A stretch of DNA of 61,556 bases from assembly GCA_028874795.1 (NCBI GenBank), contig JAPPHT010000027.1, positions 1 to 61,556 on the forward strand. Reading direction: 5' to 3'. The position numbers and the translations under genes are program-made. Below the pieces are notes generated by a model. It did no database searches and was not told where the DNA came from. It was given only the letters and a program-made list of their open reading frames with translations. This document shows positions 1 through 61,556 of this stretch, one piece after another. Numbering within the stretch: position 1 is the stretch's first letter; each line of letters opens with the position of its first letter. The stretch comes from Chloroflexota bacterium. Lineage in GTDB: Bacteria > Chloroflexota > Dehalococcoidia > Lucifugimonadales > Australimonadaceae.

Positions 1-55
1 CCCATGCTATGCTTCCGCAAGCCCCTGTGGGGACTTGTTCAGAGCATCCCTAGGC
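1..55. repeat. Left terminal inverted repeat of the window
   Basis: The first 55 bases match the reverse complement of positions 61499-61553 with one visible mismatch (position 50). The copy runs to the physical end of the window on both sides. This is what is expected when an assembler stops in two opposed copies of the same repeat, such as insertion-sequence ends. No transposase is present inside, so the element itself is not identified. Confidence 0.85.
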
Positions 56-76
56 AGCGCACACACGGCGTTCCGT

Positions 77-105
77 ACAGCGCCCGCTCTCAGAGCGGGC
101 GCTGT
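77..105. terminator. 13-bp hairpin after the small membrane protein cluster
   Basis: Arms at 77-89 and 93-105 pair perfectly around a 3-base loop. The hairpin begins 7 bp past the stop of the last minus-strand gene. There is no clear U-run on the minus strand, but placement and strength suit a transcript end. Confidence 0.55.
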
Positions 106-111
106 GTTGTT

Positions 112-525
112 CTACACCTTGCCCGCAGCCTTCCACATGCGTACGCCCATCACTGCCGCGACCATGATGACGAGCGTGTCGACGTAGATCCACAGGGAGC
201 CCGTGTTTGAGAGGCCCGACCTGCCCCACGCGAGGTCGTTCAGGTACGCGGACCACTGGAAGCCGTAACCGACGAAGAGGATGGCCGCGGCGTAGAAGTG
301 GACGTTGACGTCCAGGAAGCGCAACACGTCGTCTGCGCTCCGGCCGTCTGCGTCGAACCGCCGCTTGAACCAGTAGGCGGCGGCCAGCGATATGACGACG
401 GCGGGCGCCATCAGCCAGCTCAGGAGTTCCCAGTCCGGCTGCGGGACGTCGAATACCGACTTCACGGTGACGGCGAGGGCCACGAGCATGTTGTACGCGG
501 CAAGCAGTCTGACGAATAGCCGCAT
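112..525 (-). CDS. Small four-helix membrane protein, type A, copy 1
   Basis: This 137-aa protein is mostly hydrophobic, with about four predicted membrane segments (roughly residues 5-25, 38-55, 75-95 and 110-130). I recognise no named family. It is clearly paralogous to the product at 995-1426: both share an N-terminal LLxAYxMLVAL stretch, a central DVNVxFYAAAxL segment followed by FQWSAxLND, and a C-terminal GVRMW ending. Together with the type B genes it forms a B-A-B-A row on the minus strand and is the last gene of that row. It follows the type B copy after 3 bp, so co-transcription is likely. Function is unknown. Confidence 0.75.
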   Translation of the reverse strand: MRLFVRLLAAYNMLVALAVTVKSVFDVPQPDWELLSWLMAPAVVISLAAAYWFKRRFDADGRSADDVLRFLDVNVHFYAAAILFVGYGFQWSAYLNDLAWGRSGLSNTGSLWIYVDTLVIMVAAVMGVRMWKAAGKV

Positions 526-528
526 GGG

Positions 529-948
529 TCAACGCTCCCCGGTCCCGCCTGCCCGCCACATGCGCACACCCGCGGCGGCGAGGGCGACCGGCAGTACCAT
601 GTTGATCGAGCCCCAGACGAACAGGTCGTAGTCGCCGCCCCTGAGCAGGGAAGGCCAGCTCCGGAAGAAGAGCAACCCCAATCCGAACAGGGCGTAGAAG
701 AGGGCGTTGGCGGCGAGGTGCTCGCTGATGCTGTCGCCGTGGCCGAGCCGCAGCTTCCGGGCGAACGTGCCGGCGAGCGCGATGAGGATGGCCGCGGCCA
801 TGAACCAGTGCAGCACTTCCCACGCGGGATACGCCTCGACGGGGTACGGCTGGTCCATGCCCGGGTACTGCCAGGACATCGCGATAAAGTAGACCGCGAC
901 CGCAAGGCCCGTCAGCATCAGATACAGGGCAACCGAGCGCATCCACAT
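529..948 (-). CDS. Small four-helix membrane protein, type B, copy 1
   Basis: The gene encodes about 139 aa. The start chosen is the ATG at 948, 12 bases after GGAGG; a second in-frame ATG lies two codons later, and the longer reading upstream would run into the neighbouring gene. It has about four hydrophobic segments. It is paralogous to the product at 1494-1898: both have the pattern RxxxLYLMLxGLAVAVxFI, then a PYPxxE/WExLxWFMAxAILIAL region, then ALFYxxxGxGxLFF. It also resembles type A more distantly in the WFMAAAILI region, so all four may share an ancestor. Function is unknown. Confidence 0.7.
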   Translation of the reverse strand: MWMRSVALYLMLTGLAVAVYFIAMSWQYPGMDQPYPVEAYPAWEVLHWFMAAAILIALAGTFARKLRLGHGDSISEHLAANALFYALFGLGLLFFRSWPSLLRGGDYDLFVWGSINMVLPVALAAAGVRMWRAGGTGER

Positions 949-994
949 GATGTGCGCAATCCTCCGTGATCTCTCCGGGGTCCGCCAGGTCTCG

Positions 995-1426
995 CTAAGC
1001 CGACCCCGGCCAGCGCCCGTTCCACATCCGCACACCGATCATGCCGGTGACGATGATATAGAGCGTGTCGATGTAGGCCCACATGGAGCCGATGGTCATC
1101 TCCTCGCCGTCCGCCATCACCGCCAGTTGCACGTGATCGTTCAGCGTAGCCGACCATTGGAAGGCGAAGGCGATGAGCAGGGCGGCAGCAGCGTAGAACG
1201 GCACGTTCACGTCCAGGGAGCGGCGCAGGTCCTGCCCCGCGTCGCCGTCCTTCTCCAGGGCAAGCTTGCAGTTGATCGCTCCAGCCATCGTGATGAGGAT
1301 AGCCGCGGCCATGAGCCAGTTCATGACCGTCCACGTGGGTTGTTCGATGGCGAAGATGAACTTGACGGCCACGAGCAGGGCCACCAGCATCGTGTAGGCG
1401 GAGAGCAGTTTCAGCACTATAGCCAT
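995..1426 (-). CDS. Small four-helix membrane protein, type A, copy 2
   Basis: This 143-aa hydrophobic protein has about four membrane segments and is paralogous to the type A protein at 112-525. It keeps the same central DVNVPFYAAAALL block, the FQWSATLND motif and the GVRMWN ending. Its stop lies 46 bp before the next gene of the row. GGAGATACAACC precedes the ATG, a usable ribosome site. Function is unknown; the conserved pairing with a type B neighbour suggests the two products may act together, which is an inference. Confidence 0.75.
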   Translation of the reverse strand: MAIVLKLLSAYTMLVALLVAVKFIFAIEQPTWTVMNWLMAAAILITMAGAINCKLALEKDGDAGQDLRRSLDVNVPFYAAAALLIAFAFQWSATLNDHVQLAVMADGEEMTIGSMWAYIDTLYIIVTGMIGVRMWNGRWPGSA

Positions 1427-1493
1427 GGTTGTATCTCCTCTGTGCGTCCGGCGCTTCGCACTCGTCCCGAGGGTATTGCGCTACTCGATCCGT

Positions 1494-1898
1494 TCATGCG
1501 GAGGCGCGCCAGAGCCGCCGTCCGGCAGCGATGAGCAGGAGCGGGAGGGCAACGTCGATAAAGTTCCAGATCAACCAGTCGGAGTCGCCGCTGTCGCGCA
1601 GCAGATGCGACCAGTTCCAGAAGAAGAGAATGCCCACGCCGAGCATGCCGTAGAAAGTGGCGTTGACGGATATGTGCTCGAGCAGGTTGGCGCCGTCGCC
1701 TGCATCATGACGACGCTTGTGGATGAAGGAACTGACGAGGGCAATGAGGATGGCGACCGCCATGAACCAGTCCAGCAGTTCCCAGATGGGATACGGCTCA
1801 TCCCCACCGGGGTGGTACCACGGCACGACGATGAAATGCACGGCTACGGCCAGCCCCACCAACATGAGATAGAGGGAGAGGAGACGTGTTCCGAGCAT
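1494..1898 (-). CDS. Small four-helix membrane protein, type B, copy 2
   Basis: This 134-aa membrane protein is the first gene of the B-A-B-A row. The start at 1898 is supported by a strong AAGGAGG six bases upstream; the longer reading frame to 2045 has no such site and an unlikely, charged N-terminus. It is paralogous to the product at 529-948, sharing LYLMLVGLAVAVHFI, WELLDWFMAVAILIALV and FYGMLGVGILFF. No catalytic motif or named domain was recognised. Confidence 0.75.
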   Translation of the reverse strand: MLGTRLLSLYLMLVGLAVAVHFIVVPWYHPGGDEPYPIWELLDWFMAVAILIALVSSFIHKRRHDAGDGANLLEHISVNATFYGMLGVGILFFWNWSHLLRDSGDSDWLIWNFIDVALPLLLIAAGRRLWRASA

Positions 1899-2217
1899 CA
1901 GGAACCTCCTTGCGCACGGCGGCGCACCGGAGGCACTCCGTGCGGCGCCGGACTGCGTGTACACAGGATAAGCGTCTCCAGCGAGGTGATTCCACAAATT
2001 CTGGATGACTTTTCGTCGAGGTGCGCATGCGCACCGTGGCAGCAACTAGTTTGGAGAGGAGGAGCTATTGTCATCGTAACGTAATCCGTATTTGCCAAAA
2101 AGTCATCCTATTGTCACCTCGTCAACGTTATAGTCCGTCAGGGAGGGCCTGGGGATCGTCGGGCTGACGGCTGAGGACCGCCGCGGCTCGGATATCCCGG
2201 ACCTGAGGAGAAGTCGC
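1899..2217. promoter_or_regulatory. Divergent control region with a 16-bp palindrome
   Basis: This 319-bp gap separates the minus-strand membrane cluster from the plus-strand gene at 2218. It contains a perfect 16-bp palindrome at 2020-2035 (GGTGCGCATGCGCACC). It also has an inverted pair, GGATGACTTTT at 2003-2013 and its complement at 2098-2109. The middle (2050-2135) is AT-richer than its surroundings and holds TATAGT at 2129-2134. No confident -35/-10 pair was found. The layout fits a regulator-bound divergent promoter region. Confidence 0.4.
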
Positions 2218-2496
2218 ATGACGAACCCTGACCTAGGCGACCTCATGGGGCGCTACAACGAGTGCCTGGAAGAGATCGAGAGATTGCGGACCCGGATACA
2301 CAACGGGTGCGGTTCTCATCTGCAGAACCTCCTGGACTGGGTATCGTCGTCCGGGATCACGCTGCGCGACGTTCAGCTCCCTGGCGATGATTGCCCCAGT
2401 CTGATCCGGGAGTTAGCCGTTGCGGTCCGGCGGAAGCGAGACCTGGACGACGAGTTGCGGGCCAAGGGGCTCGAACGACTGATCGTCTGGCTGTGA
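2218..2496 (+). CDS. Small hypothetical protein
   Basis: The 92-aa product is hydrophilic, with no signal peptide or membrane segment. GAGGAG precedes the ATG by a suitable distance. The N-terminal third (NECLEEIERLRTRI) and the last third (AVAVRRKRDLDDELRAKGLERL) look helical and possibly coiled. No family was recognised. It stands alone between the divergent control region and the infC leader. Confidence 0.55.
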   Translation: MTNPDLGDLMGRYNECLEEIERLRTRIHNGCGSHLQNLLDWVSSSGITLRDVQLPGDDCPSLIRELAVAVRRKRDLDDELRAKGLERLIVWL

Positions 2497-2566
2497 AGCA
2501 CGCGGCTGTAACGTTGGCAAGCGTAGTCCCGTGCCTCACGTAAGTCCCGCTGGCGCCATCCGCTCC

Positions 2567-2596
2567 TTTACGCGGTTGACGTACGCGGTGTATCCT
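2567..2596 (+). promoter_or_regulatory. Candidate promoter of the infC operon
   Basis: TTTACG (2567-2572) and TATCCT (2591-2596) are separated by 18 bp. A start near 2603 would leave a leader of about 55 nt. That leader contains a GC-rich hairpin (arms 2610-2615 and 2620-2625, TCGT loop, followed by TTTCCC), which could act as an attenuator or fold near the ribosome site. Confidence 0.4.
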
Positions 2597-2657
2597 GAGA
2601 CGCCGGAATCGCCGCTCGTGCGGCGTTTCCCACCCTGAAAGGACAGGAAGGAAGGCG

Positions 2658-3236
2658 ATAGCTAAGGAATACCGCGTCAACGAGCGCATCCGGGTGCCCC
2701 AGGTGCGGGTCATCGATGAGCGAGGTGAGCAGTTTGGCGTGATGCCGATCACTGACGCTCTGGACCTTGCGCGTGAGCATGACCTAGACCTCGTAGAGGT
2801 GGCGCCCAACTCTGACCCGCCGGTCTGCCGGCTCCTGGACTACGGCAAGTTCCGCTACCTGCAGTCCACGAAAGAACGCGAGATGCGCAAGTCCCACAAG
2901 AATGTGGGACTACGCGAGGTGCGTTTCCGCCCCCGCATAGGACGGCACGACATCGAGGCGAAGGAACGCCTGGTGGTGAAGCTGCTGGACGAGGGCAACA
3001 AGGTGAAGGTGTCAGTGATGCACCGGGGGCGCGAGCTGGACCACCGCGAACTCTCCGTGGGACTGCTGAAGCAGGTGCATGAGGCAGTGAAGGAGAGCGC
3101 GAAGCTGGAGCAGCCCCCCAAGCAGGAGGGACGGTTCATCAGCATCGTGCTCGCCCCGGCCAAGACGGCCCCCAGCCGTTCCGGGGCATCAGCGACGAAG
3201 GAGACCGAAGAAGATGCCGAAGATGAAAACGCATAA
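2658..3236 (+). CDS. infC: Translation initiation factor IF-3
   Basis: IF-3 binds the 30S subunit and checks the start codon and initiator tRNA. The 192-aa product begins [12 protein letters not shown], the conserved N-terminal sequence of the family, and the only codon that fits is ATA at 2658. An AAGGAAGG ribosome site lies a few bases upstream. The next possible starts (GTG at 2694) would delete conserved N-terminal residues. Family members often use AUU, AUC or AUA so that IF-3 represses its own translation, and the same control is inferred here. The N domain, linker ([15 protein letters not shown]) and C domain are all present, with an acidic tail. The 3' end overlaps rpmI by 23 bp, so translation is probably coupled. 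Confidence 0.93.
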
Positions 3237-3417
3237 GGGCGCGGCACGGCGCTTCCGCGTGAGCGGATCGGGCAAGATGCTGCGTATGAAGCGCCATTCC
3301 AGCCACCTGCGCCGGAAGAAGCCGCGCTCCGTGACCCGCACCTACAGCGACACCGTGACCGCGAGTTCCAGCAGCCGCAAGCGGATCCTGAAGCTCGTAC
3401 CTTCGCTCAACAGATAG
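3214..3417 (+). CDS. rpmI: 50S ribosomal protein L35
   Basis: The 67-aa basic protein starts [14 protein letters not shown], the L35 signature, and continues with HLRRKKPRS. The length is normal for the family. AAGGAG lies a few bases before the ATG at 3214, inside the infC coding sequence. It is the second gene of the usual infC-rpmI-rplT operon. Confidence 0.96.
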
Positions 3418-3427
3418 GAGTTCGACG

Positions 3428-3790
3428 ATGGCACGGGTGAAGCGCGGTGTGACCGCGCACCGAAGACACAAGAAGGTGCTCCAGTTCACGAAGGGGCACC
3501 GGGGTACGAAGCATGCGCTGTACCGTCGCGCGCACGAGTCCATGCTCCACGCGCTGGCGTATTCCTACGCGCACCGCCGTGAGCGTAAGGGCGATATGCG
3601 GCGGCTGTGGGTCGTACGGATAGGGGCTGCCGCGCGCGAACACGGCGTCTCGTACTCGCAGTTCATGCACGGGCTGAAGCTGGCGAACGTAGAGCTGGAC
3701 AGGAAGGTGCTCGCCGACCTGGCGACAGCAGACCCCGATGCCTTCGGCCAACTCGCGGAGCAGGTCAGGGCGCAGCTGGCTGCTGCGTGA
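3428..3790 (+). CDS. rplT: 50S ribosomal protein L20
   Basis: L20 is an early assembly protein of the large subunit. The 120-aa basic product has the family start MARVKRGVTAHRRHKK, the central RRERKGDMRRLWVVRI region and a C-terminal DRKVLADLA stretch. TAGGAG precedes the ATG. It closes the infC operon and is followed by a strong hairpin at 3824-3853. In many bacteria pheS-pheT would follow; here the next genes point the other way. Confidence 0.97.
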   Translation: MARVKRGVTAHRRHKKVLQFTKGHRGTKHALYRRAHESMLHALAYSYAHRRERKGDMRRLWVVRIGAAAREHGVSYSQFMHGLKLANVELDRKVLADLATADPDAFGQLAEQVRAQLAAA

Positions 3791-3823
3791 CGCCTCGACC
3801 CCCTCTAACGTAACGCTCATGAG

Positions 3824-3853
3824 GACAGGGCGCTCTTGCGGGAGCGCCCTGTC
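3824..3853. terminator. Terminator hairpin between rplT and the convergent moeA operon
   Basis: A perfect 12-bp stem (3824-3835 with 3842-3853) closes a 6-base loop, TTGCGG. It lies between two converging transcription units and can serve both. There is no long U-run. Confidence 0.7.
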
Positions 3854-3885
3854 GCTTACGCCGGGTTCGCCTGCCGGGCTCTGTG

Positions 3886-4311
3886 CTAGGCGCGGGTGAT
3901 GCCCTGCGCTCCCGCGTGGTCCAGGAGACGGCGCATCGCGCTGGAGTTGAGGGACGGAGACCAGGCGGACGTGAGCCACAGGTTCGAGACCTGTTCGAAG
4001 ATCTCGGAGAGAGGCACGGCGTCTTCCGGGGCCGCGAGCAGTATGCGCACGACAGTTTCCAGGACAGGATGCTGGGGTGAAAGGTAACCCTCCTGCCCAG
4101 CGCAATGCGTCTTGAAGAGCTTGTGCAGCTCTTCGTAGGTCAGCTCCTCCGGAGCGCCTTTCAGTTTCGCCTTCGCGGCCTCGCACAGCCGCGCTCCCAG
4201 CACAACGCCCACGGAGCGGCCCTGGTTCGCGATCAGCGCCGGGTCGAAGGTGTAGCTGGGGTTCTCGTCGTTCTTCGGGGAGACGGCATCAGCGGGAGCG
4301 TTGGTCGTCAT
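3886..4311 (-). CDS. Hypothetical protein downstream of moeA
   Basis: This 141-aa soluble protein matches no family I recognise. It has no signal peptide or membrane span. The middle (EELHKLFKTHCAGQEG) and the C-terminal half look helical. It lies 11 bp after moeA on the same strand and ends in the terminator region, so it is probably the last gene of a pheT-moeA operon. AAAGGC sits 6 bases before the ATG. A role in cofactor biology is possible only by association. Confidence 0.6.
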   Translation of the reverse strand: MTTNAPADAVSPKNDENPSYTFDPALIANQGRSVGVVLGARLCEAAKAKLKGAPEELTYEELHKLFKTHCAGQEGYLSPQHPVLETVVRILLAAPEDAVPLSEIFEQVSNLWLTSAWSPSLNSSAMRRLLDHAGAQGITRA

Positions 4312-4322
4312 GCGGGAGCCTT

Positions 4323-5819
4323 TCAGTCGATGTGATGTTCGGTGATGTCGAGCTGTTCAGTCAGGATGCCGGAGTGGTCCAACCAGTCCAGCAGTTGTAC
4401 GGGCGCGCGTTCCCCTGCCCGGCGGAGCGGCATGTCCTCCGGGCAGATGGCGAGCCCCTGCGCGAGCCCCATGGAGGTGAGCAGATTGGAGCCCTGTCCT
4501 CCGGTGAGGCGCGCGTGCAGTCCGTCTTCGCGACGCTCGACCGTCACGCGAGCGTACACGCGACGCTCGTCCGTGTTCAAGAGGTCGTCGTCCATCGTGG
4601 CGCGCACCGTGGGCAGGGGAGTTGGTTCGCGCCCCATCATCTTCGCGAGCGCGGGCCTGCCCAGTTCCACGAGCGCCACCAGCGCGCTGACCGGGTTGCC
4701 AGGCAGGCCGAGATGCGGGACCTCGCGTCCGTCCGGCGACCGCAGCTGCCCGAACGCGATCGGGCGGGCGGGGCGCATCCTTACGGACCAGAAGTCGATG
4801 CTTCCCAGTTCCGCGAGCGTGTCCTTCACCATGTCGAACGCGCCCGCGCTGACTCCGGCGCTCGTGATGAGCAGGTCAGCCTCCAGCCCCTGCCGGATCT
4901 TCGCCCGGAGGTCGTCCATGTTGTCGCGCGCGATGCCGAGCAGCACCGGTTCGGCTCCCCAGCGGCGCAGGGCCGCCGCCGTCCCGTAGCTGTTGCTGTC
5001 GAACAGCCGTCCCGGGTCGAGCGTTTCACCGGGCGTCTGGACCTCGTCTCCCGTGGCGAGGACGGCGACACGAGGCCTGCGCACGACGGAGACGTCTGCG
5101 AAGCCTAACGAGGCGAGCAGCCCGATGGTGGGCGGATCGAGGACGCGGCCCTTCTCCAGGATCAGTGCGCCCTTCGCCGCATCTTCTCCCGCGGGTCGCA
5201 TGTGGTCGCCGGGCCGTGCGGCGTGGCGTATGGCGATGTACTTGAGCGCGAGGCCGGTGGCGCGCCGTTCCACCTCGTCAGTGAACTCGTACGGGACGAT
5301 GGCGTCCGCACCCTCGGGCGCTGGCGCGCCGGTCATGATGCGAACGGTCTCGCCCTGATGCACGGTTGCGGAGGGGAGCTGACCGGCCTGCACCTGCCCG
5401 ACGATCTCCAGCGTCACGGGCGACGCTTCGGACGCTCCGGCGACGTCCGTCGCGCGTACCGCGTAGCCGTCCATGGCGGAGTTGGTCAGGGCGGGGATGT
5501 CGAACGGTGAGTGCACGTCTTCGGCGAGGGTCAGTCCGTCCGCGTCGAGGATGGGCACGCGTTCGACCGGCAACTCGTGCACGAGCCGCAGCACGCGTTC
5601 GAGCGCATCCTCCACGCTGAGCATGTCTGCGGTGCGCGGGTGAGCGTGGGCGTGCTCCTGGTGCGTGTGAGCGCCGTGCCCATGGCCGTGCCTGTGGTGC
5701 TCGTGCGCAGCTGGCGCATCGTGACCGTGCCCGTGGTCGTGGTCCGGATGTGCTCCGTGCCCGCCGTGTCCGTGGGTGTGCTGGTGGTCATGTCCGTGGC
5801 TGTGGTCGTGCTCTGCCAT
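4323..5819 (-). CDS. moeA: Molybdopterin molybdotransferase MoeA with a His-rich N-terminal tail
   Basis: MoeA inserts molybdate into adenylylated molybdopterin, the last general step of molybdenum-cofactor synthesis. The 498-aa product carries the family motifs NSAMDGYA (113-120), IMTGAPAPEGADAIVPYE, SAGVSAGAFDMVKD and GLPGNPVSA, so domains I to IV appear complete. Unusually, residues 1-60 contain 25 histidines in His-Gly, His-Asp and His-Ala repeats. Ordinary MoeA proteins of about 400-420 residues lack this. Such tails bind Ni, Zn or Co in HypB- and SlyD-type proteins, so metal storage or delivery is an inference. The gene starts 3 bp after the pheT stop. The nearby window also holds xdhC and a MocA-like gene of the same pathway. 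Confidence 0.92.
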   Translation of the reverse strand: MAEHDHSHGHDHQHTHGHGGHGAHPDHDHGHGHDAPAAHEHHRHGHGHGAHTHQEHAHAHPRTADMLSVEDALERVLRLVHELPVERVPILDADGLTLAEDVHSPFDIPALTNSAMDGYAVRATDVAGASEASPVTLEIVGQVQAGQLPSATVHQGETVRIMTGAPAPEGADAIVPYEFTDEVERRATGLALKYIAIRHAARPGDHMRPAGEDAAKGALILEKGRVLDPPTIGLLASLGFADVSVVRRPRVAVLATGDEVQTPGETLDPGRLFDSNSYGTAAALRRWGAEPVLLGIARDNMDDLRAKIRQGLEADLLITSAGVSAGAFDMVKDTLAELGSIDFWSVRMRPARPIAFGQLRSPDGREVPHLGLPGNPVSALVALVELGRPALAKMMGREPTPLPTVRATMDDDLLNTDERRVYARVTVERREDGLHARLTGGQGSNLLTSMGLAQGLAICPEDMPLRRAGERAPVQLLDWLDHSGILTEQLDITEHHID

Positions 5820-5822
5820 AAG

Positions 5823-8213
5823 CTATGTCCTGAGCGTCGCGCCCGTCTCACGCTCCAGGCGTTCGACGATGGCGGTGACGGCGTCGTTGACTTCTGCCGT
5901 TTCGAGCGTCTTGGCCGGCGATCGAAACTCCACCTGGAACGCGAGCGACTTCTTGCCTTGCGGAAGCGGGTCACCCTCAAAGAGGTCGAACAGCGTTGCG
6001 CGAACGACGAGCTGGCCTCCCTCGATGATGTCCGATACCTGCCGCGCCGGCGTGGCGGCGTCCAGCACGAGTGCGAGGTCGCGCACCGCGCTCGGGTAGC
6101 GTGAGAAAGCGGTGAACGAGGAACGCATCACGGGAACGTGCGGCGCGAGGCGTCGCAGGTCCAATTCCACGAAGGCCGCCCGAGCGACGGAGATGTCGTA
6201 CTGCGCGATGGTCTGAGGCCGCAATTCGCCCAGGACGCCGGCCTGCTCACCGTTCACGAATACGGCGGCGGCGCGTCCGGGGTGCAGCAACGGGTCGTCC
6301 GTCCGTTCGAACGCAGCACTGAGCCCCAGGCGGGCCAGCGCCGCCTCCACGACTCCCTTCGCATCGAAGAACCCGAGCGGCTCCGCGTCTCGCTCCCAGA
6401 GCAGGCTGCCTCGCGACCCTGCGAGTACGGCGACAGCCGTCTCGCGCTCGTCCGGCAGGTCGCCTTCGCGAGGGATGAACACGCGCCCGACTTCGAACAT
6501 CGCAACGCTCCCCTGCTGGCGCATGGCACTCGCTGCGCCGCGCAGCAGGGCGGGACGGAGCGAGGTCCTGAGGTACGCCTGCTCCTGGCTCATGGGGTTC
6601 ACCGTGGCCAGCGGCGGACTCCCGTCCGGCAGCACGGCGTCCTCTCCGCTTACGAGCGTGTGGGATATCGTCTCCTGCAGTCCGAACGAGACCAACGCGT
6701 CCCGCACTTCCTCCCGCAGCTCCCGTTCCGGTTGGCGGATGGACTCCGGCACGCGCCCTCCCAGGGGCTCGCCCTCGACAGCGTCGTAGCCGATGATCCG
6801 CGCGACCTCCTCGACAACATCCTCCTCGATGCTCACGTCCGTACGCCAGTACGGCGGGGCGACGGTCATTCCGCCATCAGCGCCCTGCTCAACATCGAAA
6901 CCGAGCGAGGCGAGCACACGCGAGACCTGTCCGGTGGGGAAGTCAACGCCCAGCACGCGGCGCAGGGTCTCGTGCGAGAACGGGACCCGAGGCGGATCGC
7001 TCCTGCCGGGAAAGACGTCATAGACGCCCCGGGCAGCCTCTCCTCCCGCCGTCTCCAGGATGAGGCGGGTCGCACGACGCACCGCCCGAACAGCAAGCTC
7101 CGGGTTGAGCCCTTTTTCGAAGCGTAGCGAGGCGTCCGTGCGCAACCGGAGCGCGTTGGACGTGCGCCGCGTGTTGATGGCGTTGAACGTCGCCGACTCC
7201 AGCAGGACGTTCTGCGTGGCGTCGGTCATCTCGGAGTTTGCGCCACCCATCACGCCGGCGAGTCCTATCGAGCGCTCAGGGTCGGCGATCATCAGCATGG
7301 GGGGACGGAGTTCATGCTCCTGGCCGTCGAGGCTCGTGAAGCGCTCTCCTTGCTCGGCGGGGCGGACGATGACTTTCGCATCGCGCACCTCATCGAGGTC
7401 GAACGCATGCAGCGGCTGGCCGTACTCCAGCATCACGTAGTTCGTCACGTCCACGACGTTGTTGATGGAGCGATGGCCCGCGTCCTGCAGGCGCTGCCGC
7501 AGCCAGTCCGGCGACGGCCCGATGCGCACGCCGCGTACCAGCGTGCAGGTGTAGCGGGCGCAGAGGGCCGGGTCGGCTATCTCGATACCGACGCTGTCGT
7601 CTATCGCGCTGCCGCCCTCATCGTAGGCGGACGAGGGCTCAGTCACCTGCTCGCCGGTGATGGCCGCGGTCTCGTGCGCGATGCCGAGAACGGAGAGGCA
7701 GTCGCCCCTGTTCGGGGTGACTTCCACCTCCAGCGCACCCGCCGACGGTAATACGGACGAGAGTGGTTCGCCCACGGGGCTCTCGTCAGGGAGTACGAGG
7801 ATGCCTTCGTGCTCGTCGCTCAGCCCCAGTTCGCGCTCCGAGCAGACCATGCCTGCCGACTCGACACCGCGTATGACCGCGGCGGTCAGTTCCATCGGCT
7901 CGCCGGTCTTGCCGCTCGTGAGCATGGCGCCTACCCGCGCGAAGGCGATCTTCTGTCCGGCCGCGACGTTCGGGGCGCCGCAGACGACGGTGGAGGTCCC
8001 TCCGCCCGTGTCCACGTCGGCCAGCCGCAGCCGGTCCGCGTTGGGGTGCGGGCGCACGTCGACGACGTAGCCGACGACGACGTTCGCCCATCCGCCGCCG
8101 GGGCCGGGGTCGTAGGTCGTCTCCAGTCCGGCCATGGTGAGGCGGTGGGCCAACTCCGCCGGTGGCATCCGCAATGGGACGTACTCGGCAAGCCAGGAAA
8201 GCGGGACTCTCAT
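5823..8213 (-). CDS. pheT: Phenylalanine-tRNA ligase beta subunit
   Basis: PheT pairs with PheS to charge tRNA-Phe. The 796-aa product has full family length. It begins MRVPLSWLAEYV and has a tRNA-binding (EMAP/OB-type) domain near residues 40-150, the B3/B4 editing domain, B5, a core catalytic-like domain and the C-terminal anticodon-binding FDX-ACB domain (SRYPSAVRDLALVLD to the end). pheS is not adjacent: upstream lies the divergent thioredoxin operon, and pheS is absent from the rplT side too. It must therefore be encoded elsewhere. The gene probably leads a pheT-moeA-hypothetical operon. Confidence 0.95.
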   Translation of the reverse strand: MRVPLSWLAEYVPLRMPPAELAHRLTMAGLETTYDPGPGGGWANVVVGYVVDVRPHPNADRLRLADVDTGGGTSTVVCGAPNVAAGQKIAFARVGAMLTSGKTGEPMELTAAVIRGVESAGMVCSERELGLSDEHEGILVLPDESPVGEPLSSVLPSAGALEVEVTPNRGDCLSVLGIAHETAAITGEQVTEPSSAYDEGGSAIDDSVGIEIADPALCARYTCTLVRGVRIGPSPDWLRQRLQDAGHRSINNVVDVTNYVMLEYGQPLHAFDLDEVRDAKVIVRPAEQGERFTSLDGQEHELRPPMLMIADPERSIGLAGVMGGANSEMTDATQNVLLESATFNAINTRRTSNALRLRTDASLRFEKGLNPELAVRAVRRATRLILETAGGEAARGVYDVFPGRSDPPRVPFSHETLRRVLGVDFPTGQVSRVLASLGFDVEQGADGGMTVAPPYWRTDVSIEEDVVEEVARIIGYDAVEGEPLGGRVPESIRQPERELREEVRDALVSFGLQETISHTLVSGEDAVLPDGSPPLATVNPMSQEQAYLRTSLRPALLRGAASAMRQQGSVAMFEVGRVFIPREGDLPDERETAVAVLAGSRGSLLWERDAEPLGFFDAKGVVEAALARLGLSAAFERTDDPLLHPGRAAAVFVNGEQAGVLGELRPQTIAQYDISVARAAFVELDLRRLAPHVPVMRSSFTAFSRYPSAVRDLALVLDAATPARQVSDIIEGGQLVVRATLFDLFEGDPLPQGKKSLAFQVEFRSPAKTLETAEVNDAVTAIVERLERETGATLRT

Positions 8214-8283
8214 GGGTGAAGGGCGGGCTCCGGAGGTAGTGCGTCAGGTAAGTATAACGGCAGGGCGGACAAAGGGCAGGGGC

Positions 8284-8289
8284 TATAAT
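8284..8289 (+). promoter_or_regulatory. -10 element of the thioredoxin lipoprotein operon
   Basis: A perfect TATAAT lies 48 bp before the chosen start of the first lipoprotein gene. No good -35 hexamer stands 16-18 bp upstream, so the promoter may rely on the -10 or on an activator. Confidence 0.45.
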
Positions 8290-8337
8290 GGAGGTGTGTC
8301 ATGCGGAAGGCAGGACACACGGGGAGGAGGGCGCCGC

Positions 8338-9648
8338 ATGACTGGTCTGAGTTCGATTGTCCGTGTTTCCGTCTGTGTGTTGGCTCTGGCGTTGCTGGCG
8401 GTACTGGTCGGGTGCAGCGGAGAGGAGGCAACGCCCACGGACGAGCCGGCCGCGATTCCCGTGGCCACAGCGACCGACACGCCTGCAGAATCTGTCGCGC
8501 AGCCTGCTGAACCCGCCGGCGACGCAAGGCCCACGCCCATGATGCCGGAATTCACTGCGACCGGGAGCACGGGCGGAGGGCTTGGCGACACCGCGCCTGA
8601 GTTCACGGGCATTTCCGAGTGGCTCAACAGCGAGCCACTGATGATGGCGGAGCTGCGCGGGGACGTTGTTCTCATCGACTTCTGGACGTACACCTGCGTC
8701 AACTGCATCCGCACGATGCCCTACCTGCGCGACTGGAACGAGAAGTACGCGGACCGCGGGCTCACGATGATCGGCGTGCACACGCCGGAGTTCGACTTCG
8801 AGAAGATCACGGAGAACGTGGTGGCGGCCAACGATGAGCTGGGAGTCGTCTGGCCCGTGGCCCAGGACAACGATTTCGGCACGTGGCGCTCCTACAACAA
8901 CCGCTTCTGGCCGGCCAAGTACCTGATAGACGCGGAGGGGGTCGTCCGGTACACGCACTTCGGCGAGGGCGCCTACGACGAGACTGAGCACCACATCCGC
9001 GCGCTGCTGGAGGAGGCGGGTAACGACGTGTCGGACATCGCTGCAAGCGCGGACACGGGGCCGACCTTCGATCAAAGGGCGCGGGGCACGTCTGTCGAGA
9101 CCCAGCAGACGCGGGAGATATACGGAGGGTGGGACCGCAACTCCTTCCAGCCGTACATCGCGCACCTCGAGTACTACGAGGCGGGGCCTCTCGTGACGCA
9201 GTTCTACCTAGACCCCGGGGAGCACTTCAATCATGCCCTCTTCCTGCACGGCTCGTGGCACACCGACTTCGAGGCGATTTCCCACGGGCGTGAGACGGAG
9301 GACTACGAGGACTACATAGCGCTCCGCTTCTTCGCCCGCACGGTCAACATCGTTCTCGACCTGGAGGAGGGCGTGGAGCCTTTCGAAGTGGAGGTCACCA
9401 TCGCCGAGAGCCTGCCGCCGGGCGCCGAGCCCGGAGCAGAACTCGCCTACCGCCCACTGACCCCGGACGAAGCGGGAGAGCACATCGTCATCGAGGATGG
9501 ACGCAGCTACTTCGTGGTGGACGAGCCTGACCTGTACAACGTCGTCTCGTTGCCGGAGTTCGGCGACGCGGAGCTGAAGTTCTCATCGAACTCGGCCCAC
9601 TTTGCGCTCTTCGCGCTCACGTTCGGCTCCTACGACGAGGTCTTCTAG
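8338..9648 (+). CDS. TlpA-like thioredoxin-fold lipoprotein with C-terminal extension
   Basis: The 436-aa product is predicted to be exported and lipid-anchored (hydrophobic core, then LVGC with the acylated Cys at 26). A Thr/Pro/Ala-rich linker follows. A TlpA/DipZ-type thioredoxin domain occupies about residues 85-240, with redox motif CVNC (Cys120, Cys123) in FWTYTCVNCIRT. The last 170 residues form a separate domain, similar to the extra C-terminal domain of DipZ-like proteins. The ATG at 8338 has GGAGG upstream; the longer frame would read through the promoter. It is the first of three consecutive thioredoxin-fold genes, so reduction or exchange of envelope disulfides is likely. Confidence 0.85.
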   Translation: MTGLSSIVRVSVCVLALALLAVLVGCSGEEATPTDEPAAIPVATATDTPAESVAQPAEPAGDARPTPMMPEFTATGSTGGGLGDTAPEFTGISEWLNSEPLMMAELRGDVVLIDFWTYTCVNCIRTMPYLRDWNEKYADRGLTMIGVHTPEFDFEKITENVVAANDELGVVWPVAQDNDFGTWRSYNNRFWPAKYLIDAEGVVRYTHFGEGAYDETEHHIRALLEEAGNDVSDIAASADTGPTFDQRARGTSVETQQTREIYGGWDRNSFQPYIAHLEYYEAGPLVTQFYLDPGEHFNHALFLHGSWHTDFEAISHGRETEDYEDYIALRFFARTVNIVLDLEEGVEPFEVEVTIAESLPPGAEPGAELAYRPLTPDEAGEHIVIEDGRSYFVVDEPDLYNVVSLPEFGDAELKFSSNSAHFALFALTFGSYDEVF

Positions 9649-9656
9649 GCATCAGG

Positions 9657-10334
9657 ATGCGCAACCTGCGCACGTATACCGTCATCGCCGGCACGCTCGC
9701 CGCAGCGTGCGTCGCCGTGGCGTGCTCCCAGGAGTCCGCTCCCGGCGCCACGCCAACGCCCACACCGGCCCCGACCTCGACGCCTGCGCCCACCCCCACG
9801 CCCACCCCCGCGTTGCCGGGGTTCGAGGCTTCCGGCCAGACCGGGGGCAAGGTGGGGGACACCGCCTCCGAGTTCACGGGCATCACGCAGTGGCTGAACA
9901 GCGAGGCGCTGACGATGGAGGAGATGCGAGGGAAGGTGGTCCTGGTGGACTTCTGGACGTATATCTGAATCAACTGCAGACGTACCGTGCCGTACTTGAA
10001 GGACTGGAACGAGAAATACGCCGGAGACGGCTTCACGATCGTCGGGGTACACACGCCGGAGTTCGAGTTCGATAAGCTCACCGAGAATGTGATAGTGGGA
10101 GCGGCGGAACTGGGCGTCGTCTGGCCCATCGCCCAGGACAACGACCGACGCACGTGGCGCTCCTACAACAACCGCTTCTGGCCCGCGAAGTACCTGGTAG
10201 ACGCGAGCGGCGTCATCCGCTTCACCCACTTCGGGGAGGGCGCCTACCAGCAGACCGAGCACCACATCCGCGCGCTGATGGCAGAGGCAGGCCACGACGT
10301 GCCGGACGTTCCGGTCGGCAGGCAGGAGTCTTAG
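9657..10334 (+). CDS. Candidate selenoprotein: TlpA-like lipoprotein with in-frame TGA in the redox motif
   Basis: Read through one TGA (9966-9968), this frame gives a 225-residue lipoprotein. It has a signal with lipobox VAVAC (Cys23), a Thr-Pro linker and a thioredoxin domain that closely matches the upstream gene. The TGA is residue 104 and aligns exactly with the first Cys of the neighbour's CVNC motif, giving a UINC motif (Cys107). The remaining 121 codons are intact and conserved. Starting 13 nt after the TGA, GTAC (9982-9985), a 6-base loop CGTGCC and GTAC (9992-9995) can form a small hairpin. Its loop G lies 19 nt after the TGA, inside the known range for bacterial SECIS elements. The alternative is a single nonsense mutation (TGC to TGA). 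No selenocysteine machinery lies in this window. Confidence 0.65.
9969..9998 (+). promoter_or_regulatory. Possible bacterial SECIS-like hairpin
   Basis: The stem GTAC/GTAC (9982-9985 with 9992-9995) encloses CGTGCC, with a G in the second loop position. Weaker lower pairs extend the stem with bulges. The codons here (AGA, CGT, GTG, TTG) differ from those used in the paralogous gene, as if the RNA shape were selected. This was folded by eye only. Confidence 0.4.
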
Positions 10335-10335
10335 G

Positions 10336-11244
10336 ATGCAGGGATCGCGTTTCACCGCGACCACTCTTGGCGCATTGCTCGCCTCTCTGATCGTTGCCGC
10401 GTGTGCTGCGGAGCCTACCCCAACCCCTACTCCTGCTCCCACGCCCACGCCAGGGATACAGGAGTGGGAGTCGATCCTCGGGACGACGGTGCTGCGGACG
10501 GGAACGCAGCGCGTCGCGTTCCTGCTGGCCTCCGGCACCGATCTCGTTCGCGTCCCGGAGGCTACCGTCACCACGACGTCCCTGGACGGCGGCGCCGAAG
10601 GCGAGACAGCGACGGCACAGTTCCACGAATGGCCCTTTGGCACGCGCGGCTCGTACGTCACGCAGATGACCTTTCCGCAGGCGGGCGCGTGGCGACTCGA
10701 CATCGAGGGTGAGGGCGGGGTAGCCACACTGGACGTGTTGGTGGACGAGACCTCCATCGTGAGGGACGTTGGGGAACTCGGCGTGTTCAGCAACACCAAG
10801 ACGCTGCAGGGCACGGGCGGAGACCTCGGCAGCATCACGTCCCACTACCGGCCCGACCCTGCCCTGTACGAGATAAGTGTTGCGGAGGCGCTCTTCAACC
10901 GTAAGCCAACGGTGGTGGTATTCGCTTCGCCGGCGTTCTGCACGACCCCCACGTGCGGCCCACAGGTCGAGACCGTGACCGAGTTGCGGGAGGCGTACCC
11001 GGGTGCTGCGGACTACATCCACGTAGAGGTCTACGACAACCCGCACGAGATACAGGGCGACCTCACGAAGGGCGTGCTCTCGCCGGTGCTGGAGGAGTGG
11101 GGCATAGACCAGGTCCCGCACTACCAGAACGAGTCGTGGACGTTCATCCTTGGCGCGGACGCGCGCATCGCCGAGCGCTTCGAGGGCTACGCGACCTTCA
11201 CGGAACTGGAAGAAGCGCTGCGGGAAGTGACGGCTGGCGCCTAG
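10336..11244 (+). CDS. Thioredoxin-like lipoprotein with a CX4C motif
   Basis: The 302-aa product has a signal peptide ending in the lipobox VAAC (Cys23) and a Thr-Pro linker at about 27-40. A beta-rich middle region follows at about 50-140. The C-terminal thioredoxin-like domain is at about 180-300, recognised from [10 protein letters not shown] and the later [15 protein letters not shown]. The redox pair is Cys202 and Cys207 (CTTPTC), spaced CX4C instead of CxxC. AGGAG lies before the ATG, which begins one base after the previous stop. The tight spacing places it in the same operon as the two TlpA-like genes. Confidence 0.8.
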
Positions 11245-11287
11245 GCCTACTGCCCGAAGCGCCGGGGGTTCCAGTGTTGCTCCAGGA

Positions 11288-11704
<417 letters not shown>

Positions 11705-11935
11705 TCCAATATCTCCTCAGCTCCGGAGCAGGAGCTTCCGTAGACGAGCGCCATCGGCGCTGTACGGCTGGGACTCCGACTATAGGGATGCTTCAGGCGA
11801 GGGTCAATCCCCGTGTGCCTCAACGTGCCACCAGTGGTTTGCGGGCGTTCCGGCGGGGGCATATCCTTCTCTTGCAGGCGCGGCGGAGGGTGCTTCGCCG
11901 GCTTGCTTTCCATATCGGGACCGAGGAGTGTTGCC

Positions 11936-13180
11936 GTGAGCGTGCTGATGGAACGTGACCCTGAGATCGCGGAGGCCATACGGAAAGAGTCTGACCGGCA
12001 GCGCCGGAACATCGTGCTCATCGCATCCGAGAACTACGCGAGTCGTGCAGTGCTCGAGGCGCAGGGCTCCCCGCTGACGAACAAGTACGCGGAGGGCTAC
12101 CCCGGACGCCGCTACTATGGCTCCTGCGAATTCGTGGACATCGCCGAGCAGCTGGCGATCGACCGGGCGAAGGAGCTGTTCGGGGCCGAGCACGCCAACG
12201 TGCAACCCCATGCCGGAGCTGCCGCCAACATGGAGGCGTATGCCGCGCTCTGCGACATCGGCGACACGATCATGGGCCTGCAACTGGACCAGGGTGGACA
12301 CCTGACGCACGGCAGCCCCGTTAACTTCTCAGCCAAGTTGTACAACTTCGCCGCGTATGGCCTCGACCCCGAGACGGAGCAGTTGGACTACGACGTCATC
12401 GCGGCACAGGCGCGAGAGGTGCGCCCAAAGGTCATCGTGGCGGGGTATACGGCGTACCCCCGGACGATAGATTTCGCGCGCTTCGCGGAGATCGCGGAGG
12501 AGGTAGGCGCCGTACTGATGGTGGACATGGCGCACATAGCCGGGCTGGTTGCGGCTGGCGCGCATCCTTCACCGTTGCCCCACGCGTCGGTCGTAACGAG
12601 CACGACGCACAAGTCGCTGCGCGGGCCGCGGGGCGCGTTCATCCTCTGCACGGAGGAGCACAGACGCAACATAGACCGCGCGGTGTTTCCCTACGCGCAG
12701 GGCGGACCGCTCATGCACGCGATCGCAGCCAAGGCGGTCTGCTTCGGCGAGGCGCTCCAGCCGGAGTTCGCGGCGTACGGTCAGCAGATCGTTGAGAATG
12801 CGCGCGCGATGGCCGCGGCGCTCGAGGGAGAGGGACTGCGAATCGTTTCCGGGGGTACTGACAATCACCTGATGCTCGTGGACCTGCGTCCCCTCGGTTG
12901 GACGGGGCAGGAGGCGGAGGAGGCGCTCGGCAAGGTGCGCATCACGGTGAACAAGAACGCCATCCCGAACGACCCACAGCCCCCACGCGTCACGAGCGGC
13001 CTGCGGCTCGGCACCCCGGCCGTAACCGCCCGTGGCTTCGGGGTCGAAGAGTGCCAGAAGGTGGCTCAACTCCTCGTGCGGACGCTGAACAGCCGCGACG
13101 ACGCCGCGGCGCTCAGTGCCATCGCCGACGAGGTGGGCCAGCTGACCGCAGGCTTCCCCGTGCCGGGGCTCGACGACTAG
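11936..13180 (+). CDS. glyA: Serine hydroxymethyltransferase
   Basis: GlyA converts serine and tetrahydrofolate to glycine and methylene-THF, using PLP. The 414-aa product has the family blocks [34 protein letters not shown] and the PLP-lysine motif [13 protein letters not shown]. The GTG at 11936 is chosen because GAGGAG lies 7 bases upstream; an internal ATG (11948) is possible. The frame extends further upstream, but that part has no family similarity. The gene has its own roughly 230-bp upstream region. Confidence 0.95.
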
Positions 13181-13186
13181 GCACGG

Positions 13187-13217
13187 TTGTCGTTCCCACG
13201 GGCGCGCGTGCTATAAT
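13187..13217 (+). promoter_or_regulatory. Promoter of the rpsF-ssb-rpsR operon
   Basis: A perfect TATAAT (13212-13217) is preceded by TTGTCG (13187-13192) at a longish 19-bp spacing. It lies directly after the glyA stop and about 75 bp before rpsF. Confidence 0.6.
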
Positions 13218-13293
13218 CGCGAGACGCGCGGAAATGGCCGCGCGGTTTTTCGGTTCGGTCAGAGAAGGTCTGCAGAGCAAGAGGGAGTGTGGA

Positions 13294-13584
13294 GTGCGTC
13301 AGTACGAGTTGGTGATGCTGGTCCATCCGGATGCCGACGAAGAGCGGCTTGGCGCGGTCGTCGAGCGCGTGCGCCGCGTGGCGTCCGACCACGGCGGCGA
13401 CGTCGTGAGCGAGAACAACTGGGGCAGGCGCAAGCTCGCGTACAAGATTGGCCGCTTCACCGAAGCCAACTACCACCTCGCGAACATCGAGATGGAAGGC
13501 GCGGGAACGACGGTGCTGGAGAACTCTCTCAAGCTCAACGATGATGTCATCAGGCACCTGCTCATCCGACTGGACGAACAGTAG
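13294..13584 (+). CDS. rpsF: 30S ribosomal protein S6
   Basis: The 96-aa product begins at GTG 13294 (VRQYELVMLVHPDADEER) after GAGGGAG, and has the S6 features NNWGRRKLAYKIGRFTEANY and a C-terminal RHLLIRLDE. The open frame continues far upstream into glyA but has no family similarity there. It heads the conserved rpsF-ssb-rpsR block. Confidence 0.95.
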   Translation: MRQYELVMLVHPDADEERLGAVVERVRRVASDHGGDVVSENNWGRRKLAYKIGRFTEANYHLANIEMEGAGTTVLENSLKLNDDVIRHLLIRLDEQ

Positions 13585-13599
13585 ACAAGGAGCGTCGCG

Positions 13600-14040
13600 T
13601 TGGTAGGGCTCAACAGGATCATGGTGATCGGGAACGTCGGGACGGACCCGGAGATGCGATATACGCCTTCCGGCGCTCCGGTGACCTCCTTCCGCATCGC
13701 CGTGAGCCGCGCGTACAACACGCGCGAGGGAGAGCGTCGCCAGGAGACTGAGTGGTTCACCGTCGTTGCGTGGAACGCCCTTGCCGAGCAGGTGAACCAG
13801 TATCTCTCCAAGGGACGTAAGGCATACGTGGACGGCCGCCTGCACAGTCATTCGTACCAGGGGAACGACGGCCAGATGCGGTTCCGCAACGAGATCATCG
13901 CAGAGCGCGTGTTGTTCCTGGACAGGCCGGGCGCAGGCGACGAAGGCGGGGAGTACAGCGGAGGAGCGTACGCACCCAGCGCGGGTGGAGCGGACTACGC
14001 GGGGCACGAAGTGCTCTCGCCGGACGATCTGCCCTTCTGA
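13600..14040 (+). CDS. ssb: Single-stranded DNA-binding protein
   Basis: SSB coats single-stranded DNA in replication and repair. The 146-aa product has the OB-fold (LNRIMVIGNVGTDPEMRYTP, EWFTVVAWNALAEQVNQYL), a Gly-rich linker and the acidic tail DDLPF that binds partner proteins. It starts at TTG (13600), supported by AAGGAG seven bases upstream. It is the central gene of the rpsF-ssb-rpsR operon. Confidence 0.95.
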   Translation: MVGLNRIMVIGNVGTDPEMRYTPSGAPVTSFRIAVSRAYNTREGERRQETEWFTVVAWNALAEQVNQYLSKGRKAYVDGRLHSHSYQGNDGQMRFRNEIIAERVLFLDRPGAGDEGGEYSGGAYAPSAGGADYAGHEVLSPDDLPF

Positions 14041-14095
14041 ACCGACACACCCGCGGGCGCAGGGGCCCGCTCGATTCACAGAGGAGAGCACGTAG

Positions 14096-14650
14096 ATGCA
14101 GAACATACGGCGACGGCGCCCCGGCGGGCGCCGGTACTTCCCCAGGCGAAAGGTCTGCTACTTCAGCGCCGAGAAGAAGACCCCGGACTACAAGGACGTT
14201 CCCGTCCTGCGGCGCTTCATCTCCGAGTGGGGAAAGATCGAGTCCAGCAGACGAACAGGCACGCGCGCACGTCACCAGCGCAAGCTTGCGGTGGCCATCA
14301 AGCGCGCGCGCTTCCTTGCCCTCCTGCCCTACACCGGGGGCCACAGCCTGATCGAACTGACGCGCCCCGACCGCGGCCCGCGTCGCACGGGCCCGCGCGA
14401 CGGCGGCCCCGGACGTCCGGGGGCACGGCCCCCCGCTGAGACCACCGCAGGAACGGACGCTCCCGCGGCAGAGTCCCCGGCCGATGCTGCCGCTGTCGTT
14501 TCACCTTCCGGCGAAGGGGAAGCGCCTCCCGACGTCACCGATGCCGACGCACCTGTCGCGGAGGCGGAGGCTCCAGCCACGGATGAAGCGATTGCGGAGC
14601 CCGACGGCCCTGCTGAAGCGGCCGCAGGTCCAACAGATCCCGCAGAGTAG
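14096..14650 (+). CDS. rpsR: 30S ribosomal protein S18 with a long disordered C-terminal tail
   Basis: Residues 1 to about 85 are a normal S18: basic start [44 protein letters not shown], then [23 protein letters not shown]. The family is usually 70-95 residues long. Here the frame continues for about 100 more residues that are first Arg/Gly/Pro-rich and then Ala/Glu/Asp/Pro-rich, hence acidic and probably disordered. No frameshift is needed to read it. AGAGGAG precedes the ATG. Whether the tail stays on the ribosome is unknown. Confidence 0.93.
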
Positions 14651-14662
14651 TCAGCGCCTTCG

Positions 14663-15667
14663 ATGCGACAACGCCGCCGCGCGGAACGCCAGCAATCGGC
14701 ACGCTCAGCCTCTCCCCAGATCGCGGGCCGTCGTCTGAACGAACGGCAGCGCCAGCGACTGCTCCTCGTTGCCATCGCTGCGGCGCTGGTGGTGCTTGTC
14801 GCGATACTGTCCGTGGGCTGGTATATCAACGAGTACCGCGTCCCGCGGAAGGTGGTGGCTGAGATTGACGGGGTCCAGTATCAGCTCAGGGACGTGTTCC
14901 CCTACGCTGTGCTGGACGGCGTGGCGTCCGGTTCGTTCTCACCACAGCAGGGGCTGAACAACCTGCTGGGTGATGGCATCATCGAGCGCAAGAGCTCTGA
15001 CATAGGCGCCGTGATCGAGCCTGGAGCGGTGGACGCGGACATAGTCAGTCAGTTCGAGCCTCTTCGAGAAGGAGGGGAAGCAGGGCCTCCTACCAGCCTG
15101 AGCGAGGAAGGGCGTGAACTGCTCGAACGGTTCCTCGACACGTTCGGCGTGAGCGAGGAAGTCTATCGCGCATGGCTGGCTGGCCAGTTGCGCCGGCAGT
15201 CTGCGCTGGAGCATTTCTCCGCGCTGGCTCCCGAAACGACGGAACAGATCCACGTGGAGGCGATCATCACGAGTGCCGTCACGAGCGCACGCGATGCCGT
15301 TGCCCGTCTCGAAGAAGGGCAGGAGTTCGCCGAGGTCGCGGGAGAGTTCAACGAGTTCTTCCTCTTCTCCGATGCCGCCACCGCAGGGTGGGTCCCGGAG
15401 GGGGTATTGCAGCCCGATGTGAACGGGGTGCTCTTCAGAGAAGGCATCGAGCACGGAGAGGTGCAGGGGCCGCATATCATCAATATCGGAGCTATCGTCT
15501 TCCGCATAACGGAAGGGCCTTCCGAGGAGCCCCTGGCCGACGCGATGCGGCTACTGTGGGGGGAGAAGGACTTCCAGGAATGGCTCGATGCCCAGGCCGT
15601 GGGGCTGCGGTACTACTTCACTCCAGACGACGCGCAGTGGCTGGTGGACCAATTGGAGGGCAGCTGA
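14663..15667 (+). CDS. Membrane-anchored SurA/PpiC-like foldase
   Basis: The 334-aa product has a basic N-terminus, one membrane segment at about residues 34-55 and an outward soluble part. A SurA-N-like helical region (about 65-185) is followed by a parvulin-like domain (about 195-285: HVEAIITSAVTSARDAVARLEEGQEF, then a VFRITEG strand). This order matches PrsA/SurA-type foldases that help exported proteins fold. The parvulin core is divergent, so activity is uncertain. Its stop overlaps the hom start (TGATG). Confidence 0.7.
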   Translation: MRQRRRAERQQSARSASPQIAGRRLNERQRQRLLLVAIAAALVVLVAILSVGWYINEYRVPRKVVAEIDGVQYQLRDVFPYAVLDGVASGSFSPQQGLNNLLGDGIIERKSSDIGAVIEPGAVDADIVSQFEPLREGGEAGPPTSLSEEGRELLERFLDTFGVSEEVYRAWLAGQLRRQSALEHFSALAPETTEQIHVEAIITSAVTSARDAVARLEEGQEFAEVAGEFNEFFLFSDAATAGWVPEGVLQPDVNGVLFREGIEHGEVQGPHIINIGAIVFRITEGPSEEPLADAMRLLWGEKDFQEWLDAQAVGLRYYFTPDDAQWLVDQLEGS

Positions 15668-16977
15668 TGGGCGCTCGCGAGACTGTCGGGGTTGCGCTTC
15701 TCGGCGCGGGCACCGTCGGGGCGGGCGTGGCGCAGACGCTCGCGGCCAAGGCCGACGCCCTGTCGCGCTACGCCGGCCGTCGCCTGCAGCTGGCGGGTGT
15801 CCTGGTGCGCGACACCGGGAAACCCCGGCCGGCGCTGCCGCCGGGCGTGCTTCTCACGAGCGACCCCGCCGCGCTGCCCGTTGCCGACAACGTGGACATC
15901 GTCGTGGAGGTGATGGGGGGAGAGCAGCCGGCACTCGGCTGCATCGAGTCTGCTCTGCGCTCGGGTAAGCACGTGGTGACTGCCAACAAGCAGGTGATGG
16001 CGCTGCACGGTCCGGAGTTGCTGGCGCTTGCCGCGGAGCACGGCGTGACGCTGGCGTTCGAGGCGAGCGTCGGCGGCGGCATACCCATCATCGGCCCGTT
16101 GGTGCGGGACCTCGCGGGGAACCGCATCACGGGAGTAAACGCGGTCATCAACGGCACTACGAACTACATGCTCACCCGCATGGCGAAGGAGGGCGCTTCG
16201 TACGAGGACGCGCTCTTGGAGGCGCAACGCAACGGCTACGCGGAGCCCGACCCTTCCGACGACGTCGACGGCAGGGACGCGGCTTACAAGCTGGCCATAC
16301 TCAGCACACTGGCGTTCCGATGCACGGTCAGGGAGCCTGACGTGTATCGCGAGGGCATACGCCAGCTGGATGTGGCAGACTTCGTGTACGCGCGGGACCT
16401 GGGCTACGTCATCAAGCTGCTGGCTGCAAGCAGGCTGCACGACGGCGCCGTCCAGGCGCGGGTGCACCCTGCGTTCCTGCATGAGCAGCATCCTCTGGCA
16501 AAGGTAGACGGGGTCTACAATGCGGTGGAGCTGGAGGGCGACCTCGTTGGCTGGGCGATGTTCCAGGGGCCTGGCGCCGGCGCTTCTCCGACGACATCCG
16601 CCATCATCGGGGACGTGCTCGCCATCGTGCGAGCTTCGGCATCCGGTGGCGCGACGCCTCCGTACCCGGACGTTCGTGAGCGCGTTCCCATCCTCCCGGT
16701 GGCGGAACTGGAGACGAAGTACTATCTTCGGCTGCGTGCGTACGACAAGCCCGGCGTGATGGCGCAGATAACGGGCGTGCTGGGAGAGATGGGCGTCAGC
16801 CTTGCCTCCATCATCCAGAAGGAAGTGCCTGAAGACGCTGGCACGCCCGCTGAGGTTGTGATCATCACCCATAAGGCGCGGGAGTCGGCGGTCCAGGAGG
16901 CGGTCCGTCAGCTGGAAGCGTTGTCGGTGGTCTACGGCGCGCTGAAACTCGTGCGCATCGAGGACGGCTCCGCCTGA
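15667..16977 (+). CDS. hom: Homoserine dehydrogenase
   Basis: Hom reduces aspartate semialdehyde to homoserine, the branch point to threonine and methionine. The 436-aa product has the Rossmann motif LLGAGTVGAGVA near the N-terminus, VVTANKQVM, the catalytic-domain motif INGTTNYMLTRM with AEPDPSDDVDGRDAAYKL, and a C-terminal ACT domain (about 360-430: YYLRLRAYDKPGVMAQITG) that usually senses threonine. The ATG at 15667 overlaps the previous stop. thrC follows after 22 bp, so the two form the threonine branch. Confidence 0.96.
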   Translation: MGARETVGVALLGAGTVGAGVAQTLAAKADALSRYAGRRLQLAGVLVRDTGKPRPALPPGVLLTSDPAALPVADNVDIVVEVMGGEQPALGCIESALRSGKHVVTANKQVMALHGPELLALAAEHGVTLAFEASVGGGIPIIGPLVRDLAGNRITGVNAVINGTTNYMLTRMAKEGASYEDALLEAQRNGYAEPDPSDDVDGRDAAYKLAILSTLAFRCTVREPDVYREGIRQLDVADFVYARDLGYVIKLLAASRLHDGAVQARVHPAFLHEQHPLAKVDGVYNAVELEGDLVGWAMFQGPGAGASPTTSAIIGDVLAIVRASASGGATPPYPDVRERVPILPVAELETKYYLRLRAYDKPGVMAQITGVLGEMGVSLASIIQKEVPEDAGTPAEVVIITHKARESAVQEAVRQLEALSVVYGALKLVRIEDGSA

Positions 16978-16999
16978 GGACCCGGTCCACGGAGGAAGC

Positions 17000-18058
17000 G
17001 TGAGCGAAGGAGTGCTGAAGCGATACGCGAGCCGCCTGCCTCTTACGGCGGCGACTCCGGCGCTGACCATCGGCGAGGGGGACACGCCCCTCGTGCGCTC
17101 CCGCAACATCGAGAAAGAGTTCGGTGTGGGTGCGCTCTACTTCAAACTGGAAGGCTGCAACCCCACAGGATCGTTCAAGGACAGGGGGATGGTCGTCGCG
17201 GTGGCCAAGGCCATGGAGGAGGGGATGACGCGACTGCTCTGCGCGTCCACGGGCAACACGAGCGCGTCGGCGTCCGCGTTCGGGGCCGCGGCGGGGCTGG
17301 AGACGGTCGTCCTCGTGCCGGAGGGCAGCGTGGCCCCCGGCAAGATGAGCCAGGCGGTTGCTTACGGCGCGCGCATCGTCACGATCCAGGGCAACTTCGA
17401 CGATGCGCTTCGCATCGCGCGGGAGTTGGCCGCGTACGAGGAGCGTTTCGCGCTGGTCAACTCCGTGAACCCGAACCGGCTCGAAGGGCAGAAGACCGCT
17501 GCGTTCGAGATCGTCGACGATCTCGGCGACGCGCCTGACTACCTGTTCATCCCGGTGGGAAACGCCGGCAACATCACGGCCTACTGGCGGGGGTTCGTCG
17601 AGTATCACCAGGCTGGTATGGCAACGCGCCGCCCTCGCATGATGGGGATGGAGGCCGCCGGGGCCGCCCCCATCGTCAACGGCGCACCCGTCCTGAAACC
17701 GGAGACGATCGCGTCCGCCATCCGCATCGGCAATCCCGCCAACTGGGTGGGCGCCGTTGCGGCGCGGGACGAGTCCGACGGCACGATAGACGCGGTGACG
17801 GACGATGAGATACTGGAAGCGTACGGGCTGCTTCCGAGCATGGAGGGCATCTTCTGCGAACCCGCGTCGGCGGCCGGGGTTGCGGGGCTCATCAAGCAGG
17901 CCCGCGCAGGGATCGACTTCTCCGCGGCAACGGTGGTGTGCATCATCACCGGCACAGGGCTGAAAGACACGCCGGTGGCAGAGCGCCTCGCGACACGTCC
18001 GCCGGAGACTGCGCCACCGGACGTGCGGGAGGTAGCACGGGTTATCACACGGGGCTGA
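17000..18058 (+). CDS. thrC: Threonine synthase
   Basis: ThrC converts O-phosphohomoserine to threonine with PLP. The 352-aa product has the PLP-lysine motif [11 protein letters not shown] (Lys about 61), the [14 protein letters not shown] phosphate loop, [10 protein letters not shown] and the C-terminal [10 protein letters not shown]. The length fits the short bacterial class. It starts at GTG with GGAGG upstream. It is followed by folE after 10 bp. Confidence 0.96.
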
Positions 18059-18068
18059 GGAGGGATCT

Positions 18069-18638
18069 TTGACGATAGACTCGGCCAGAGTGGAGCGCGC
18101 TATCCGCGAACTGCTGTTCGCCATAGGCGAAGACCCGGAGCGTGAAGGGTTGCGCGACACGCCGACCCGCGTCGCCAGGATGTACGAGGAAGTCACGGGA
18201 GGCATCGATCAGAACGCCACGGAAGTGCTTTCCGTTCAGTTCGACGAGTCGCACCAGGAGATGGTGTTGATGCGCGACATGCCGTTCTACTCGCTCTGCG
18301 AGCACCACCTTCTGCCTTTCTTCGGCACGGCGCACGTCGCCTACATCCCCCACGGGAAGATCGTCGGCATCAGCAAACTCGCGCGCGCGGTGGACATCTT
18401 CGCCAAGCGACCGCAGGTGCAGGAGCGGCTGACGTCCCAGATCGCCGACGCCATCATGGAGACGGTCCAGCCGTCGGGCGCGGCGGTCGTGATGCGCGCG
18501 GAGCACCTCTGTATGTCCATGCGCGGAGTACGGAAGCCGGGCACCTCCATCGTCACGTCCGCGCTGCGCGGCGTCTTCGTGTCTGACCAGGCTACCCGGG
18601 CGGAGGCGCTGAGCCTGCTTCAGGAGGGACTGCATTGA
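18069..18638 (+). CDS. folE: GTP cyclohydrolase I
   Basis: FolE opens GTP to dihydroneopterin triphosphate, the first step to folate. The 189-aa product has the family zinc and active-site motifs [12 protein letters not shown] and [10 protein letters not shown], plus [18 protein letters not shown]. The start is TTG at 18069, with GAGGAGGG upstream. It sits in the hom-thrC run and overlaps the next gene by 4 bp. Confidence 0.95.
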
Positions 18639-19603
18639 CGTGCGCCGAGGCAACGAGGTCGTTCGCACCCGTCCGTGCGGTCTGGCGCGAACTGCTGGAA
18701 CGTCTGCCCTGGAGCACTATCTTCATGACGCCGGAATGGCAGGAGGCATGGTGGGATGAGTTCGGCCGGGATGACGAGTTGCGGCTCGTCACCGTCGGTT
18801 CCGCGGACGCTCCCCTGGGAGTGGCGCCACTGCAACTGAACGGCGGACGCATCACCTTCGTCGGCGGCACCGACCTCTTCGACTACCACGACTTCATCGC
18901 ACCGGACCCCGCCTTCTACTTCGAGCTGTTCGACTGTCTGGAGAGCGAACCGTGGCGGGAGATGGACCTCTCGTCCGTGCCGGAGTGGTCGCCAACGTTC
19001 ACCCTGTTGCCGCAGGCGGCCCGCGAGCGCGGTTACAGCGTCTTGGTCGAGGAGGAAGACGTGGTGCCCGGCGTGACGCTCCCGGAGTCGTGGGACGGAT
19101 ATCTCGCGGGCTTGCGGAAGAAGGACCGGCACGAGCTGAGGCGTAAGCTGCGGCGGTTGGAGTCCATGGGACCGGCACGGGTACGGCTCGCCGACTCCGC
19201 GACACTGGAGCGCGACCTGGCGCTCTTCCGTGAGGTGATGGCGGAGAGCAGGGAGGAGAAGAGCGAGTTCCTCAGCCCGGAACGCGAGGCGTTCTTCCGG
19301 CGCGTGACGGGGCGCATGCACGAGATGGGGCACCTGCGCCTCTTCATTCTGGAGATAGGCGACGACCCCGCCGCGGCCGCCGTTCTATCGTTCGACTATG
19401 CGGGCAGGCGGCTCCTGTACAACAGCGGCTACCGCCACGCCTACGACCACCTGGCCGCCGGACTCATGCTCAAGGCGCTGTGCATCAAGGACGCGATAGA
19501 GAGCGGGCTTGCCTACTTCGATCTCCTCAGGGGCCCCGAGCACTACAAGTACCACCTCGGCGCGGTAGACGGGCGAATCCATCGCATCGTCGTGACACGC
19601 TAG
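18635..19603 (+). CDS. GNAT-fold acetyltransferase, BioF2/FemAB-like
   Basis: The 322-aa product resembles the acetyltransferase-6 (BioF2-like) group. It has an N-terminal [13 protein letters not shown] segment, a central [17 protein letters not shown] block and a C-terminal GNAT core with [29 protein letters not shown] and [15 protein letters not shown]. Such enzymes often modify cell-envelope sugars, lipids or peptides; the substrate here is unknown. The TTG start overlaps the folE stop. The next gene is a glycosyltransferase, consistent with an envelope or glycoconjugate role. Confidence 0.75.
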
Positions 19604-19613
19604 CCGGTGCACG

Positions 19614-20777
19614 ATGAGCGCGTTGCGCGTCGCTTACGTCTCGGCCCATGGCTGCCCGTTCGCCATTCCGGGAGCAGGCTCTGCAGGTGGGATGAGTGTC
19701 TTCCTGCGCAGCATGCCGAGGGCGATCGCCCCGGCCGGTGTGCACGTGGATGTCTACGCCGCTTCCCACGGCCAGTGCATCGCTCCTGCCGATGACCAAC
19801 CGCCGTTGCGCCTCATTCATGTCGAGGGGGAGCGCTTCGCAGATGGCCTGCTCGCCGCTGTGGAGGCAGCCGGCACAGACTACGCACTCGTCCACAGCCA
19901 CTACTGGACGTCGGCAGAGCCGGGACTTCGGCTCGCGGAGGGCCTGGGCGTTCCGCACGTCTTCACCGGCCACACGATCGCGGCCATCAAGGAACACGCC
20001 GGAGGTGCGCCGGAGCCGGATGCCCGGAAGAACGCGGAGGCCGACGCGGTACGCCACTCTCAAGCCGTCGTTACGTTCACCGAGGACGAATCGACCTTGC
20101 TCCGCCAACTGCTGCGGCTGGCGCCGGACCGTCTGCACGCCGTTCCGATGGGCGTTGACCTGGCGTTGTTCAAGCCGCAGTCGCGCGCCCTTGCGCGTGC
20201 GGCCCTCAAGATTGAGCGAGACGACCGCGTCGTGCTCTCAGCGGGGCGTATCGAGCCCTACAAGGGCACGGACGTGCTTCTGCAGGCACTGTCGCGCCTG
20301 CCCGATACGCGGGGTGTCCGGCTGCTCGTCGTAGGCGGGACGGAGGACGAAGCAGGGGTTGAGTGGCTGCAGCGCATGGCGCGGTCGTGCGGAGCGAGCG
20401 GACTGCTGGACTGGCGTCCCGCGGTCCCGCAGCATGAGTTGGCCGCCTATTACGCCGCCGCCGACGTGTGCGCTGTGCCGTCGTTGCACGAGACGTTCGG
20501 CTTGGCGGCGTTGGAGGCGATGGCCTGTAGCACGCCGGTCGTCGCCTCTGACGCGGGTGGGCTGCGCGAGCTGGTGCGTCATGGGGAAACAGGCCTTCTG
20601 TGCCCACCCGGCGACGTTGCCGCCCTGACGGCGGCGCTCGATGCCGTGCTGAGCGACCCGCAGTGTGCCGAGCGCATGGGTGAGGCTGGAGCGTTGCGGG
20701 CCCGGCTCTTCACGTGGGACGCGTCCGCCGCCCGCCTTGCGGCGGTCTACCGGGCAGTGGCGTCCGCAGGTGCGTAG
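19614..20777 (+). CDS. GT4-family glycosyltransferase
   Basis: The 387-aa product has GT-B layout. The N-terminal domain has a Gly-rich acceptor loop (GAGSAGGMSVFL) and VHSHYWTSAEPG. The C-terminal domain has LSAGRIEPYKGTDVLLQAL and the nucleotide-sugar motif PSLHETFGLAALEAMACSTPVVASDAGG (key Glu residues in an EX7E pattern). It resembles MshA, sucrose-synthase-type and PimB-type retaining enzymes, but donor and acceptor cannot be told. It begins 10 bp after the GNAT gene and is the last gene of the long run from rpsF. Confidence 0.85.
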   Translation: MSALRVAYVSAHGCPFAIPGAGSAGGMSVFLRSMPRAIAPAGVHVDVYAASHGQCIAPADDQPPLRLIHVEGERFADGLLAAVEAAGTDYALVHSHYWTSAEPGLRLAEGLGVPHVFTGHTIAAIKEHAGGAPEPDARKNAEADAVRHSQAVVTFTEDESTLLRQLLRLAPDRLHAVPMGVDLALFKPQSRALARAALKIERDDRVVLSAGRIEPYKGTDVLLQALSRLPDTRGVRLLVVGGTEDEAGVEWLQRMARSCGASGLLDWRPAVPQHELAAYYAAADVCAVPSLHETFGLAALEAMACSTPVVASDAGGLRELVRHGETGLLCPPGDVAALTAALDAVLSDPQCAERMGEAGALRARLFTWDASAARLAAVYRAVASAGA

Positions 20778-20858
20778 CAGAGAACATGGAAGCGGCCAAC
20801 CAGCACTACCTACCGGGTAGCACCGTCACCGCCATCGGAGACGAAGGGTAGTCCGCGC

Positions 20859-21311
20859 ATGGCTGCACAGGTCGTTCTCATCGCCGTGCTCGCCGTGGTT
20901 GCTGCTGCGGCTGCCGTCCCGTACGTCTGGCTGGAGCGTAACCGCTGGCGGCCGAGGCGGGACGCTGGTGCGCTCGTGCTCGGTGGCGCGGTGCTTGGCG
21001 GAGGGCAGGGGGCCATCGCCTTCGGCTTGTTCGCCACCGCTGCAGGCGACCTGGACCCGCAGTGGTTCCTCGTACTGCCGCTCTTCATCGTGGCGGCTGC
21101 TCTCCTCGCGCTATGGGCCGTATTCCGCCTGCACGGGTGGGTACGGCGGGGACTGCTGCTGGTTGCGGCGGCACTGTCCGCGGCAGGGTCCGTTGCCGGA
21201 GGACTGTTCGTGCTGGCGGGAGTCGCCGCTATCCTGGCGGCGGTCTGCTATCTGCTCGCCATGGCCGATCGACCGCGTGAGTTCCTGCGAAGGCTCGACC
21301 CGCGAGATTAA
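20859..21311 (+). CDS. Hypothetical four-helix membrane protein
   Basis: The 150-aa product is very hydrophobic, with about four Ala/Leu/Val-rich membrane segments (residues 4-24, 38-60, 70-92 and 100-132) and a basic C-terminus. No family was recognised. AAGGGTAG lies upstream of the ATG. Confidence 0.6.
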   Translation: MAAQVVLIAVLAVVAAAAAVPYVWLERNRWRPRRDAGALVLGGAVLGGGQGAIAFGLFATAAGDLDPQWFLVLPLFIVAAALLALWAVFRLHGWVRRGLLLVAAALSAAGSVAGGLFVLAGVAAILAAVCYLLAMADRPREFLRRLDPRD

Positions 21312-21410
21312 CGTCCGCCGCGTGACGCATGCGCGGGGGACGTATAGAGTCGGTGTTGGTCGAGCGGCTATTACTCCCGGGCCGGTGGCGGACGTGAACA
21401 GGCGGTGCTC

Positions 21411-22121
21411 ATGAACCTGGAATCCATCTTCCCCGATGGCTTGTACGTGGTCCACGCGTTGGACCTGCTGGGGCCCGTGGCGGTCTACGTCCTCGGCATA
21501 AGTGTCTACGCTGTCTTCATCTTCAGGTTCTACCGGTTCGTCGCCTCCAGGGACATGTTCGGGTTGGACCTGTCCAGGTACGAAGCGTCCCGCCATCGGT
21601 CGATACGGCGCATCCTGGGCGTGGTCATGTACGTGACCAAGTACCTCATCGTGTTCCCGTTGTTCGCATTCTTCTGGTTCGCCGTGCTGACCCTCATCCT
21701 GACGTTCCTGGCGAAGGACCGCGTTTTCGAGGACACCCTGCTCATCGCGCTTGCGACGGTGAGCACGATCCGCGTGACGGCCTACTACGACGAGGACCTC
21801 TCGCGCGACCTCGCGAAGATCCTGCCGTTCGCGGTGCTGGCCATCTTCCTGATCGACGCGTCGTTCTTCGAGATCGGCGAGTCGCTGTCGATCCTGGAGC
21901 GGGCCAACGAGCACCGGGAGACCATCCTCTACTACTTGCTGTTCCTGGTGCTGCTGGAGTTCGCGCTTCGGTTCTTGCGGGCGGTCCTCAGGCGTGTATT
22001 CCGGCGGAGGAAGCCCGCCCCGGCAGCGTCCGAGGCTCCCCGTTCGGAGCCAACGCCCGGGCCTGCTCCGGGTGACGGGCCAACGTCGGCGGCAGACGGC
22101 GATGGTGTGGGCACGGCCTGA
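21411..22121 (+). CDS. Hypothetical membrane protein with charged C-terminal tail
   Basis: The product is about 236 aa, starting at ATG 21411 (or GTG 21405, two codons earlier). Four to five membrane segments lie in residues 15-190, including an aromatic-rich FPLFAFFWFAVLTLILTF segment. The last 40 residues are Arg-, then Pro/Ala/Gly-rich and probably disordered. No named domain was recognised. It precedes the ABC ATPase gene and might form part of the same transcript. Confidence 0.6.
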   Translation: MNLESIFPDGLYVVHALDLLGPVAVYVLGISVYAVFIFRFYRFVASRDMFGLDLSRYEASRHRSIRRILGVVMYVTKYLIVFPLFAFFWFAVLTLILTFLAKDRVFEDTLLIALATVSTIRVTAYYDEDLSRDLAKILPFAVLAIFLIDASFFEIGESLSILERANEHRETILYYLLFLVLLEFALRFLRAVLRRVFRRRKPAPAASEAPRSEPTPGPAPGDGPTSAADGDGVGTA

Positions 22122-22214
22122 AACCTTGTGAACTGGGATTCCATCGAGCAACCCCATCCTTGTGAAGCGCATGCGCAGTGTTCGCTGTCCTATACTTTGG
22201 CGGGAGAGGAAGAG

Positions 22215-22952
22215 ATGAGCGGCATACGTTTACTGCGTTTGAAGTTCCAGTACCCCAGGACGGAGAGTCCCGCAGTCGACATCGCGGACTTCTCCGTAGA
22301 CGCGGGTGAATTCGTCGCCGTCATGGGCGAGTCCGGGTCAGGAAAGACCACTTTGCTGCGCCTGATCGCCGGCCTCGAGCGGCAGGACCAGGGGGACATC
22401 TACATCGGCGGCGAGTACATGAACGACGTCCCGGTCGGGCGCAGACCCGTTCAGCTCATATTCCAGAGTCTGGCCCTCTGGCCGCACCTGCGGGTGGTGG
22501 AAGATCGCGGCTATTCCAACCTCACCCTGCCGCTGAAAGTGCGACGCTGGACGGACGACCAGATCCGAGCGCGGGTGGGAGACGTCACCCGGCGCGTCGG
22601 TCTCAGGGAGTACCTGTTCCCACGCAAGCCTGACGAGTTGTCGGGCGGTGAGCGCCAGCGCGTGGCGCTCGCGCGGGCGATGGTCACTGACGCCAGGACG
22701 TACCTCATGGACGAACCCCTGAGCAGCCTGGACCCGATCAGCAGGCCCAAGATGCGCACGGAGATCAGGCGGCTTCACGACGAGCTTGGCGCTACGACCC
22801 TGTACGTGACGCACAGCGTCTCCGATGCCCGCGCCATGGCAGACCGCATCGCCATCATACGGGACGGGCACATCCTCCGGACCGGGACGTACCCGGAGCT
22901 CATCGAGGCCCCCGGAGACGAGTACGTCAGGCTGCTGCTCTCGTCGTCCTAG
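22215..22952 (+). CDS. ABC transporter ATP-binding protein (orphan)
   Basis: The 245-aa product is a single nucleotide-binding domain. It has Walker A GESGSGKTT, signature LSGGERQRVALARAMV, Walker B YLMDEPLSSLDP and H-loop YVTHSVSDA. The sequence is closest in style to PotA/MalK/FbpC-type importer ATPases. The ATG at 22215 follows GGAGAGGAAG; the longer frame adds a segment without similarity. No permease or binding-protein gene is adjacent, so its partner must be elsewhere, or it could be one of the flanking unknown membrane proteins. Confidence 0.88.
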   Translation: MSGIRLLRLKFQYPRTESPAVDIADFSVDAGEFVAVMGESGSGKTTLLRLIAGLERQDQGDIYIGGEYMNDVPVGRRPVQLIFQSLALWPHLRVVEDRGYSNLTLPLKVRRWTDDQIRARVGDVTRRVGLREYLFPRKPDELSGGERQRVALARAMVTDARTYLMDEPLSSLDPISRPKMRTEIRRLHDELGATTLYVTHSVSDARAMADRIAIIRDGHILRTGTYPELIEAPGDEYVRLLLSSS

Positions 22953-22964
22953 ACCGCCCGTCCG

Positions 22965-24602
22965 CTACTGGCCCCGCGCGCTGAGGAGCAGCATCTCCAG
23001 TATCTCGTGGGCGGTGATGGAGCCTTTGAATGCGCCGGTCTCGGCGTCGACGACGGGGAGGGCGGAGAGGGAGTTCTCGGTCATGTGCTGCAGCGCGTCC
23101 TCCACGTAGTCGTCGGTGGAAGCGGTCGGCGTCTGCTGCCGCAGCATCTGGTTGAGCGGCGTGTGTTCCCACTCGGCTCGGGGCAGGTAACGCAGCATGC
23201 TCACGGACACGATGCCAGCCAGCGTACCGTGCTCCACGACCACGTAGTCGTGCTGGTCCTGCAACAGCCAGTCTTCCGCGAAGGTCTTGACCGTCTGTGA
23301 AGCCTCCGGGTGGAGGCGGTAGGGGTCCAGCAGGTCGCGCACCCTGACCTCGTCCAGCACGAATCGCTCGAACGACGGCGGGATCTTGTCCAACGAGATC
23401 TCGCGTGTGCCGCGGGCCATCCGCCGCAGCGCGTAACCGATCCCCATAGGCGTGAGCATGATGTAAGCCAGCATCACCAGCACCAGCAGGGAGAAGATGT
23501 CCTTGCCGATGGCGCCGCTCTGCAGCATCACCAGGAGGAGCGCGATCTCCGCGACCCCCTTCGCCGTGAGGCCCACTGCCGTGGCGAAGGGCGCGTCGAC
23601 CCGTGTGACGTAGGCGCTGAGGAATGAGGCGCCGATCTTGCCTGCCAGGGGAACGAGGGCAAGCGCCAGGATCGTCTCCAGGGGCAGCTTTATGAATTCC
23701 AGGCTGAGATACAGGCCCGCGGAAGCGAAGAACAGCGGCACGAAGAAGCCCTCGGCAGCCCCGCGCATGCCGGGCATGATGTCGCGTCGCATCTGGTACG
23801 GCAGGAAGGAGAGGGCGGCGCCGAAGAGGAGCGCGCCCAGGGAGCCGTGCAGCCCCACCTGTTCGGCGGCGACGACAACGAGGAAGAGGCCCCCGAGAAG
23901 TATGCCGAGGGCGAACTGGGGCACGCGCAGGATGCGGTGCAGCAGACCGAGGGCCCGTGGCAACAGCTTGCTGGCCACGAACCATGTGACGATGGCGAAC
24001 CCGACGATCTGTGCGATGACGATGCCTACGCCCGCCGCGTCGAGGACGCCGTGCTCGTCCGCCGAGAAGTGCCCGCTGATGGCGAAGCCCACGATGAAGA
24101 GAGCGATCAGCTCAACGATGATGACCGCGGTGAATATCTGCACGCCGACGGGCTCGCGCAACCGGCCCTCGTCGATGAGCACCTTCGCGACGACGCCCAG
24201 GCTGGAGAGGGAGAGCACGCCCGCGAGCCCCAGGGCCTCGGTGAAGGTGAGGCCCAGCCCGAGGTCGAAGATGTAGTCGGTCGTGACCGCGAGGGAGACG
24301 AGCATGGAGAGGGTGACGGCAAGTACGGCGGTGAAGAAGATGCGGCCACGGATGGCGGCGAGGAAGCCGGCGATGTCCAACTCCTCCAGTCCGATGAGGA
24401 AGAAGAACATGAAGATGCCGATGCTGAGGATGAGGTCGATCTCCCTGCCGGTGTGGACGAGGCCGGTCATGGGGCCGAGGACCACCCCGGCGATGGCGTA
24501 GGCGAAGATGGCGTTCAGGCCGAGGCGCTTGAAGACGCCTTCCAGCAGCTTGGCGACGACGATGAGCACGCCAACGGCAAAAAGGGCTTCGTGGATCTCC
24601 AT
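22965..24602 (-). CDS. CPA2-family cation/proton antiporter with C-terminal CBS domains
   Basis: The 545-aa product has a 12-13 helix Na+/H+ exchanger core (about residues 5-400) with the KefB-like features GLNAIFAYAIAGVVLGP, FLIGLEELD and LSLSSLGVVAKVL. The C-terminal part (about 410-540) forms a CBS pair, from VRDLLDPYRLHPEAS to the NSLSALPVVDAETGAFKGSIT repeat. This region could sense adenine nucleotides; KefB instead carries a TrkA-N domain. The ATG at 24602 has GGGAGG upstream; the longer frame to 24725 is unsupported. Confidence 0.9.
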   Translation of the reverse strand: MEIHEALFAVGVLIVVAKLLEGVFKRLGLNAIFAYAIAGVVLGPMTGLVHTGREIDLILSIGIFMFFFLIGLEELDIAGFLAAIRGRIFFTAVLAVTLSMLVSLAVTTDYIFDLGLGLTFTEALGLAGVLSLSSLGVVAKVLIDEGRLREPVGVQIFTAVIIVELIALFIVGFAISGHFSADEHGVLDAAGVGIVIAQIVGFAIVTWFVASKLLPRALGLLHRILRVPQFALGILLGGLFLVVVAAEQVGLHGSLGALLFGAALSFLPYQMRRDIMPGMRGAAEGFFVPLFFASAGLYLSLEFIKLPLETILALALVPLAGKIGASFLSAYVTRVDAPFATAVGLTAKGVAEIALLLVMLQSGAIGKDIFSLLVLVMLAYIMLTPMGIGYALRRMARGTREISLDKIPPSFERFVLDEVRVRDLLDPYRLHPEASQTVKTFAEDWLLQDQHDYVVVEHGTLAGIVSVSMLRYLPRAEWEHTPLNQMLRQQTPTASTDDYVEDALQHMTENSLSALPVVDAETGAFKGSITAHEILEMLLLSARGQ

Positions 24603-24788
24603 CAGTCGCCTCCCGTCATCCCTTGCGGTCAACGAGGCCGGTCGAGTGTGGGGTGCGCCGTCGAGACCGGTCCTCTCTCGCTCGGGGGGCGGGCTGACAC
24701 TAGCACCGGCAGGCAAAGCGGGCAAGGTGGACGGCGACCCATTGAGGAAGTACCTTCACCTCCAGACCGTTCCCCGGGAAGGTGAGAG

Positions 24789-25349
24789 GTGACCGGCACC
24801 GACCCATGGCGCTCCCTCGGCACGCCGGGCGGACACGTCGAGATAGTCGAGTACAACCCTGACTGGCCTCTCGCCTTCGAGCGGGAGGCGGCGTCCATCC
24901 TGGCGGCCTGCGGGCCCCTGGTCGACGAGGTGCACCACGTCGGCAGCACCGCCGTGCCGGGACTGGCCGCGAAGCCCGTCCTGGACATCATGCCGGTCGC
25001 CGCGGGCCCGGCGGAAGCCCATGCAGCCGTCGCCCGCATGGCGATGCTCGGCTACCGTTGCCTCGGCGAGAACGGCATCTCCGGACGCCTCTACTTCGAG
25101 AAGGACGTCAATGGCCGCACCGTCGCGCACATCCACATGTTTCCGGCGGGCCATCCCGCCATCCGGACGCACCTTGCCTTCCGCGACTATCTCAGGACGC
25201 ACCCCGAAGCCGCCCGCGATTACGAGCGCCTGAAACGCGACCTCGCCGCGAGGCACCGGAACTACCGCGAGGCCTATACCGACGCCAAGGCCGCCTTCAT
25301 CGAGAGCATCATCGCCGCCGCGGTGCGCCAGCGTGCTCTGGGCAGCTGA
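24789..25349 (+). CDS. GrpB-family nucleotidyltransferase-like protein
   Basis: The 186-aa product matches the GrpB/UPF0157 family. It has VEYNPDWPLAFEREA, the HHVGSTAVPGLAAKPVLDIM core of a polymerase-beta-type fold and the FPAGHPAIRTHLAFRDYLR region. Molecular role in the family is poorly known; some members are fused to dephospho-CoA kinase. It starts at GTG with GGGAAGGTGAGAG upstream. Confidence 0.88.
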   Translation: MTGTDPWRSLGTPGGHVEIVEYNPDWPLAFEREAASILAACGPLVDEVHHVGSTAVPGLAAKPVLDIMPVAAGPAEAHAAVARMAMLGYRCLGENGISGRLYFEKDVNGRTVAHIHMFPAGHPAIRTHLAFRDYLRTHPEAARDYERLKRDLAARHRNYREAYTDAKAAFIESIIAAAVRQRALGS

Positions 25350-25396
25350 CCTGTGCGAGTGAGTTGGACTGCATAGAATGTTCTTGGGAGAGTGAA

Positions 25397-26005
25397 ATGG
25401 ACAGGCTTCGGCCCTCGATGTCGGTCGAGGAGTTTAATGATGGCTATTACTATGCCGCAGACCTCAAGGTATTTGCGCGCCAACTCGGCATAGCAGTTGG
25501 CCGCCGGCACAAGCTCGAGGTAGAAGCATCCATCCGGGAGTTCCTTCGAACGGGGAGTGTCCCGCTTGCCAGACCGGAGATTGGCCAACGGCGCGGCAAA
25601 CAGCGGGACGAGCTTGCGGCAGGAACGATCGTCCGGAACTATGTGGATGACCGAAGCACGAAAGCCTTCCTGCTGGACCTCGTCCACGCGCGTGCCCCGT
25701 CGGTGAAGGACAAGTCAGGCCAGTGGTACTGGCTCAATAACTGGCGTCGTACGCAGCTCCAGTCGGGCACGAACATCACGTACGCCGACCTCGCCGACCG
25801 ACTACTGGAGCTCATGTGCACGGAGGGCCGTCTGCCGCGGATCCCCGCCGCTCGGTTCAACAATTTCATCACGGACTTCAGAACAGACCCTGTGAACAAG
25901 AGAAAGAGCCGCACCGAGGCCGTAGCGGCTTGGGAGCACATCAAGTCAGTTCCCGGACCGAAGACTTATGAGGCCTACGCGGCTCTCAAACCCGGCCAGG
26001 CGTGA
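25397..26005 (+). CDS. SAP-domain protein, probably DNA-binding
   Basis: The 202-aa product begins with a SAP-like helix-extended loop-helix unit (about residues 8-50: SVEEFNDGYYYAADLKVFAR, then HKLEVEASIREFL). SAP domains bind DNA. The remainder is basic and rich in Trp and Arg (WYWLNNWRRTQLQSG) and ends in VPGPKTYEAYAALK. The ATG at 25397 has GGGAGAG upstream; the frame runs back into the GrpB gene but without similarity. Base composition is slightly AT-richer than neighbours, which may mark a later acquisition. Target and role are unknown. Confidence 0.7.
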   Translation: MDRLRPSMSVEEFNDGYYYAADLKVFARQLGIAVGRRHKLEVEASIREFLRTGSVPLARPEIGQRRGKQRDELAAGTIVRNYVDDRSTKAFLLDLVHARAPSVKDKSGQWYWLNNWRRTQLQSGTNITYADLADRLLELMCTEGRLPRIPAARFNNFITDFRTDPVNKRKSRTEAVAAWEHIKSVPGPKTYEAYAALKPGQA

Positions 26006-26090
26006 TAATCGGCATCACTGTGGGCGATCGTTCTCAAACGTGACAGCCGCCCGTTGGCAAGCTCCGAAGGTCAGGTCACCGCCACCGCCC

Positions 26091-26879
26091 CTACGTGAAC
26101 CGCACGCTCACGAGGCCGAGCGTTGCGAACTCGGCGTGGACCGTGTCGCCGGCGCTGACGTCCATCGCCGAGGTGATGGTGCCCGTCATGACGAACTCTC
26201 CCGGACGCAGCCCCTGCCCGAGCTCCGCCAGCTTGTTCGCACACCAGGCCACCGAGCGGGCCGGGTTCCCCAGCACCGCAGACGCCCTCGCACGCTCGAA
26301 CTCCTCGCCGTTGCGGTAGAGGACGACCTCCTCCGTCGACAGGTTGAACGCGCCGGGAGGCAGCCGTGTGCTCCCGATGACGACCCGCGCCGCCACGCCG
26401 TTGTCCGCGATCATGTCCTGTTCCCGGATGCGCCACCCCTCGATGCGGCTGTCGACGATCTCCAGCGCCGGAAAGACGTACTCGGTCGCGGCCAGCACGT
26501 CCCCCATCGTCACGTCCGGTCCGCGCAGCGGTGACTTCAGCCGGAACGCCAGCTCCGGCTCTGCCTTCGGGTGGATGAGCTCCGACGTCTTAATGCGGCC
26601 GCCGTCCCGCACCGTCGTGTCGTCGAACACCGTGCCCAGGACCGGGGAATCGATGCCGAACACGGCCTGCATCGCCTCGTTCGTCAGGCCGACCTTCCGT
26701 CCGACGATGCGATGCCCGTGCTCCAGCTCGTGCACGACGATATCGGCCGCGATGGCGTACGCCTCCTCGGACGTGAGACCCGGGGCCTGCTCGGTAAGCG
26801 GCGGAACGGGCGTCGCGTTGTGCTCGGCGTCGCTCAGCGCGTGGGCGAGAGCGTGCAACTGGTCGTGCGGAACCGGCAT
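26091..26879 (-). CDS. 2-keto-4-pentenoate hydratase/4-oxalocrotonate decarboxylase family
   Basis: The 262-aa product belongs to the FAH-superfamily hydratases of meta-cleavage pathways (MhpD/DmpE/DmpH-like). Diagnostic features are YAIAADIVVHELEHGHRIVGRKVGLT, the metal-site region KAEPELAFRLKSPL, FPALEIVDSRIEGW and a C-terminal LRPGEFVMTGTITSA. The ATG at 26879 follows GGAGG by six bases. No other meta-cleavage gene is nearby, so the substrate is uncertain. It is divergent from the NTP-transferase gene, 58 bp away. Confidence 0.85.
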   Translation of the reverse strand: MPVPHDQLHALAHALSDAEHNATPVPPLTEQAPGLTSEEAYAIAADIVVHELEHGHRIVGRKVGLTNEAMQAVFGIDSPVLGTVFDDTTVRDGGRIKTSELIHPKAEPELAFRLKSPLRGPDVTMGDVLAATEYVFPALEIVDSRIEGWRIREQDMIADNGVAARVVIGSTRLPPGAFNLSTEEVVLYRNGEEFERARASAVLGNPARSVAWCANKLAELGQGLRPGEFVMTGTITSAMDVSAGDTVHAEFATLGLVSVRFT

Positions 26880-26937
26880 GGGAGACCTCCGAACGGGAGA
26901 GCGATGGGTCTGCGCCAAGATTACCAGCGGCGGTAAG

Positions 26938-27561
26938 ATGTCCGCCATGACGGAGAGAGAGCCTCGCGTCGCCGCGGTGCTGCTGGCGGCCGGAGAGTCG
27001 ACGCGGATGCAGGAGATGAAGGCGCTGCTGCCCTGGACGAGCGGCAGGCCGCTGCTTGCGCACCAGGCGCACGCGCTCGCAAGGGCGGGCTACGAGCCCA
27101 TCGTCGCCGTACTCGGACACCTCGCCGACCGCCTGCGGCAGGTGCTCACCGGCCCGGAGCCCCTCCAGATCGTCGAGAACCCGCGCTACCGGGAGGGGCG
27201 CACGACCTCCATCACAGCCGGGCTGCGCGCACTGCCGGACGACATAGCAGGGGTGCTCATCATTTCGGTCGATCAGCCGCGCTCGGGAGCGCTGCTCTCA
27301 CGGCTGCTGGAGGCATGGCTCGCGTCCCGACCCGCCATCGCCGTGCCGTCGCTCGACGGCAATGCAGGCCATCCACCGCTGTTCGATGCTGCACTACTGC
27401 CGGAGCTGCGGGCCATCACGGAGGAGCGTCAGGGATTGCGCGAAGTCGTGTCGCGTCACCGTGGCGAGCGCATGCTCGTCTCGGTGGACGATCCGCTGAC
27501 GCTCACGAACCTCAACACGCGGGAGCAGTACGAGGCGGCGTTGCGGCTCGCGCAGGCGTAG
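26938..27561 (+). CDS. MocA-like NTP transferase (molybdenum cofactor nucleotidyltransferase family)
   Basis: The 207-aa product has the nucleotidyltransferase start VAAVLLAAGESTRMQEMKALLPW, with the GxxxRM..K nucleotide loop. It also has IISVDQPR and the family's GNAGHPPLFD motif. Members (MocA, MobA-like, CoxC-like) attach CMP or another nucleotide to molybdopterin. ATG 26938 or 26947 are both possible; neither has a strong ribosome site. With moeA and xdhC in the same window, it suggests the cell makes a molybdenum hydroxylase such as a CO-, xanthine- or aldehyde-type enzyme. Confidence 0.85.
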   Translation: MSAMTEREPRVAAVLLAAGESTRMQEMKALLPWTSGRPLLAHQAHALARAGYEPIVAVLGHLADRLRQVLTGPEPLQIVENPRYREGRTTSITAGLRALPDDIAGVLIISVDQPRSGALLSRLLEAWLASRPAIAVPSLDGNAGHPPLFDAALLPELRAITEERQGLREVVSRHRGERMLVSVDDPLTLTNLNTREQYEAALRLAQA

Positions 27562-27565
27562 CCGC

Positions 27566-28537
27566 TCAGGCTACGGCCGCCGCGTAGACCAGCAGGGCAG
27601 ATCCCGCGAACGACACCAGCACGCCGAGCACGACGCCCGGAGTGATGTGCTCCAGCCTCCGGTTGATGACGTACGAGAGGATGAGCGTGAATATGCTCAC
27701 GGTGCGCATGAGCGGGTTGACGACGCTCACGCCGGCGAGTGAGAGCGCGAAGAAACGCAGCAGTTGCGCTGTGAAGACGCTCAGGCCCGCACCGCCGAAT
27801 ATCCTCAGGTAGCGGACGCTGATGGTGCCGACCAGGTGGCGCTGAGCGGGCAGCGCGAGCGACACGATGAGCACCGCCGCCGCGCCGACGTACGCGATGA
27901 ACGTGCCGACGGCGGCCGCGTCCGTTGCGCCCTCCATCGCGGCGCGTATCAGGATGGGGCTGGTGCCGTAAGCCACCGACGAGAGCAGAGAGAAGACGTA
28001 GCCCTCGACCATGTGCAGTTCGACCGCGGGAGCGGCACTTACCTGCCTTGTCCCGCCTCCGCCCGGGACTGAGGGACGATCCCGGGCCACGCTGGCGGGG
28101 CGTTTCGGCCGTTCTATCATCAGCGCTGGGCTGCCAAGGATGAGCGCGATGCCCACGTACATCGGGAGCGTCGGACGCTCGCCGAGGAGAAGCATCGCCA
28201 TGACGATGCTGTACGGCACGGCGATGGTCTGGATCGTCACGGTGCGGGGCGCGCCGATGGCCCCGATCGCCCGGTAGTAGCAGTAGCGTCCGATGACGAA
28301 GTGGACGACTCCGGCGCCGGCGAGCAGGAGGTAGCCGTCCAGGGCGAACTGGCCGAATCTGAACAGCTGGCCGGTTGCCAGTACGGCCACGAGGCCAAGC
28401 GGCACCCCGAGCAGCACGCTGATGAACGCGCCCTGCGCTGCCGTAGCTCCCGCACCCGTGATGCCCCTCCGTACGAGGATGGAGTTGACAGCGAACGAGA
28501 ACGACGAAGCGAGCGCGATCAGCGCGCCGAGTATCAC
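27566..28537 (-). CDS. EamA/DMT-superfamily transporter, copy 1
   Basis: The 323-aa product has ten predicted membrane helices in two EamA repeats (about 1-140 and 180-320), split by a charged loop containing GGGGTRQ. The N-terminus ILGALIALASSFSFAVNSILVRRGI is typical. It starts at GTG with AAGGAAGGAG upstream. It is a close paralogue of the next gene (28653-29615), sharing long identical stretches such as GAGVVHFVIGRYC. The substrate is unknown; amino acids, nucleotides or drugs are handled by relatives. Confidence 0.87.
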   Translation of the reverse strand: MILGALIALASSFSFAVNSILVRRGITGAGATAAQGAFISVLLGVPLGLVAVLATGQLFRFGQFALDGYLLLAGAGVVHFVIGRYCYYRAIGAIGAPRTVTIQTIAVPYSIVMAMLLLGERPTLPMYVGIALILGSPALMIERPKRPASVARDRPSVPGGGGTRQVSAAPAVELHMVEGYVFSLLSSVAYGTSPILIRAAMEGATDAAAVGTFIAYVGAAAVLIVSLALPAQRHLVGTISVRYLRIFGGAGLSVFTAQLLRFFALSLAGVSVVNPLMRTVSIFTLILSYVINRRLEHITPGVVLGVLVSFAGSALLVYAAAVA

Positions 28538-28652
28538 GCTGCCACTCCTTCCTTCGGCATGCCGGAGCCGGCGCTCAGGGCGTAAGCACCTCCGTGCGGT
28601 CGGTCATGGGATGGCGGCATGAGAGGCCCCGTCATTCCTGCCCTTCCCGTAC

Positions 28653-29615
28653 TCAGCTTGTGCTCGCTGCGTAGATCAGCAGCGCGGAAGCGGAGACGGA
28701 GACCAGCACACCAAGACCCACACGCCAAGTGAGCGTCTCGAACGAGCGGTTCACGAGGTACGTGAGCACGATCGTGAAGACGCCGACCATGCGCTGCAGC
28801 GGCGCCACGACGATGACGTCAGCCATCGAAAGAGCGAAGAAGCGGAGCAGCTGGGCGAAGAATACCGAGAACGCCGCGCCGCCGAACAACCGCATGTAGT
28901 ACACGTTGATGGACCTCATCAGTTGGCGCCGTCCGGGCAACGCCATAGTCGCGAGGAGCACAGCCGCAGCTCCTACGTAGGCGACGAACGTGCCTATCGC
29001 TGCCGTTCGCGTTGCATCTGCCAGCGCAGCGCGGATGAAGAGCGGGCTCGTCCCGTACGCAACACCTGCCAACGCTGCGAAGATGTACCCCTCGAGCTGC
29101 CGCAGTTCGAGTGCTTGCGCTGGCGGCGTGGATGTGCCCCTGCCCGGACGTGCCGGGGCCGGGGCGGGCGCAGGCGTACGGGGACGCCGCTCGATCATGA
29201 TTGTGGGGGCGACCAGCACCAGGCCGATCGCCACCAACATCAGAGGCGTCACGGCCTCATCGAGCAGGATGACGGCCATGAGGATGCTGTACGGAGTCGC
29301 GAAGCTCTGAAGGGGGCTGGAGCGGGACGCTCCGATAGCCCCGATCGCGCGGTAGTTGCAGTACCGGCCGATGACGAAGTGGACGACGCCCGCTCCGAAG
29401 AGCAGCAGGTAGCCCATCGGCGACACTTCGCCGAAGCGCAGGACCTGTCCGGTCGCCAGCACGGCGACGAAACCGAAGGGCACTCCCAGGACCACGGTGA
29501 TCAGCGCACCCTGGGCCGCCGTCGCGCCTGCTCCCGCGATGCCTCTGCGGACGAGGATGGAGTTGACGGCGAACGAGAACGCAGAAGTGAGTGAGAGCAG
29601 TGCGCCGAATATCAC
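28653..29615 (-). CDS. EamA/DMT-superfamily transporter, copy 2
   Basis: The 320-aa product has two EamA repeats and ten helices, with a Pro/Ala-rich loop (PAPAPAPARPGRG) in the middle. The GTG at 29615 is preceded by GGGAG, and its first four bases overlap the end of the CoA-transferase gene, so the two are translationally coupled. The frame continues upstream inside that gene but reads nonsense there. It is a tandem duplicate of the gene at 27566-28537. Coupling to CaiB/BaiF hints that the pair moves an organic acid or its precursor. Confidence 0.87.
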   Translation of the reverse strand: MIFGALLSLTSAFSFAVNSILVRRGIAGAGATAAQGALITVVLGVPFGFVAVLATGQVLRFGEVSPMGYLLLFGAGVVHFVIGRYCNYRAIGAIGASRSSPLQSFATPYSILMAVILLDEAVTPLMLVAIGLVLVAPTIMIERRPRTPAPAPAPARPGRGTSTPPAQALELRQLEGYIFAALAGVAYGTSPLFIRAALADATRTAAIGTFVAYVGAAAVLLATMALPGRRQLMRSINVYYMRLFGGAAFSVFFAQLLRFFALSMADVIVVAPLQRMVGVFTIVLTYLVNRSFETLTWRVGLGVLVSVSASALLIYAASTS

Positions 29616-30835
29616 GCCACAGCTCCCTCGTTCAGCAGAGCGGCCGCCTCCTCCTCCGTCATGCCGAGGTCGGCGGTCAGCACCTCGATCGTCTGCTCCC
29701 CGAGCTGAGGCGGGACGCGGCGGGGACCGCTGGGCGTTCGCGAGAGCTTGATGGGATTGCCGGTGAACCGCACCGGTCCCAGCGCAGGGTGGTCCAGATC
29801 CACGAACATCTCCCGGTGGTTCACCTGGGGGTCCCCCGCCACCTGGGCGATGTCCTGCACCGGCCCCGCCGGGACGCCCATCTCGTTCAGTACCTCCACC
29901 CATTCGGCGGTCGTCTTCTGCAGCATCGCCTCTTCGATCACCGGTATCAGCTCTTCGTAGTGCTGCGTGCGCGACCACCCGGTGAGGTATCGAGCGTCGT
30001 CCATCAGTTCGACGTGGTCGATTGCCGCGCAGAAGAGTGGCCACTGGTCGGTCCCGCCTCCCATGATGGCGACCACGACGTAGCCGTCTGCGGTCTGGAA
30101 CGCCTGGAACGGCGTGGAGCTCGGGTGGCGCGTGCCGATGCGCTGCGGCACCTGGCCGAGCGTGAAATAGCGCATGAACGCGTTCTCCATGATGGAGACC
30201 TGGCAGTCCAGCATGCCGATGTCGATGTACTGCCCCTCGCCGGAGCGCTCGCGCTCGAGCAGTGCGCTCTGGATCGCGATGGTCGCGAAGAGCGCCGCCG
30301 TGATGTCGCCTATGCTCGCGCCCGGGCGCACGGGGCCGCGTCCGGGCTCGCCCGTGATGCTCAGCATGCCGCCCATGCCTTGCACGATGACATCGAGCGC
30401 AGCGCGTTGGGCGTACGGCCCCGTCTGACCGAAGCCGGAAACCGAGCACATGACGATGCGCGGGTTGCGGGTCCGCACCGCCTCGTAGTCCAGCCCCAGC
30501 CGCTGCATCGAGCCGGGACGGAAGTTCTCGATGAGCACGTCGGCGGTCTCGGCGAGCCGCAGCAGCACCTCACGCCCCTTCGGGTTGGCGAGATCGATGG
30601 CGATGCTTCGCTTCCCCCGGTTGATGCTCATGAAGTAGGTGCTGAACGCCTGCTCATCGGTCTCCGCGCCCTCCGGCGAGAGGAACGGCCCGTTGCCGCG
30701 CGCTGGGTCGCCAGTCTCGGGCTGCTCGACCTTGATGACGTCCGCGCCGAGGTCGGCCATGAGCATCGTTGAGAACGGGCCTGCCAGGATGCGGGTGAGG
30801 TCTATCACGCGTATGCCGTCGAGCGGGCCAGGCAT
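29612..30835 (-). CDS. CaiB/BaiF family CoA-transferase
   Basis: Class III CoA-transferases move CoA between carboxylic acids through an aspartyl anhydride. The 407-aa product has the family start LDGIRVIDLTRILAGPF, MADLGADVIKVE, FMSINRGKRSIAIDL, ENFRPGSMQRLGLDY, and GPYAQRAALDVIVQGMGG containing the expected catalytic Asp (about 168). The length is normal. The family covers formyl-, oxalyl-, carnitine-, succinyl- and bile-acid-type substrates and this one cannot be assigned. It begins the operon with the two EamA transporters. Confidence 0.92.
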   Translation of the reverse strand: MPGPLDGIRVIDLTRILAGPFSTMLMADLGADVIKVEQPETGDPARGNGPFLSPEGAETDEQAFSTYFMSINRGKRSIAIDLANPKGREVLLRLAETADVLIENFRPGSMQRLGLDYEAVRTRNPRIVMCSVSGFGQTGPYAQRAALDVIVQGMGGMLSITGEPGRGPVRPGASIGDITAALFATIAIQSALLERERSGEGQYIDIGMLDCQVSIMENAFMRYFTLGQVPQRIGTRHPSSTPFQAFQTADGYVVVAIMGGGTDQWPLFCAAIDHVELMDDARYLTGWSRTQHYEELIPVIEEAMLQKTTAEWVEVLNEMGVPAGPVQDIAQVAGDPQVNHREMFVDLDHPALGPVRFTGNPIKLSRTPSGPRRVPPQLGEQTIEVLTADLGMTEEEAAALLNEGAVA

Positions 30836-31012
30836 GGGACAACTCCTCGCGGGGAAGATCGGGGCCCGCCGATTCTACCGGACGGGGGCGTGGGCGTGTG
30901 AGCGACGGGTGGGCGTGCTCAGGGTCCGCGATAGTGACATCTGCCCCTTCTGTGGTTGATGCGCGTCCTTGTAGGGTGACACGGAGTTGGCATCGCAGGA
31001 GGTGAGATATCC

Positions 31013-31651
31013 ATGTGGCGTTCCGGATTGCTTGCGTTGGCCGTAGTCATTGTTGCAGGCGCAACCCCGTTCCTGTTGGAGCGAGGAACGTCGGGCATGC
31101 GCACGATCGGAGAGATGGCGGAGGTCATACAGACGGCGTTCGCTGCTGCAGCCATCGTGGTTGGTGGCTATTGGGCCTACTTCAAACTGAGAGCATTCCG
31201 CGATTTTGAGCCTCACATCACCATAACGCAGGCAGTGTCCCACAGGGCCATCAGCGACAGTTACACACATATTGCGGTTACGGCGACATTGCATAACAGT
31301 TCCAAAGTTGGGATTGAGCTATACGAAGGGACGTACTACTTGCAGGTAGTAGCCCCTTTTGAAGACGAACAGATCGAGCATTGGTATGGCCAAGTCTTCT
31401 CAGACAAAGAAGAAACCAATATCCAATGGCCCGTCTACGACACCATTCAGCACCGTTGGAAGAAAGGGGAGTTTGTCATAGAACCGGGAGAATCAAACCA
31501 AGTGACATACGAGTTCATTGTCTTGAGAGAGGTTGAATCGGTAATGGCGTACGCCTACTTCCGGAACCCGAAGGGCTCAGAATCCCCGCGAACCGCACAA
31601 GGTTGGAGCGCTACCACCGTCCATGATATGGTGAATACAGGCCAGCCATGA
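31013..31651 (+). CDS. Hypothetical membrane-anchored protein, AT-richer than neighbours
   Basis: The 212-aa product has two N-terminal membrane segments (about residues 4-22 and 38-60), followed by a beta-rich soluble part of about 150 residues (HIAVTATLHNSSKVGIELYEG). No family was recognised. GGAGG precedes the ATG by a good distance. Codon use and composition are clearly less GC-rich than flanking genes, suggesting transfer. A 44-codon gene follows directly. Confidence 0.65.
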   Translation: MWRSGLLALAVVIVAGATPFLLERGTSGMRTIGEMAEVIQTAFAAAAIVVGGYWAYFKLRAFRDFEPHITITQAVSHRAISDSYTHIAVTATLHNSSKVGIELYEGTYYLQVVAPFEDEQIEHWYGQVFSDKEETNIQWPVYDTIQHRWKKGEFVIEPGESNQVTYEFIVLREVESVMAYAYFRNPKGSESPRTAQGWSATTVHDMVNTGQP

Positions 31652-31668
31652 AGCAAGGAGGTCTCCAA

Positions 31669-31803
31669 GTGCCATCGTCGGAAACTTCTCGCAAGGGGGT
31701 ACTGATTGAGGGGACGGGCCCGAAGAAAGTGCCGGACAAGCCTGAGGTGAACTCCCGCAAGCCGCCACGCATTGAAGACCTCTTACCGAAGAAGAAGGCG
31801 TAA
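31669..31803 (+). CDS. Small basic protein of 44 aa
   Basis: A GTG at 31669 lies exactly seven bases after a perfect AAGGAGG (31655-31661) and opens a 44-codon frame to TAA. The product is Lys/Pro-rich (GPKKVPDKPEVNSRKPP, ending DLLPKKKA) and hydrophilic. It begins 17 bp after the stop of the membrane-anchored gene and may be expressed with it. An in-frame ATG at 31648 overlaps that stop but lacks a ribosome site. Confidence 0.5.
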   Translation: MPSSETSRKGVLIEGTGPKKVPDKPEVNSRKPPRIEDLLPKKKA

Positions 31804-31825
31804 CGCCTTCCTCCTTGGTCTCCCC

Positions 31826-34756
31826 CTAGCGCAGTGCGTCCGCGAGGTACTCCGCCCAGTGGCGTGGCTTCTTGGACGTGAAGTGCCCGATCTGCTGGCG
31901 GCACGAGATGCCGGAGACGGCAACCGGCCAGCCCCGCTTCTCCTCGGCCTCGATCGCAGGGAAGAGCTTGAGCGAGCCCATAGCCTTCGACGTCTCGTAG
32001 TGCTCCTTCTCGAAGCCGAACGTTCCCGCCATGCCGCAGCACGCGGAGTCGATCAGCTCCGGCTCGTAGCCGGCGAGGCGGAGCGCTTCGAGCGTCGGGC
32101 CGGCGCCCACGAGCGCCTTCTGGTGACAGTGGCCGTGCACCTGCATCTGGGGCTTGCTACCCTCCGCGAACGCGGCGCGCACCGCGTCCGGCTCCTCGGC
32201 CGCGAGCTTGACCAGCAGTTCGTCCAGCATGAACGCCTGGCTCGCCACGGACCTCGCGGCGCCGCTGCGCAGTAGCTCCGGGTATTCGTCGCGGAGCGTC
32301 AGCAGGCACGACGGCTCCGTGCCGACGATGAGCGTGCCGCGCTGCGCGTGCGGAGCGAGCACGTCCACGTTCTTCTGCGCCCAGCCCTTCGCCTTCTTCA
32401 GCTGTCCCTTGGAGATGAGCGGCCTGCCGCAGCAGCCGCGCCGGGTCTCGATGCTCACGTTATAGCCGAGCGCTTCCAGCACGCGGACGGCGGAGCGTCC
32501 CACCTCCGGCGTCATGTACTCGGTGAACGTGTCGTGGAAGTAGATGACGTCGCCTCGCGTGCCCTTCTGCGCCTGCGTTTCGCGGCGCGCGAACCACGAC
32601 GAGAAGCGGCGCAGCGCGAACTTCGGCAGCGGGCGCTGGCGGGCGATGCCGAAGACGCGCTCGGCGAACAGCTTCGACGGCGGCAGGCTGCCCAGCAGGT
32701 TCGTGACCGGCGCGATGGCCTGGCCGATGCGGCTGAGCCGCGCGACCTCGCCGAACGCTCGGGCGCGCAGCGGCAGGCCGTGCTTCTCGTAGTACTTGCT
32801 CAGCACCTCGGACTTCAGCTTGGCCATGTCCACGTTGGAGGGGCACTCGGCCTTGCACGCCTTGCACTCGACGCAGAGGTCCATCGTGTCGTACAGCCGC
32901 TTGCCGGTCAGTTCGTCGGCGGGAAGCTTGCCGCTGATGATCATGCGGAGCATGGTGGCGCGGGCGCGGGTGGAGTGCTCTTCCTCGCGTGTCGCCATGA
33001 AGGAGGGGCACATGCCGCCGTCCAGCTTGCGGCACGCTCCCTGGCTGTTGCACATCTCCACGTGCGCCCCGAAGCCGCCGTCCTCGCTGAAGTCGAGGTA
33101 CGTGGGGACGTCGATCGCCGTGTAGTCGGGGCCGATGCGGAGGTTCTCGCGCAGTCCGGGCGTCTCGATGATCTTGCCCGGGTTCATGGTCCCGTCCGGG
33201 TCGAACGTCTGCTTCAGTTCCTTGAACGCCTGGTACAGCTCGGAGCCGAACATCTTCTCCGTGAAGACCCCGCGCACGATGCCGTCCCCGTGCTCGCCGG
33301 TGAGGCTGCCACCGAACTCCAGGACAAGGTCCGCGATCTCCTCCGCGATGGAGGCCATCTTCTCGACGCCCTCGTGCTGCTTGAGGTTGACGACGGGCCG
33401 TATGTGCAGGCAACCGGTCGACGCGTGGCCGTAGTAAGCGGCCTCGGTGTCGTGCTTCGCGATGATCTCCTCGAACCGGCGGACGTACTGCGGCAACTGC
33501 TCTGGCGAGACGGCCGTGTCCTCCACGTACGGCAGCGGCTTGGCGTCGCCCTTGAGCGCCATCGCCAGCCCCAGCCCGGCCTCGCGGAGGGCGTACCACC
33601 GCTGCTGCTCGATGGGGTCGTTCGTGATCATCGTGGCGTAGCCGAGGCGGCGATGCTCCATGTCGGCCTTCATCGCTTCGAGCCTCGACTGCACCTCTCG
33701 CGGCGAGTCGCCGTAGAACTCGACGAACAAGAGCTCGCGCGGTTCGCCGATGAAATAGTCGAGCAGGCTGCGGTAGCCGGGGTTCACCTTGCAGTTGTCG
33801 ATGATCATGTGCCCGACGAGCTCAACGGCAGACGGGCTGTGCTCCAGGAGTGGTACGGAAGCCTCCATGCACTCGATGAGGTCGGTGAAGTGTACGACGC
33901 CGAGTCCCTTGTAGCGTGGGAGGGGTACGAGGTTCACCCGTGCCTCCGTGACGGCAACGAGCGTTCCCTCCGAGCCGACGACGGCACGCGTGAGGTTCAT
34001 GGGGCCGTCGCCGGTGAAGTCGTCGAGGTTGTAGCCCATGACGCGGCGGAGGATGCGGGGGAAGCGCTGAGCTATCTCGTCGGCGTGTTCCCACGCGAGG
34101 CGGCGCGTCTCGCGGTAGATAGCGCCCTCCAGGTCGTTGCGCGAGAACTTGTCCTCCAGCGCCTCGCCGGCGAGGGGCGAGAAGTGGGCGCGGCTGCCGT
34201 CCGAGAGGATGGCGTCGACCTCGAGGATGTGGTCGAGCGTCTTGCCGTAGATGACGGAGTGGGGGCCGCAGGAGTTGTTGCCGATGCCGCCGCCGACCGT
34301 GGCGCGCGCGCTGGTGACGGGGTCCGGGCCGTACATGAGGCCGTATTGGCGCACTGCGGCGGAGAGGTGGTTGTTGACAATGCCGGGCTGGACGCGCGCC
34401 CAACGCTCCTCCGGGGAGACCTCCAGCACGTTGCGCATGTACTTGGAGAAGTCCATGACGATGGTGTGGTTCGTCGTCTGTCCTGCCAGCGCCGTGCCGC
34501 CGCCGCGTGGCGTGACGGGCACGCCGTGCTCGCGCGCGATGCGGATCGTGGCCTCGACGTCGTCCGCCGTGCGGGGCACTACCACACCGACGGGCGTCAT
34601 CTGGAAGATGGAGGCGTCGGTGGAGTACATGAGGCGGTTGTAGTGGTCCATCCGCACTTCACCGGCGATCTGGCCACGCAGCCTGTCGGCGATGGCGTTG
34701 ACCTCTGAGGCGGACATGGACGCGCCCTTCCGGGCGGTTTCGTACAGCAGTGGCAT
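31826..34756 (-). CDS. FAD-linked oxidase fused to Fe-S/CCG-domain subunit (GlcD-GlcF type 2-hydroxyacid dehydrogenase)
   Basis: The 976-aa protein joins two usually separate subunits. The N-terminal half has the PCMH-type FAD domain (VPVTPRGGGTALAGQT, RATVGGGIGNNSCGPHSV) and the FAD-oxidase C domain (about 270-530, with GEHGDGIVRG). Next comes a ferredoxin-like cluster region (about 620-660: CVECKACKAECPSNVDMAKLK). The last 300 residues carry two cysteine-rich CCG modules (ETRRGCCGRPL and DSACCGMAG). The arrangement matches YdiJ/D-2-hydroxyglutarate or D-lactate dehydrogenases that feed electrons to the membrane. The ATG at 34756 is preceded by GGGAG. Its exact substrate cannot be told from sequence. 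Confidence 0.92.
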   Translation of the reverse strand: MPLLYETARKGASMSASEVNAIADRLRGQIAGEVRMDHYNRLMYSTDASIFQMTPVGVVVPRTADDVEATIRIAREHGVPVTPRGGGTALAGQTTNHTIVMDFSKYMRNVLEVSPEERWARVQPGIVNNHLSAAVRQYGLMYGPDPVTSARATVGGGIGNNSCGPHSVIYGKTLDHILEVDAILSDGSRAHFSPLAGEALEDKFSRNDLEGAIYRETRRLAWEHADEIAQRFPRILRRVMGYNLDDFTGDGPMNLTRAVVGSEGTLVAVTEARVNLVPLPRYKGLGVVHFTDLIECMEASVPLLEHSPSAVELVGHMIIDNCKVNPGYRSLLDYFIGEPRELLFVEFYGDSPREVQSRLEAMKADMEHRRLGYATMITNDPIEQQRWYALREAGLGLAMALKGDAKPLPYVEDTAVSPEQLPQYVRRFEEIIAKHDTEAAYYGHASTGCLHIRPVVNLKQHEGVEKMASIAEEIADLVLEFGGSLTGEHGDGIVRGVFTEKMFGSELYQAFKELKQTFDPDGTMNPGKIIETPGLRENLRIGPDYTAIDVPTYLDFSEDGGFGAHVEMCNSQGACRKLDGGMCPSFMATREEEHSTRARATMLRMIISGKLPADELTGKRLYDTMDLCVECKACKAECPSNVDMAKLKSEVLSKYYEKHGLPLRARAFGEVARLSRIGQAIAPVTNLLGSLPPSKLFAERVFGIARQRPLPKFALRRFSSWFARRETQAQKGTRGDVIYFHDTFTEYMTPEVGRSAVRVLEALGYNVSIETRRGCCGRPLISKGQLKKAKGWAQKNVDVLAPHAQRGTLIVGTEPSCLLTLRDEYPELLRSGAARSVASQAFMLDELLVKLAAEEPDAVRAAFAEGSKPQMQVHGHCHQKALVGAGPTLEALRLAGYEPELIDSACCGMAGTFGFEKEHYETSKAMGSLKLFPAIEAEEKRGWPVAVSGISCRQQIGHFTSKKPRHWAEYLADALR

Positions 34757-34886
34757 CGAGTCGTTCTCCCTGCGAGCGGGGTGCTCCCCGCGGACTTCGA
34801 CGAGCGTCCCCCAATCTTACGCCAGCGCGCCGCGCCACGTGGTCTCGTGGGGTGATGAACTCGCTGAAGGAGGCGTTCTCGGGCGG

Positions 34887-34915
34887 TTGACACTCTCCTC
34901 TCGTGCTCTTACGTT
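34887..34915 (+). promoter_or_regulatory. Promoter of the blaI-like/rsmG operon
   Basis: A perfect TTGACA (34887-34892) and TACGTT (34910-34915) are 17 bp apart. They lie about 40 bp before the BlaI-like start. If the regulator represses itself, its operator should overlap this site. Confidence 0.55.
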
Positions 34916-34956
34916 GAGTAGGCTCTGAGTTCTGACGAAGAGTAGGAAAGGCGGGC

Positions 34957-35451
34957 ATGCAGGAAGCAACGGGGCATAAGGCGCCGGTCACGTCGCTCGG
35001 GCCGCTGGAGAGGCGACTGATGGATGTCGCGTGGTCGGCCGGGCGCCCGCTCTCCGTCCAGGACGTCGTGGACCGGCTCGGGGACGCGAACTACAAGACC
35101 GTCATGACGGTGTTGAACCGCCTGGTTGAGAAGGAGATGCTGACGCGAGAACTCGATGGGCGCGCCTATCGCTATCTCCCCACGCAGGAGCGGGATGCCT
35201 TCCTGCGCGCCGCGGCGGACGGGCTTGTGCGCGGATACGTCGAAGCGTTCGGCAGCGAGGCGGCGAGCCATCTTGCGGATGCCGCTGGTGGCGCTTCTGC
35301 CTCCGGTCCTGCGCAGGCGCCTCAACGGCCGCTCCCGGTCTCGTATCGGCTGTACCATCCTCCTGTATCCCGCCGCGCGCCGCTCATCGTGGCTGCCGCG
35401 GGGGCGCTGGCCACCGCGCTCGTCATTCTTGCGAGACGGCGTAAGAGATAG
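34957..35451 (+). CDS. BlaI/MecI-family regulator with C-terminal membrane anchor
   Basis: The first 80 residues form a BlaI-type winged helix: LGPLERRLMDVAWSAGRPLSVQDVVDRL, then NYKTVMTVLNRLVEKEMLTREL and YRYLPTQERD. BlaI repressors normally end after about 125 residues and are cut by a BlaR protease. Here a Pro/Ala-rich linker is followed by a hydrophobic segment at about 141-158 and a basic end (ARRRKR), typical of a tail anchor with the DNA-binding part in the cytoplasm. No BlaR gene or beta-lactamase is nearby. The stop overlaps the rsmG start. Confidence 0.82.
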   Translation: MQEATGHKAPVTSLGPLERRLMDVAWSAGRPLSVQDVVDRLGDANYKTVMTVLNRLVEKEMLTRELDGRAYRYLPTQERDAFLRAAADGLVRGYVEAFGSEAASHLADAAGGASASGPAQAPQRPLPVSYRLYHPPVSRRAPLIVAAAGALATALVILARRRKR

Positions 35452-36185
35452 TGTCCTACACGCCGTTGGACTGGGATGGATTCGTCGAGGCGACTGCCGG
35501 ACTCGGAGTACCGCTCGCTCCTGAGCGGTTGGAGCAGGTTCGACGGATGGTGGAGCTGCTTCACTCCTGCAACACATCAGCGTCGCTGATGTCGGAAGCA
35601 GCGCTCTCCGATGTGCTCCGGGGCCACGTGCTCGACTCGCTCACGCTGCTGCCGCTCATCCGCCGCGCCGGGCTGCACGAGGGGCGGATGGTCGACGTCG
35701 GGACGGGAGGTGGGTTCCCGGGCCTCGTTCTGGCGATAGCCGAGCCCTCGCTGCGGGTGCTGCTTGTGGACGCCACGCGCAAGAAGACGGCATACCTGGA
35801 GCGCGTTCGTGAGGAGCTGGGCCTGGAAGTCGGAGTGTTGCAGGCCCGGGCTGAAGACGCCGCGCGCGAGCCCGCGCTGCGTGAGTCGTTCGATGTCGCT
35901 GTCTGCCGTGCGCTCGGTCCGTGGCCGCTCGTGCTCGAACTGGCCCTGCCCTTCTGCAGGACGGGAGGCGCACTGTTCAGCCAGCGGGGATCTGATGCCC
36001 CGTCAGAGGCTGCCGCGCACGCCGGGGCAACCGCCCTGCTTGGCGGGCGCGTCGTGGAGGTGGAGCAGGTGGGAGTCCAAGCCGGCCTGGAAAACCACCA
36101 CGTCACCGTAGTGGAGAAAGTAGAATCCACTCCCGTGCGATATCCGAGGAAAGCGGGGATACCGGCCAAACGTCCACTGATTTAG
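35451..36185 (+). CDS. rsmG: 16S rRNA (guanine527-N7)-methyltransferase
   Basis: RsmG makes m7G527 in 16S rRNA. The 244-aa product has HVLDSLTLLPLI, the SAM motif MVDVGTGGGFPGLVLAIA, LLVDATRKKTAYLE and AVCRALGP. The length is normal. Its GTG overlaps the previous stop (TAGTG), so it is co-translated with the BlaI-like gene. Confidence 0.95.
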   Translation: MSYTPLDWDGFVEATAGLGVPLAPERLEQVRRMVELLHSCNTSASLMSEAALSDVLRGHVLDSLTLLPLIRRAGLHEGRMVDVGTGGGFPGLVLAIAEPSLRVLLVDATRKKTAYLERVREELGLEVGVLQARAEDAAREPALRESFDVAVCRALGPWPLVLELALPFCRTGGALFSQRGSDAPSEAAAHAGATALLGGRVVEVEQVGVQAGLENHHVTVVEKVESTPVRYPRKAGIPAKRPLI

Positions 36186-36195
36186 GCTTAACTAC

Positions 36196-37227
36196 GTGGC
36201 AAACGTCCTGACAGCCCTCAGATCCAACCAGTCGCTGAAACGCAGGCTCCTGTCGCCGAAGACCGGTATCCCGCTGGTTGCGCTCATCCTTGTGATTGCG
36301 CTGCTCACGAACAAGCTGGACATCGGATTCAGCGACACGTGGGAGCACATCACCACGTTGAACCTGTGGTGGTACGCTGCGGCGTTCGTCGCGCACTACA
36401 GCACGTTCATCTTCCGGGGCGCGCGTTGGCGTGTGCTGATCGCGAATGCCCACCGCCACGGCGGCGGGCCGCCGCCCTCGGTGGCGTACGCCGGCCGGAT
36501 CATCCTGATGGGCTGGTTCGTGAACTCGGTGACGTGGTTCAGGATGGGCGACGCCTACCGTGCCTACGCATACTCGAGCGACACGAACACGAGTTTCTCC
36601 CGAAGCATGGGCACCGTTATGGCCGACCGGTTCGTGGACCTTGTGGTCGTCGCGTTGCTCATCACGATAGGCGTCGGAGCGCTGTTCATCGGTGGGCAGA
36701 TCGTGCCGCCGGTCTTCCTGGTGGGAGTTGCGGTGGGAGCGATTCTGGTTGTTGGCGCAGGACTCGCGGCGATGGTCCTCGCGCGGCGGTGGGTGGCCCC
36801 CCGCCTGCCGGAACGGCTTCGCGAGATGTACCACCGCTTCCATAGCGGCACGATGGACAGCTTCGGACGCATGCATGTCGTATTCGCTCTCGGTGTGGCG
36901 GGGTGGTTGTCGGAGGCCGGGAGGCTGTTCTGCGTGGTGATGGCGGTCGGGACGCCGGTGGCGCTGGGGCTTGTGCTCTTCGTGCCCATGGCGAACGGCC
37001 TGCTCACCGCGGTCCCGCTGACACCCGGGGGACTGGGGCTGGTGGAGACCGGCGTAACGGGCTTGCTGGGGTTGGAACTCGCGGTTGAGGCGGCGCTGGC
37101 CGTCGCGCTCGTGGACAGGAGCATCAGCTACTTGAGCATCGTGGCAACGGGAGGCGCCGTGTTCGTTGCCCGTCAGGTACGGGCAGCGCGCCGGGCGTAC
37201 GTGTCCGGAGAAGGAGAAGCAGGATGA
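36196..37227 (+). CDS. Lysylphosphatidylglycerol synthase/UPF0104-type membrane protein
   Basis: The 343-aa product has about eight membrane helices and the UPF0104 hallmarks: WYAAAFVAHYSTFIFRGARWRVL, FVNSVTWFRMGDAYRAY and the late VPLTPGGLGLVETG motif. Relatives are the flippase domain of MprF and several lipid-sugar transporters; no synthase domain is present. It starts at GTG 10 bp after rsmG. Its last codons overlap the next gene by 4 bp. Confidence 0.85.
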   Translation: MANVLTALRSNQSLKRRLLSPKTGIPLVALILVIALLTNKLDIGFSDTWEHITTLNLWWYAAAFVAHYSTFIFRGARWRVLIANAHRHGGGPPPSVAYAGRIILMGWFVNSVTWFRMGDAYRAYAYSSDTNTSFSRSMGTVMADRFVDLVVVALLITIGVGALFIGGQIVPPVFLVGVAVGAILVVGAGLAAMVLARRWVAPRLPERLREMYHRFHSGTMDSFGRMHVVFALGVAGWLSEAGRLFCVVMAVGTPVALGLVLFVPMANGLLTAVPLTPGGLGLVETGVTGLLGLELAVEAALAVALVDRSISYLSIVATGGAVFVARQVRAARRAYVSGEGEAG

Positions 37228-37991
37228 TCGATGGGCGGTTCAGAGCAAGGCTGCGGGCAGGGGATCCCCTCGTGGGGGTATTTGTCAGCATCGAGTCCCC
37301 CACGACGGTGGAACTCCTCGCAGTCGCGGGCGTGGACTATGTGATGATCGACGGCGAGCACAACCCCATAGCGGCTGGCGACGCCGTGGATATGGTGCGG
37401 GCCGCGGAAGCCAGGGGTGTCGCAGCGATGGCGCGTGTGGGCGAGAACACCCAGCAGGTGATGTCGAAGTACCTGGACGCAGGCGTGCTCGGCGTGATGA
37501 TCCCGATGGTCAACAACGCGGCGGACGCACGATACGTTGTGAACTCGGTGAAGTACCCCCCGGTGGGCAGGCGCGGGCTGGCGGGCGTGCGAGCCAACGA
37601 CTTCGCGACCACCCCCGGCTACACCGACATGGCGAACGAGGCGACCGTCGTGATGGTGCAGATCGAGACCCGCGACGGCATCGACAACGCCGACGAGATC
37701 ATCAACACCGACGGCGTGGACTCAGTCTTCCTTGGCCCCTCCGACCTGTCGGTCGCCCTGGGCGTTCCAGGCGAGGCGAAGCATCCGTTCGTGCTGGAGA
37801 TGATCGAACAGCTCACGGAGAAGATAGTTGCGGCGGGCAAGACGGCCGGCACGATCGCTCGTACGCCGGAGGACTACGCCTACTGGCGCGACCGGGGCGT
37901 GCAGCTCTTCCTGACCGGCGCGAACGTGCTGCTGCTGAACGCGGCGAGGGCGTACGTGGACGGAGCGCGCTCCGCCGAGGAGGGCCGGTGA
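37224..37991 (+). CDS. HpcH/HpaI-family aldolase
   Basis: These enzymes split or form 2-keto-3-deoxy acids by a metal-dependent class II mechanism. The 255-aa product has VGVFVSIESPTTVELLAVAGVDYVMIDGEHN, a metal-binding Glu in MVQIETRDGIDN and FLGPSDLSVALG. The ATG overlaps the preceding stop. It is coupled (TGATG) to a 3-hydroxyisobutyrate-type dehydrogenase, so both may process the same short hydroxy- or keto-acid. Confidence 0.9.
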   Translation: MIDGRFRARLRAGDPLVGVFVSIESPTTVELLAVAGVDYVMIDGEHNPIAAGDAVDMVRAAEARGVAAMARVGENTQQVMSKYLDAGVLGVMIPMVNNAADARYVVNSVKYPPVGRRGLAGVRANDFATTPGYTDMANEATVVMVQIETRDGIDNADEIINTDGVDSVFLGPSDLSVALGVPGEAKHPFVLEMIEQLTEKIVAAGKTAGTIARTPEDYAYWRDRGVQLFLTGANVLLLNAARAYVDGARSAEEGR

Positions 37992-38896
37992 TGGCTGAGC
38001 GCGAGACCGTTGGCGTCGTCGGGACGGGCATCATGGGCGCGCCGATGGCCCGGAACCTCGCAAAGGCGGGCTTCGAAGTCATCGCGTACAACCGCACTGC
38101 GTCGCGGGTAGAGGCGTTGCGCGCGGATGGCGTCGCGGTCGCTGCATCCCTCGCTGAGGTCGGTCAGACGGCGTCGGTCGTCATCACGATGGTGCCGGAC
38201 ACGCCGGACGTGCTGGCCGTGGTGGAGGGCGAGGGCGGTCTCGCCGGTACGATGAGTGAAGGCTCCGTGCTCATCGACATGAGCACCATATCGCCTGCTG
38301 AGACGCGGGCGCTTGCAGAACGGCTCGCCGAGCGCGGCATCGCGATGCTGGACGCGCCGGTCAGCGGCGGCTCCTGGGGCGCGCAGCAGGGCACGCTCAC
38401 CATCATGGTCGGCGGCGAGCCGGACACGTTTGAGCGGTGCCTGCCGGTGTTCGAGGCGATGGGGAAGAGCATCACCCTGATGGGGTCGTCCGGCATGGGG
38501 CAGACCACGAAGCTGGTGAACCAGATCCTCGTCGCCGGGACGTGTGCGGCGGTGGCCGAGGCGCTCGTGTTCGCGGCGTCGCAGGGCGCTGACCTGCTCA
38601 AGACGGTTGAGGCGGTGTCGGGCGGCGCGGCGGGATCGTGGCAGTTGTCCAATCTCGGGCCACGGATGGCGCAGCGGGACTTCGCGCCCGGTTTCATGGT
38701 GAAGCTGCAGCAGAAGGACCTCCGGCTCATCCTGGAGGCAGCCCAGGACCGGCACGTACCCCTCGCGGTCACCGGGCTTGCACGGCAGTATCTCACCGCT
38801 GTGGAGGCGATGGGCGGCAGCGACGAGGGCACGCAGGCCATCGTGAAGGCGGTGGAGGCGCTGGCGGGCATCGAGGCGCGGCAGGACGTGGGGTGA
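37991..38896 (+). CDS. NAD(P)-dependent beta-hydroxyacid dehydrogenase (3-hydroxyisobutyrate/tartronate-semialdehyde type)
   Basis: The 301-aa product has the family start VGVVGTGIMGAPMARNLAKAGF, DAPVSGGSWGAQQGTLTIMVGG and the catalytic-lysine motif GQTTKLVNQIL. It then has the all-helical C-terminal domain with KDLRLILEAA. Members oxidise 3-hydroxyisobutyrate or reduce tartronate semialdehyde. An HpaI aldolase plus this reductase resembles the glucarate/galactarate breakdown logic (GarL-GarR). The ATG overlaps the aldolase stop. Confidence 0.9.
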   Translation: MAERETVGVVGTGIMGAPMARNLAKAGFEVIAYNRTASRVEALRADGVAVAASLAEVGQTASVVITMVPDTPDVLAVVEGEGGLAGTMSEGSVLIDMSTISPAETRALAERLAERGIAMLDAPVSGGSWGAQQGTLTIMVGGEPDTFERCLPVFEAMGKSITLMGSSGMGQTTKLVNQILVAGTCAAVAEALVFAASQGADLLKTVEAVSGGAAGSWQLSNLGPRMAQRDFAPGFMVKLQQKDLRLILEAAQDRHVPLAVTGLARQYLTAVEAMGGSDEGTQAIVKAVEALAGIEARQDVG

Positions 38897-38921
38897 CCGT
38901 GTTTCCGGACCCCGAGACTCG

Positions 38922-39227
38922 ATGAGCACCCGCGCCCGTCAAGCGTGGGACATGCTCCACTATCCGGTCGTCATGCTGGTGTTCGCGGTCAACGGCGCGC
39001 TCGCGGCGTCCCTTGGGCACGTCCTGCTGAACAGCGTTATCGGGATGGAGGGCTCGCTCTGGTCCGGGCCGTGGGGGTATCGTGCTGTCTACGTGGCCCT
39101 CATCACGCCGTCGTACTCCCTGCTGCTGCTCGTCACCGGCACACTGTTCGGCAAGGGCGCATACTTCAGGATGCGGGTTCGGCGCATCTGGGGGCGCGTC
39201 CTCCCGGTGCCCTGGCTCCGGGGGTGA
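38922..39227 (+). CDS. Small membrane protein, DUF6787-like
   Basis: The 101-aa product has two hydrophobic helices (about 16-36 and 56-77) and a basic end. The pattern resembles DUF6787 proteins: ALAASLGHVLLNSVIG, then a VYVALITPSYSLLLLVTGTLFGKGAYF helix, then a FRMRVRRIWGR tail. Function is unknown. It follows the dehydrogenase by 25 bp. Confidence 0.65.
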   Translation: MSTRARQAWDMLHYPVVMLVFAVNGALAASLGHVLLNSVIGMEGSLWSGPWGYRAVYVALITPSYSLLLLVTGTLFGKGAYFRMRVRRIWGRVLPVPWLRG

Positions 39228-39307
39228 GTGAGCAGGCGCCGTCGCACAGCAACGCAAGAGGCCTTTGCAAGGGTGAGCGGAAGTGCGATTGGGAGGGTCA
39301 GGACGTC

Positions 39308-39358
39308 TGGCTCCCTCTCCTGGGGGAGAGGGTTTGGGTGAGGGCCCTCGGTGGGGTG
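39308..39358. repeat. Interspersed palindromic repeat (CCCTCTCC family), solitary copy
   Basis: The copy reads CTCCCTCTCCTGGGGGAGAG followed by GGTTTGGGTGAGGGCCCTCGG. The same module occurs at 46761-46818, 55173-55222 and four times at 59461-59930. It forms a hairpin in the first part and lies between convergent genes, typical of REP-like elements. Confidence 0.75.
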
Positions 39359-39420
39359 GACGGGTTGTGCAAGGGTGGCCCCCCGGGGCGGGGCTCGTGC
39401 CTCCGCGGGAACGACGGGAA

Positions 39421-39441
39421 GGGCGCCCACGCGGGGCGCCC
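39421..39441. terminator. Hairpin between convergent genes
   Basis: Seven-bp arms 39421-39427 and 39435-39441 (GGGCGCC/GGCGCCC) close a 7-base loop, followed by CTGTTCCT. It is placed between the DUF6787-like gene and the cupin gene. Confidence 0.4.
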
Positions 39442-39470
39442 CTGTTCCTATACCACGCTGAAGGCTTCTG

Positions 39471-40088
39471 CTACGACTGCGGGAACATCTCAACCGGCGT
39501 CTGGCGCGGACCGAGGCTCTCGTAGTAGTAGTTGGTCTCCGGCTCGTAGCGGCCCTGGTTGAACCCGCCCGACTTCTCGCTGCGGATGATGACGGCTACC
39601 GTGCGCTCGCCGACCGTGATCTCCGTGTGAACTTCGTACGGTTTCACCAGATCGATCTCGCCTGGGCCGACCAACTGGTTTGAGCTCAGTCTGATCTCCG
39701 CGTAGTCCGGGCGTGAGCGGTCGTCGAGCCGGTCGTAGCGCTCGATGCGCTCGTGGCCGTCGAGCACGCCGTAGAGCGTGTAGATGTGGGCGTGGTCGTG
39801 GATGCGGGCGCGGGCGCCCTGACGGGCCTGGCCCTTGGTCAGCCCGTTGACCGCGAAACCGTAGTCGGGGTCTTCGTAGAAGATGAGGTTCTCGGCGCGG
39901 CCGTCGGCGGGGACGCAGTCCGGCCACGACTTCGACGCCTCGACCACCGTGGGGTCGGCGAGCAGTTCGGCGAGGATGGGCGCGAGCGCCGTCCAGCGCT
40001 TCTCGAGGTCGGGCTCCGAGGCGAAGAGTTCGCGAGTCTTCGAAACGAACCGGTCCAATGCGTTCTGGGTCCTCGTTTCTACTACCAT
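39471..40088 (-). CDS. Cupin-fold protein, cysteine-dioxygenase-like
   Basis: The 205-aa product has a central cupin motif, ARIHDHAHIYTLYGVLDGHE, with two His residues and a following Glu that would bind a metal. The sequence style resembles the cysteine dioxygenase/PCO branch, but no CDO-specific Cys-Tyr crosslink site is evident. A late region (VHTEITVGERTVAVIIRSEKSGGFNQGRY) forms the second cupin strand group. AAGGAGGG precedes the ATG. Substrate is unknown. Confidence 0.75.
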   Translation of the reverse strand: MVVETRTQNALDRFVSKTRELFASEPDLEKRWTALAPILAELLADPTVVEASKSWPDCVPADGRAENLIFYEDPDYGFAVNGLTKGQARQGARARIHDHAHIYTLYGVLDGHERIERYDRLDDRSRPDYAEIRLSSNQLVGPGEIDLVKPYEVHTEITVGERTVAVIIRSEKSGGFNQGRYEPETNYYYESLGPRQTPVEMFPQS

Positions 40089-40188
40089 GGCGTCCCTCCT
40101 TTTCGTTCGGACGCACTATACGCCTGTCGCGGGCGCCATGCATCGTCCGGAGGCTTCCCGCAGCCGGGGCAGGCTGGCGGTTGCTGTG

Positions 40189-40389
40189 TCATGTCGCCTC
40201 GAAGTCCAGGGCGGAGAGGTTGAGGGTCGAGGAGCGCTTGGAAAGGTGGAGCATCTCGATGCCCACGACCTCGTTCGACGCGCTGTAATCGAGCACGACC
40301 CCCGGCGAGACTTCCTGAGAGTCAACGATGGGCGAGTCGTCGAGGCGGAAGTAGAGGGCGTCAGCTTGTTTGTCAACCTGCATCTTCAT
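40189..40389 (-). CDS. DUF2283 family protein
   Basis: The 66-aa product has the DUF2283 pattern: DKQADALYFRLDDSPIVDSQEV, PGVVLDYSASNEVVGIEMLHLSKR. Such genes often follow a DUF4258 gene, as here (45 bp). The pair is repeatedly seen as a putative toxin-antitoxin-like module; function is not proven. Confidence 0.85.
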   Translation of the reverse strand: MKMQVDKQADALYFRLDDSPIVDSQEVSPGVVLDYSASNEVVGIEMLHLSKRSSTLNLSALDFEAT

Positions 40390-40433
40390 AGAACACCTGT
40401 CATGCCACGGTCAAAGAATACGCTGACTACACG

Positions 40434-40667
40434 TCAAGGGGCAACGCGCGTGTTCACGACCACACGCAGCACCAGGCCGCCTCGTTCTGGTATACGACGG
40501 TAGAACCGCTCTGCTTCAGGGTCACTTGGATCCGGTATCCGCCGTTCCGGTTCAACCACGGTTCGCTCGACCCATACACCAGCGATTTCTCGTTCCTCCA
40601 TGACGTCGAGTGCGTGCCGAGTGAATTCGAGGGGCGTCAGCGAGGCCGATGTGCCGTTGGTGGCCAC
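40434..40667 (-). CDS. DUF4258-like small protein
   Basis: The product is about 77 aa if it starts at the GTG at 40667; the frame reaches 40727 inside miaB. The core FTRHALDVMEEREIAGVWVERTVVEPE and the late LRVVVNT strand match the DUF4258 (RelE-like fold) pattern. It lies directly after miaB and before the DUF2283 gene. No strong ribosome site decides the start. Confidence 0.7.
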   Translation of the reverse strand: MATNGTSASLTPLEFTRHALDVMEEREIAGVWVERTVVEPERRIPDPSDPEAERFYRRIPERGGLVLRVVVNTRVAP

Positions 40668-40684
40668 AGTTGGGCTTGTCGAGG

Positions 40685-41986
40685 CTACGCCGGCGCCGCT
40701 GCGCGCGCCTTGCCCTGTAGCGACCACGGCGTCGTGCGCGTGATGCGGACGTCCAGCACGTCGCCTGGCGTCACGCCATCGTCCTCGGCGTGTTCGAAGA
40801 AGACGAGCTTGTCCGTGCGGGTGCGGCCCTGCCAGCGGCCCTTGTTGTGGCCGTCCACCAGCACCTCCTGGGTCGTGCCGAAGTAGGCGGTGTTGATCTC
40901 GGAGAGGATGGCCTCCTGCGCGGCCTCGACGGCCTTCATGCGGCGGTGCTTCTCCTCCTGCGGCACGTCGTCGGTCATCTTCCGCTCGGCGAACGTGTTG
41001 GGGCGGGTGGAGTACATCGCGGAGTGGACCTTGTCGAAGCGCAGGTCCCGCACCATGTCGAGCGTGTCCTCGAACTGCGCCTCGGTCTCGCCGGGGAAGC
41101 CGACGATGAGGTCCGTGACCATCGCGACGCCGGGGACCGTCTTGCGGATGCGGGCGACGAGTTCGCGGTACTGCGCGTTGGTGTAGCCGCGGCGCATGTT
41201 TGCGAGCACCTCGTCGTTCCCGGCCTGGAACGGCAGGTTGATGTTCTCCATGACGCGCGGCAGGTCAGCGACCGCCTCGATGATGCGCTCGCTCATGTCG
41301 TTCGGGTGGGAGGTGAGGAAGCGGATCCGTGCGAGCTCCGGCGCTTGCTCGTGGACGGCCTCGAGCAGATCGGCGAGGTCGGGCGCGCCGGGAAGGTCAT
41401 GACCGTACGAGTCGACGTTCTGGCCGAGCAGCGTGACCTCGCGGACGCCGCGTGCGACGAGCATCCGGCACTCCTCGACGAGTTCGGCGATGGGTCGTGA
41501 GACCTCGCGCCCGCGCCGGTAGGGGATGATGCAGAACGTGCAGAACTTGTCGCAGCCGTGGATGATGGGCACGTGCGTCGTCACCGACGGATGGCCCGGC
41601 ACGAAGGGCCCGGCGCAGCCGTCCGGGTCGACGCCGAACCTGTCACCGACCAGCTCGATGAGGGGCTCGAACTGCTGCGGCTGCATGAAGACGTCGACGT
41701 AGGGGTAGCGCTTGCGCAGGTCGTCCTGCTTCGGGCCGACCATGCAGCCCATGAGCGCGAGCGTCTTCTCCGGGAAGCGCTGCTTCCACGGCTTGAGCGA
41801 CGTGAGCATGCCGGTGACGCGGTCCTCCGCCTGCTGGCGCACGACGCAGCTGTTGAGCACGATCACGTCGGCCTGCTTCGGGGTGTCGGCGGACTCGAGG
41901 CCGAGCTGCTCCAGGCCCGCCCCCATCCGCTCGGAGTCGGCCTTGTTCATCTGACAGCCAACGGTCCAGATGTAGTAACTCGGCAT
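40685..41986 (-). CDS. miaB: tRNA-2-methylthio-N6-dimethylallyladenosine synthase
   Basis: MiaB is a radical-SAM methylthiotransferase that modifies A37 of tRNAs. The 433-aa product has the N-terminal MTTase domain (YIWTVGCQMNKADSERM, with cluster Cys also in VLNSCVVR and GCM), the radical-SAM motif IHGCDKFCTFCIIPYRRGRE (CxxxCxxC) and a C-terminal TRAM domain ending near WSLQGKARA. The length fits the family. It is followed by the DUF4258 gene. Confidence 0.95.
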   Translation of the reverse strand: MPSYYIWTVGCQMNKADSERMGAGLEQLGLESADTPKQADVIVLNSCVVRQQAEDRVTGMLTSLKPWKQRFPEKTLALMGCMVGPKQDDLRKRYPYVDVFMQPQQFEPLIELVGDRFGVDPDGCAGPFVPGHPSVTTHVPIIHGCDKFCTFCIIPYRRGREVSRPIAELVEECRMLVARGVREVTLLGQNVDSYGHDLPGAPDLADLLEAVHEQAPELARIRFLTSHPNDMSERIIEAVADLPRVMENINLPFQAGNDEVLANMRRGYTNAQYRELVARIRKTVPGVAMVTDLIVGFPGETEAQFEDTLDMVRDLRFDKVHSAMYSTRPNTFAERKMTDDVPQEEKHRRMKAVEAAQEAILSEINTAYFGTTQEVLVDGHNKGRWQGRTRTDKLVFFEHAEDDGVTPGDVLDVRITRTTPWSLQGKARAAAPA

Positions 41987-41997
41987 GGCGCTCGTTC

Positions 41998-42366
41998 CTA
42001 TACCTGCCAGATCGACGGCATCAGCAGCACGGCGGGCACGAGCCGCTCGTTATCCGCATCCGGTTCGAGGCCAAGACATGCCAGCGTTGTATGACCCAGC
42101 ACCGGCGCCGTACCAGCGTCGTCGAACACGACAACAGCCGGCGCTGTACGTTCCTCGCAGCGCACGTGCACCTGCCCGATGTCGCGGTAAGTCACGTCGC
42201 CGGCTGGGGTGCGGAACCCCCTTTGACGTTCTTGAGGCATCACGCCGATGCTGCGCAGGGTGTTTGCAGGCACCGAGGCGTAAGCGGTGCCCGTATCCAC
42301 GAGCGCGTCGACGTTCAACTGCCCCTGCGGGCCTTCGAAAGTTACTTGTACGGTGAATGTCCCCAT
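41998..42366 (-). CDS. Retropepsin-like aspartic protease domain protein
   Basis: The 122-aa product has the single-domain clan AA pattern: VDALVDTGTAYASVPANTL (catalytic DTG) and a later LGHTTLACLGLEPD. Such proteins act as dimers. The ATG at 42366 is chosen because the longer frame runs into tRNA-Ser. It is 11 bp from miaB on the same strand. No signal peptide is seen, so it would be cytoplasmic. Confidence 0.8.
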   Translation of the reverse strand: MGTFTVQVTFEGPQGQLNVDALVDTGTAYASVPANTLRSIGVMPQERQRGFRTPAGDVTYRDIGQVHVRCEERTAPAVVVFDDAGTAPVLGHTTLACLGLEPDADNERLVPAVLLMPSIWQV

Positions 42367-42392
42367 GACGCTCGTGCTACTGGTGTCAGTAG

Positions 42393-42485
42393 TGGCGGAG
42401 GGAGCGGGATTCGAACCCGCGAGGGAGCTCATCACCCCCAACCCGCTTAGCAGGCGGGCGCACTAGGCCACTATGCGATCCCTCC
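42393..42485 (-). tRNA. tRNA-Ser (anticodon GCU)
   Basis: On the minus strand the sequence folds into a class II tRNA. Acceptor GGAGGGA pairs with TCCCTCC, then discriminator G and an encoded CCA. The anticodon stem CCCGC/GCGGG encloses loop CTGCTAA with anticodon GCT. A long variable arm follows, and the T-arm has GGTTCGAATCC. The 93-nt length fits serine. Confidence 0.95.
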
Positions 42486-42574
42486 ACGCCACTCGTCAGG
42501 ATACCAAATCCACCCTTCTCCGGTCATGCGCCGCGCGCCGCTGCACGCGCTAGAATGCTCGCGGAGGTTCCCGT

Positions 42575-42796
42575 ATGCCCGACCTGACGACCGACGAGGT
42601 GCGCTCGCTGCTGCGGGCGCTCGACATGACCCCGCTCGACGACGTCGACCTCGATGAGATAACGAACCGCGTGAACGCCATCAACGAGGCCGCCGCCGCG
42701 CTCGAAGACCCCGAGGCCGACGCGATAGAACCCGTTCCCGTCTTCTGGCTCACCGCCGAGGGCACGGACGCAGAGGAGGCCGGCGGTGGCCGATGA
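42575..42796 (+). CDS. AtzG/GatC-like small amidase partner
   Basis: The 73-aa acidic protein has helical turns TTDEVRSLLRALDM and LDEITNRVNAINEAAAAL, and a C-terminal EPVPVF. This pattern resembles AtzG-like (DUF4089) or GatC-like proteins that stabilise an amidase. It overlaps the amidase gene by 11 bp, which strongly supports a complex. AGGTTCCCGT precedes the ATG, a weak ribosome site. Confidence 0.65.
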   Translation: MPDLTTDEVRSLLRALDMTPLDDVDLDEITNRVNAINEAAAALEDPEADAIEPVPVFWLTAEGTDAEEAGGGR

Positions 42797-44189
42797 CCTC
42801 ACGCTCCGCTCCGCGACGGAACTCTCTGCGCTCATCACCGGCGGCGAGGTCTCGCCCGTCGAACTGACCGAGGCGTTCATCGCGCGGGCGAAGCGCTTCG
42901 AGCGGCTGAACGCCTACATCACGCTCGATGAGGAGGGCGCATTGCGCGCCGCGCGGGCGGCGGAGGCCGAACTCTCACGCGGCATGGCGCGCGGCCCACT
43001 GCACGGGCTGCCCGTCGCGGTCAAGGACCAGTTCGACGCCAAAGGAGTGCGGACGACGCTTGGCGGCAACATCGTGGACTACGTCGCGGACGAGGACGCC
43101 ACGGCGGTCGGACGGCTCCGCGAGGACGGTGCGGTGCTGCTGGGCAAGCTGAACCTGAGCGAGTACGCGCTCGGCGGCAACGTGCAGCACCCGTTCGGCG
43201 TTCCGCGCAACCCGTGGGACGAGACGCGGCAGGCGGGGCAGTCGAGCAGCGGCTCAGGCGTCGCGGTCGCGGCGTCGCTCTGCGCGGCTGCGCTCGGCGG
43301 CGACACGGCGGGCTCGATACGCGGCCCGGCGGGCTGGTGCGGCATCGTGGGGCTTCGTCCCACGTGGGGTGCGGTCAGCCGTCACGGCGCGTTCCCCATG
43401 GCGTGGTTCATGGACACGATAGGCCCCATGACCAAGACCGTCGCCGACGCCGCGATGCTCCATCAGTCGATCGCGGGCCACGACCCGCAGGACCGCTACT
43501 CGTCGACGCGGCCCGTCACACCGTTCGAGCCGGACGACGACCTGCGCGGCCTGCGCATCGGCGTCGTGCGCGAGAGCATCGACAACGGCATGGCGAGCGT
43601 CGAGGCAGCCGCAGCCCTGGAAGCCGGGATGCGTGTACTGGAGGAGGCGGGTGCGCGTGTCGGCGACGCCTCGCTGCCGCTCTTCGAGCGCGGCGGGCTC
43701 ATCGCCAACACGCTGTCGGACGTGGAAGCGGCGCACACGCACCGGAAGTGGTTGCGAACGCAGGCGGAGAAGTACGACTTCGCGACGCGCCGCAGGCTGA
43801 TGGCCGCGAGCCTCGTACCGGGCGCGGTGTACACGAAGCTGCTGCGCTTCCGCACGCTGATGCGCCGCCACGTCATGCGCGAGCTTGGCAGGTACGACGT
43901 CATCGTGACGCCCGCCCAGCCCGGGGGCGCGCCGCCCATCCCCACGGAGACGGGTCTGACGTCCAAGGAGGCGGTCATCGCGCAGTTCTTCGGCATCCGT
44001 TCGCATCGGAGCCCGTTCAATCTCTCCGGCGTCCCGGCCATGGCGGTGCCCTGCGGGTTCACGGAAGGCGGCCTGCCGCTGAGCATCCAGATTGCGGGGC
44101 GTCCGTTCCAGGAGAATACGCTCTTCCGCATCGGCCACGCCTATCAGCAGCGAACCTCCTGGCACGAGGCGCGCCCGCCGTTGGAGTAG
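42786..44189 (+). CDS. Amidase-signature family hydrolase
   Basis: The 467-aa product has the Ser-cisSer-Lys triad region: VAVKDQFD (Lys80), SSSGSGVAVAAS (cis-Ser near 155) and GGDTAGSIRGPAG (nucleophile Ser177). The family includes GatA, AtzE, allophanate and aryl-acylamidases. With an AtzG-like partner and no gatB nearby, an AtzE-like role on a small amide is more likely than Glu-tRNA-Gln amidation. It starts at GTG 42786. Confidence 0.88.
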   Translation: MADDLTLRSATELSALITGGEVSPVELTEAFIARAKRFERLNAYITLDEEGALRAARAAEAELSRGMARGPLHGLPVAVKDQFDAKGVRTTLGGNIVDYVADEDATAVGRLREDGAVLLGKLNLSEYALGGNVQHPFGVPRNPWDETRQAGQSSSGSGVAVAASLCAAALGGDTAGSIRGPAGWCGIVGLRPTWGAVSRHGAFPMAWFMDTIGPMTKTVADAAMLHQSIAGHDPQDRYSSTRPVTPFEPDDDLRGLRIGVVRESIDNGMASVEAAAALEAGMRVLEEAGARVGDASLPLFERGGLIANTLSDVEAAHTHRKWLRTQAEKYDFATRRRLMAASLVPGAVYTKLLRFRTLMRRHVMRELGRYDVIVTPAQPGGAPPIPTETGLTSKEAVIAQFFGIRSHRSPFNLSGVPAMAVPCGFTEGGLPLSIQIAGRPFQENTLFRIGHAYQQRTSWHEARPPLE

Positions 44190-44465
44190 GGCGTCACTAC
44201 CCAGCACCCCAACGCGCTGGCCGCGCGTTGCGCGCTCGTGGTATCCTTGCGCGCAACGGCTGCGACGGAGACGAGTAGACGGGCCCACGGCGGTCGAGCG
44301 AGCCGGTGACGGTGTGAGACCGGTGCGCCGCCCCAGTCGAAGATCCCTCCCGAGCCGTCAGCCGAACGCTCGCACAGCGAGCTGGTAGACCTGACCGGGT
44401 TCGCCGCCCGTTACCGAAGGCGGGAGCGTGATGGCGCTCCGCTGAGGGCTCCTGCCCGTCTCTTC

Positions 44466-44493
44466 CGTCATTCTCGCGAATGCGGGGATCCGG
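44466..44493. repeat. GTCATTCCCGCG-type repeat inside the T-box leader
   Basis: This copy, CGTCATTCTCGCGAATGCGG followed by GGATCCGG, is a diverged version of the repeat at 55039-55066. It lies between the Stem II/III region and the antiterminator, so an interspersed repeat appears to have entered the riboswitch. Confidence 0.55.
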
Positions 44494-44533
44494 TTGGACA
44501 GGTGGGGGAACAAGGGTGGTACCGCGGGTGATG

Positions 44534-44561
44534 CCCGTCCCTGTCAGGGGCGGGTTTTTTT
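44534..44561 (+). terminator. Rho-independent terminator of the cimA T-box leader
   Basis: A 9-bp GC-rich stem (44534-44542 with 44546-44554, one G-U pair) with a 3-base loop is followed by seven T residues (44555-44561). It overlaps the region that the T-box antiterminator would capture. Confidence 0.9.
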
Positions 44562-44601
44562 GTTGGACGTCGGAGAGGGGAGAGCGCTGAAGGAGAATCT
44601 C

Positions 44602-46182
44602 ATGGCGAGCGTAACGCTGTACGACACGACACTGCGCGACGGTTCGCAGATGGAGGGGGTGAGCCTCTCCGTGCACGACAAGCTGCGCATCGCCGAGCGC
44701 CTGGACCAGCTCGGCGTCCACTTCATCGAGGGCGGCTGGCCGGGCTCGAACCCCAAGGACGAGGAGTTCTTCCAGGAGGCGAGGAGCCTCAACCTGGCGC
44801 ACGCCAAGCTCACCGCTTTCGGCAGCACCCGCCGGGCCAACTCCGCCGTCGAGGACGACGCGAACATCCAGGCGCTGCTCGACTGTGGCGCGGACGTGGT
44901 CACACTCGTCGGCAAGGCGTCGGAGATGCAGGTCTCCGAGGTTCTCGAAACGCCGCTCGAAGAGAACTTGGCGATGATCCACGACTCGATCTCCTACCTG
45001 AAGGCCCAGGGGAAGCGGGTCTTCTTCGATGCTGAGCACTTCTTCGATGGCTACGCGGCGAACCCGGAGTATTCGGTGCAGTGCATCCGCGCGGCGGCGG
45101 AGGCTGGCGCGGAGTACGTGGTGCTCTGCGACACGAACGGCGGCACGCTGCCTGTGGACGTCTTCGCGACCGTGAGCGCGGTGGCGAAGGCGGTGGACTG
45201 CGGCATAGGCATCCACTGCCACAACGACGCCGACGTGGCGGTCGCCAACACCATCGCGGCGGTGCAGGCCGGCGCGACGCAGGTGCAGGGCACCATCAAC
45301 GGCTACGGCGAGCGGTGCGGCAACGCCAACCTCCTCTCCGTGATCCCCAACCTCCAGTTGAAGCTGGGCATGGACGTGATCAGCGAGGAGCAGTTGAGCT
45401 ACCTCACGGAGGTACACCGGTTCACGGCGGAGTTGGCCAACATGCCGCGCAGCCGTTACCAGCCGTACGTGGGAGAGAGTGCATTTGCGCACAAGGGCGG
45501 GCTGCACGTCTCCGCCGTCACGAAGGTTGAGGACAGCTACCAGCACATCAAGCCGGAGCTGGTGGGCAACACGAAACACGTCGTCGTCTCGGAGCTATCC
45601 GGGCGCAGCAACATCGCAGTCAAACTGCAGGAGGCGGGGCTGACCGCCGACGTCTCGGGTAAGCGATTGAGCGCGCTGCTGCAGATCGTGAAGGATCGCG
45701 AGAACCAGGGTTTCCAGTACGAGGGCGCGGAAGGGTCGTTCCGCCTGCTCGTGGAGCGCACCGAGCCCGGCTATCAGCCGCCATTCGAACTCGTCGACTT
45801 CATGGTCGTCATGGAGAAGCGTCGCAGGCCGGGAAACTGGAGCGGCGACGACGCCCTCTGTGAGGCGATGGTGAAGCTCTCCGTGAACGGCGAACCGCGG
45901 CACACCGTCGCGGAGGGGAACGGCCCCGTGAACGCGCTCGATGAGGCGATACGCAAGGCGCTTCTCGACTTCTATCCGCAACTCCACGACGTGGAACTGA
46001 CCGACTACAAGGTGCGCGTCGTCTCGCAGGGACCGGGCGGCACCGGCGCTGTTGTGCGTGTGCTGGTGGAGTCGACGGACGGCGAGGAGACGTGGGCAAC
46101 GGTCGGGGCGTCGACCAATATCATCGAGGCGTCGTGGCAGGCGCTCTCGGACAGCCTCGAATACGCGCTCCTGCAGCGGTAG
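44602..46182 (+). CDS. cimA: (R)-citramalate synthase
   Basis: CimA condenses pyruvate and acetyl-CoA to citramalate, the threonine-independent entry to isoleucine. The 526-aa product has the aldolase-type TIM barrel (LYDTTLRDGSQMEGVSLS, FIEGGWPGSNPKDEEFF, GIHCHNDADVAVANT) and a C-terminal LeuA-type regulatory domain (about 390-520). The GGWPGSNPKD segment points to the CimA (LeuA2) branch and not to isopropylmalate synthase. The ATG at 44602 follows AAGGAG; a T-box lies directly upstream, so expression probably rises when tRNA-Ile is uncharged. Confidence 0.93.
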   Translation: MASVTLYDTTLRDGSQMEGVSLSVHDKLRIAERLDQLGVHFIEGGWPGSNPKDEEFFQEARSLNLAHAKLTAFGSTRRANSAVEDDANIQALLDCGADVVTLVGKASEMQVSEVLETPLEENLAMIHDSISYLKAQGKRVFFDAEHFFDGYAANPEYSVQCIRAAAEAGAEYVVLCDTNGGTLPVDVFATVSAVAKAVDCGIGIHCHNDADVAVANTIAAVQAGATQVQGTINGYGERCGNANLLSVIPNLQLKLGMDVISEEQLSYLTEVHRFTAELANMPRSRYQPYVGESAFAHKGGLHVSAVTKVEDSYQHIKPELVGNTKHVVVSELSGRSNIAVKLQEAGLTADVSGKRLSALLQIVKDRENQGFQYEGAEGSFRLLVERTEPGYQPPFELVDFMVVMEKRRRPGNWSGDDALCEAMVKLSVNGEPRHTVAEGNGPVNALDEAIRKALLDFYPQLHDVELTDYKVRVVSQGPGGTGAVVRVLVESTDGEETWATVGASTNIIEASWQALSDSLEYALLQR

Positions 46183-46223
46183 CCTCTGGTCGCCGCCCTG
46201 CGCGGCCGGTGAGGGGAAGGGTG

Positions 46224-46736
46224 ATGGCCACAGACGTCTTCCACATGGATGCGAACGGCGTTCGCATCTCCGCTCATCGCTCGGTGTTCGGTGAGCACAC
46301 CTACGCCACGCGCAACATCCAGAGCGTCGACCGGGTCGAGGACAAGGGCGTCCGCTGGCCCGGGATGGGAACGCTGTTCATCGGGTTGGTCATCGTGGCC
46401 GTTGGGTTCGTGCTTCAGCACACGATCACGCTCATGATTGGCGCCGTAGCGGTGCTGTCGGGCTCGCTGAACCTTTCACGCAAGCGTCCCCGGTACGGCA
46501 TACGCATCACGACGCAGCGCGGACCGGTCTACGTGCTCGCGTCCAGGGACAAGCGGTACGTGGAGCTCGTTGCGGACGCGCTGCTGCGGGCCGTCTCCGT
46601 TGCCCATCGGGGGAGGACGACCGAAAGGGAAGAGTTGGAGACCGGTGAGGCCCGCGGTCCCGAACGCGCCCCCGCGGCGGAAGCCCCCGCTCAGCGGAGA
46701 GGCGGTCGTCCTACACGGCGTAGGAGAAGGCGTTAG
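46224..46736 (+). CDS. DUF6232-like membrane protein
   Basis: The 170-aa product starts at ATG 46224 (GTG at 46221 possible) after GGGGAAGG. It has a short N-terminal PH-like strand region ([19 protein letters not shown]), two membrane helices (about 48-85) and a second strand region ([26 protein letters not shown]). This resembles DUF6232. The tail is Arg-, Ala- and Glu-rich. Function is unknown. Confidence 0.7.
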
Positions 46737-46760
46737 AGGCAGGAACCTCGAAATCGTTTG

Positions 46761-46818
46761 GCCCCTCTCCTGAGGGAGAGGGCAACGCGCTTCAGCGCGT
46801 GGGTGAGGGCCCTCGGGG
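46761..46818. repeat. Interspersed palindromic repeat with an inserted hairpin
   Basis: The CCCCTCTCCTGAGGGAGAGG module is followed by an extra small hairpin (ACGCGCTTCAGCGCGT), then GGGTGAGGGCCCTCGG. It belongs to the same family as the copies at 39308, 55173 and 59461. Confidence 0.75.
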
Positions 46819-46975
46819 AGACGGACCGGTAGATGCAGACCCCCTCGTCATCTGCAGCCGTCACGCGATCTTGCCCGCCGTTCGGCCTCTACACTCTCGT
46901 TCGTGCCCATTGCCACGGCTCCCCGCAGATGCGATGGTTCATGCTTGGCATTTGGCTCTGACACAGGAGGAACGG

Positions 46976-47683
46976 GTGACGAACATCATAGAGGCGCGGG
47001 GCGTCGTGAAGACGTACCGGGCGGGCGAGATACAGGTCCACGCTCTGCAGGGGATAGACCTCTCCATAGGCAAGGGACAGATGGTCGCGGTGATGGGGCC
47101 TTCCGGCTCCGGCAAGACCACACTGCTCAACACCTTCTCCGGCATAGACGACGTTACGAGTGGCGAGGTCGTCATCGACGGGGCATCCGTGCACGAGATG
47201 TCGGACAGGGAGCGTACGCGGTTCCGCGCGATGAGCATGGGGTTCGTGTTCCAGGCCTACAACCTCCTGCCGGTGCTCACCGGCGCGGAGAACGTGGAGC
47301 TGCCGCTGCTGCTCGCGGGCCACGGCCAGGCCAAGGCACGCGCCCGAGCGATGGAAGTGCTGGAGATGGTGGAGCTCGCGGACCAGGCCAACAAGCGCCC
47401 CGCGGAGATGTCTGGCGGCCAGCAGCAGCGCGTGACCATAGCGCGAGCGCTCGTGAACGACCCCGCCATCGTCTGGGCGGATGAGCCGACCGGCGCGCTG
47501 GACAGCGAGACCGGCACCCACATCATGGATCTGCTCTGCCGCCTCAACCAGGAGCGCGAGCAGACATTCGTGCTCGTCACTCACGACTCCGTGGTCGGTT
47601 CCCGCGCGGGGCGCATGGTGCGGATGCGGGACGGCCACATCGAGAGCGACGAGATGATCTCCGCTGACGGGAAGGGCAACTGA
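46976..47683 (+). CDS. ABC exporter ATP-binding protein (LolD/MacB type)
   Basis: The 235-aa ATPase has Walker [10 protein letters not shown], signature [16 protein letters not shown], Walker [16 protein letters not shown] and the H-loop THDS. Its TGALD and [20 protein letters not shown] segments mark the LolD/MacB group. The GTG at 46976 follows GGAGG; the longer frame upstream has no similarity. The FtsX-type permease gene begins 3 bp after its stop, so the two form a complete exporter or lipoprotein/mechanotransmission complex. Confidence 0.93.
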
Positions 47684-47685
47684 CC

Positions 47686-50600
47686 GTGGAGACGCTCTTC
47701 GGCATACCCATCGGCACGCTGACCGCCGTCCTCACGGTCGTGTTCCTCGTCGCCGCTGTCGTGACAGCCTACTTCGTGCTGCGCAACCCCGTCGTACTGA
47801 AGATGGCGGTTCGCAACATCCCGCGGCGGCGATCGCAGACAGTGCTCATAGTCATCGGCCTCATGCTGGCAACGGTCCTCTTCTCGGCGTCGTTCGCCAC
47901 CGGCGACACACTCTCGCACTCGGTGCGCGTGCTGGTGGTCAAGCAGCTGGGTCATCTCGACGAGACCGTCTTCTCTGAAGAGCGGGATGCGTCCGGCATA
48001 CGGGCGTTCATGCCCGAGGAGACTGCCGACGCCGTCCGTTCGGCGCTCGTTGATGCCCCTGTCGACGGCGTGATGCCGGCGATCAGCCGGTCGGCGCCTG
48101 CCATATCGCTCGCGTCGGAGCGCAACGTACCCAGGCTGCAGGTGCAGGGGCTTGACCCCGCGCACACGGATGGCTTCGGGCGCTACCTCGATGCGGATGG
48201 CAGCGAACTCGACCTGGGGGCGCTCGGAAGGAACGAGTTGTACCTGAGCGCCGACGTCGCCGAGGACCTGCGCGCCGAGCCGGGGGACCGACTCGCCCTC
48301 TTCTTCGAGGAGATACCGGTGACGGTGAGCGTCGCGGGCGTCTTCGACGAGGGCGGCGCCACCAGCTCATCCTCCCCGTTGTCCGTGATGCGTCTGAGCG
48401 ACATGCAGGCGCTGCTGGGCGAGCAGGGGAACATCAACTTCGTCTTCATCTCGAATGAGGGCGATGCCATCTCAGGCGCGCGGCATACGGAAGCGGTGTT
48501 GGACGCCTTCGAGGACCTCCGCGAAGAACGCGGGCTCGACTACGACGACGTCAAGCGGGACGGCCTGGAAGAAGCGGATACGGTCGGCGACCAGTTCGCG
48601 AGCATCTTCCTGCTGTTCGGGACGTTCTCCATCATGGCGGGCATCCTGCTCATCGCGCTCATCTTCGTGATGCTGGCGGCGGAGCGGAAGCGCGAGCTGG
48701 GCATCTCGCGGGCAGTGGGTGCACAGCGCGGGGACATCGTGCGGCTGTTCACGTTCGAAGGAGCGGTCTACTCGCTCGCTGCTGCTGCGGTCGGCAGTGC
48801 ATTGGGCGTCGTGGTCGGTCTGGTCATGGTGCGCATCATATCTGCCGCGTTGGGGGCGATAGACGAGTTCGACGGCTTCGAGATCGTGTTCGCGTTCCGT
48901 TGGCAGAGCCTGCTGCTCGCCTACACGCTGGGGATGGTGGTGACCTACCTTGTGGTCGTCGTCTCAGCGGCACGGGTGAGCGCCCTGAACATCGTGCGCG
49001 CCGTGCGCGACATCCCGGAACCGCCCGGCGAGGGGCGCCGGCTCCGTGATTCGTGGGTTGCGGTGGGCGGCGCGTACCTGGACGGCCTGCGAGCGATACC
49101 GCGCCTGCGCCCGCTCCGCGTGCTGCGGCGGTTGTTGCTCAGTGGCCCGTGCGCCATCGTGAAACTGGCGTGGGCGCTGTTCATCGCCGGTTATCTCATG
49201 GTCGTGGTCGGTGTGCTGCTGACACTGAACGGCATATCGACCGAGCAGCTGGGACTCTTCTCCATCGGCCTGTCGCTCGTGGTGGTTGGCGTTCCCCTGG
49301 CGCTTAACCATGCCGTGCGGCTGCCGGACCGGATCGCGTACACGGCCGCCGGCGCGCTCCTTGTCCTGCTCTGGCTCCTTCCGATCGACTGGGAGGACTA
49401 CGGATTGCCCCGGTTCAACGCAGGGCTGGAGGTATTCATCCTCTCCGGCGTGACCATCGTGGTAGGGGCGGTCTGGGTGGTCATGTACAACTCGGGATAC
49501 CTCGTGAGCGCGATAACCGTCCTGGGAGGGAGAGGGCGCACGCTTGCGCCCATCATCCGGACCGCCCTGGCATACCCGATGGCCAGCCGCTTCCGCACGG
49601 GGATGACCCTGGCGATGTTCTCGCTCGTCATCTTCACGCTCTCGATCATCGGCTTCATCGATGCTGCGTTCAACAGTGCATTCGACGACACCCGGAAGTT
49701 CTCGGGCGGCTTCGATGTCACTGTCAACGCCAGCTTCACCAACCCTGTCGGCGACCTCGGTGCGCGCATCGACGAGTCCCCGGCACTGGACGCTGCCGGG
49801 TTCGCGGCCATCGGCGCAACGAGCGGCCTTCCCGTGCGCATCAGGCAGCAGGACACCGAGCAGGAGTTGGAGGACTGGTTCGTCACGAGCGTGGACCCCG
49901 CCTACGCGGAGGCCGTCGGCTACGGGTTCCTCATGCGGGACGAGCGGTACGCCGACGACCGCGCCGTCTGGCGCGCGCTGGCTGCGGGGGAGGAGGTCGC
50001 GGTCGTCAGCGCCGCCATAGTCCCCGCTGCTGCCGACTTCCAGCAGGGCGGCCCGGACTTCTCCTTCCAGTTGGAGGGATTCCAGCGCGAGGACGACGTG
50101 CTGCCCGAGGTGTACGTGGAGGTGTACGACTCCTCAGAGGAGCGGATGGTGCGCCTGCGCGTCATAGGCGTGCTGGAAGAGTCGGCTTTCTTCGTCAACA
50201 CGGTTACCACCGGGCACGACGTGCTGCAGCGGCTTGCGCCGGTGGACCTGCCGTACGTGGGTTACGAGATTGTCTTGAACGACCCGTCGCGTGCGGAGGA
50301 GGTCGCGGCGGCGCTGGAGGAGGCGTTCGAGGAGCACGGCTTGCAGGCGTCCTCGCTCGAGAAGATCGTGCGGGACCTCACTGCGCTGAACCGCACGTTC
50401 AACCGCCTCATCCAGGGCTTCATGGGCCTTGGTTTGGTGGTAGGTATCGCGGCGCTGGGCGTCATCGCGGCGCGCTCCGTCGTGGAGCGGCGCGTGCAGA
50501 TCGGCATATTGCGCGCTATCGGCTTCCGCAGCGGCATGGTGCAGCTCTCGTTCCTGCTCGAGTCCTCGTTCATCGCGCTGCTGGGTATCGTCGTGGGATT

Positions 50601-50799
50601 CGGCCTCGGTTTCGGATTGTCCGTCGACATCGTCAGCGAGATAGGCGAGAGCTTCGAGGGCGTCGAGTACGCGACTCCCTGGGAGACGGTCATCCTCGTG
50701 GCGGTCCTTGCGTACGGAGCGTCGCTGCTCACGACGTACCTGCCCGCGCGGCAGGCGTCGCGCATCTACCCCGCGGAAGCCCTCCGCTACGACGAATAG
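47686..50799 (+). CDS. Long FtsX/MacB-type ABC permease
   Basis: The 1037-aa permease carries two FtsX cores. The N-terminal unit has one helix, a MacB-type periplasmic domain (about 85-290) and three helices at about 305-440 (FVMLAAERKRELGISRAVGAQRGDIVRLF). A middle bundle of four to six helices (about 490-660) is followed by a second periplasmic domain (about 670-890) and a last FtsX core with RRVQIGILRAIGFRSGMVQLSF. This resembles the large Chloroflexota/Actinobacteria exporters. The GTG start is 3 bp after the ATPase stop. Its last 13 bases overlap the convergent diadenylate-cyclase-like gene. Confidence 0.92.
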   Translation: METLFGIPIGTLTAVLTVVFLVAAVVTAYFVLRNPVVLKMAVRNIPRRRSQTVLIVIGLMLATVLFSASFATGDTLSHSVRVLVVKQLGHLDETVFSEERDASGIRAFMPEETADAVRSALVDAPVDGVMPAISRSAPAISLASERNVPRLQVQGLDPAHTDGFGRYLDADGSELDLGALGRNELYLSADVAEDLRAEPGDRLALFFEEIPVTVSVAGVFDEGGATSSSSPLSVMRLSDMQALLGEQGNINFVFISNEGDAISGARHTEAVLDAFEDLREERGLDYDDVKRDGLEEADTVGDQFASIFLLFGTFSIMAGILLIALIFVMLAAERKRELGISRAVGAQRGDIVRLFTFEGAVYSLAAAAVGSALGVVVGLVMVRIISAALGAIDEFDGFEIVFAFRWQSLLLAYTLGMVVTYLVVVVSAARVSALNIVRAVRDIPEPPGEGRRLRDSWVAVGGAYLDGLRAIPRLRPLRVLRRLLLSGPCAIVKLAWALFIAGYLMVVVGVLLTLNGISTEQLGLFSIGLSLVVVGVPLALNHAVRLPDRIAYTAAGALLVLLWLLPIDWEDYGLPRFNAGLEVFILSGVTIVVGAVWVVMYNSGYLVSAITVLGGRGRTLAPIIRTALAYPMASRFRTGMTLAMFSLVIFTLSIIGFIDAAFNSAFDDTRKFSGGFDVTVNASFTNPVGDLGARIDESPALDAAGFAAIGATSGLPVRIRQQDTEQELEDWFVTSVDPAYAEAVGYGFLMRDERYADDRAVWRALAAGEEVAVVSAAIVPAAADFQQGGPDFSFQLEGFQREDDVLPEVYVEVYDSSEERMVRLRVIGVLEESAFFVNTVTTGHDVLQRLAPVDLPYVGYEIVLNDPSRAEEVAAALEEAFEEHGLQASSLEKIVRDLTALNRTFNRLIQGFMGLGLVVGIAALGVIAARSVVERRVQIGILRAIGFRSGMVQLSFLLESSFIALLGIVVGFGLGFGLSVDIVSEIGESFEGVEYATPWETVILVAVLAYGASLLTTYLPARQASRIYPAEALRYDE

Positions 50800-51995
50800 T
50801 CGACATCTGGCCAAGTCTTGATTGGTCGCGCTGAAAGCGAAAAACATCGTGAAGAGAACAGATTAGGGAACCGACAACAGGGACAGGCTACTGTTTCGTT
50901 ATCGCGCCATCCAAGAATCAACACTTCATCGACTCGAATATTTCGGTCACAACCAGGACACGTAACATCAAATGAACTGGTTGAAATATCTTCTGCTTTT
51001 GCAGGCACAGCCCTCTTCAATACTTCGGACACTATGCTTCCAATCGTAGCAGCCATTTCCGTAACTTTGTAGCCATCAGAATATATTGAAACAGGTCCAT
51101 CCTCGGATACTGCACAGACAAGAGTCTCAGGGTGTTCGAATGAAAATCTCTTGGCTGAAGTGTGCCGTGTACCTTTGTCAGGGGACACCCTCTCAGCAGT
51201 GCTATCTAGGTATGAGAGGTGAGCCCCAAGGTGCTCGATCAATCCTCCTGGGCCAACAATTACAGCCCCGTCGTGATACTGTACAACGTGTTCAATTATG
51301 GAGTAACTTGATTCGTCACTTATGTTGAGATTAAGACTCGTTAGATCTAGTCCAACCTTCGACAACCCAATCATCGTTTGTTCCGCTGGTCCAAATAGTC
51401 GCCAAACTAGCGTTGTACCGACTTTCTTGCTGCTCAGGAAGTAATAGGCGAGCTTCAGGAGCGAATAGAGTGATGTGTGATGCGAGTAAGGGATTGATCC
51501 GAAACACTGCCCAATAAGGGTTACATGTTCGACGAGAGGGCTCTTGCGCTCCCAAGTGCGATTCTCGACCAGCCATACTTCGCCGTTCTGAGCGATTCTT
51601 GTCGCCCCAGAGCCTTCTCTTTGAACGACGATCCCCTTCATCGAAAGTGACAGAGCCAATAGCCTTACCTCATCGGCGATGGCTGCTTTGAACACAGCAA
51701 GCTTGGGTCGTTCACTTCCTGAATAAACTACAAATGTTCTCCTGCCATCAGCGAGATGTCGTAACTCGTCTAATGGTAAGTGTGGCATAGGCACTATCTC
51801 TACGCCATCCTCCCTAGTGAGTTCATTCTTGCAGAATAGAATTCCAAGAGGAGTGATATTGCCTTCATGGCGTCTAGTGTACAGACAGGTCGCAATCTCA
51901 GCGACCATGGAATCGTAAGGGATTCCTGGAATTCGTAACAGTCTGAAGCTGTTGAGGGCCATCTCTTTCTTGACTACGTCAATTATTGAGGGCAA
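50787..51995 (-). CDS. Atypical diadenylate-cyclase (DisA_N-like) protein with C-terminal zinc ribbon
   Basis: The 402-aa product has a DAC-like core at about residues 235-320. QYHDGAVIVGPGG carries the DGA catalytic motif (242-244) and DKGTRHTSAKRFS (274-285) matches the RHR ATP-binding motif, except that the last Arg is Thr. The strand TLVCAVSEDGPVSIYSDG follows as in DacA/DisA. About 230 N-terminal residues form an unassigned, possibly sensory region. The end has CPGC (346, 349) and CPCC (371-374), a zinc-ribbon pattern. The gene is much AT-richer than its neighbours and ends inside the permease gene. TTG 51995 follows AAGGAGG; Met at 51962 is an alternative. Cyclase activity is not proven. 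Confidence 0.75.
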   Translation of the reverse strand: MPSIIDVVKKEMALNSFRLLRIPGIPYDSMVAEIATCLYTRRHEGNITPLGILFCKNELTREDGVEIVPMPHLPLDELRHLADGRRTFVVYSGSERPKLAVFKAAIADEVRLLALSLSMKGIVVQREGSGATRIAQNGEVWLVENRTWERKSPLVEHVTLIGQCFGSIPYSHHTSLYSLLKLAYYFLSSKKVGTTLVWRLFGPAEQTMIGLSKVGLDLTSLNLNISDESSYSIIEHVVQYHDGAVIVGPGGLIEHLGAHLSYLDSTAERVSPDKGTRHTSAKRFSFEHPETLVCAVSEDGPVSIYSDGYKVTEMAATIGSIVSEVLKRAVPAKAEDISTSSFDVTCPGCDRNIRVDEVLILGWRDNETVACPCCRFPNLFSSRCFSLSARPIKTWPDVDYSS

Positions 51996-52192
51996 GGTGC
52001 CTCCTTATGCCACAAGTTATCGCCTAGACTTATTCTGTACCGTTTATAGACACATTGTAACTCCCTCCCTATAGGTTCGTCTCCTCCCAGTGGGTTTCAC
52101 ACATGACTGCTGCCTGAAGTACAGGGTCCGCCGCTGATGCAGAATCAACCGCCCGTTGAGCGGCACTGAGAAGGTGCTATAGGCTCCAGGCC

Positions 52193-52534
52193 ATGAGGGA
52201 ATCGCACAAGCAGGCTTGGATAGCCGTCGCCATCATCGTTGGCATCCTAGGCCTGCTTTGGGTTCTCGATGATCGTGAGGATCGAGGGTGGGAGCGCGGG
52301 TATTTCCAAGGGATCTCAGAGGGATTCGAATATGGGTATGGGTTCGGGTCCTACTCGGAGTGCGTGAGAAAGGCCGCCTATCCCGGAGCGCGGTTCACAA
52401 GAGATGACTGTAGGCTCTTTGAGGAGCACTGGGAGCACTTCGACGAGGTGCTGCGGCGGAGTGATGCTGGCATTCCCAGCCCATGGGAAGGAGGGCCGCC
52501 ATACCGGCACCCCCATCCCTTAGCCAGACGGTAG
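52193..52534 (+). CDS. Small single-pass membrane protein
   Basis: The 113-aa product has one hydrophobic N-terminal helix (about residues 9-25), then a polar, aromatic- and Gly-rich part (YFQGISEGFEYGYGFGSYSEC) with two Cys. No family was recognised. The ribosome site is weak (AGGCTCCAGG). It lies in the accessory island next to the diadenylate-cyclase-like gene. Confidence 0.5.
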   Translation: MRESHKQAWIAVAIIVGILGLLWVLDDREDRGWERGYFQGISEGFEYGYGFGSYSECVRKAAYPGARFTRDDCRLFEEHWEHFDEVLRRSDAGIPSPWEGGPPYRHPHPLARR

Positions 52535-52728
52535 CCCTGTCTGCCGCCCAATCATCTGCTGGGCTCAAATTCGGCCGCTCCTGTGGCGGCGTCAGTGGCC
52601 CTGCTCCTCCTTGGTTGCATCGAGAAACGGGCACCTGATGCAAAGTCGTACGCCTCCGGGATTCTTCGTCGAAGCCTCTACCGGACTGCCGAACCGTTCA
52701 CCTTGTCAGATGGGCTCATCGCGCCCAG

Positions 52729-52819
52729 GTCCCCCATTCTGATTGCATTGTGATACCGCCATTGACCCACTTCGATAACGCTGTGATTGCGCTGTCCCAC
52801 CATTTCGGTAGCGTCGTGC
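52729..52819. mobile_element. Possible IS21-type end: three imperfect repeats of about 30 bp
   Basis: Three units begin GTCCCCCATTCTGATTGCAT (52729), TGACCCACTTCGATAACGCT (52763) and GTCCCACCATTTCGGTAGCG (52794). Repeats of this length and spacing resemble the multiple IstA-binding terminal repeats of IS21-family elements. No istA or istB remains, so only an end or scar is left. Confidence 0.35.
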
Positions 52820-52884
52820 CAGCCCCCGCCATGCCGGGCGCCGCCCGCGCTTTAGCGCGCAACCTCGCAGCCTTGCCTGCCAGC

Positions 52885-52938
52885 TGTCATGCTGAGCGGA
52901 GCTGAAGGCGCAGCCTGAAGCGCAGTCGAAGCATCTCT
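52885..52938. repeat. Interspersed repeat of the GTCATnCTGAGCGGAG type
   Basis: TGTCATGCTGAGCGGAGCTG is followed by a CGAAGCATCTC ending. This is a widespread dispersed palindromic element in many bacterial genomes. Only one copy is visible here. Confidence 0.5.
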
Positions 52939-53075
52939 CAGTGTCCTGTCCCTTCCCCCTCAACCCCGGCCAGTCAATATTGTGACACGCGCCCGTTGCA
53001 CAGGCAACCGTCTCTCCCTTACGCTGGTTTCAGGCAGGTACGTCACGCAGGTTGGCGGGAAAGGAATGCTATCAA

Positions 53076-53477
53076 ATGGTATCGATCGGCACGTTTGGAA
53101 ACAGTCGGAGCCTCACTCCGAGGCAGGCCGGGGCTCTCCCCCACATCGTCGCCGCTCCTTCCCTCAGGAAGGGTGCGCGCGCCGCTGGCCTCAGCTACAC
53201 CACCGTCGCACGCTGGATGCAGGACCCGCGCTTCCGCGCCGAGGTCGAACGTGCGAGGCAGGCCCTCTCCTCCGTCGTCCACGCCAGGCTCCAGGAACTC
53301 CTCCTCCTCGGCGCCGCCAATCTCGAGGAGTTCCTCAACTCCGACGACACGCCGACCCGCCTCCGCGCTACCCGCATCGCCTTCGACATCGCGCTCAAGG
53401 CCGAACTCAACAACGACCTCCGCAAGCGCCTCGACAACCTCAACAAGGCCTTCAAACTGATCAAGGAGACCCGATGA
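53076..53477 (+). CDS. Helix-turn-helix small protein
   Basis: The 133-aa product has a homeodomain-like HTH (about residues 30-62: APSLRKGARAAGLSYTTVAR), then a long helical segment (ELLLLGAANLEEFLNS). It resembles phage-type small HTH proteins such as terminase small-subunit-like or phBC6A51-like proteins. ATG 53076 follows AAAGGA; the frame begins eight codons earlier. It overlaps the next gene by ATGA. Confidence 0.6.
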   Translation: MVSIGTFGNSRSLTPRQAGALPHIVAAPSLRKGARAAGLSYTTVARWMQDPRFRAEVERARQALSSVVHARLQELLLLGAANLEEFLNSDDTPTRLRATRIAFDIALKAELNNDLRKRLDNLNKAFKLIKETR

Positions 53478-53833
53478 ACGCCAACCTCAAAGCCCTCGAA
53501 TCGCTGCTCCAGTGCCCCATCAACCAGATGGCCTTGGAGCCCATCGTCAACGACTACGTCGAATCGTGGAAGCGCTGCATGGAGCACGGCGAACCTCTCA
53601 CCGACCCCGACGAACTCATCGCCGTCGTCGAGTCCGAAGGGATCCCAGTACTGGTCTCAGGCCCCCTCTGGAGCTACCTCGACCAGTGCGCCGAGGACTA
53701 CCGCGTGCCCGACCCGCGCCGCGTCATCACCACAATCGTCCACGGATACGCCGAGGTCAACTTCATGACCGGCCCGTGCCCCTGTCCCCTCCGCCGACCC
53801 CTCGGATCCGGCCTGCTGACCCGTTGGAAATGA
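53474..53833 (+). CDS. Hypothetical partner of the HTH protein
   Basis: The 119-aa acidic product starts at an ATG overlapping the HTH stop, with AAGGAG upstream, so the two are translated together. It has no signal or membrane segment. The C-terminus includes CPCPLRRP. No family was recognised. The pair could be a small regulatory or phage-derived module. Confidence 0.55.
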   Translation: MNANLKALESLLQCPINQMALEPIVNDYVESWKRCMEHGEPLTDPDELIAVVESEGIPVLVSGPLWSYLDQCAEDYRVPDPRRVITTIVHGYAEVNFMTGPCPCPLRRPLGSGLLTRWK

Positions 53834-53868
53834 GCGCCGCTATGCACCCCGCCTTTGCTGGAGCGCCC

Positions 53869-54990
53869 CTACCGCGCTGCCGCGCCGTTGACCTTGGCGA
53901 CAAGCCGGTCGAGGTGGAACGGCTCCATCGTCATCGGACCGCCGGCGCGGCCGTTCCGCCACGCCACGATCTCCGACACGATGCTGAGCGCGATCTCCTC
54001 CGGCGTCCGTCCGCCGAGATCCAGGCCCACCGGCGCGTGTATCTCCCGCAGCCGCTCCTCCGGAACGCCCTTCCGCAGCAGCGACTCGTAGATCATGATC
54101 GTCTTGCGCTTGCTGCCCAGCAGCCCCACGTAGCCCGCGTTCGTGCGCGCCGCCGCCTCGGTCGCCAGGTCGTCGAAGTGGTGCCCGCGCGAGCCGATGA
54201 CGATGGCCGTGTTCGGCGTTACGGGGAATGCGTCCACGCCCCGGTCGTACGGCGCGACGTTCGTCGCCTCCGCCATCGGGAAGCGCTCATTGTTCGCGAA
54301 CTCGCGGCGGTCGTCGGTCACCATCACGCGGAGGCCCATCATGTGCCCGATGCGCGCGACCTGCAGGTTGACGTGGCCCCCGCCGATGAGCACGAGCAGC
54401 GCCGGCGCTGTGTAGCCCTCCACGAACAATTCGTCGCCTTGGTCGGTGTGGATGCGGGCGGTGCGCCCCATCGGCATCACGTCCTTGGCGGTCTCGATCG
54501 CCTCGGCGTCCAGCGCGGCGTCGCCGAGCGTCCCCTCGGACGTGCCGTCCTCGCGGACGACGATGCGCGCTCCTTGTGCGAGGCGGTCGCTCTTGACGAG
54601 CGTCGCGACGGAGAGGCTGGGGCCTCCGGCGTAGGCGTCGGCGATCTCGGCGGAAAGCGCCCGTCCGTCCGCGTCGCCGGTGAGCGGCTCGATGTAGAAG
54701 TACATCGTCCCGCCGCAGACCAGGCCGTCGCGTGCGGCGATGTCCTCGTTCAGGTAGTAGCGCTTGTACTGCGGGCCGGTGTTCTCGCGGAGCGCTTCCT
54801 TGGCGGCGAACCAGATGTCGCCCTCGACGCAGCCCCCGCCGAGCGTGCCGACGGTCGAGCCGTCGCCGCGCACGAGGAGCGCCGCGCCCGGCTTCTGCGG
54901 CGTCGACCCCTGCGTGTGCACGACGGTCGCGATGACGAAGTCCTGCCCGTCATGCGTCAGCGCTGTTGCTTCGTCGTAGACGGCCTTCAT
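53869..54990 (-). CDS. XdhC/CoxI-family molybdoenzyme maturation factor
   Basis: XdhC-type proteins bind molybdenum cofactor and insert it, usually after sulfuration, into xanthine-dehydrogenase-like enzymes. The 373-aa product has the N-terminal TVVHTQGSTPQKPGAALLV with GGGCVEGD, a middle linker and the Rossmann-type C-domain (LLVLIGGGHVNLQVARIGHMMG, VTDDRREFANNERFP, GYVGLLGSKRKTIMI, HAPVGLDLGGRTPEEIALSI). The length is normal. No oxidoreductase subunits are adjacent. It fits with moeA and the MocA-like gene in this window. Confidence 0.93.
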   Translation of the reverse strand: MKAVYDEATALTHDGQDFVIATVVHTQGSTPQKPGAALLVRGDGSTVGTLGGGCVEGDIWFAAKEALRENTGPQYKRYYLNEDIAARDGLVCGGTMYFYIEPLTGDADGRALSAEIADAYAGGPSLSVATLVKSDRLAQGARIVVREDGTSEGTLGDAALDAEAIETAKDVMPMGRTARIHTDQGDELFVEGYTAPALLVLIGGGHVNLQVARIGHMMGLRVMVTDDRREFANNERFPMAEATNVAPYDRGVDAFPVTPNTAIVIGSRGHHFDDLATEAAARTNAGYVGLLGSKRKTIMIYESLLRKGVPEERLREIHAPVGLDLGGRTPEEIALSIVSEIVAWRNGRAGGPMTMEPFHLDRLVAKVNGAAAR

Positions 54991-55038
54991 GCGCTCACCC
55001 TCCCCGCGTCTTCACCCCGTCGTTTCCGCGCCTCTCTC

Positions 55039-55066
55039 GTCATTCCCGCGAAGGCGGGAATCCAGG
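55039..55066. repeat. GTCATTCCCGCGAAGGCGGG-type repeat
   Basis: The element contains the palindrome TTCCCGCGAAGGCGGGAA and ends ATCCAGG. It is a very common dispersed repeat across bacteria, with a diverged copy at 44466-44493. Confidence 0.8.
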
Positions 55067-55172
55067 TGACCGCCAGGTCACACGTGCGCTCTGGCACACA
55101 CGGCCCCGCGACGGGGAGCGGGGCTGCGCCTTGCAACGATTGTAGCACCGCCCTGCAACTTCCCATTCTGGT

Positions 55173-55222
55173 TCCCTCTCCTGAGGGAGAGGGCTAGGGT
55201 GAGGGCCCTGCGGGGTGGGGTG
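55173..55222. repeat. Interspersed palindromic repeat (CCCTCTCC family)
   Basis: TTCCCTCTCCTGAGGGAGAG followed by GGCTAGGGTGAGGGCCCTGC, the same module as at 39308, 46761 and in the array at 59461. Confidence 0.8.
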
Positions 55223-55250
55223 TGGTGTTCCGTTCGGGCCTGCTTGGTGT

Positions 55251-55280
55251 TCCGCTCATGGTGAGCCTGTCGAACCACGC
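55251..55280. repeat. TGAGCCTGTCGAA-type interspersed repeat
   Basis: CGCTCATGGTGAGCCTGTCG followed by AACCACG is a form of the common dispersed repeat (TGAGCTTGTCGAA). It ends about 13 bp before the -10 box of the thrS leader and would therefore supply the -35 region. Confidence 0.6.
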
Positions 55281-55292
55281 TTCGGCCCGTGC

Positions 55293-55298
55293 TACAAT
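55293..55298 (+). promoter_or_regulatory. -10 element of the thrS leader
   Basis: TACAAT lies ten bases before the leader-peptide ATG. The transcript would start near 55305, leaving the leader peptide leaderless or nearly so. The best -35 candidate is TGTCGA (55269-55274), at 18-bp spacing, inside the interspersed repeat. Confidence 0.5.
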
Positions 55299-55307
55299 GC
55301 GCGCGTC

Positions 55308-55400
55308 ATGCAGCGCGCCGCAGTCACGACAACCACGACGACCCGCACTACGAGGGCCGCGGCTGCGCGGGTCCGCGAGACGGCAGCCGTGGCCGCATAA
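55308..55400 (+). CDS. Threonine-rich leader peptide of thrS
   Basis: A 30-codon frame (MQRAAVTTTTTTRTTRAAAA, ending AVAA) contains nine Thr codons, six of them in a row (ACG ACA ACC ACG ACG ACC). It starts just after a TACAAT promoter and ends 33 bp before a terminator hairpin, with thrS directly after that. This is the layout of ribosome-mediated attenuation: stalling at Thr codons when charged tRNA-Thr is low would stop the terminator forming and allow thrS expression. No RNA folding was computed. Confidence 0.7.
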   Translation: MQRAAVTTTTTTRTTRAAAARVRETAAVAA

Positions 55401-55433
55401 ACCTGGGCGCGTACGTAGATTCCAACCATGCAG

Positions 55434-55459
55434 AAGGGGCGCGCCGAGCGCCCCTTTCT
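55434..55459 (+). terminator. Attenuator terminator before thrS
   Basis: Arms 55434-55442 and 55448-55456 give a 9-bp stem (AAGGGGCGC with GCGCCCCTT) around GCCGA, followed by TCTC. It lies between the Thr leader peptide and thrS. Confidence 0.65.
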
Positions 55460-55488
55460 CGTAACAGAACACCAGCGAGGCAGACCCG

Positions 55489-57237
55489 ATGCCCGTCAAA
55501 CAGAAGAGCCCCGAGCAGCAGCAACTCGACGACCTGCGCTTCCGCATCCGCCACTCCGCCGCTCACATCATGGCCGAGGCCGTGCTCGACCTCTTCCCCG
55601 AGGCGAAGTTCGCGGTCGGTCCGCCCACCGCGGACGGCTTCTACTACGACTTCTCGGTCGAGCGCCCCTTCTCGCCCGACGACCTCGAGCGCATCGAGGC
55701 GCGCATGCGCGAGACCGTCGCGGCGAACGCATCGTTCAACATGACCGAACTGACCCGCGACAGTGCGAGCGGCCGATTCGCTGACCAGCCGTTCAAGCTG
55801 GAGATCATCTCCGAGATACCGGAAGGCGAGGCGATCACGACCTATGAGCACGGCAGCTTCGTGGACCTCTGCCGCGGCCCGCACGTCGGCTCCACCGGCG
55901 AGGTCGCCGCGTTCAAGCTCGTGACCGTGGCTGGCGCGTATTGGCGGGGCGACGAGCACAACGAGATGCTGCAGCGCATCTACGGCACCGCGTGGGAGTC
56001 CGAGGAGGCGCTGGAGGCGCACCTGGAACGCCTGGAGGAGGCCGGACGCCGCGACCACCGCAGGCTGGGGCAGGAGTTGGGACTCTTCTTCTTCGATCCA
56101 GTCGCCCCCGCGAGCCCGTTCTTCCTGCCGCGCGGCGCCGCGCTCAACAATGCCCTGACCACCTACGTGCGCGGCCTCTACGAGCGCTACGGTTACCAGG
56201 AGGTCATCACCCCGCAGGTGTTCGACTCCTCGCTCTGGAAGCGCTCCGGCCACTACGACAACTACCGCGAGAACATGTACTTCATCCACGCTGACGAGCA
56301 GGAGTTCGCCGTCAAGCCGATGAACTGCCCCGCCGCGGCCATCCTCTACGCTTCCCACCTCCACTCGTATCGCGACCTGCCCATACGCTACGCCGACTTC
56401 GGACGCCTGCACCGCTTCGAGCGCTCCGGCGTGACGCACGGCCTCACCCGCGTGCGCACCTTCTCCCAGGACGACGCCCACATCTTCTGCGCGCCGGAGC
56501 AGGTGGAGAGCGAGGTGCTCTCGTTCATCAACATGGTCAGCGAGACGTTCGACGTCTTCGGCTTCGACGACGTCCGCGTCGTGCTCTCGCTCCGTCCCGA
56601 GAAGCGCATCGGCACCGACGAGCTGTGGGACGCGGCCGAAGGCGCGCTGGCGTCGGCGCTGGACGCCTGCGGCATGGAGTATGAGCCCGCCGAGAACGAG
56701 GGCGCGTTCTACGGTCCGAAGATCGACTTCTTCGTCGCCGATGCCATCGGCCGCGAGTGGCAGTTGAGCACCGTTCAGTTGGACTACAACCTGCCGGAAC
56801 GCTTCGACCTCGAGTACGTCGACTCGGAGGGCGCGCGCCGGCGTCCGGTCGTCATCCACCGTGCGATGCTCGGCAGCATCGAGCGCTTCCTCGGCGTTGT
56901 CATCGAGCACTTCGGCGGCGCGTTCCCCGCCTGGCTCGCGCCCGTGCAGGCCGAGGTCATCCCCATCGCCGATCGCCACGTCGACTACGCGGAGTCGGTG
57001 CGCTCCCGGCTGGAAGCCGCGGGCGTCCGGGCCCACGTCGACGCCCGCGGTGAGCGCATGAACGCCAAGATACGCGACGCGCAACTGATGAAGACGCCCT
57101 ACATGCTCGTGGTGGGCGACAAGGAGGCTGAGGCCGGTGGCGCGGCGGTGCGCCTCCGCTCCGGCGAGGACCTTGGCCTGCTCCCCGTGGCCGACGTCGC
57201 CTCCCGCATCGCCGGCGAGGCCGCCCGCCGGGCGTAA
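55489..57237 (+). CDS. thrS: Threonine-tRNA ligase
   Basis: ThrS charges tRNA-Thr. The 582-aa product has the editing domain (RHSAAHIMAEAVLDLFP, with FVDLCRGPHV), class II motifs (RYADFGRLHRFERSG, RTFSQDDAHIF, RAMLGSIERFLGVVIEH) and zinc-ligand Cys in VKPMNCPAA. The C-terminal anticodon domain ends in VADVASRIA. The usual N-terminal TGS domain is missing, so it is about 60 residues shorter than typical ThrS. The ATG at 55489 has only a weak upstream site (GCGAGGCAGACCCG). It is preceded by the Thr-rich leader and attenuator. Confidence 0.95.
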   Translation: MPVKQKSPEQQQLDDLRFRIRHSAAHIMAEAVLDLFPEAKFAVGPPTADGFYYDFSVERPFSPDDLERIEARMRETVAANASFNMTELTRDSASGRFADQPFKLEIISEIPEGEAITTYEHGSFVDLCRGPHVGSTGEVAAFKLVTVAGAYWRGDEHNEMLQRIYGTAWESEEALEAHLERLEEAGRRDHRRLGQELGLFFFDPVAPASPFFLPRGAALNNALTTYVRGLYERYGYQEVITPQVFDSSLWKRSGHYDNYRENMYFIHADEQEFAVKPMNCPAAAILYASHLHSYRDLPIRYADFGRLHRFERSGVTHGLTRVRTFSQDDAHIFCAPEQVESEVLSFINMVSETFDVFGFDDVRVVLSLRPEKRIGTDELWDAAEGALASALDACGMEYEPAENEGAFYGPKIDFFVADAIGREWQLSTVQLDYNLPERFDLEYVDSEGARRRPVVIHRAMLGSIERFLGVVIEHFGGAFPAWLAPVQAEVIPIADRHVDYAESVRSRLEAAGVRAHVDARGERMNAKIRDAQLMKTPYMLVVGDKEAEAGGAAVRLRSGEDLGLLPVADVASRIAGEAARRA

Positions 57238-57261
57238 GCCGCTTGCCGCGCCGCCCTGTGG

Positions 57262-57300
57262 TTGTGGAAGGCCTATACAGGATGTATCGTTTTGCGATAC
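57262..57300 (+). promoter_or_regulatory. Promoter and palindromic operator of the DUF4160/DUF2442 module
   Basis: TTGTGG (57262-57267) and TATCGT (57285-57290) are spaced 17 bp. Overlapping the -10 is the palindrome GTATCG (57284-57289) / CGATAC (57295-57300) with a 5-base centre. The XRE domain encoded by the second gene is the obvious candidate repressor. Confidence 0.5.
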
Positions 57301-57334
57301 TGTACGAAAAGCATCACATGCCAAAGGACTCGAC

Positions 57335-57571
57335 GTGCCGACGGTAGCGGTAGAAGGCCGGTTCCGCTTCGTCGTCAACACGCGGGAGAACGGATTCGAG
57401 CCTCCTCATGTGCACGTGTGGGTCGGTAACGAGGACGTATGCCGCATAGAGCTGAACGGAGGGACCTATATGGACACTCCGCCCCCTGGCAACTTCCGCG
57501 ACATCATGCAGGCTTACGCCAGGTATGCCGAGGAGATAAGGAGTACGTGGGATGCCATCCATGGCAGGTAG
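57335..57571 (+). CDS. DUF4160 family protein
   Basis: The 78-aa product has the DUF4160 pattern: VPTVAVEGRFRFVVNTREN, then EPPHVHVWVGNEDVCRIELN and a helical DIMQAYARYAEEIRSTW. The GTG at 57335 follows AAAGGA; no ATG lies in frame nearby. It overlaps the next gene by 20 bp. DUF4160 and DUF2442 genes occur together in many genomes and are suspected toxin-antitoxin-like pairs. Confidence 0.85.
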   Translation: MPTVAVEGRFRFVVNTRENGFEPPHVHVWVGNEDVCRIELNGGTYMDTPPPGNFRDIMQAYARYAEEIRSTWDAIHGR

Positions 57572-58067
57572 TTCCAGGGGTGCCGTTCTGGTCAAGAATG
57601 CCGACCGTATGATGACGCTCGCGAGCCCGCTGGACGAGGGAATCGAGTTGCACTTCGCGGACGGTCGCAAGGGGCTTATACCGTTCGCCGATGTCCCCGA
57701 GCTTAGAGAACGTGCGGATCTGTCCAGCTTGGAACTGCCGAATCCGTACGAGATGGTCCTCGAAACGGTGAGCGGTGAGCGGTTCGAGATTCCGTGGGAC
57801 TTCGCCCGCCACTACTGCGACGAGTCCTACCGCCCCACCGTGGAGGCGATAGCCATGCGTGGTCGCCAGACGCTCGGCGAACGAGTCCGCCGGTTCAGGG
57901 AATCGGCTGGCTTGACCCAGGAGGCGCTCGCCAGTGCCGCGAACATGGGACGGGTCACGCTGGTCCGTATCGAGCGAGGCGAACAAAGCCCTCGCTACAA
58001 GACGTTGACTACGCTGGCGCAGGCTCTCGGCAGAGGCGTCTCGGAACTGCTCGTTGACCCTGTCTAG
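57552..58067 (+). CDS. DUF2442 domain fused to an XRE-type helix-turn-helix
   Basis: The 171-aa product has a DUF2442 domain at about residues 20-90 (GIELHFADGRKGLIPFADVPEL) and an XRE HTH at about 105-165 (TLGERVRRFRESAGLTQEALAS and RIERGEQSPRYKTLTTLAQAL). AAGGAG precedes the ATG at 57552. It overlaps the DUF4160 gene. The HTH probably binds the palindrome upstream of the pair and represses it, as many antitoxins do. Confidence 0.85.
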   Translation: MPSMAGSSRGAVLVKNADRMMTLASPLDEGIELHFADGRKGLIPFADVPELRERADLSSLELPNPYEMVLETVSGERFEIPWDFARHYCDESYRPTVEAIAMRGRQTLGERVRRFRESAGLTQEALASAANMGRVTLVRIERGEQSPRYKTLTTLAQALGRGVSELLVDPV

Positions 58068-58161
58068 TCTCTGATTTGACGGCTGACGCTCGCGGGCGTA
58101 CCTTCCCGCTGCGCGCAGGCTGGCGCGTTCGCCTGCGCGGAATTCGTCAGAGGAGGACACC

Positions 58162-59337
58162 ATGACGACGAACTATGATCCGGCAACCGCCCCGGTCTTC
58201 GAACGCATCGACACGTACGAGGAGTGGCAGCAGAGCGAGGGCGCGAAGCTCCACGGAGGGCTCTACATCAAGGACCTCTACACCCTGGAGCTCGACTACT
58301 GGCCCCGCAAGGGCTGCTACGGAGCGGTCGTCTACCTGGACGGCGACGAGGAGACCGACGAACACGTGGTCGAGATCCCGCCGGCGGGCAAGACGAACCC
58401 CGAGCACCACATGTTCAACGAGGTCATCTACGTCCTCAGCGGGCGTGGCGCGACGTCCGTCTGGTACGACGAGTCCCGCAAGCAGACGTTCGAGTGGAAT
58501 GAGGGCGCCTACTTCTCCATTCCCATGAACGCCTCCTACCAGCACTTCAACGGCAGCGGCTCGGAGCCGACGCGCATGGTCTCCGTCACCAACCTGCCCG
58601 GCATGATCCGCAAGTTCATCACGCCGGACTTCATCTGGAACAACCCCTACGTCTTCCCGGACCGGCTCACCGCCGAGGAGGGCTGGGCCTCCGGCTCCGG
58701 CATGATGTACAAGGGCAGGGTGTGGGAGACCAACTTCCTGCCGGACGCGGCGAACATGGCCATGCCGGACTGGTCCGAGCGCGGCGCGGGCGGCACCAAC
58801 ATCATGCTGTCGCTCTCGGACAACACCGTCTCCTCCCACATCTCCGAGTTCCCGGTGGGCACCTACAAGAAGGCGCACCGTCACGGCCCGGGCGCGCACC
58901 TGCTCATCACCGGCGGCGTCGGATTTGCGCTCGTCTGGAAGGAAGAGGACATGTCCGACCTCGTGAAGGCGGACTGGCAGCGCGGCAGCCTCTACCTCCC
59001 GACCCAGGACTCCTACAACGAGTACTTCCACCAGCACTTCAACGTCGGCACCACGCCGGCGCGCTACATCAACATGAGCCCCTCCAACTCCCGCAAGTAC
59101 ACCTACCAGCGCGGCATCAACGACCCCTCCCGCCGGGGCGAGATCCGCGCCATGGTGAGCATCAAGGAGGGCGGCATCCAGCTCGAGTACGAGGACGAAG
59201 ACCCCCGCGTCCACGAGATCTTCGAGGCTGAACTGGCCAAGTACGGCCAGGAATGCCGCATGAAGAACCTCGTCGCGACCTGCACCGGCGTCCCCGGTCC
59301 CGAGAACAAGAAGGGCGCGCTCCAGGACTACGACTAG
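58162..59337 (+). CDS. Bicupin protein, gentisate-dioxygenase-like
   Basis: The 391-aa product has two cupin units. The first (about 75-130) carries NPEHHMFNEVIYVLSGRGATSVW with His and Glu ligands. The second (about 225-300) carries KKAHRHGPGAHLLITGGVGFALVW with three His. The spacing fits gentisate 1,2-dioxygenase-like or 1-hydroxy-2-naphthoate dioxygenase-like proteins, but the substrate cannot be named. GAGGAGG precedes the ATG. It is monocistronic. Confidence 0.8.
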   Translation: MTTNYDPATAPVFERIDTYEEWQQSEGAKLHGGLYIKDLYTLELDYWPRKGCYGAVVYLDGDEETDEHVVEIPPAGKTNPEHHMFNEVIYVLSGRGATSVWYDESRKQTFEWNEGAYFSIPMNASYQHFNGSGSEPTRMVSVTNLPGMIRKFITPDFIWNNPYVFPDRLTAEEGWASGSGMMYKGRVWETNFLPDAANMAMPDWSERGAGGTNIMLSLSDNTVSSHISEFPVGTYKKAHRHGPGAHLLITGGVGFALVWKEEDMSDLVKADWQRGSLYLPTQDSYNEYFHQHFNVGTTPARYINMSPSNSRKYTYQRGINDPSRRGEIRAMVSIKEGGIQLEYEDEDPRVHEIFEAELAKYGQECRMKNLVATCTGVPGPENKKGALQDYD

Positions 59338-59345
59338 CCGCCTTG

Positions 59346-59405
59346 TTGCACCCTCTCCCTCGATGGGAGTGGGTGCCGCCGCCCTGTGGCGGCGGATGAG
59401 GGTGA
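59346..59405. repeat. Diverged repeat before the tandem array
   Basis: CACCCTCTCCCTCGATGGGA is followed by a small hairpin (GCCGCCGCCCTGTGGCGGCGG) and ATGAGGGTG. It looks like a distant member of the CCCTCTCC family and may have seeded the neighbouring array. Confidence 0.4.
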
Positions 59406-59423
59406 ATCACGGGCATCCCTTGT

Positions 59424-59966
59424 GGGTGCCCTTCACCTTATGTCTGCGAGGCTGCCTGGCTCCCTCTCCTGAGGGAGAGGGCTGGGGTGAGGGCCCTCTT
59501 GGGTGAGGTGGGGTGGCGTCACGTGCAGGACGTCCCTTGCGGATGGCTGGCACCCCCAGTGGGTGCCCTTCGCCTTATGTCGGCGAGGCTGCCTGGCTCC
59601 CTCTCCTGAGGGAGAGGGTTGGGGTGAGGGCCCTCTTGGGAGGAGTGGGGTGGCGTCAGGTATAGGATGTCCTAGGCGGGTGGTCGGCTTCCCAGTGGGT
59701 GCCCTTCGCCTTATGTCTGCGAGCTGCCTGGCTCCCTCTCCTGAGGGAGAGGGTTGGGGTGAGGGCCCTCTTGGGTGGAGTGGGGTGGCATTCAGGTGTA
59801 GGACGTCCCTTGCGGACGGCTGGCACCCCCAGTGGTGCCCTTCGCCTTATGCCGGCGAGGCTGCCTGGCTCCCTCTCCTGAGGGAGAGGGTTGGGGTGAG
59901 GGCCCTCTTGGGTGGAGTGGGGTGGCGTCACGTGCAGGACGTCCCTGGCGGATGGTCGGCTTCCCA
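59424..59966. repeat. Tandem array of four units of about 136 bp
   Basis: Units with the palindrome TCCCTCTCCTGAGGGAGAGG start at 59461, 59598, 59733 and 59870, giving periods of 137, 135 and 137 bp. Each also holds GGTGAGGGCCCTCTTGGG, a GGCGTCA...GGACGTCC block and TGGGTGCCCTTCGCCTTATG. The copies differ at scattered bases. It fills the gap between the bicupin gene and gpsA. Open frames through it merely reflect the repeats. Confidence 0.9.
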
Positions 59967-60040
59967 AAGCCCGTCCCCTTGTGGCCTCCCCGTCGCCCGA
60001 GTGCGACGCTAGAATCGGCTCTGCCGTGGGAGGCGGCGGC

Positions 60041-61051
60041 ATGACCTCAGCAGAGCAGCACGGGCCCGTTGCGGTCGTCGGCACAACGTCATGGGGCGGA
60101 ACGCTCGCCCTCATCCTCGCGCGGCGCGGCATCGACGTGCGGCTCCTCGCGCGCACGGACGACGAAGCCCGGCGGCTCGCGTCCGACGGCGAGCTCACCA
60201 GGCGCCTGCCCGGTCATCCCTTCCCGCCCTCGCTGCGCGTCACCGCGGACTGGACCGCAGGCATGGACGGCGCGTCGCTCATGCTCTTCGCGGTGCCGAG
60301 CAGCACGCTGCGCGACAACGCGCGCCGTGCCGCGCCGCACGTTCCGCCTGACGCCATCGTCGTCTCGGCGTGCAAGGGGCTGGAGCAGGGCACCTTCAAG
60401 CGGATGAGCGTTGTGCTGGCCGAGGAGTTGGCCGTCGCGGACCTCTGCGCGCTCTCCGGCCCGAACCTTGCGCGCGAGGTCGTGCGCGGCCTGCCGTCCG
60501 CGACCGTCGTCGCGTCCGCGTCCGCCGAGGCGGCTGAGCAGGTACAGCGGACGCTCAACTCCCCGACATTCCGCGTGTACACGAACGCCGACGTCATCGG
60601 GACGGAGTTGGGAGGTGCGCTGAAGAACGTGATGGCGATCGGCGCGGCCATCTGCGACGGCATGGCGTTGGGCGACAACGCGAAGGCCGCATTCGTCACG
60701 CGCGGGCTGGCCGAGATGGTGAGGCTGGGCGTCGCGGCGGGCGCGCAGGCCACGACGTTTGCGGGCATCGCCGGGTTCGGCGACCTCATCGCAACCTGCT
60801 ACAGCAGCCTCAGCCGCAACTACCGTGTCGGCCTTGCGCTTGCCGAGGGCCGCACGCTCGAAGAGGCTATCGAGTCGCTGGGAGGGCAGGTCGCCGAGGG
60901 CGTCGGTACGACCTCCGCGGCGCTGGAGATGGCGCACTCACTGGGCGTCGACGCCCCCATCGCCGCCGCGACCGCCCGCGTGCTGTTCGAGGGCGCATCG
61001 CCGCAGGACGCGCTCCTCGAGCTGATGGCCCGCGCGCCTCGGCAGGAGTGA
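60041..61051 (+). CDS. gpsA: Glycerol-3-phosphate dehydrogenase [NAD(P)+]
   Basis: GpsA makes glycerol-3-phosphate for membrane lipids. The 336-aa product has VAVVGTTSWGGTLALILARRG (the usual GAGSWGT glycine loop reads GTTSWGG), VSACKGLEQGTFKRMS, SGPNLAREVVRGLPSATVVAS, the catalytic-Lys motif GGALKNVMAIGAAICDG and FAGIAGFGDLIATC. The length is normal. TAGAAT at 60010-60015 may be its -10; GGGAGG precedes the ATG. The longer frame upstream runs through the repeat array and was not used. Confidence 0.94.
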   Translation: MTSAEQHGPVAVVGTTSWGGTLALILARRGIDVRLLARTDDEARRLASDGELTRRLPGHPFPPSLRVTADWTAGMDGASLMLFAVPSSTLRDNARRAAPHVPPDAIVVSACKGLEQGTFKRMSVVLAEELAVADLCALSGPNLAREVVRGLPSATVVASASAEAAEQVQRTLNSPTFRVYTNADVIGTELGGALKNVMAIGAAICDGMALGDNAKAAFVTRGLAEMVRLGVAAGAQATTFAGIAGFGDLIATCYSSLSRNYRVGLALAEGRTLEEAIESLGGQVAEGVGTTSAALEMAHSLGVDAPIAAATARVLFEGASPQDALLELMARAPRQE

Positions 61052-61074
61052 GGGTAGTCCGGCCAGCCTGTCGG

Positions 61075-61365
61075 TTACAGGCCCGGCGCCACCACGACGT
61101 TCCTGCCGCCGACGCACCCGGCACGCATCTCCCGGAGTTCTGCTGTGTCCAGGGAGTTCACGAAACCCTTTGCCTGGTCGGCGTCCGGGAACTCGATCAG
61201 CACCAACCGGCGGGGCGCCCAGTCCCCTCCCATTGCATCAGCTTCACCGGTATTGGCGAGGTGCCTGCCGCTGTGGGAAGCCACGAGCGAGGCCACCTGC
61301 TGACGATATTGGGCGTACAGCGCCTCGTCCGTCACTTCCACGTCCAGGATCACGTATGCGGCCAT
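61075..61365 (-). CDS. DUF1330 family protein
   Basis: The 96-aa product has the DUF1330 (dimeric alpha-beta barrel) pattern: AAYVILDVEVTDEALYAQYR, then RRLVLIEFPDADQAKGFVNS and a late AGCVGGRNVVVAPGL. The ATG at 61365 follows GGAGG; the frame extends 10 codons further without support. Function is unknown. It converges on gpsA with 23 bp between stops. Confidence 0.85.
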   Translation of the reverse strand: MAAYVILDVEVTDEALYAQYRQQVASLVASHSGRHLANTGEADAMGGDWAPRRLVLIEFPDADQAKGFVNSLDTAELREMRAGCVGGRNVVVAPGL

Positions 61366-61498
61366 CTCCACCCTCCTCAGGTCTTTTCCTTGCACGCGGG
61401 GAACGGTGTCCGGCGCGGAAGCAGGCTATGGGCCCCTCTTATCCACGGTCAATCGTCACTCTGAGCCACTGTGAACGCCCCGTCTCGTGTGGTCAGTC

Positions 61499-61553
61499 GC
61501 CTAAGGATGCTCTGAACAAGTCCCCACAGGGGCTTGCGGAAGCATAGCATGGG
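61499..61553. repeat. Right terminal inverted repeat of the window
   Basis: Reverse complement of positions 1-55 with one visible mismatch; three further G residues follow to the end. See the left copy. Confidence 0.85.
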
Positions 61554-61556
61554 GGG

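Follow-up and report, generated by a model that had tools for sequence, protein, structure and literature searches.

The U Gene and Its Neighbourhood

The window (the whole stretch of DNA that was analysed, 61,556 nucleotides in length) contains a tandem pair of genes for thioredoxin-fold proteins, followed by the gene for a further lipoprotein (Table 1). The second gene of the pair, denoted here the U gene and its product the U protein, has an in-frame TGA where the first encodes a Cys. Frame translation showed that this TGA is the sole internal stop in the U gene and that the 121 codons downstream of it are open, as the original prediction had stated. When the two genes were aligned, their active sites read FWTYI*INC and FWTYTCVNC, respectively, and codon 104 of the U gene was matched by a TGC codon in the paralogue, bearing out the claim that the TGA stands at the position of the first redox Cys. 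The signal peptide of the U protein is followed by a Thr/Pro-rich linker, and a domain search showed that the Thioredoxin_10 domain of the paralogue is absent from the U copy. Elsewhere in the window, further frames interrupted by a TGA got through no more than a rough open-frame filter and resemble shadow frames.

Table 1. Positions of the tandem gene pair, the adjoining lipoprotein gene and the elements within the U gene.
Feature	Position	Strand	Basis
Tandem Cys paralogue, CVNC active site, extra C-terminal Thioredoxin_10 domain	8338–9648	+	Alignment, domain search
U gene, DipZ-type thioredoxin lipoprotein, 225 residues, stop codon TAG	9657–10334	+	Sequence, orthologues, fold
Predicted signal peptide, lipobox-like VAC at residues 21–23	9657–9725	+	Sequence; orthologues alike
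In-frame TGA, codon 104, first residue of the U-I-N-C active site	9966–9968	+	Same codon in 5/5 orthologues
21 codons with frozen synonymous sites, presumed SECIS region	9969–10031	+	Synonymous constraint
Small hairpin GUAC-CGUGCC-GUAC, −2.8 kcal/mol	9982–9995	+	Sequence identical in 5/5 orthologues
Neighbouring lipoprotein, C-x4-C motif, kept beside the gene pair	10336–11244	+	Sequence, gene order

The gene order pheT, Cys paralogue, U copy, lipoprotein, rubrerythrin-like gene, glyA is identical in the window and in genomes G003, G004 and G005. In G001, the most divergent of the genus members that were compared, the order is pheT, Cys gene, lipoprotein, and there is only the Cys gene and no U copy. 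Since G001 has selA (SelA was found) but no U copy, the U gene is dispensable there. The C-x4-C motif of the neighbouring lipoprotein (AFCTTPTC) is conserved in the genus, and the protein matched nothing in Pfam or NCBIfam and nothing significantly in the PDB. It is possibly a redox partner of the U protein.

Relationship to DipZ

By sequence, the U protein is closest to the C-terminal domain of Mycobacterium tuberculosis DipZ (E = 1e-47), and Pfam matches were to AhpC-TSA, Redoxin and Thioredoxin_8. A fold model, built with Cys at residue 104, had a mean pLDDT of 81.9, reaching about 90 or higher across the greater part of the domain, and the best PDB match of the predicted fold was again DipZ, at 40–47% identity. 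U104 and C107 align with the CxxC of DipZ, and across 22 aligned homologues position 104 is always U or C and position 107 always C. The U protein thus agrees with the DipZ C-terminal domain in sequence, in fold and in the motif W-x-Y-x-C/U-I-N-C. The agreement is limited to this domain: DipZ has a DsbD-like membrane part, which is lacking from the U protein, whose 225 residues comprise only a signal peptide and the thioredoxin domain. The C-terminal domain of DipZ (Rv2874; PDB 2hyx, 5cyy) is thioredoxin-like with a CINC active site, as is the U protein, except that DipZ has Cys where the U protein has a TGA and putative selenocysteine (Sec), and that the U copy is a short lipoprotein without a further C-terminal domain. 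The original prediction had called the product a TlpA-like lipoprotein. A lipoprotein reading frame is indeed present, but the score against the TlpA model of NCBIfam (30.5 bits) was below the cut-off of 230, as were those for ResA (66.9 against 170) and DsbE (30.1 against 123), and a likeness to the DipZ C-terminal domain fits better.

A GTG at position 9987 opens a frame of 115 residues, and the locus might therefore encode two proteins, an upstream fragment of 103 residues and a separate product starting at this GTG. There is, however, no ribosome-binding stretch upstream of the GTG; the invariant I-N-C, including the second redox Cys, is kept between the TGA and the GTG; and, judging from the fold model, the split would cut the thioredoxin fold after the active-site strand. 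Two separate products are therefore exceedingly improbable.

Conservation and Selection in the Genus

Orthologues of the U gene were found in four of the five other genomes of the genus, with 77–81% identity. Each of the five orthologues, including the one in the window, contains a single internal stop, and in every case it is a TGA at the same codon; the random stops or frameshifts that would have spoken for gene decay are missing. In other homologues the column is occupied by Cys, so that this functional site is kept as either TGA or Cys. TGC and TGA are only one base apart, and a sequencing or assembly error in place of a true TGC had to be considered. Matching public records include “SAR202 cluster bacterium bin16” as well as further assemblies of Chloroflexi and Dehalococcoidia, so the TGA is not an error confined to a single assembly. 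The same TGA occurs in separate assemblies of other species, which refutes an error for the genus as a whole, and the codons that follow differ from those of the paralogue in a conserved way. This divergence had been pointed out previously and was confirmed (AGA CGT ACC GTG CCG TAC TTG in the U gene, ATC CGC ACG ATG CCC TAC CTG in the paralogue). We assign a negligible probability to an error.

Selection acts on both halves of the gene. The mean dN/dS over the five orthologues was 0.17 in the part of the domain before the TGA and 0.17–0.19 after it, indicating that the downstream half is translated. In addition, the synonymous difference, averaged over codons with an invariant amino acid in the five orthologues, was 0.047 within the 21-codon stretch that follows the TGA compared to 0.255 elsewhere (permutation p = 0.001), and dS was 0.09 in this stretch compared to 0.40 further down. 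Both genes could be compared in four genomes, and there the synonymous difference over the same 21 codons was 0.056 for the U gene and 0.267 for the Cys paralogue (one-sided p = 0.018). Such synonymous constraint is what an RNA signal embedded in the reading frame would produce.

These data bear on whether a nonsense mutation has cut the tandem copy short at residue 103 and left a pseudogene. An intact Cys paralogue adjoins it, so the copy could be redundant, and it is missing from one member of the genus. However, the TGA is common to five species whose orthologues differ at about 17–23% of their residues and contain no other stop or frameshift, the dN/dS after the TGA is low, the synonymous sites just downstream are frozen, and the genome has the sel genes (see below). 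The selection data refute a pseudogene in practice, and we regard it as highly improbable. Recoding rather than nonsense mutation, as originally proposed, is supported by the sel genes, the conserved TGA and the synonymous constraint; each of the originally suggested checks that was carried out favoured it.

Selenocysteine Machinery in the Source Genome

A search of the window's assembly for selA, selB, selC and selD, suggested with the original prediction, found all four in the one genome. In this assembly (G000, in which the window lies on contig C3), SelA was detected with an E-value of 1.6e-126, SelB with 5.5e-102, which was over the cut-off, and SelD with 1.4e-116, and there is a tRNA-Sec with the anticodon UCA (TCA in the DNA). 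The selD gene of this genome (L047) carries a TGA of its own, likewise in frame, at the UxxK site where Sec is usual (CAGUAGK), and a good hairpin lies downstream of that TGA. Scanned against Rfam with gathering thresholds, the window yielded nothing but a tRNA.

A Putative RNA Signal Downstream of the TGA

The small hairpin described in the original prediction exists and is identical in the five orthologues, but at only −2.8 kcal/mol it is weak evidence by itself. Its loop G lies at +22, counted from the T of the TGA. In the SECIS of E. coli fdhF, the loop bears G23 and U24, and the loop GU of the window hairpin is at about the same distance. An alternative hairpin in the U gene, at +16 to +46, has a folding energy of −6.8 kcal/mol. 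Between +10 and +51, the 12 DipZ-type U genes folded no better than their codon-shuffled versions (mean z = +0.18), whereas 37 U genes of a second family, the thioredoxin-NHL proteins described below, folded better than theirs (mean z = −1.59). In 32 of these 37, a CAGUUG hairpin of the form CUUCCGC-AGUU-GCGGAAG spans +22 to +39 and has few broken pairs, and a similar apical hairpin is present in two DipZ-type genes (L128 and L053). A SECIS, of putative fold, is likely to follow the TGA of the U gene, and may be of an unusual, weak form.

TGA at the Same Column in Wider Families

The pattern W-T-Y-x-TGA-[IV]-N-C was found at 34 loci in the GTDB collection, distributed over Chloroflexota, Egibacteraceae, Euzebyaceae, one member of the Thermoleophilia and one unidentified bacterium. 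The loci fall into two families, DipZ-type and thioredoxin-NHL. The thioredoxin-NHL (NHLRC2-like) proteins, L075–L138 (e.g., L101, L138 and L085), have the TGA in the same column of a related thioredoxin-like domain, with C-U-INC or A-U-INC at the active site (WTYC-U-INC, WTYA-U-INC). They differ from the U protein in their length of about 500 residues, their NHL repeats, the clear hairpin after the TGA and an identity to it of roughly 28–39%. We consider them a second candidate selenoprotein family, found in Dehalococcoidia and Actinomycetota. The thioredoxin-NHL copy of the source genome itself has Cys rather than TGA. A DipZ-like homologue, L052 (G058:C91:7178-7798), has the active-site Cys and one TAG further down, and may be a pseudogene or an error.

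In the tree, the U copies of the genus formed one clade (100/100) beside the Cys paralogues of the genus (a set of ten, 95/80), while the U copies of other families were placed elsewhere. When the DipZ and NHL families are taken together, a minimum of four changes between Cys and Sec is required by this tree, whose bootstrap had not fully settled.

A looser TGA pattern was present in 49 of the 393 genomes of the class, compared to a single genome for a reversed control pattern. Of these 49 genomes, 48 had selA, compared to 207 of the 344 without the pattern (Fisher p = 3e-9, uncorrected for kinship and therefore overstated, since the genomes are related). One draft genome (G409, 91% complete) had two TGA-pattern genes and no SelA that could be found, probably due to an assembly gap.

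Reading of the TGA by a near-cognate tRNA, with insertion of Trp, Cys or another amino acid instead of Sec, would also give a full-length protein; the support for full-length translation holds regardless of the residue, and folding of the DipZ-type genes gave no stable SECIS hairpin. On the other hand, the TGA is confined to the position of the first redox Cys, where it has turned up repeatedly in different lineages, selA accompanies the pattern as above, and the source genome has SelB and a dedicated tRNA-Sec with the UCA anticodon. Near-cognate readthrough is accordingly very unlikely.

Discussion

The segment 9657–10334 very probably encodes one exported DipZ-type thioredoxin lipoprotein with a Sec-Ile-Asn-Cys active site. 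In the mechanism that we propose, the TGA would be decoded by SelB with Sec-tRNA(Sec), under the direction of an RNA signal located downstream in the coding sequence. The U protein, with its predicted lipid anchor, would then serve, together with the Cys paralogue, as a thiol-disulfide (selenol) oxidoreductase outside the cytoplasmic membrane, with Sec as the presumed attacking residue in extracytoplasmic thiol-disulfide exchange. The gene pair probably originated by tandem duplication in the genus or at its base, followed by a change from Cys to Sec in one copy.

That UxxC selenoproteins of thioredoxin fold are a known kind, as the original prediction assumed, is well documented (PMC1088965, PMC1794560, PMC2398784, PMC13188914). 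The types described include Trx, Trx-like 1 (COG0526), Prx-like 3/Redoxin (PF08534) and thiol:disulfide interchange protein (PMC2398784, PMC13188914); like the U protein, they have Sec in place of the first Cys of CxxC, but none of them is called DipZ-type in those reports. The table of a 2026 review has the broad entries Redoxin family (PF08534, UxxC) and thiol-disulfide isomerase-like, and its text names neither DipZ nor NHL (PMC13188914). Our literature search returned no report of a DipZ-type or thioredoxin-NHL selenoprotein, and nothing that joined selenoproteins with SAR202 or with NHL repeats in bacteria; the sole match for DipZ and selenocysteine was a glycosidase paper. Scans of NCBIfam found no dedicated model for this type of protein. 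The “Redoxin family protein” HEU0032618.1 (PMC13188914) may be of this type, and an earlier report under such a broad name is possible. On balance, we lean slightly towards the view that these are two unreported selenoprotein families of Dehalococcoidia, DipZ-type and thioredoxin-NHL (the latter also in some Actinomycetota), with several separate changes between Cys and Sec at one column, a tandem Cys/Sec pair kept in the genus, and perhaps an unusually weak form of SECIS.

Annotation pipelines would split such genes in two, and 49 of the 393 sampled genomes of the class carry one at the active-site pattern. Because its hairpin is weak, the U gene would be useful for testing what SelB needs in this phylum. 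The locus also illustrates the origin and retention of a tandem pair of Cys and Sec genes, and would give the SAR202-type Dehalococcoidia, which are uncultured environmental bacteria, an additional redox protein that depends on selenium.

What the first reader, a model, noticed from the sequence alone, without database searches (positions are those of the whole stretch)
50787..51995. Atypical diadenylate-cyclase-like protein with a zinc ribbon in an AT-rich insert
Seen: DGA and GTRHTSA motifs of DAC domains in a 402-aa protein with about 230 unassigned N-terminal residues and a C-terminal CPGC/CPCC pair; composition far more AT-rich than flanks. Known: most DAC enzymes are DisA, CdaA or CdaS; DAC domains with extra sensor domains have been proposed in prokaryotic conflict systems. 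Inference: a horizontally acquired nucleotide-signalling protein, possibly for defence or stress. The RHR-to-RHT change makes activity uncertain.
Basis: partly seen in the sequence, partly recalled or inferred. Interest (0 to 1): 0.75.

Follow-up and report, generated by a model that had tools for sequence, protein, structure and literature searches.

The report
Acquired cyclic-dinucleotide synthase with degenerate twin
A foreign-looking gene in a bacterium whose relatives lack this enzyme encodes a probable signal-nucleotide synthase with a worn-out second copy of its own enzyme domain and a zinc-binding tail, and several clues suggest it serves in defence against viruses.

Summary
In detail: a 402-aa ORF on the MINUS strand, 50787-51995, with Pfam DACNK (residues 26-151), DAC (186-308) and a CxxC/CxxC tail. 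RHT is a clade trait: DGA and GTRHT stand in all 12 clade members. The DAC fold is confirmed (pLDDT 92, Z 14.8 to DisA).

The DACNK 'probable sensor', folded alone, resembles only DAC enzymes. So the protein reads as degenerate DAC + active-looking DAC + zinc ribbon. This rests on structure; profile comparison does not detect it.

The gene is foreign: 47.6% GC, lowest of 604 tiles, the only DAC in 98 genomes. Its slot holds Dsr1, a defence gene, in a sister species. Relatives sit beside CBASS or inside an Ssp operon; four Bdellovibrionota relatives sit in phosphorelay loci.

Best reading: an acquired c-di-AMP synthase gated by a pseudo-DAC, probably in defence. DAC-CBASS association and a DAC essential for defence are published. 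Activity and defence are untested here.

The parts
50787..51995 (-). DACNK-DAC-zinc-ribbon protein, 402 aa; its stop lies inside the last 13 bases of the convergent FtsX gene
51543..51920 (-). DACNK domain (residues 26-151), DAC-like fold; A82-D83-G84 lies about where DGA lies in DAC
   Evidence: Pfam PF21753 E 3.5e-17; model alone pLDDT 94.6; Foldseek rows 1-43 all DACs; VIA rows 1-39 all DACs, Z 7.9-6.2, next row 3.3
51072..51440 (-). DAC domain (residues 186-308)
   Evidence: PF02457 E 1.9e-13; VIA Z 14.8 to T. maritima DisA 4yxm, 133 residues, 2.5 A
51264..51272 (-). DGA motif, residues 242-244
   Evidence: invariant in 12 of 12
51159..51173 (-). GTRHT motif, residues 275-279
   Evidence: invariant in 12 of 12
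50874..50960 (-). C-terminal ribbon C346-x2-C349 ... C371-x2-C374
   Evidence: both CxxC pairs in 11 of 12 clade members; no Pfam ribbon model over its cut-off
52000..52006 (-). Shine-Dalgarno-like AAGGAGG upstream of the TTG start
   Evidence: read
52193..52534 (+). 113-aa ORF inside the insert, function unknown
53052..53477 (+). 141-aa terminase-small-subunit-like ORF (possible phage remnant) inside the insert
   Evidence: PHROG 4044 E 4.6e-5
50800..53865 (.). insert between the FtsX and XdhC genes; its content differs in each of three resolved genomes of the genus
47686..50799 (+). left flank: FtsX-family permease, conserved in sister species
   Evidence: PF02687; 93% to G004, 89% to G005
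53869..54990 (-). right flank: XdhC/CoxI-family protein, conserved in sister species
   Evidence: PF13478, PF02625

Best explanation
The gene encodes a probably active diadenylate cyclase, acquired horizontally as accessory cargo. Its central DAC domain would make c-di-AMP from two ATP when two such domains meet face to face. Its N-terminal DACNK domain is a degenerate DAC domain: an Asp-Gly at the place of the DGA site is kept, the GTRH phosphate-binding motif is lost. I propose it docks on, or competes for, the face of the active DAC and so gates catalysis until a ligand is bound. The zinc ribbon would supply nucleic-acid or protein contacts. The likely role is anti-phage or other conflict signalling. 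Shown: domains, motifs, fold, foreign composition, patchy distribution, slot shared with Dsr1, neighbours of relatives. Inferred: enzymatic activity, gating by DACNK, what is sensed, and the defence role.
For: DAC identity: PF02457 over cut-off; model pLDDT 92.2; Foldseek DisA E 1.4e-6; VIA Z 14.8, 2.5 A over 133 residues to DisA with c-di-AMP. Motifs: DGA and GTRHTS invariant in 12 of 12. DACNK as a degenerate DAC; the only segment hhalign aligns, E 0.4, falls in the expected structural register, residues 121-138 with 291-308. Foreign and accessory: lowest-GC tile of 604; DACNK in 1 of 98 relatives and 1 of 400 phylum genomes, the window's genome itself in both; DAC of any kind in 1 of 98, again itself. 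Defence: in sister species G004 the same FtsX/XdhC slot holds a 1173-aa SIR2 protein, PADLOC Dsr1 E 2.7e-76, also AT-rich, 49.4% against 67%. In Nostoc linckia the homologue follows Cap15 and a CD-NTase on the same strand. In cyanobacterium G965 it lies between SspD and a MORC/MzaB-like ATPase, near SspB and SspC. Published: a DAC with catalytic residues essential for defence in system DS-2 (PMC13092281, passages read).
Against: PADLOC has no model that matches the protein. No CBASS gene is found in the window by tblastn with the Nostoc CD-NTase and Cap15. All four Bdellovibrionota homologues lie beside response-regulator and Hpt genes, an ordinary signalling context. Two cyanobacterial homologues (L105, L106) and the Acidimicrobiia set show no clear defence neighbours. 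The slot is resolved in only 3 of 6 genomes and one occupant is an MFS-like transporter. Sequence-profile comparison does not support DACNK-DAC homology (E 0.4 and 0.27), and a VIA Z below 8 can reflect a common arrangement. No activity has been measured.
Confidence: 0.5

Rival explanations
1. An ordinary environmental or stress-signalling cyclase, controlled by a two-component phosphorelay in its original host and carried here by chance. The DACNK domain is a plain ligand sensor.
For: Response-regulator and Hpt genes flank the gene in 4 of 4 Bdellovibrionota loci (L004, L006, L007, L079). The Acidimicrobiia homologues lie among housekeeping genes.
Against: The window has no two-component gene beside it. 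The slot, the AT-rich composition and the Nostoc and G965 contexts point to accessory defence cargo.
Confidence: 0.28
2. An inactive relic or nucleotide-binding regulator: the RHT change and the degenerate N-terminal domain mean it binds but does not synthesise.
For: Replacing the whole RHR motif by AAA abolishes activity in M. tuberculosis DisA/DacA (PMC3328451, abstract and passages read). The DACNK domain itself lacks GTRH.
Against: T279 is invariant in 12 of 12 clade members with DGA and GTRH intact, which is not how a decaying site looks. An otherwise canonical CdaA-type enzyme, L044, also carries GTRHT. The ORF is intact.
Confidence: 0.12
3. A guard enzyme of Panoptes style: it constantly makes a cyclic dinucleotide that holds a Cap15/2TM-beta effector silent, and phage sponges that remove the nucleotide release the effector.
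For: The window's genome encodes a Cap15-family 2TM protein on contig C39 (PDLC00703 E 7.9e-53) after a CD-NTase whose reading frame lacks about 80 internal residues. In Panoptes a constitutive cyclic di-AMP inhibits a Cap15-like effector (PMC12657230 and PMC12657218, passages read).
Against: Panoptes uses 2',3'-c-di-AMP from mCpol, whereas DACs are known to make 3',3'-c-di-AMP (recalled); only partial stabilisation of 2TM-beta by 3',3'-c-di-AMP is reported. Here DAC and effector are on different contigs. In DS-2 loss of DAC activity removes defence; a guard would predict toxicity instead.
Confidence: 0.1

Closest known systems
DACNK-DAC proteins (Pfam PF21753 + PF02457)
   Same: Both domains over cut-off; same order; found here in Cyanobacteria, Bdellovibrionota, Planctomycetota and Actinomycetota.
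   Different: A C-terminal zinc ribbon (11 of 12 in this clade; absent in L103 and in most Acidimicrobiia rows), and location in a lineage without other DACs.
DS-2, a phospholipase + cGAS + DAC anti-phage system (PMC13092281, passages read)
   Same: A DAC tied to CBASS-like defence; the Nostoc homologue lies beside Cap15 and a CD-NTase.
   Different: The window's DAC stands alone; whether the DS-2 DAC carries DACNK was not determined here.
DisA
   Same: DAC fold, DGA and GTRH motifs.
   Different: DisA NCBIfam model 12.1 bits against a cut-off of 201; here the partner domains are DACNK and a ribbon, and GTRHR reads GTRHT.
CdaA/DacA
   Same: DAC fold and motifs.
   Different: CdaA NCBIfam model 23 bits against 188.8; a DAC-like domain precedes the DAC in place of membrane helices.
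Panoptes (mCpol + 2TM-beta; PMC12657218, PMC12657230, passages read)
   Same: A cyclic-dinucleotide maker and a Cap15-family effector in one genome.
   Different: The cyclase is a DAC, not a Cas10-like mCpol; no operon links the two here.

Membership tests
DAC domain (PF02457) | Profile score over the curated cut-off | tested here: met
   50.5 bits against 27
DAC domain (PF02457) | DAC fold | tested here: met
   VIA Z 14.8, rmsd 2.5 A, 133 aligned residues, DisA 4yxm
DAC domain (PF02457) | DGA motif | tested here: met
   Residues 242-244, 12 of 12 in the clade
DAC domain (PF02457) | RHR motif, exact | tested here: not met
   RHT in 12 of 12; a natural variant, also in CdaA-type L044
DAC domain (PF02457) | Synthesis of c-di-AMP from ATP | not testable with these tools
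   Needs purified protein
DACNK-DAC family | DACNK domain N-terminal to DAC | tested here: met
   PF21753 62.9 bits against 27, residues 26-151, then DAC 186-308
DAC fold, for the DACNK domain itself | Structural match standing clear of unrelated folds | tested here: met
   VIA best row Z 7.9, 3.5 A, 119 aligned; rows 1-39 DACs (Z down to 6.2), next row Z 3.3; Foldseek rows 1-43 DACs, best E 4.5e-3. Z under 8 alone would not be enough
DAC fold, for the DACNK domain itself | Sequence-profile similarity to DAC | tested here: inconclusive
   hhalign E 0.4 and 0.27; positive control DAC against DAC E 3.4e-12
DisA | Score over the DisA equivalog cut-off | tested here: not met
   12.1 against 201 bits
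CdaA | Score over the CdaA equivalog cut-off | tested here: not met
   23 against 188.8 bits
Zinc ribbon | Two conserved CxxC pairs | tested here: met
   11 of 12 clade members; L103 lacks the region
Zinc ribbon | Match to a known ribbon family over its cut-off | tested here: inconclusive
   Best for the window protein DUF7560, 13.7 against 27 bits
CBASS | CD-NTase and Cap effector in the same locus | tested here: not met
   None in the window by tblastn with the Nostoc pair; a Cap15 + gapped CD-NTase pair lies on another contig
Panoptes | mCpol cyclase next to a 2TM-beta effector | not tested
   No mCpol search of the genome was made

The most novel reading that the evidence does not exclude
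The protein is a pseudo-heterodimeric cyclase: a degenerate DAC (DACNK) permanently tethered to an active DAC as its own gate. In this bacterium, which has no other DAC, it is the nucleotide source for a Cap15-type membrane effector encoded on another contig, whose own CD-NTase frame lacks about 80 residues, including the segment that holds the third catalytic acid in the Nostoc enzyme. It would be a split immune system of an acquired DAC plus an orphaned CBASS effector.
Probability: 0.1. Interest if true: 0.85.

Novelty: new variant of a known kind. Interest (0 to 1): 0.6.

Why it matters
If DACNK is a degenerate DAC domain, a Pfam family labelled only as a 'probable sensor' gains a testable mechanism: DAC domains need a face-to-face partner, and this enzyme carries a broken partner in the same chain. 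That would resemble pseudo-enzyme control in other cyclases and would explain how c-di-AMP synthesis can be held off until a trigger arrives. If the defence reading holds, it adds a stand-alone, single-gene DAC to the conflict systems, in a bacterial order where no other genome examined has a DAC (1 of 98, the window's own). c-di-AMP would then serve there as an immune signal and not as a housekeeping messenger.

Tried and rejected
Searches that found nothing: plasmids and phages by tblastn at E 1e-5; plasmids at E 10 gave two weak hits, one of them a CdaA; plasmids with the Nostoc homologue; viral contigs with five different queries; BFVD structures, nothing at E <= 0.001; PADLOC and PHROGs for the protein itself. 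Promoter and terminator scan 0 found, fewer than in shuffles. No convincing repeats bound the insert. Profile comparison of DACNK with DAC was negative. The word DACNK occurs in 0 held papers. Galperin 2023 (cited in PMC13092281) and Burroughs 2015 are not held, so I could not check whether either already describes the ribbon, the DAC-like fold or these neighbours.

Rejected: degenerate DAC because of RHT (clade-wide trait). DisA or CdaA orthologue. Membership in CBASS at this locus. The Nostoc CHAT-DAC as a close relative: it is a separate protein with DNA in place of DGA.

Not used: the pTM of the full model suggests a defined inter-domain pose, but no coordinates were available, so I make no claim about how DACNK and DAC pack.

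Mistake: the FtsX query was translated out of frame (window 49800-50799); it still located the gene in all six genomes, and I used only the positions. ORFs of loci in scripts were picked greedily by length, so some listed in GC-rich loci are not genes; neighbours named in this report rest on family matches, or on blastp links where so stated.

Full report
OBSERVATION. The ORF at 50787-51995 is real and lies on the minus strand: 402 aa, TTG start. A Shine-Dalgarno-like AAGGAGG sits four bases upstream (52000-52006, read). Its stop lies within the last 13 bases of a convergent FtsX-family gene (47686-50799). Pfam finds DACNK, 'probable sensor domain', at residues 26-151 (62.9 bits, cut-off 27) and DAC at 186-308 (50.5 bits, cut-off 27). 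The C-terminus holds C346-x2-C349 and C371-x2-C374. The gene is 47.6% G+C, the lowest of 604 tiles of its length in the window (mean 65.9%, sd 3.2).

FOLD. A 33-row alignment gave a model with mean pLDDT 92.2 and pTM 0.85. Its DAC part matches DisA with c-di-AMP bound: Foldseek E 1.4e-6 and VIA Z 14.8, 2.5 A over 133 residues. The DACNK domain was then folded alone from 21 rows (pLDDT 94.6). Foldseek's rows 1-43 are all DAC structures, best E 4.5e-3, none below 0.001. VIA's rows 1-39 are all DACs, Z 7.9 to 6.2 (best 3.5 A over 119 residues), and the next row drops to Z 3.3. The match covers nearly the whole domain in order. By secondary structure (my reading), A82-D83-G84 of DACNK (invariant or nearly so) falls about where DGA falls in DAC, and the helix that begins with GTRH in DAC begins near E109 in DACNK, with no Arg-His. 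Against this, profile-profile comparison is not significant (E 0.4 and 0.27), while DAC against DAC gives 3.4e-12. The one short segment hhalign does align with this family's DAC (121-138 with 291-308) is in the register the structures suggest. I read DACNK as a degenerate DAC domain with about 0.8 confidence, on structure alone.

ACTIVE SITE. In the 12-member clade that holds the window protein (support 98/95), DGA and GTRHTS are invariant (12 of 12). A CdaA-type protein met on the way, L044, also reads GTRHT. Replacing all of RHR by AAA kills the M. tuberculosis enzyme (PMC3328451, abstract and passages), but that does not speak to R-to-T alone. In the same tree a group of 12 actinobacterial-type rows carries GMRHR, all with DLA in place of DGA in the alignment; those may be the altered ones.

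DISTRIBUTION. DACNK occurs in 1 of 98 relatives and 1 of 400 genomes of the phylum (the two sets overlap), each time only the window's own genome. No other genome of the 98 has any DAC domain, and the window's genome has just this one. DACNK was found in 6 of 388 genomes of the order of the Nostoc homologue (1 of 244 in a phylum-wide draw), 4 of 191 of the Bdellovibrionota homologue's phylum and 1 of 392 of the Planctomycetota homologue's. A GTDB contig scan returned 42 loci, most of L008-L034 titled Actinomycetota. The tree used 39 rows; of the 42 loci I left out L034-L044 (partial, or DAC region only) and added L058, L079 and the five further cyanobacterial ones. The zinc ribbon is in 11 of 12 clade members. 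The window protein has a long branch and at most 32% identity to any row.

SLOT. The gene lies between FtsX and XdhC genes, 3.1 kb apart. In sister species G005 the same two genes are 1.3 kb apart and enclose a 419-aa MFS-like protein (MFS by eye). In G004 they are 3.6 kb apart and enclose one 1173-aa SIR2 protein, PADLOC Dsr1 E 2.7e-76, Pfam SIR2_2 E 1.8e-25, itself AT-rich (49.4% against 67%). G003 and G002 end at contig breaks, and in G001 the two genes are far apart. So 3 of 6 genomes resolve the slot, each with different cargo, one a known defence gene. The window's insert also holds a terminase-small-subunit-like ORF (PHROG 4044 E 4.6e-5).

NEIGHBOURS OF THE 11 RIBBON-BEARING PROTEINS. 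Nostoc linckia L045: CHAT-DAC, Cap15 (Pfam E 3.3e-33), CD-NTase (PADLOC E 5.7e-99), then DACNK-DAC, all on one strand. Cyanobacterium L104: SspB (8.4e-123), SspC (E 0), an HNH protein, SspD (2.5e-114), DACNK-DAC, a MORC/MzaB-like ATPase (1.2e-16), on one strand, with one opposite-strand ORF (12504-13460) between SspC and the HNH protein. L107: a phage-type integrase nearby. L004, L006, L007, L079: a divergent response regulator upstream and an Hpt gene downstream in 4 of 4, by Pfam or by blastp to the Pfam-matched ones. L005: a large helicase/methylase protein with an intein-like segment upstream. L105 and L106: no clear theme (L105 has a PD-(D/E)XK protein upstream). The window itself: Dsr1 slot. 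So 2 of 11 are directly embedded in defence loci, the window's slot is a third hint, and 4 of 11 are in phosphorelay loci.

OWN GENOME. A SMODS search hit contig C39 below cut-off. The stretch there holds a CD-NTase frame of 214 aa (PDLC00788 E 6.6e-65) directly before a Cap15-type 2TM protein (PDLC00703 E 7.9e-53; 40% identical to the Nostoc one) and a KAP-like NTPase (PDC-S20 E 1.3e-100). Both genes hit the same top PADLOC models as the Nostoc pair. The CD-NTase frame lacks residues 130-212 of the Nostoc enzyme without a frameshift, including a KADVVV stretch that I take, from recalled knowledge of nucleotidyltransferases, to hold the third catalytic acid. It may be inactive, or mis-assembled.

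LITERATURE. DefensePredictor (PMC13092281; passages) reports DS-2, phospholipase + cGAS + DAC, in which mutation of either of two DAC catalytic residues ends defence, and 15 of 30 homologues of that DAC lie with CBASS; it credits Galperin 2023 with noting the association. Panoptes papers (PMC12657218, PMC12657230; passages) describe the opposite logic, a constant cyclic di-AMP that silences a Cap15-like effector. DACNK appears in 0 held papers, and one search for tandem, degenerate or pseudo-DAC wording returned one paper, on Chlamydia development, seen only as a listing. The library is partial, so I do not claim that the DAC-like reading of DACNK is unpublished.

VERDICT. A new variant of a known kind: a horizontally acquired DACNK-DAC protein with a zinc ribbon, probably an active cyclase, in which the 'sensor' looks like a worn-out second DAC. 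Defence is the best single reading of its context but not secure (0.5). The phosphorelay context of the Bdellovibrionota copies is the strongest evidence for something broader.

Noticed in passing
L045 5764-8184 (+), Nostoc linckia; L035 7931-10309 (+), Methylococcaceae: CHAT-DAC fusion proteins beside Cap15-type effectors. In L035 no CD-NTase was found by tblastn with the Nostoc enzyme, and a second, weak DAC protein (751 aa, 21.2 bits, below cut-off) lies upstream, so DAC may be the nucleotide source there.
   Followed up: partly
G000 contig C39 (L108 2899-5613): CD-NTase frame with an in-frame gap of about 80 residues, a Cap15-type effector and a KAP-like NTPase; a serine-recombinase-like ORF precedes them (the recombinase call is by eye).
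   Followed up: partly
L075 1831-5352 (+), sister species G004: AT-rich single-gene Dsr1 (SIR2) insert in the same FtsX/XdhC slot.
   Followed up: yes
L009, L011, L013, L016-L018, L023-L026, L029, L030: Twelve actinobacterial-type DACNK-DAC rows with GMRHR and DLA for DGA: a possible paralogue group with altered activity; L014 has GMRHR with DGA.
   Followed up: no
L007: Record titled Nitrosovibrio, yet its genome (G493) appears in the phylum draw of the Bdellovibrionales genome G490 and the protein groups with Bdellovibrionota: a likely mislabelled MAG.
   Followed up: partly
L104 8960-17105 (-): DACNK-DAC embedded in an Ssp (phosphorothioation-type) defence run.
   Followed up: yes
L044 9482-10705 (+): CdaA-type DAC of a Planctomycetota MAG with GTRHT in place of GTRHR.
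   Followed up: partly
window 53474-53833 (+): 119-aa ORF after the terminase-like ORF, no family match in Pfam, PADLOC or PHROGs.
   Followed up: no
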